Below are positions 1 through 14,030 of a stretch of DNA of 14,030 nt, one piece after another; position 1 is the first letter of the stretch, and every line of letters starts with the position of its first letter. Made by a program: the position numbers and the translations under genes. The DNA is taken from NCBI GenBank assembly GCA_900551195.1, contig URVD01000023.1, positions 1 to 14,030 of the forward strand, read 5' to 3'. Origin of the DNA: an uncultured Collinsella sp. (GTDB lineage: Bacteria; Actinomycetota; Coriobacteriia; Coriobacteriales; Coriobacteriaceae). The notes under the pieces are model-generated. The model was not told where the DNA came from and did not search any database. It saw only the letters and a program-made list of their open reading frames with translations.

Positions 1-22
1 AGATTTATACAACTTGGACGCC

Positions 23-40
23 GTCGTTCGTTTGAACGAC
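23..40 (-). terminator. weak hairpin downstream of gntR
   Basis: A 7-bp perfect stem, GTCGTTC / GAACGAC, with a 4-nt loop lies 19 bases past the stop codon of the minus-strand regulator gene. The stem continues with a C/A mismatch and a further GC pair on each side. There is no clear U-run on the minus strand after it, so it is only a candidate transcript end for gntR. The first 20 bases of the window hold nothing else I recognise. Confidence 0.25.
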
Positions 41-58
41 AGCGCCCACGTTTTGGAT

Positions 59-841
59 TTATTGGGCTGTGGCAGTGAAGGTTGTTTTGTCGGCGGCGAT
101 GTGCACGTGCAGCTTTGCCTGACCGTCGCAGCTGATGAGCACGCCTACCTCGAACGGGGTTCCCGTCTTGTCGTAAGTCGAACGCACGATGCGCATCGCC
201 GCCTTACCGGTGTTCTGTCCCAAAAGGCGCGCCTCATGCTTGTCGAGGTTGACCGTCTCGTAGACGGCATCGACGCTTGCGGGCAGGATGCCGGTCTTTT
301 CCGCGATATAGGCGTAGAGCGAGCCATCCACGTCTTTGCGTGTGAGCTCGGGGCAAAGTGACACGGGGATATAGACGTAGTTGAGCTCCATGGGTTTGTC
401 GTTGGCGAGACGCAGGCGGCGAATCTCCCAGACGGGTGTCCCTTCGGGCACTTTGAGCCCGGAGGCGATGCCGCGGACGGCCGGTATGCTTGAAAAGGCG
501 AGAATCTGTGAGCTCGGAACCCGTCCCGCTTCGCGCATCCGCGCGCTGAAATTCAGGGCCAGGTCGATGCCGGGCGCTGAGGTTTGGGGCTTGATGAACG
601 TGCCCTGCCCGCGTTTGCGCACCACGCGCCCCTCGATGACGAGATCTTGGAAGCAACGGCGCACGGTCGCGCGCGATAACTCCAGCCGCTCACAGATTTC
701 GAGCTCGCGTGGCAGCGGCGTCTTGGTGTCGAACGCCTGGCTGGCGATAAGCAGGGCGATTCGATGTTTAAGTTGGACATAGAGCGGCGTATCACCGCTG
801 CGATCGAAGGGTTCGGAGGCGAGAAACGAGATCATGTCCAT
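59..841 (-). CDS. GntR family (HutC/UTRA type) transcriptional regulator
   Basis: Predicted cytoplasmic DNA-binding repressor of 260 residues. Residues 18-84 form the GntR winged helix: TPLYVQL opening, a recognition-helix region LSRATVRRCFQDL, and the closing RGQGTFI wing. Residues ~95-250 match the UTRA effector domain (for example the EIRRLRLANDKPMELNYVYIP stretch and a final VGVLISCDG strand). In this family UTRA binds small ligands, often phosphosugars, which release the protein from its operator. I chose the ATG at 839-841 because GGAGG (848-852, minus strand) lies 6 nt before it; the frame is open further upstream, but the start at 874 has no such site. The gene is divergent from a mannose-type PTS operon, the usual position for a local regulator of uptake. 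The effector is unknown; a PTS-derived sugar phosphate is the natural guess. The recognition helix carries an unusual RRC rather than RQA/RRA. Family call is firm, target and ligand are inference. Confidence 0.93.
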   Translation of the reverse strand: MDMISFLASEPFDRSGDTPLYVQLKHRIALLIASQAFDTKTPLPRELEICERLELSRATVRRCFQDLVIEGRVVRKRGQGTFIKPQTSAPGIDLALNFSARMREAGRVPSSQILAFSSIPAVRGIASGLKVPEGTPVWEIRRLRLANDKPMELNYVYIPVSLCPELTRKDVDGSLYAYIAEKTGILPASVDAVYETVNLDKHEARLLGQNTGKAAMRIVRSTYDKTGTPFEVGVLISCDGQAKLHVHIAADKTTFTATAQ

Positions 842-847
842 GGGGTA

Positions 848-852
848 CCTCC
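848..852 (-). promoter_or_regulatory. ribosome binding site that sets the gntR start
   Basis: On the minus strand this reads GGAGG, followed by 6 nt and the ATG at 841. It supports a 260-residue product rather than the 271-residue extension. Confidence 0.8.
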
Positions 853-876
853 ATGTCGTGAGCGTACGTGACATGG
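851..876. repeat. inverted repeat overlapping the gntR ribosome binding site
   Basis: CCATGTC (851-857) and GACATGG (870-876) are perfect inverted copies separated by 12 nt. The outer arm touches the GGAGG at 848-852, so a folded leader or a bound protein here would cover the translation start. It could be an autoregulatory operator; the arms contain ATGT and ACAT, the half-sites seen in the putative GntR operators, but at a much wider spacing. Confidence 0.35.
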
Positions 877-924
877 TCTGACACTGCGGGGCAAACCGGT
901 GATGTCAGGCCCGATTCTTGTCGG

Positions 925-939
925 TATGTATGGTACATA
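925..939. promoter_or_regulatory. putative GntR operator A (perfect dyad)
   Basis: TATGTA-TGG-TACATA is a perfect 6+3+6 palindrome. Read as half-sites it is ATGT-N5-ACAT (926-938). Its outer GT...AC pattern fits the general GT-N(n)-AC style of GntR-family operators. It is 84 nt upstream of the gntR start codon. A matching element stands ahead of the PTS operon (1067-1079) and ahead of the GH31 gene (5399-5411). Confidence 0.5.
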
Positions 940-1020
940 AGGAACATAAAACATTTACCAGGCAATCTACCTGCTATTTTAAAAATAATTGGAAGAAAAA
1001 ATAATTTAGGCACAAAAATA

Positions 1021-1035
1021 GTTGCTACCGTTAAC
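1021..1035. promoter_or_regulatory. putative MarR-type operator 1
   Basis: gttgctaccgttaac is an imperfect dyad of the form GTTGC-N5-TTAAC. It is preceded by AATA, as in the adjacent perfect palindrome at 1041-1063, and its centre lies 24 bp from that of the palindrome. The same layout, gttgcgaatgttaac, recurs at 4461-4475 ahead of the MarR-family gene. Confidence 0.45.
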
Positions 1036-1040
1036 CGATG

Positions 1041-1063
1041 AATAGTTGCCGTTCGCAACTATT
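1041..1063. promoter_or_regulatory. putative MarR-type operator 2 (perfect 9-bp inverted repeat)
   Basis: AATAGTTGC-N5-GCAACTATT is a perfect inverted repeat with 9-bp arms. The core GTTGC-N5-GCAAC has the half-site shape and spacing of operators bound by MarR-family proteins; MexR, for example, recognises GTTGA-N5-TCAAC. It ends 4 nt before the putative GntR operator B, so the two would stack side by side at the PTS promoter. The binding protein is not proven; the MarR homologue at 4500-4976 is the best local candidate. Confidence 0.55.
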
Positions 1064-1066
1064 TTC

Positions 1067-1079
1067 TTGTACCGAACAT
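1067..1079. promoter_or_regulatory. putative GntR operator B, PTS-proximal
   Basis: TTGT-ACCGA-ACAT has the same half-site arrangement as operator A. Its last 12 bases, TGTACCGAACAT, are identical to positions 5400-5411 upstream of the GH31 gene. It ends 70 nt before the EIIA start codon, compared with 75 nt for the copy at the GH31 gene. Confidence 0.5.
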
Positions 1080-1149
1080 GCCCCGGCGCAACAATAATCT
1101 CGGCAAAAAGCAAAGCCGTGCGACACACGGCAGGTCGAGAGGAGACCGC

Positions 1150-1584
1150 ATGCGGTATCTGGTAATGGTCAGTCACGGAACGCTCGCTCCCGGACTGCAC
1201 AGTGTCCTCAAGATGCTCGGCAATGACGCCCCGAACATCTTGTCGACGAGTCTCGTGGACGGCATGGGCGCTGACGAGTATGTCGAGAACGTCAAGGCGA
1301 TGCTCGCTCCTGTTACCGCCGATGACGAGGTTGTCCTGCTTGGTGACATCCTGGGCGGATCGCCGCTCACCAATGCCATGAACACGCTGGCCGAGAAGGG
1401 CCTGCTCGCCCACACCATTGCCTTCGGCGGTATGAATCTGCCCATGGCTATGACCGCCATGATGGGGCTTGCCACCATGGACCTGGATTCCCTCAAGCAG
1501 ATGATGCTGCAGGAGGGCAAGAACGGTATGTCCGAGCTCGTTGTCCCGACCGATGACGCCGATGACGAGGACGACGACATCTAG
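1150..1584 (+). CDS. PTS mannose-type EIIA component
   Basis: Cytoplasmic phosphocarrier of 144 residues that accepts phosphate from HPr and passes it to EIIB. The N-terminal strand MRYLVMVSHG matches the mannose-family EIIA opening, with the phosphorylated histidine at His9. The later GDILGGSPLTNAMNTLAE segment (the GGSP loop) and VTADDEVVLLGD are also typical. Length fits a stand-alone EIIA rather than the fused EIIAB of E. coli ManX. The ATG at 1150 is preceded by AGGAG (1140-1144) with 5-nt spacing; an in-frame start at 1078 would run through the operator region and is unlikely. The C-terminus is strikingly acidic, TDDADDEDDDI, and resembles the tail of EIIC two genes later. First gene of a four-gene EIIA-B-C-D operon. 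Sugar specificity cannot be read from EIIA. Confidence 0.92.
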   Translation: MRYLVMVSHGTLAPGLHSVLKMLGNDAPNILSTSLVDGMGADEYVENVKAMLAPVTADDEVVLLGDILGGSPLTNAMNTLAEKGLLAHTIAFGGMNLPMAMTAMMGLATMDLDSLKQMMLQEGKNGMSELVVPTDDADDEDDDI

Positions 1585-1616
1585 GCAGCGCATCCGCCCA
1601 AATTTTTGTGATGGAG

Positions 1617-1641
1617 CGGGGGTTAAGAGGAAAGACCCCCG
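1617..1641 (+). other. intercistronic hairpin between EIIA and EIIB
   Basis: CGGGGGT (1617-1623) pairs perfectly with ACCCCCG (1635-1641) around an 11-nt loop. No U-run follows, so it is unlikely to be a simple terminator; it may limit mRNA decay or tune expression between the two genes. It is followed by ataaagaaaggg, which is repeated after the next intercistronic hairpin. Confidence 0.5.
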
Positions 1642-1663
1642 GTGATAAAGAAAGGGAGAACGC

Positions 1664-2152
1664 ATGATTTCGTTCATCCGTATTGACGACCGTATGATCC
1701 ATGGACAGACCGTTACCCGTTGGGCCCTCGAGTATCCCTGCGACGGTCTTATCGCCGTCAACGACGCTGCAGCGTCCAACCCCGTGCTCAAGGAGGCCTA
1801 CAAGAGTGCCTCGGGCAAGAAGACGTTCGTGTGGACCAAGGAGCACTTTAAGGAGGTCTCCGAGAAGGTTCTCAAGTCCGACACCAAGTACTTCCTGATC
1901 ACCAAGAACCCGCTCGACATGAAGGAACTTCTCGTCGATTTTGGCTTTAAGCCCGGCATGGACCGTATCATCGTCGGTCCCTGCAACGATCGTCCCGGCA
2001 CCACCAAGCTCGGCAACAACCAGTCGATCACGCAGGAAGAGGCCCAGGCGCTCGAGGATCTCACCAACGCCGGCTACACGGTCGAGTTCGCCCTTATCAA
2101 GGAGAAGTCCATCGGTGAGTGGCCCAAGTTCCGCGGTCAGTTTGGCTTCTAG
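1664..2152 (+). CDS. PTS mannose-type EIIB component
   Basis: Cytoplasmic 162-residue phosphotransfer protein that takes phosphate from EIIA and gives it to the sugar as it passes through EIIC/EIID. The diagnostic N-terminal motif RIDDRMIHGQ is present, with the phosphorylated histidine at His13. The following WALEYPCDGLIAVNDAAA and the DMKELLVDFGF and RIIVGP segments are normal for the family, as is the length. The start is well supported by AAGGGAGA at 1652-1659. It follows EIIA by 79 nt containing a hairpin, and precedes EIIC by 72 nt containing another. This EIIB subfamily covers transporters for mannose, fructose, sorbose, N-acetylgalactosamine and related sugars; I cannot separate these from the sequence alone. 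Confidence 0.95.
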   Translation: MISFIRIDDRMIHGQTVTRWALEYPCDGLIAVNDAAASNPVLKEAYKSASGKKTFVWTKEHFKEVSEKVLKSDTKYFLITKNPLDMKELLVDFGFKPGMDRIIVGPCNDRPGTTKLGNNQSITQEEAQALEDLTNAGYTVEFALIKEKSIGEWPKFRGQFGF

Positions 2153-2180
2153 TTAGGCGCCAGCCGCATTTTGGTATCTA

Positions 2181-2202
2181 CAGCCCTTGGTGAAAGGGGC
2201 TG
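2181..2202 (+). other. intercistronic hairpin between EIIB and EIIC
   Basis: CAGCCC (2181-2186) pairs with GGGCTG (2197-2202) around a 10-nt loop, directly before aataaagaaagggga and the EIIC start. The arrangement of hairpin then ataaagaaaggg then ATG copies that in front of EIIB, although stem sequences differ. Confidence 0.45.
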
Positions 2203-2224
2203 AGGAATAAAGAAAGGGGAAAGC

Positions 2225-3082
2225 ATGGCAATCAATGCATTCCAAGCCGCGCTGTTCGGCCTGTTCGCCTGCCTGGCATCACTGCCTGGCATGGGCGGCA
2301 CGACGATCGGCAACTACACTCTGGGTCGTCCTCTGGTCGCCGGCCTCATCGTCGGCATCATCATGGGCGATATGCAGACGGGCATCCTCGTCGGCGCTGC
2401 CATCCAGGTTGTCTACATCGCTCTCGTGACCCCCGGCGGAACCGTCTCCGCCGACGTCCGCGCCGTGTCCTATATCGGCATCCCGCTGGCGATCCTCGCC
2501 ATCAAGAACTCGGGCATCGATCCCGCCTCCGCTGAGGCTGCCGGCATGGCCGCATCCCTCGGTGCCGCCGTCGGCACGCTCGGCACTGTGCTCTTCTATG
2601 GCACCGCCACCATCAACCTGGTGTGGCAGGGCATGGGGTGGAAGTGGCTCGAGAAGGGCGATCTCCACAAGCTCTACCTGGTCAACAACGTTCTGCCTTG
2701 GATTGGTCACATCGTCTGCTCGTTCCTCCCGACGTTCATCATCACCATGGGCGGCACCGCCATGGTCGACCTCATGAAGACCTACATGCCCATGGACGGC
2801 ATCGCGATGAAGACGCTGTTCACCGTCGGCTCGCTGCTGCCTACCGTCGGTATCGCCATCCTGCTCAAGCAGGTCATCTCCAAGCCGACGGACTTCCTCA
2901 CGTTCTTCTTCGGCTTCACCCTGTCCGCTGTCATGGGATGCAACCTGATTGCCGCTGCCGGCATCGGCTGCTTCTTCGCCCTGATCAACTATGAGATCGC
3001 TTCGCTCAAGATCGACCTCGCAAACGCTCCCAAGGCAGCTATCGCCTCGGGCTCCGATGATGAGGAAGAGGAGGACATCTAA
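2225..3082 (+). CDS. PTS mannose-type EIIC component (membrane)
   Basis: Integral membrane subunit of 285 residues that, together with EIID, forms the sugar channel. Nearly the whole chain is hydrophobic helix. Family landmarks include GGTTIGNYTLGRPLVAGLI (residues 24-42) and GAAIQVVYIALVTPGGTVS (57-75). The start is supported by AAAGGGGA at 2213-2220. The chain ends in an acidic tail, SDDEEEEDI. The codons of this tail contain AGGAGG (3069-3074), a strong ribosome binding site placed 7 nt before the EIID start, and the stop codon overlaps that start as TAATG. EIIC and EIID are therefore almost certainly translationally coupled, fitting their obligate complex. Specificity is not determinable here. 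Confidence 0.95.
   Translation: MAINAFQAALFGLFACLASLPGMGGTTIGNYTLGRPLVAGLIVGIIMGDMQTGILVGAAIQVVYIALVTPGGTVSADVRAVSYIGIPLAILAIKNSGIDPASAEAAGMAASLGAAVGTLGTVLFYGTATINLVWQGMGWKWLEKGDLHKLYLVNNVLPWIGHIVCSFLPTFIITMGGTAMVDLMKTYMPMDGIAMKTLFTVGSLLPTVGIAILLKQVISKPTDFLTFFFGFTLSAVMGCNLIAAAGIGCFFALINYEIASLKIDLANAPKAAIASGSDDEEEEDI
3069..3074 (+). promoter_or_regulatory. EIID ribosome binding site inside the EIIC coding sequence
   Basis: AGGAGG lies in the Glu codons of the EIIC acidic tail, with 7 nt to the ATG at 3082, which overlaps the EIIC stop TAA. It decides the EIID start and suggests translational coupling. Confidence 0.8.
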
Positions 3083-3909
3083 TGGCAGAGAAGAAGAAAC
3101 TCTCTAAGAAAACGCTTGCCAAGTCGTTCCGCAACTGGTCCTATGGCAACCTGACTTGCTTCTCGCAGGAGCACATGCAGACCTTCGGTTACTTGTGCGC
3201 CATGCTTCCGATCGTCGAGGAGCTCTACGACACGCCCGAGGAGCAGAAGCAGGCCCTCCAGACCTACTCCGCGTTCTTCAACACCGAGCCGCAGATCGGC
3301 ACCATGATTGTCGGCGTCACCGCCGGCCTCGAGGAGGCTCGCGCAAACGGCGAGGCCATCGACGACGACGCCATCAACGGCATCCGCGCCGGCCTCATGG
3401 GCCCGCTCGCCGGCCTTGGCGACTCGCTGATCGTCGGTACCCTGATCCCGATCCTGCTCGGTATCGCCCTCGGTCTCTCGACCGGCGGCTCCCCGCTCGG
3501 CGCTATCTTCTATATCGTCGTGTGGAACCTGCTCATGTACCTCGGCATGCGCTTTGCCTACAACCAGGGCTATGAGCTCGGCGGCAAGGCAGTCGAGGCA
3601 CTGGTCGGCCCCAAGGCCAAGGCTCTGCGTGATTCCATCGTGATGGTCGGTACCATGGTCATCGGTGCCGTGGGCGCAACTTGGGTCTCCATCACCTGCA
3701 GCCCCAACCTGGTGCTGCCCGGTGGCGGTAAGTTCCAGGACACGCTCGATGGCATCTATCCGCACCTGCTGCCGATGGTCTTCATCATCTTCTGCTGGTA
3801 CATGATGACCAAGAAGAAGGTCAACCCCATCGTTATGATGCTGATTCTCGTCGTGATCGCATTCGTGGGCGTTGTTATTGGCTTCTTCGACCCGGCACTG
3901 AGCTACTAG
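3082..3909 (+). CDS. PTS mannose-type EIID component (membrane)
   Basis: Membrane partner of EIIC in the mannose-family permease, 275 residues. The N-terminal cytoplasmic part (SFRNWSYGNLTCFSQEHMQTFGY, where RNW...N...QE is conserved) and the hallmark MGPLAGLGDSL segment (from residue 106, with Asp113) are clear. The C-terminus has closely spaced hydrophobic helices, ending in VIGFFDPALSY. Length is within the usual EIID range. Last gene of the operon, overlapping EIIC by 1 nt and followed after 22 nt by a strong rho-independent terminator. No metabolic gene (deacetylase, isomerase, aldolase, phosphofructokinase) is joined to this operon, so the imported sugar phosphate must be processed by enzymes encoded elsewhere. 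Confidence 0.95.
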   Translation: MAEKKKLSKKTLAKSFRNWSYGNLTCFSQEHMQTFGYLCAMLPIVEELYDTPEEQKQALQTYSAFFNTEPQIGTMIVGVTAGLEEARANGEAIDDDAINGIRAGLMGPLAGLGDSLIVGTLIPILLGIALGLSTGGSPLGAIFYIVVWNLLMYLGMRFAYNQGYELGGKAVEALVGPKAKALRDSIVMVGTMVIGAVGATWVSITCSPNLVLPGGGKFQDTLDGIYPHLLPMVFIIFCWYMMTKKKVNPIVMMLILVVIAFVGVVIGFFDPALSY

Positions 3910-3931
3910 TCATCATCCCCTGGCCCCCTGT

Positions 3932-3969
3932 AAGGCCGTGCGGCCTCAACCGCACGGCCTTCTGATTTT
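3932..3969 (+). terminator. rho-independent terminator of the PTS operon
   Basis: AAGGCCGTGCGG (3932-3943) and CCGCACGGCCTT (3950-3961) form a perfect 12-bp stem with a 6-nt loop, followed by ctgatttt. It lies 22 nt after the EIID stop. The strong stem makes read-through into 4105 unlikely. Confidence 0.85.
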
Positions 3970-3980
3970 GCGCCGCCCTT

Positions 3981-4039
3981 CAAGGGCAATATGGCCAGCG
4001 ACCTCCATCGCCTACACGACACCCGCTATATTGCTCTTG
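3981..4039 (+). repeat. long-loop inverted repeat upstream of the small membrane protein gene
   Basis: CAAGGGCAATAT (3981-3992) and ATATTGCTCTTG (4028-4039) are inverted copies with one G-T pair, separated by 35 nt. The first arm also overlaps a tight palindrome, GCCCTT-C-AAGGGC, at 3975-3987. The TATATT at 4027-4032 resembles a -10 box for the next gene, but no clear -35 is visible. Function unknown: leader structure, operator or chance. Confidence 0.3.
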
Positions 4040-4104
4040 AAAGATGACGTATTCGACAAACGATGCACTTGCGCATGATGCACACTTTGCACGAGGAGGA
4101 CCAT

Positions 4105-4431
4105 ATGCACGAGAAACATGGACACGACCTTTCGCGCGACGACTTGATTCGCGAGGCAAAGATGCAGACCGATGCTATTCAGCGGCTCAACGTTTGGCTG
4201 CGCCTGGGCTATTCGCTCGTGGCGATTGGCTTTTTGATGGGGATGTGGGGTATGCAGGGCGGCCCCGGCTGGGGCGTCCCCGCGGGCATCGTATGCTTGG
4301 TGGTGGGCACTCCGCTTTCGATTGTGCTTAAGGTTGGCACGACCAACGCCAAAAAGAATGTTGAGCGTATGCTCGAGGCCGCGGGTATCGACGTTGAGGA
4401 GCTTATGCGACGCAAGAAGGACGAGCAATAG
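4105..4431 (+). CDS. small two-helix membrane protein of unknown function
   Basis: I do not recognise a named family. The 108-residue product has a polar, His- and Asp-rich N-terminus (MHEKHGHDLSRDD) and a short amphipathic segment to about residue 33. Two hydrophobic segments follow (~34-50, with GFLMGMWGMQGG, and ~57-77, with GVPAGIVCLVVG). The charged C-terminus, NVERMLEAAGIDVEELMRRKKDEQ, looks helical. The topology is probably a hairpin with both ends in the cytoplasm, consistent with the positive charges around the helices. The start at 4105 is preferred because GAGGAGG (4093-4099) lies 5 nt before it; in-frame starts from 4063 lack such a site. The next gene, 68 nt downstream on the same strand, is a MarR regulator with its own putative operator in the gap, so the two may or may not be co-transcribed. 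Confidence 0.75.
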   Translation: MHEKHGHDLSRDDLIREAKMQTDAIQRLNVWLRLGYSLVAIGFLMGMWGMQGGPGWGVPAGIVCLVVGTPLSIVLKVGTTNAKKNVERMLEAAGIDVEELMRRKKDEQ

Positions 4432-4460
4432 ACTTCCGCGTTGGGGTATCATAAATAATT

Positions 4461-4475
4461 GTTGCGAATGTTAAC
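4461..4475. promoter_or_regulatory. putative MarR-type operator 3, ahead of the MarR gene
   Basis: gttgcgaatgttaac repeats the layout GTTGC-N4-GTTAAC of 1021-1035; the two share the whole frame apart from the four central bases, and both continue with an ATG three bases further on. It lies 24 nt before the MarR-gene ATG, directly before a TAATGT (4476-4481) that could be the -10 box. This placement suits autoregulation. Confidence 0.45.
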
Positions 4476-4499
4476 TAATGTACGGCAAATGACGGTTTT

Positions 4500-4976
4500 A
4501 TGGCCCTTCTAGAGTTGCAAAGGACAATATCCCCAGTGGATTACGATGACGTCGCTCGAAAACTGATTGTGTACTCACGTTCCCTTGCCAAGGGATCCTT
4601 GAGTGCTGCCGGCGGCGCCAGTGTGGGCGAGGCACCGGTTTTACAGTATCTATCGGGTATTGACGGTGATGTTATTCCCTCCGAGATTGCCAAGAAGCTG
4701 AAATTCTCCCGTGCGCGCATGTCGCATATCTTGGATTCACTCGAGAGCAAGGGTTACGTTCAGCGCAGGGCCGATCCAAACGATCGTCGGCGTGTGCTGG
4801 TGAGCATTACCGAGGAAGGCCGTGATTTCGCGGCGAAAAAAAATGCCGAGAGTGTGGCATCGCTCTCGAAGCAGCTCTCAGCGCTCGGCGAACACGATGC
4901 TCAGGAGCTCGTGCGCATCCTGAATAAAGCCTACAGCCTTACCTATGATGCCGACGACTACCTGGACAATCTATAA
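4500..4976 (+). CDS. MarR family transcriptional regulator
   Basis: Small dimeric DNA-binding protein of up to 158 residues. The MarR winged helix is clear: GDVIPSEIAKKLKFSRARMSHI (helix-turn-helix) followed by LDSLESKGYVQRR and the wing DPNDRRRVLVSITEEG, in which D-x-R-R and the T-x-x-G ending are classical. Flanking helices at both ends would form the dimer interface. The start is uncertain: the ATG at 4500 has no visible Shine-Dalgarno site, so it may be translated from a leaderless or near-leaderless transcript. A GTG at 4536 has AAAGGA (4519-4524) at a long spacing of 11 nt and would remove 12 residues. A dyad at 4461-4475 suggests autoregulation, and matching dyads ahead of the PTS operon suggest a wider role. 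Ligand unknown. Not an antibiotic-resistance call; nothing here supports one. Confidence 0.9.
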   Translation: MALLELQRTISPVDYDDVARKLIVYSRSLAKGSLSAAGGASVGEAPVLQYLSGIDGDVIPSEIAKKLKFSRARMSHILDSLESKGYVQRRADPNDRRRVLVSITEEGRDFAAKKNAESVASLSKQLSALGEHDAQELVRILNKAYSLTYDADDYLDNL

Positions 4977-4995
4977 GGATGAAGGCAGACATTTA

Positions 4996-5015
4996 GGTGC
5001 ATCTTGAAATGCACC
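4996..5015 (+). terminator. weak hairpin after the MarR gene
   Basis: GGTGCAT (4996-5002) and ATGCACC (5009-5015) form a perfect 7-bp stem with a 6-nt loop, 19 nt after the MarR stop. No U-run follows, so terminator activity is doubtful. Confidence 0.3.
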
Positions 5016-5118
5016 CGGGACAGTTGTGCCCATTGACTACCGTCAGCATCTCATTCCAAACCAAATCAGCCAACGTACGTCATGGCAATCCCCGGTAGGT
5101 TGCAGGATGGCGGCTGAG

Positions 5119-5164
5119 CCTTTCCCTCGGGAAACTTCGCGAAGCCCAGTTCCCGAGGGAAAGG
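5119..5164. repeat. strong 15-bp inverted repeat with an inner palindrome
   Basis: CCTTTCCCTCGGGAA (5119-5133) is perfectly complementary to TTCCCGAGGGAAAGG (5150-5164). The 16-nt loop contains a second perfect palindrome, CTTCGCGAAG (5135-5144). No U-run follows on either side. Possibilities are a bidirectional transcript barrier, a leader structure for the GH31 mRNA, a protein-binding cruciform, or a remnant of a small mobile repeat. I do not recognise it as a known riboswitch. Confidence 0.6.
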
Positions 5165-5176
5165 TATGGTCTGTGT

Positions 5177-5237
5177 AATACCAGATAAACAGTACATTTT
5201 TGCTAGATTGGTATTTGACTGAAGAACCAATTGGTAT
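5177..5237. repeat. cluster of TTGGTAT / ATACCA motifs
   Basis: AATACCA (5177-5183), TTGGTAT (5208-5214) and ACCAATTGGTAT (5226-5237) give one inverted and two direct copies of the same word; the last includes the perfect palindrome ACCAATTGGT. GGTATGG also occurs at both 5163-5169 and 5233-5239. This looks like a set of protein-binding half-sites, but the protein is unknown. Confidence 0.3.
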
Positions 5238-5282
5238 GGCTTATTAAGCCCACCTTGCCGTTGACGCTTATTTTGCTGCCGC

Positions 5283-5319
5283 TGGGAGAATTCCGAACTT
5301 GGGTGCGCAAGTGCTCCCA
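5283..5319 (+). other. two-tier hairpin in the GH31 leader
   Basis: TGGGAG (5283-5288) pairs with CTCCCA (5314-5319), enclosing an inner stem ACTTG (5297-5301) with CAAGT (5308-5312) around a 6-nt loop. It has an asymmetric internal loop of 8 and 1 nt. It is a plausible RNA fold if the transcript starts upstream. Confidence 0.3.
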
Positions 5320-5398
5320 TATGTTGATATGACCTAGTAGGTGGCTATCTGGTTACTACCAGTTGGCCCCTTGGTAACGGGTGGCCCCATTGTGCGGA

Positions 5399-5411
5399 AT
5401 GTACCGAACAT
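5399..5411. promoter_or_regulatory. putative GntR operator C, ahead of the GH31 gene
   Basis: ATGT-ACCGA-ACAT is a dyad with perfect 4-bp arms. Bases 5400-5411 are identical to 1068-1079 upstream of the PTS operon and the half-sites equal those of operator A beside gntR. It ends 75 nt before the GTG start of the GH31 gene. Confidence 0.5.
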
Positions 5412-5474
5412 CCCCGTTTGATACGTTTTCCCATGCTGCCGGGGGGCGTCCTCGGCACCTCAGCATCTCGGAAG

Positions 5475-5482
5475 AAAGGAGA
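5475..5482 (+). promoter_or_regulatory. ribosome binding site that sets the GTG start of the GH31 gene
   Basis: AAAGGAGA with its AGGAG core at 5477-5481 lies 5 nt before GTG 5487. Starting there gives a normal signal peptide at the N-terminus; in-frame ATGs at 5418 and 5433 lack such a site and would bury the signal peptide. Confidence 0.8.
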
Positions 5483-5486
5483 CCAG

Positions 5487-8400
5487 GTGCGCAGGAATTC
5501 CATTTTTACGAAACGGTGGGTGAAGGGAAGCGCGGTCCTCGTTGCCACTGCAGCGACGCTCGTGTTTGCCAATCCCCAACAGGCGATTGCCACGCCACTC
5601 AAGGGCGTCGACTCAGCGACCGTGTCACAGTCTGCCTCGAATGTCGTCGACATCGATTTCGCTGACGGCATCAAGGGCCGTATTACGTTCCTCGAGGACG
5701 GTATTTTCCGTTATAACGTCGACCCCAAGGGTGAGTTTTCCGATTACGCCACACCGCGCAGTAAGTCCCACACGGCTAAAATCCAGGCTCAGCCCGATAC
5801 CTCGGACACCTACAGCAAGCCGAGTGCGACGGTTGCCGACAAGGGCGACACTATCGAGATCACCGGCGGAAAGGCGACCGTGATCCTGGACAAGGCGACC
5901 GGCAAGATGAGTATCAAGTCAGGCGACCGTGTCGTGGTTTCCGAGTCCGCGTCCCTCGACCTTGATAAGAAGGGTACCGTCCAGACGCTCGCCAAGGAGA
6001 AGTCCGAGAACTTCTTTGGCGGCGGCACCCAGAACGGACGCTTCCTGCACACCAACCAGACCATCGCCATCTCCAACACGAACAACTGGACCGATGGCGG
6101 CGTTGCCTCGCCCAACCCGTTTTATTGGACGAGTGACGGCTACGGCGTACTCCGAAACACGTTTGCAGAGGGTTCCTACGACTTCGGTTCCACGGACTCA
6201 TCGACGGTCACGACTTTGCACAGCGAGAATGAGTTTGATGCCTACTACTTCGTGGCGACCAACGAGGGCGCTTCGAACGTGGCAACCGAGATGCTGCAGG
6301 ACTACTACAAGGTGACCGGTAACCCGGTACTGCTGCCCGAGTACGGGTTCTACCTCGGTCATCTTAATGCCTATAACCGTGATGGCTGGTCAACGACCTC
6401 GGGTCAAAAGAAGTGGGAGACCAAGGGCAGCAAGTCCTCGAGCGAGAAGGGCGACGTTAAGTACGAGTCTGGCATGTCGACGGGCTACAAGCTCGACGGC
6501 ACACTTGCGGCCGAGACGCTCAACGGTGAGGGCCCTACGGTTGATACCGAGAACATGAAAGCGACCGATTTCGACCGCCAGTTCTCTGCTCGTCAGGTTA
6601 TCGATGACTACGAGGACAACGACATGCCGCTCGGCTGGTTCCTGCCGAACGACGGTTACGGCGCCGGCTATGGCCAGAACGGTTACTACAAGACCGGCGG
6701 CGTCAACTCCGACGGAGCGAGCTCGGCCGACCGTCTTAACGCTGTGCGTGCCAATGTCGACAACCTTAAGAAGTTCACCGAGTATGCCAACTCCAAGGGT
6801 GTGAGCACGGGCTTGTGGACCCAGTCCAACCTTGAGCCCGACAGCAACCCTGAGACCCCGTGGCATCTGCTTCGCGACTTCGACGCCGAGGTCAAGACGG
6901 GAGGCATCACTACCCTTAAGACCGACGTTGCCTGGGTTGGATCTGGCTACTCCTTTGGTCTTAATGGCATCAAGACAGCTTATGACACGGTGACGACCGG
7001 CGCTAACAAGCGCCCCAACATCATCACGCTCGATGGTTGGGCCGGCACGCAGCGCTTTGGTGGCATTTGGACCGGCGACCAGTATGGCGGTAACTGGGAG
7101 TACATTCGCTTCCATATCCCCACGTATATCGGTCAGAGTCTTTCGGGCAACCCCAACATCGGCTCCGACATGGATGGCATCTTTGGCGGCGACCCCATCA
7201 TCTCTGCGCGTGACTACCAGTGGAAGACGTTCACGCCCTCTATGCTTGACATGGACGGTTGGGGCACCTACCGTAAATCGCCCATGACGCACGGCGATCC
7301 CTACACAGGCATCTCGCGCTTCTACCTCAAGCTCAAGGCGCAGCTCATGCCCTATATCTACACGAGCGCGGCCTCGGCGGCCAACATCGACACGGGTAAC
7401 GGCGATGCCGGCCTGCCCATGATCCGCGCCATGCTGCTTTCCGACAACTCCGAGTACGCCGCAAGCACTTCGACGCAGTACCAGTATATGTTCGGTGAGA
7501 ACTTCCTAGTGGCACCGGTGTATCAGGATACCCAGGCAGACGAGAACGGCAACGACATTCGCAATGGGATTTACCTCCCCAACTACGGCACCGACGAGAA
7601 TCCCACCATCTGGATCGATTACTTCTCGGGTAAGCAGTATCGCGGCGGCCAGGTTCTCAACAACTACGAGGCTCCGCTTTGGAAGCTGCCGCTGTTTGTG
7701 AAGGCCAACGCTATCGTGCCGATGTACGCCGAGAACAACAACCCCGAGGCCGTGAGCGACACCAACACCAAGGGTACCGACCGCAGCCAGCGTATCGTCG
7801 AGTTCTTCGCCACCGAGGGCGACGGCACCTTTACGCAGTACGAGGACGACGGCTCCTCCATCGAGAACAACACGACTGAGGACGATTCCTACGGCACGAT
7901 CGACAATATCTCCTACGGTGAGCATGTGAGCACCGTCTACAGCTCCAAGGCCGCAGGCGGCACCGCGACCTTTACCGCCGAGGCCTCGCAGGGCGGCTAC
8001 AACGGCTACGACTCCAACCGCACCACGACCTTCGTGGCCAATGTGTCCGCCAAGCCCACGAGCGTTGTCGCCAAGAACGGCGGATCCGCACTCAACGTGG
8101 TTGAGGTCGACTCGCAGGAGACCTTTGACGCCGCGACCCCCGAGGCCGGCCAGGCGGTCTACTTCTACAGCGAGACCCCCAACCTCAACCACTACGGCAG
8201 CGATGCGGACGGCACCGAGGCCGAGCAGGGCGAGAGCTTCAACAACACCAAGATCACCACGAACCCCAAGGTCTACGTCAAGTTCGCGAAGACCGATGTT
8301 GCTGCAGCGGCGCAGACGCTTGAGCTGGGCGGTTTCGTGAACGCCGACGCCACGCTCACAGCCGATCGCCTCAACGAGAACCTCTCCGCACCCACGAACC

Positions 8401-11400
8401 TTGCTGCCCCCGAGGACGCCACGACCCCAACGAGCATCAAGCTCACCTGGGGAAAGGTCGATGGTGCTACCTCCTACGACCTTAAGGTCGACGGCACTGT
8501 GTTTGCCGTGGGTGATGCGGCCGAGTTCACGCACACCGACCTCGCCTACAATAGCAAGCACACCTACCAGATTCGTTCGCGCAACGCCGAAGGTTACTCC
8601 GCCTGGAGCGATGTGCTCGAGGCGAACTCCGCACTCGATCCGTGGCGGAACGTCCCCGACGCCGAGGAAATCACCTGGGAGGGCTCACTTTACGGCAGCC
8701 ATAAGGCCGAGCTCGCCTTCGACCATGAGTTCCAGTCGGGCGACGGCGGTTTCCACTCCGGTGGCAACGATCTGGGCAAGGCGCTTACCGTTGACTATGG
8801 ACGCGCTTACAAGCTCGATAAGCTCGAGTACTATCCGCGCGATGACGCCGGCAACGGCACCGTGACCAAGATGCGTGTTGAGACGAGTCTCGATGGCGTC
8901 CACTGGACGAGCCAGGAGGTCGATTGGGCACGTTCCGCTGATTGTAAGACGGTAGCGTTTGACGGCACCGTGGCCGCCCGTTACGTGCGCATGACACCGC
9001 TCGCCTCGGTCGGCAATTTCTTCTCCGCGTCCGAGATTGCCATCTACAAGACCGACGGCACGGATGGCTTCGCCGTGGGCTCCAACCTCAACAAGGCCAC
9101 GATCTCCGACGGAGACTACTCCAACATGAAGAACTATCTGGGCCTCGAGAATCGCGAGCCCGATACCCCGACGTTCGGTTCGCAGATCCGCGACCACTTC
9201 GCCGACCTCAACGATAACGGCGTTTACGACGTCTACGATTACTCGTTCACCATGGCGGGTCTTGACGGCGGCACTAAACAAAAGGGCAAGGTCGCAGGTT
9301 CGCTCGCGGTGATTCCGAGCAAGACCGAGGTCGAGGCCGGTGATGAGATCACCGTTGATGTCTATGCGGCCGACGCCAAGAACGTCAACGCCCTGGGCGC
9401 CCTCGTCAACTTCAAGAGCGACCAGTTCGAGTTTGTGTCCGAGAGCATCGCGCAGGACGGCTCGACTGCCGGCATGGAGAACCTGTCTCGCGAGAAGGTC
9501 CAGTTCGTGGACGGAACGCAGACTATCAATCTCGCCTTTGCCAACCGCGGCGATGGCAAGCTCTACAACGGTACTGGCGCGGTGGCGAGTTTCAAGCTCA
9601 AGGCCAAGACCGCCGGAAAGGTCGAACTGCCCTCGACATCTTGGCTTATCGGCCCGGCATGCGACGCACTTGAGTTTGCGAGCGACGGCACGGTGACGAT
9701 GCCGGACGTTCCTCAGCCAACGGTCGCCGAGTACGCCCAGGATGCCTTCAACATCACGATGACCAACGATGAGCTCACGACCGACGACGGGACCAACGTC
9801 GAGAAACTTATCCAGCAGAAGAGCTATAACGCGCTGTTCGATAATAACGAGGGCGACAACGGCTTTGAGTTCCTGTGGAACTGGAGTGGCAACTGGGACA
9901 GCGAGGGTAAGCTACCGAGTTACGTGAAGCTTCCCACCACGATGACATTCGCATTTAAGACGCCGTCGAAACTCGATAGCGTCGAGGTCGTTAACCGCAA
10001 CGGCGGCAACGGAACCGTACAGAAGATCAAGGCCGTCGTGACGTTCGAGGATGGCTCGATCCAAGAGTTCGCGGGCGGGGAGTACGATTCCTTCCTGGCT
10101 CGCTACGCCTTTGACCTCTCTGCCGAGAACAAGGGCAAGAAGGCGACCAAGGTCGAGGTCACGCCGCTTGAGGCATCGGGTGACCAGATGCTCACACTGC
10201 GTGAGGTCAACTTCAACTACACGCAGGGTGTCGAGGCCATCGAGGGTGTCGAGCTAGGCAAGAACCAGACCGAGTTCTTTGAAGGCGACATTACGCCCGT
10301 CGACGCCAAGGCTACGCCTGAGAGCGCTGGCTACCCCTATGTGACGGTCGAGAGCTCCGACCCCTCTGTGGTAAGCGTCTCCGCTGTTCAGGCTGGCGAT
10401 AGCGTGAGCTACTACCTGCGTGCCAACAAGGCCGGCAAGGCAAAGATCACGGTGGCGTCGGTACTCGACCCCTCCAAGACCGCATCCTATGAGGTCGAGG
10501 TCAAGGCTGGTGTCGATACCTCTGCGCTCGTGGCAGCGCTTTCCAAGGCCGCGGGCTACAGCGAGTCCGTCTACACCAAGGATTCCTATGCAGCTCTCAC
10601 CACTGCGGTCGAGGCGGCTCGGAAGCTCCTCGACAGCGGCCAGGGCAGCTATAGCAAGAAGGATGTCGCAGACGCCACTGCCAAGATCGAGAAGGCAATC
10701 GACGGCCTCAAGATGCGCCCTGTCGATGAGAAGATCCTCATCAACACGCCCGAGAACCGCAAGAACGTCAAGGTGGCCGACTTCTCGAGTGAGGCCGACT
10801 ACGAGGGCAGCAACGCCGTCAACGCTCTCGACGGCGACGAGCGGACGCTTTGGCACAGCGACTGGGCCCATGGGACCGGTATGCCCCAGTATCTGAGTGT
10901 CGACCTGGGCCGCGACTACGATCTCACCGACGTTACATTCCTGCCGCGCCAGGACGGCGGCACTAACGGCGATATCTTCGAGGCCGAGATACTGGTCTCC
11001 GACACTGCCGACGGTTATGAGATGGGCACCGCCGCGTCGATGGGTACGTTCGCCTTCGACAACGACGGCCGCGTGCTCACCGACCGTGGCGACTGGAAGC
11101 AGATGAGCTTTGGCGCCGCGCGCGGTCGCTACGTGACCGTCAAGGTGATTCACGCCGGCGGTGGCGACGTTGATGCCTACTGCAGCATGGCGGAGCTCAA
11201 GTTCTACGGTACGGCCGTCCCCGATCCGGTGGCGAAGGATGATCTCGCTACCGCGATCGAAAAGGTTGATGCCGAGGTTGCTGCCGGCGACCTCAAGGCC
11301 GGTGACTACACCGAGGCCTCCTGGACGGCGCTCGAGAACGCCCTGGCGAGCGCCCGCGCCATCTTGAGTGACGAGAACGCCACGCAGGACGAGGTCGACC

Positions 11401-11900
11401 AGGCGCTCAGGGCGCTCGAGAGCGCCCGCGGCGCGCTCGAGAAGACCCCGGTGGCCCCGGTCGAGAATCCGACTAAGAAGCAGCTCAAGGCTCTGGTCAA
11501 GCAGGCGAAGGAGACTGACACCAGGGGCAAGACGGCCGAGTCTGTCAAGGCCCTGACGGATGCCATTACCTACGCCGAGGACGTCTTGGGTGATGAGGAT
11601 GCTTCCGACACCCAGATCCAGGCGGCCTATGGCCAGCTCAAGCTGGCCATTGAGAGCCTCAAGGATGCCGATTCCGGCAACCAGGGCGGCTCGGGCAACC
11701 AGGGTTCCGGCAATGGCTCGAACGGCGGCAACCAGGCGGGCAAGCCCGCAGGCGACAAGGCCCAGGGCAGCAAGAAGAACGGTTCGGCGATTCCCAATAC
11801 CGGAGACCAGACGGCGGCGACCGTCGCGACCGTCGGTGGTCTTGGCGCCATCATCGCCGCGATCGGCGCTTTCTTCCATCGTCGCAGCAAGGCTAAGTAG
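5487..11900 (+). CDS. giant wall-anchored GH31 glycosidase, possible alpha-N-acetylgalactosaminidase
   Basis: Secreted 2137-residue enzyme. Residues 1-35 form a signal peptide (RR...KRWVKG, then a hydrophobic run, likely cut after A28 or A35). A GH31 N-terminal beta domain leads into the (beta/alpha)8 barrel from about residue 284 (PEYGFYLGH). The predicted nucleophile is Asp480 in LKTDVAW and the predicted acid/base Asp531 in WTGDQ. The GH31 C-terminal beta domains include LPLFVKANAIVPM (~732) and TQYEDDGSS (~780). Then follow FN3 (~968-1048), a CBM32-like domain (~1050-1188), a dockerin-like loop DLNDNGVYDVYD (1240-1251), a cohesin-like domain (~1270-1403), a second discoidin-like domain (~1411-1578), an Ig-like (BIg2) domain (~1583-1674), FIVAR (~1676-1742), a further CBM32 (~1749-1908), two FIVARs (~1915-1986, ~1996-2059), a Gly/Asn/Ser linker and the sorting signal IPNTG (2102-2106) with membrane helix and RRSKAK tail. 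The KTDVAW context and FN3/CBM32 tail resemble GH31 O-glycan alpha-GalNAcases; substrate is inference, family is firm. Confidence 0.92.
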   Translation: MRRNSIFTKRWVKGSAVLVATAATLVFANPQQAIATPLKGVDSATVSQSASNVVDIDFADGIKGRITFLEDGIFRYNVDPKGEFSDYATPRSKSHTAKIQAQPDTSDTYSKPSATVADKGDTIEITGGKATVILDKATGKMSIKSGDRVVVSESASLDLDKKGTVQTLAKEKSENFFGGGTQNGRFLHTNQTIAISNTNNWTDGGVASPNPFYWTSDGYGVLRNTFAEGSYDFGSTDSSTVTTLHSENEFDAYYFVATNEGASNVATEMLQDYYKVTGNPVLLPEYGFYLGHLNAYNRDGWSTTSGQKKWETKGSKSSSEKGDVKYESGMSTGYKLDGTLAAETLNGEGPTVDTENMKATDFDRQFSARQVIDDYEDNDMPLGWFLPNDGYGAGYGQNGYYKTGGVNSDGASSADRLNAVRANVDNLKKFTEYANSKGVSTGLWTQSNLEPDSNPETPWHLLRDFDAEVKTGGITTLKTDVAWVGSGYSFGLNGIKTAYDTVTTGANKRPNIITLDGWAGTQRFGGIWTGDQYGGNWEYIRFHIPTYIGQSLSGNPNIGSDMDGIFGGDPIISARDYQWKTFTPSMLDMDGWGTYRKSPMTHGDPYTGISRFYLKLKAQLMPYIYTSAASAANIDTGNGDAGLPMIRAMLLSDNSEYAASTSTQYQYMFGENFLVAPVYQDTQADENGNDIRNGIYLPNYGTDENPTIWIDYFSGKQYRGGQVLNNYEAPLWKLPLFVKANAIVPMYAENNNPEAVSDTNTKGTDRSQRIVEFFATEGDGTFTQYEDDGSSIENNTTEDDSYGTIDNISYGEHVSTVYSSKAAGGTATFTAEASQGGYNGYDSNRTTTFVANVSAKPTSVVAKNGGSALNVVEVDSQETFDAATPEAGQAVYFYSETPNLNHYGSDADGTEAEQGESFNNTKITTNPKVYVKFAKTDVAAAAQTLELGGFVNADATLTADRLNENLSAPTNLAAPEDATTPTSIKLTWGKVDGATSYDLKVDGTVFAVGDAAEFTHTDLAYNSKHTYQIRSRNAEGYSAWSDVLEANSALDPWRNVPDAEEITWEGSLYGSHKAELAFDHEFQSGDGGFHSGGNDLGKALTVDYGRAYKLDKLEYYPRDDAGNGTVTKMRVETSLDGVHWTSQEVDWARSADCKTVAFDGTVAARYVRMTPLASVGNFFSASEIAIYKTDGTDGFAVGSNLNKATISDGDYSNMKNYLGLENREPDTPTFGSQIRDHFADLNDNGVYDVYDYSFTMAGLDGGTKQKGKVAGSLAVIPSKTEVEAGDEITVDVYAADAKNVNALGALVNFKSDQFEFVSESIAQDGSTAGMENLSREKVQFVDGTQTINLAFANRGDGKLYNGTGAVASFKLKAKTAGKVELPSTSWLIGPACDALEFASDGTVTMPDVPQPTVAEYAQDAFNITMTNDELTTDDGTNVEKLIQQKSYNALFDNNEGDNGFEFLWNWSGNWDSEGKLPSYVKLPTTMTFAFKTPSKLDSVEVVNRNGGNGTVQKIKAVVTFEDGSIQEFAGGEYDSFLARYAFDLSAENKGKKATKVEVTPLEASGDQMLTLREVNFNYTQGVEAIEGVELGKNQTEFFEGDITPVDAKATPESAGYPYVTVESSDPSVVSVSAVQAGDSVSYYLRANKAGKAKITVASVLDPSKTASYEVEVKAGVDTSALVAALSKAAGYSESVYTKDSYAALTTAVEAARKLLDSGQGSYSKKDVADATAKIEKAIDGLKMRPVDEKILINTPENRKNVKVADFSSEADYEGSNAVNALDGDERTLWHSDWAHGTGMPQYLSVDLGRDYDLTDVTFLPRQDGGTNGDIFEAEILVSDTADGYEMGTAASMGTFAFDNDGRVLTDRGDWKQMSFGAARGRYVTVKVIHAGGGDVDAYCSMAELKFYGTAVPDPVAKDDLATAIEKVDAEVAAGDLKAGDYTEASWTALENALASARAILSDENATQDEVDQALRALESARGALEKTPVAPVENPTKKQLKALVKQAKETDTRGKTAESVKALTDAITYAEDVLGDEDASDTQIQAAYGQLKLAIESLKDADSGNQGGSGNQGSGNGSNGGNQAGKPAGDKAQGSKKNGSAIPNTGDQTAATVATVGGLGAIIAAIGAFFHRRSKAK

Positions 11901-11918
11901 CCCCAGCAACAGCTAAGC

Positions 11919-11962
11919 AAGCGTGCCCGCCGCCCCACCCAAGGACGGTGGGCACGCTTTTT
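11919..11962 (+). terminator. rho-independent terminator after the GH31 gene
   Basis: AAGCGTGCCC (11919-11928) and GGGCACGCTT (11950-11959) form a perfect 10-bp stem followed by TTTTT (11958-11962, partly shared with the stem). An alternative inner stem CCCACC / GGTGGG is possible within the loop. It lies 18 nt past the stop and separates the GH31 gene from purE. Confidence 0.85.
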
Positions 11963-12019
11963 GAATGTAGGCAGAAAGCTCCGACCCTTCGGCCCTAATC
12001 TCGCAAAGCGTTCCGTCTC

Positions 12020-12051
12020 CCGCCGAACACATCAGCATCGGCGGCTATACT
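12020..12051 (+). promoter_or_regulatory. possible purE promoter with inverted repeat
   Basis: TATACT at 12046-12051 is a good -10 match, 66 nt before the purE start. Immediately upstream, CCGCCGA (12020-12026) and TCGGCGG (12038-12044) are perfect inverted copies separated by 11 nt, covering the place where a -35 box would be. No good -35 was found. The dyad may be an operator or simply an RNA fold. Confidence 0.35.
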
Positions 12052-12117
12052 TGATTTATTTGCAGTTAAGGGTCGCGGATTGGCCGCGTCACCGCTCTCA
12101 ACAGGAGGTCTTTGTTT

Positions 12118-12582
12118 ATGGCAGATCAAAAGCCGGTTGTCGGGATCATCATGGGCTCCAAGTCCGATCTGGGCGTTATGGAAGGTTGCACCGCCGAGCT
12201 CGAGGCGCTGGGCGTGCCCTATGAGCTTGTCATTGCGAGCGCACACCGCACACCGGCGAAGGTCCACGAGTGGGCTTCGACTGCTGCCGATCGCGGTATC
12301 AAAGTGATTATCGCCGCCGCCGGCAAGGCCGCTCACCTGGGTGGTGTCGTGGCTGCCTTTACGCCGCTGCCGGTTATCGGCGTGCCTATGAAGACGAGTG
12401 ACCTGGGCGGTATGGATTCGCTGCTGTCGATGGTGCAGATGCCTTCGGGCGTGCCCGTGGCCTGCGTTGCCATCAACGGCGCCAAGAACGCCGCCATCTA
12501 TGCCACACAGATTCTGGGTGCTTGCGACCCCGAGTACCGCAAGGTTATCGAGAAGATGAAGCAGGAGATGGCTGACGCCTAA
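12118..12582 (+). CDS. purE: N5-carboxyaminoimidazole ribonucleotide mutase (PurE)
   Basis: Cytoplasmic enzyme of purine biosynthesis, 154 residues, converting N5-CAIR to CAIR. The family signatures are present in order: GIIMGSKSDL, the active-site ASAHRTP with its catalytic histidine, AAGKAAHLGGVVAAFTPLPVIGVP and GGMDSLLSMVQMPSGVPVACVAI. The AAHLGG form replaces the AAHLPG of E. coli PurE, a variant I associate with other Gram-positive lineages. Length is normal for class I PurE. AGGAGG (12103-12108) is 9 nt before the ATG at 12118; a TTG at 12112 is in frame but too close to that site. No purK or other pur gene follows in the window; the next gene is a sortase 35 nt downstream, so the pairing is not functional in an obvious way. 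Confidence 0.95.
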   Translation: MADQKPVVGIIMGSKSDLGVMEGCTAELEALGVPYELVIASAHRTPAKVHEWASTAADRGIKVIIAAAGKAAHLGGVVAAFTPLPVIGVPMKTSDLGGMDSLLSMVQMPSGVPVACVAINGAKNAAIYATQILGACDPEYRKVIEKMKQEMADA

Positions 12583-12617
12583 GCGTTCCGCCGTTTCACC
12601 GCAGTATAAGGAGAGCC

Positions 12618-13616
12618 ATGTCCGATTATCAGGGAAAACGATTCAAGGCTTCTCAGATTCCCGATCCGTCGAAGCCGGGTGCTGCCCGTGCGGCACAGCA
12701 GGGTCGGACATCCTCTCCTCAGCAGCCGCGCGCGCCGCGCCCCGTGACACCGGCGACGCATCGTCGACAGGACGCGCCGGCCGCATATCGTCCTTCGTCT
12801 TATAGCTCCGCTAAGAAGCCACCCCGGTCTTCATCGCATGCCGCGCCGTCGGATCGCACCGAGCCGCCGCGCAAAAAGCGCCACTCCATTATTCCCATTC
12901 TGCTCATCATCATCGGTATCGGTCTGATTGTCGCCGCCGCCGCTATTTTTATTAATGCCCAGATTGGCTATAAGCAGGCGAGCGATTCGTATCAGAAAAT
13001 CGAGAAGCAATATGTAAGCGATAAGGACGCCAGCGGCGTGCCGATTATCGACTTTGATGCGCTTGCTCAGACGAACCCCGAGATTGTGGGTTGGATTTAC
13101 GTGCCGGGAACCAACATCAACTATCCCGTGGTGCAGACCAACAACAACTCCAAATACCTCAACACGCTGTTCGATGGCACGTCTAACGCCTCGGGTGCCA
13201 TCTTCTTGGATAGCGATGACACCGCGCCGGGAATGGTCGACCAGCAGACCACGATCTACGGCCACCATATGAACGATGGGTCGATGTTCAATGTGATTTC
13301 GGACACCACCGACCAGGCGACGTTCGATAGCATCGAGTTTGTGTATTACATCACACGGGATGCTACGTATAAGCTGCGACCACTGGCGACCAAAGTTGTC
13401 GAGGACACGTATGCCAAGGCGCGCACGCCCAATTTTGAGGGCGATGACGGGCTCAAGAACTACCTGTCCGAGATGTTCGACGGTGCCTCTGCCGTGGCGA
13501 GTGATGCCACCGATCGTGCTGCTTCGGCAACCAAGGTCGTAACGCTTGTGACCTGTCGTTCGTTATCGCTGAGCAACACGCGTGCCGTCATGGTGCTCAC
13601 ACCGGTCGAGGAATAA
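12618..13616 (+). CDS. class B-like sortase (cell-wall transpeptidase)
   Basis: Membrane-anchored cysteine transpeptidase of 332 residues that joins surface proteins to the cell wall. Residues 1-88 are a Pro/Ser/Arg/Gln-rich, probably disordered cytoplasmic segment, unusually long for a sortase. One transmembrane helix follows (~91-113, IIPILLIIIGIGLIVAAAAIF), then the extracellular sortase domain: IDFDALAQTNPEIVGWIYVPGTNINYPVVQ is typical of class B. Catalytic residues are His216 in IYGHHM, Cys313 in TLVTC and Arg322 in SNTR. AAGGAGAG (12608-12615) precedes the ATG. It lies just downstream of purE and about 700 bp after the IPNTG-tailed GH31 protein, which could be a substrate, but a terminator separates the genes and a sortase of this kind may serve many proteins. 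Class assignment is from motif style. Confidence 0.9.
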   Translation: MSDYQGKRFKASQIPDPSKPGAARAAQQGRTSSPQQPRAPRPVTPATHRRQDAPAAYRPSSYSSAKKPPRSSSHAAPSDRTEPPRKKRHSIIPILLIIIGIGLIVAAAAIFINAQIGYKQASDSYQKIEKQYVSDKDASGVPIIDFDALAQTNPEIVGWIYVPGTNINYPVVQTNNNSKYLNTLFDGTSNASGAIFLDSDDTAPGMVDQQTTIYGHHMNDGSMFNVISDTTDQATFDSIEFVYYITRDATYKLRPLATKVVEDTYAKARTPNFEGDDGLKNYLSEMFDGASAVASDATDRAASATKVVTLVTCRSLSLSNTRAVMVLTPVEE

Positions 13617-13621
13617 GTTGT

Positions 13622-13664
13622 TCGAGAGTAGCTAAAAAAGCCCCGTTCCAAATTGGCTACTCGA
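13622..13664 (+). other. hairpin between the sortase gene and the moaE-like gene
   Basis: tcgagagtagc (13622-13632) pairs with gctactcga (13656-13664) over 9 bp with a 2-nt AG bulge, enclosing a 23-nt loop. It ends 9 nt before the ribosome binding site of the next gene. There is no U-run after it. It could weakly terminate the sortase transcript or mask the downstream start. Confidence 0.3.
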
Positions 13665-13683
13665 TGACGGTAAGGGAGAAATG

Positions 13684-14030
13684 ATGCTTGAGAACGGCAA
13701 AACGATGCCTTCGATTGATGCTTGGCTTCGCGAGGCCAAGGCCGATTCGTCGGCACCTGCGTGCGGTATGTATCTGACACATAACGGTGTGGTGCGCGCG
13801 ACTCCCAAGTCCGAGGCGCGCGGTGTCGAGACCGATGGCGTGGCGCCAGGCCACAAGGTGGGCGGCATGATGTTCGGCTTCGATGCTCAGAAGGTGCAGG
13901 CTGCTATCGAGGCCGCGCGCGCGATGCCGGGTATCGGCTATGTGCGCGTGTGGCTGGCAAGCGGCGAGCTTTCCGTAGGTGACGACATCATGCTCGTGCT
14001 TATCGGCGGGGACATTCGCCCACACGTGGT
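13684..14030 (+). CDS. MoaE-like molybdopterin synthase large subunit, partial
   Basis: The frame is open from the start codon to the window end (115 complete codons), so the gene is cut off. MoaE with MoaD adds the dithiolene sulfurs to make molybdopterin in molybdenum cofactor synthesis. The pattern fits MoaE: an early GMYLTHNGVVRA strand-turn, a central VGGMMFGFDAQKVQAAIEAAR strand-helix, then YVRVWLASGELSVGDDIMLVLIGG, which matches the G-x-L-x-V-G-D region before the conserved Arg/His. The catalytic lysine region lies beyond the window and cannot be checked. Of two adjacent ATGs (13681 and 13684) I prefer the second, which has GGGAG (13674-13678) at 5-nt spacing. A MoaE-domain protein of a different role remains possible. 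Confidence 0.7.
   Translation, partial: MLENGKTMPSIDAWLREAKADSSAPACGMYLTHNGVVRATPKSEARGVETDGVAPGHKVGGMMFGFDAQKVQAAIEAARAMPGIGYVRVWLASGELSVGDDIMLVLIGGDIRPHV

Follow-up and report, generated by a model that had tools for sequence, protein, structure and literature searches.

The window, a 14,030-nucleotide stretch of an uncultured Collinsella genome, contains a GntR-type regulator gene, a mannose-family PTS, a small ORF, a marR gene and a long GH31 glycosidase gene, together with the following sites.

59..874, minus strand: gntR1, HutC-type GntR regulator (Pfam GntR 3.1e-12, UTRA 2.4e-33)
927..946: site A in 20-bp register, TGTATGGT-ACAT-AAGGAACA, predicted GntR1 autoregulatory operator, second best 20-mer of the window
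1027..1037, plus strand: ACCGTTAACCG element in the PTS promoter; similar repeats precede the PTS in G020, G055 and G056
1041..1063: inverted repeat AATAGTTGC-CGTTC-GCAACTATT in the PTS promoter, with perfect 9-bp arms
1067..1079: site B, matching the 20-bp operator in no more than the half-site ACCGAACA at 1071-1078 (9/16 mismatches)
1150..1584, plus strand: PTS EIIA, mannose family (EIIA-man 1.6e-17)
1664..2152, plus strand: PTS EIIB (PTSIIB_sorb 4.5e-34)
2225..3082, plus strand: PTS EIIC (EII-Sor 2.5e-56)
3082..3909, plus strand: PTS EIID (EIID-AGA 1.9e-87)
4063..4431, plus strand: small ORF accompanying the PTS, start possibly 4087; relatives of 51-61% lie behind the PTS in G020, G055 and G056
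4478..4490: GntR1-like half-site (TGTACGGC, 4479-4486) before marR, 2 mismatches to ATGTACGGTACAT, 7/16 in the 20-bp register
4500..4976, plus strand: marR regulator (MarR_2 2.2e-13; 54% to the G020 protein)
5349..5362: site D, CTGGT-TACT-ACCAG (CTGGTTACTACCAG), predicted GntR2 operator (aga regulon)
5391..5410: site C in 20-bp register, TGTGCGGA-ATGT-ACCGAACA, predicted GntR1-type operator, best 20-mer of the window (3/16 mismatches)
5487..11900, plus strand: GH31 glycosidase (F5/8 type C and FIVAR domains; C-terminus IPNTG-like)

The GH31 protein is related to the solved alpha-N-acetylgalactosaminidase 7f7r over the catalytic part (E 1.8e-168, query residues 69-695), and the same part matches the further GH31 alpha-N-acetylgalactosaminidases 7f7q and 6m76 (PDB, named LPXTG anchor protein). 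Unlike those enzymes, the window protein is far longer (2137 aa) and carries F5/8 type C and FIVAR domains in addition. It is probably a surface alpha-N-acetylgalactosaminidase cutting mucin sugars. Its start codon is GTG in the window and ATG in G001 and G019. GntR1, borne on the adjoining gntR1-PTS-orf-marR island, is near-identical in only 4 of the 43 genus genomes. The island PTS (1150-3909) stays below the NCBIfam Aga equivalog cut-offs (AgaF 61/130, AgaW 76/300, AgaE 111/500 bits), and the small ORF has no match in Pfam or NCBIfam. The marR gene was left out of account by the earlier, sequence-only reading; its relatives stand directly before this PTS in G020, G055 and G056.

GntR1 shows the HutC architecture, with an N-terminal GntR wHTH domain and a C-terminal UTRA domain (Pfam). 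Since its relatives align from about residue 12, the true start may be near 841. The nearest solved proteins are DasR (Streptomyces) and NagR/YvoA (Bacillus), with E about 7e-27, which combine GntR and UTRA domains as GntR1 does. Repressors of these types act on aminosugar genes and their DNA binding answers to sugar phosphates, as described in PMC4333415 and PMC4918961. GntR1 relatives are present in 30 of 395 genomes of the order, window-type copies included, and those in other genomes of the order share 40-51% identity.

The sequence-only reading had connected gntR1, the PTS and GH31 through three dyads, and all three are present as written: ATGTATGGTACAT at 926-938 (A), TTGTACCGAACAT at 1067-1079 (B) and ATGTACCGAACAT at 5399-5411 (C). 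B ends 70 nt upstream of the EIIA ATG (1150), C ends 75 nt upstream of the GH31 GTG (5487), and the two have TGTACCGAACAT in common. This match is modest on its own, because 33 of 2000 dinucleotide shuffles of the B and C upstream regions also produce a common 12-mer, with both strands considered. The proposed general pattern, WTGT-N5-ACAT, turned out not to be specific: G001 (2.4 Mb) contains 40+46 strand rows, and the window has 29 rows within one mismatch against 10.6 expected. It was dropped as a genome scan pattern, being too frequent for use. A scan of 43 genus genomes with ATGTACCGAACAT (up to one mismatch) was likewise set aside, with matches in 29 genomes, mostly away from GH31 or PTS genes.

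A 13-mer derived from distant GntR1 relatives, independently of the window, is more selective within the window. Within two mismatches, ATGTACGGTACAT occurs at only four places in the window, namely A, B, C and 4478-4490 before marR; these give 6 rows, against a shuffle mean of 0.10, and 6 was reached in none of 200 shuffles. Genome-wide in G001 it is not enriched (21 rows vs 20 for the reversed control). The spacing of the dyads also needed correction. HutC operators are palindromic, and as a rule 4 nt separate their GT from their AC (PMC4494728). The N5 reading does not agree with this spacing and is off register, whereas a 20-bp dyad with GT-N4-AC, TGTACGGT-N4-ACCGTACA, does agree.

This 20-bp dyad (0-4 mismatches) lies upstream of the gene in 12 of 25 GntR1-relative loci other than the window type, with 0-2 mismatches in six, 3 in three and 4 in three; a convincing 20-mer is absent before the other 13, and the G097 relative has a 13-mer match. 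The count leaves out L291 (G090, whose match starts only at residue 65), one of the two G125 copies (the second), and the loci of G019, G031 and G035, which are of the same type as G001; the shuffles for these 20-mers preserve single-base composition only. The top two 20-mers of the window are C (3/16 mismatches) and then A (4/16). Shuffling the GH31 upstream region 2000 times gave a 20-mer of the quality of C once; for the quality of A the figure is 21 of 2000. In G001, the 20-mer occurs within 3 mismatches at two places, one of them C, and the reversed control gives 8. Because distant GntR1 relatives carry the matching dyad before their own genes, A and C are plausible GntR1 operators. GntR1 plausibly controls itself and GH31 on this footing, while its control of the PTS is weakly indicated.

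In the promoter alignments the 13-mer A is asymmetric (GGTGCAT) in G001, G031 and G035, where the A-to-G change sits in the N4 spacer of the 20-bp site. All four aligned island genomes retain site B; since the island genomes are near-identical, the persistence of A and B in them carries little weight. An alignment of 10 GH31 promoters has 458 columns, 151 of them variable. The most conserved block is the HutC-type dyad D, common to the aga operon, with 1/20 variable columns; the C block has 2/20, the commonest window count is 7, and 20 of 420 windows have two or fewer. Site C is equally conserved in five island-free GH31 promoters (G006, G007, G010, G012 and F5), and in the last four its 13-mer lacks the final T. 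The genomes G006, G007, G010 and G012 contain no GntR1 relative (E <= 1e-45) and no EIIC relative (E <= 1e-80); for F5, island absence was judged at the GH31 locus only. Near-operators were also inspected in nine loci, including the G006 GH31 promoter, and no GntR-like frame was recognised there by eye.

Site D was missed by the sequence-only reading and is stronger than C as a GH31-promoter site. Of 21 Collinsella GH31 matches, 18 carry it exactly (14) or with one mismatch in the 400 nt upstream; in G029, G015 and G039 it is at shuffle level or absent. Depending on the site, 5-13 of 500 shuffles also yield a 1-mismatch D; these shuffles preserve only single-base composition. Site D resembles a dre-site, the operator type of NagR/YvoA and DasR.

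The same dyad marks a second HutC gene, gntR2, located in an aga (N-acetylgalactosamine) cluster. GntR2 has GntR and UTRA domains, and its cluster combines a GalNAc-type PTS, an AgaS-family gene and the dyad at the cluster promoters. Only the cluster IIB passes family cut-offs, both for GalNAc (198.3 vs 180) and galactosamine (196.2 vs 180); IIA (128.5/130), the AgaS family (400/529), AgaW (231/300) and AgaE (280/500) stay below. Thirty of 48 gntR2 matches were opened, and D is located behind gntR2 in 28 of these loci, 24 of which have a recognised agaS start after D; the loci of G036 and G042 showed no D behind the gene. In 10 aga loci, D precedes agaS in all (exact) and EIIA in nine (one mismatch). 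A comparable arrangement, a GntR repressor beside a PTS-agaS operon, is that of Streptococcus pneumoniae AgaR, which controls the aga operon and answers to N-acetylgalactosamine (PMC5018945).

Five genomes (G002, G003, G006, G008 and G009) possess only gntR2 relatives of 71-74%. The agaS-linked relative in G006 and G009 (about 73%) has no D within one mismatch between itself and agaS. G006 is an exception in that an exact D is kept before GH31 though its aga regulator is only 73% alike. The second gntR2 relative in G006 and G009, and one in G008, have a 1-mismatch D just before their own gene. Among other CTGGT-N4-ACCAG places, L325, L327 and L329 were rejected as lying inside reading frames, and L326, also set aside, lies near the start of a frame that by eye resembles an ammonium transporter. 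No explanation emerged for one further place, in G022 (L112).

We favour the reading that GH31 is a member of the GntR2/aga regulon and that GntR1 supplies a second input, at a probability of about 0.58. The motifs, footprints, positions and gene families are as observed above, and binding and repression are predictions from sequence. Two HutC-type GntR repressors would keep GH31 repressed from a pair of operators spaced by about 45 bp. At D (5349-5362), GntR2, encoded elsewhere in the genome in the N-acetylgalactosamine-type PTS-gntR2-agaS cluster, would keep GH31 off until a ligand, which we infer to be an aga-pathway sugar phosphate, releases it. Site C (5391-5410) is of the operator type of GntR1, encoded on the adjoining gntR1-PTS-orf-marR island, and some other protein would presumably occupy it where GntR1 is missing. 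GntR1 would also act at site A, upstream of gntR1. The PTS carries half-site B only, and MarR or another factor may control it. HutC repressors of this working mode are otherwise well known. Unlike NagR/YvoA and DasR, GntR1 would recognise operator arms TGTACGGT/ACCGTACA, and two different predicted HutC operators are located on one promoter.

The island MarR may instead be the main PTS regulator, with GntR1 regulating itself and, elsewhere, a HAD phosphatase. MarR relatives of 52-54% accompany this PTS in the three genomes named above, in one of which (G020) the best GntR1 match reaches only 30%, and a gene for a HAD hydrolase is found close to GntR1 relatives in 11 of 26 short loci, a count that includes the locus of the bait itself. 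However, a MarR operator footprint was not obtained, and G020, G055 and G056 lack the inverted repeat 1041-1063 in this form, which leaves this proposal doubtful.

Control of GH31 by GntR2 or a relative alone, via both D and C and with GntR1 uninvolved, is unlikely. It would account for the conservation of C where GntR1 is absent, and its centre recurs in a number of the D sites that belong to other GH31 genes, such as CTGGTACATACCAG (G028) compared with CGGTACATTCCG in C on the minus strand. Yet the arms of C are TGTAC, as in the GntR1 operator, and not CTGGT/ACCAG, and the two sites part company in 13 more distant GH31 upstream regions, 10 of which contain D within one mismatch and none a GntR1-type 20-mer within 4 mismatches (best 5).

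The original proposal, in which A, B and C serve a single regulator, the local GntR1, that governs its own gene, the PTS operon and GH31, is improbable. A dispersed regulon was a fair idea, with A and C matching the operator of distant GntR1 relatives and with 4 of the 19 distinct G001 places of ATGTACGGTACAT (up to two mismatches) inside this 4.5-kb cluster, but the persistence of C without the island speaks against a purely local GntR as the sole link, and so does D, which with its aga link is left unexplained. Joint control of uptake and glycosidase is plausible at the glycosidase end, at site C; at the uptake end, B and the marR-proximal place amount to half-sites when read in the 20-bp register, and upstream of the PTS in G055 and G056 no 20-mer comes within 4 mismatches. 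That the three dyads are chance resemblances is very improbable: WTGT-N5-ACAT is frequent and shuffles do yield B/C-like 12-mers and A-quality 20-mers at the rates given, but an independently derived operator picks out C and A, and C lies inside a conserved promoter block.

More tentatively, the repressor-transporter island may have settled directly beside a surface glycosidase gene whose promoter already held that repressor's operator. The GH31 promoter would then integrate two HutC repressors with different ligands, the resident GntR2/aga and the island-borne GntR1, and the switching-on of this mucin-active enzyme would vary from strain to strain. From the sequence, our analysis puts forward two regulators and two exact operators for what is probably a mucin-type alpha-N-acetylgalactosaminidase of a genus common in the human gut, and ties the enzyme to the genome's N-acetylgalactosamine-type operon; island-bearing and island-free strains are natural test strains. 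In the open-access papers searched, we found no Collinsella paper on a GntR N-acetylgalactosamine regulon, a GH31 alpha-N-acetylgalactosaminidase or a GntR operator.

The ACCGTTNRCCG repeat, considered as an alternative shared element, is absent from the close G001 GH31 promoter, and a copy lies within 450 nt before 7 of the 13 distant GH31 genes. As to gain or loss of the island, the island-free G006 pairs with G019 in the GH31 tree (84/84), while the purE-srtB tree groups differently.

The promoter of the glycosidase gene GH31 (5487..11900) contains the dyad D (CTGGT-N4-ACCAG), which the sequence-only reading missed, and its assignment of GH31 to GntR1, the window's own HutC-type regulator, is therefore incomplete. 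The features are located as follows, in window coordinates.

59-874, gntR1, whose product has GntR and UTRA domains
1041-1063, perfect inverted repeat with 9-bp arms, AATAGTTGC-CGTTC-GCAACTATT, in the PTS promoter
3932-3961, hairpin with 12-bp arms behind EIID, likely a terminator
5349-5362, site D, CTGGTTACTACCAG, in the best-conserved part of the GH31 promoter

With at most one mismatch, D occurs in the 400 nt preceding 18 of the 21 Collinsella GH31 matches of the genus, and is kept in 10 of the 13 matches that are only 62-68% identical. At the same tolerance, no D was found in the 400 nt upstream of GH31 in the relatives G029, G015, and G039. Exact copies occur at 13 of 76 named GH31 loci, all 13 labelled Collinsella or Coriobacteriaceae. 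In its catalytic part, the product of GH31 matches an alpha-N-acetylgalactosaminidase of family GH31 with solved structure. The GH31 start codon (window 5487) is GTG in the window and G031, and ATG in G001 and G019. In G016, an exact D (CTGGTTACTACCAG, locus L328 2641-2654) is located 10 nt before an open frame (2665-5001), ~6.5 kb upstream of GH31; the product of this frame, whose likely start is ~180 nt past D, looks secreted and has F5/8 type C domains.

D is also associated with gntR2, which encodes another HutC protein (29% identity to GntR1) in the aga cluster elsewhere in the genome. It lies behind gntR2 in 28 of the 30 loci opened out of 48 gntR2 matches. In the ten aga loci examined, it precedes agaS every time, and a one-mismatch copy precedes EIIA in nine, all but G025. 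Among the gntR2 neighbours, IIB scores above both the GalNAc and galactosamine cut-offs, and the remaining PTS parts and the AgaS-family protein score below their own; judged from sequence, the neighbourhood resembles an N-acetylgalactosamine cluster. With the alpha-N-acetylgalactosaminidase match of GH31, the enzyme and the gntR2 cluster thus point to one sugar. GntR2, acting through D, is a better-supported candidate regulator of GH31 than GntR1, and the overall regulation of GH31 by GntR1 and GntR2 is a sequence-based prediction.

All 43 genus genomes contain a gntR2 match (E <= 1e-70), represented in G002, G003, G006, G008, and G009 only by 71-74% relatives, of which four stretches out of three genomes (G006, G008, and G009) were inspected. 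In G006 and G009, one relative adjoins an agaS of 97-98%, beside which the PTS is only 28-32% alike in IIB, IIC, and IID and 59% in IIA; D was not found before this agaS within one mismatch. Each of the three genomes also has a 72% relative (in G006 and G009 the second copy, in G008 the copy inspected) whose own gene is directly preceded by a D with one mismatch (L331 2871 in G006, L332 4832 in G009, L333 8149 in G008); it is possibly a further member of a D-reading family. Since G006 retains an exact D before GH31, its second relative could read D there.

The solved proteins nearest to GntR1 are DasR and YvoA/NagR. GntR1 is near-identical in 4 of 43 genus genomes (G019, G031, G035, and G001, the genome closest to the window with 85% of sampled words), and more distant relatives occur in the family genomes G039, G055, G056, and G061 and in others of the order, in total 30 of 395 order genomes. 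Outside the frame of the earlier reading, the perfect dyad TGTACGGTATGTACCGTACA precedes the gntR1 relatives of G055 and G167, and dyads of this type precede others with one (G061, G166), two (G056, G109), three (G120, G121, G123), or four mismatches (G119, G102, G091). A convincing 20-mer is absent before 13 of the 25 relative loci scanned, among them G097, which has a 13-mer match. The GntR1-type operator has the arms TGTACGGT and ACCGTACA (16 scored positions) with N4 between them, which places GT and AC 4 nt apart, as reported for most HutC sites (PMC4494728).

The three 13-nt dyads (WTGT-N5-ACAT) reported earlier, A (gntR1), B (PTS promoter), and C (GH31 promoter), are present as described and at the distances then given from the PTS and GH31 start codons. 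The proposed GntR control of GH31 stays plausible for A and C once the register is corrected to 20 bp with N4. Conservation of the 13-mer itself fails: A is broken in G001, G031, and G035, and C has lost its final base in G007, G010, G012, and F5 (a GH31 promoter locus without the gntR1-PTS-orf-marR island), changes that fall in the spacer and outside the 20-mer, respectively. The top two 20-mer matches of the window are 5391-5410 (C, 3 mismatches in 16 positions) and 927-946 (A, 4 mismatches), the next best having 5. Among 2000 dinucleotide shuffles, one of the GH31 upstream region matches the quality of C, and 21 of the gntR1-PTS region equal that of A. Sixteen bases of C are invariant across all ten aligned GH31 promoters; C is absent from 13 distant GH31 promoters (20-mer scan, best 5 mismatches). 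In the whole G001 genome, C is one of two places with at most 3 mismatches, and in G007 and G012 it differs at just two positions, with no other such place among those listed. Of the 19 distinct near-operators in G001 (13-mer, up to 2 mismatches), 4 fall within 4.5 kb, which suggests local enrichment around this cluster; genome-wide, their counts equal the reversed control.

B and a place before marR (4478-4490) fit the 13-mer, yet as 20-mers they are half-sites with 9 and 7 mismatches. PMC4494728 describes weaker half-sites of GntR proteins beside full operators. Because, unlike these, B has no adjoining full site, the putative GntR1 control of the PTS claimed for it is weakly supported. GntR1, MarR, and the window-type PTS are long-standing partners, since they are grouped in G055 and G056 (gntR1 relative divergent from a HAD hydrolase gene, then MarR, EIIA-EIIB-EIIC-EIID, and a small ORF), and MarR and PTS are grouped in G020 (MarR-PTS-ORF-HAD, without a close GntR1). 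The stretches examined from these three genomes contain no GH31 match. An ACCGTTNRCCG-like element is present at window 1027-1037 in the PTS promoter, is repeated before the PTS in G020, G055, and G056 (L092, L229, L230) at a spacing of ~21-31 nt, and also occurs before the G001 aga operon (L108) and before 7 of 13 distant GH31 genes, in the latter at a distance of up to 450 nt. The inverted repeat at 1041-1063 has two bases changed in G031 and one, within the spacer, in G035.

In G001, the island is located between carB and GH31. In G035 it adjoins carB on one contig and GH31 on another; in G019 the 2.2 kb preceding gntR1 gave no carB match, and the G031 contig ends before gntR1. The island is absent from G006 and G010, where carB lies ~0.9 kb from GH31, and G007 and F5 have other cargo in this gap, which may be an insertion spot. 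Where C occurs without the island, the strains have either lost it, or a further HutC protein reads C as well. By eye, the G007 cargo (L094) in the island's place comprises two genes, one resembling an AAA-type ATPase gene and the other small and antitoxin-like. A hairpin-rich element precedes GH31 (window 5109-5163), and since an inverted 87% copy lies between carB and gntR1 in G001 (L032 1717-1770), the island is flanked there by such copies.
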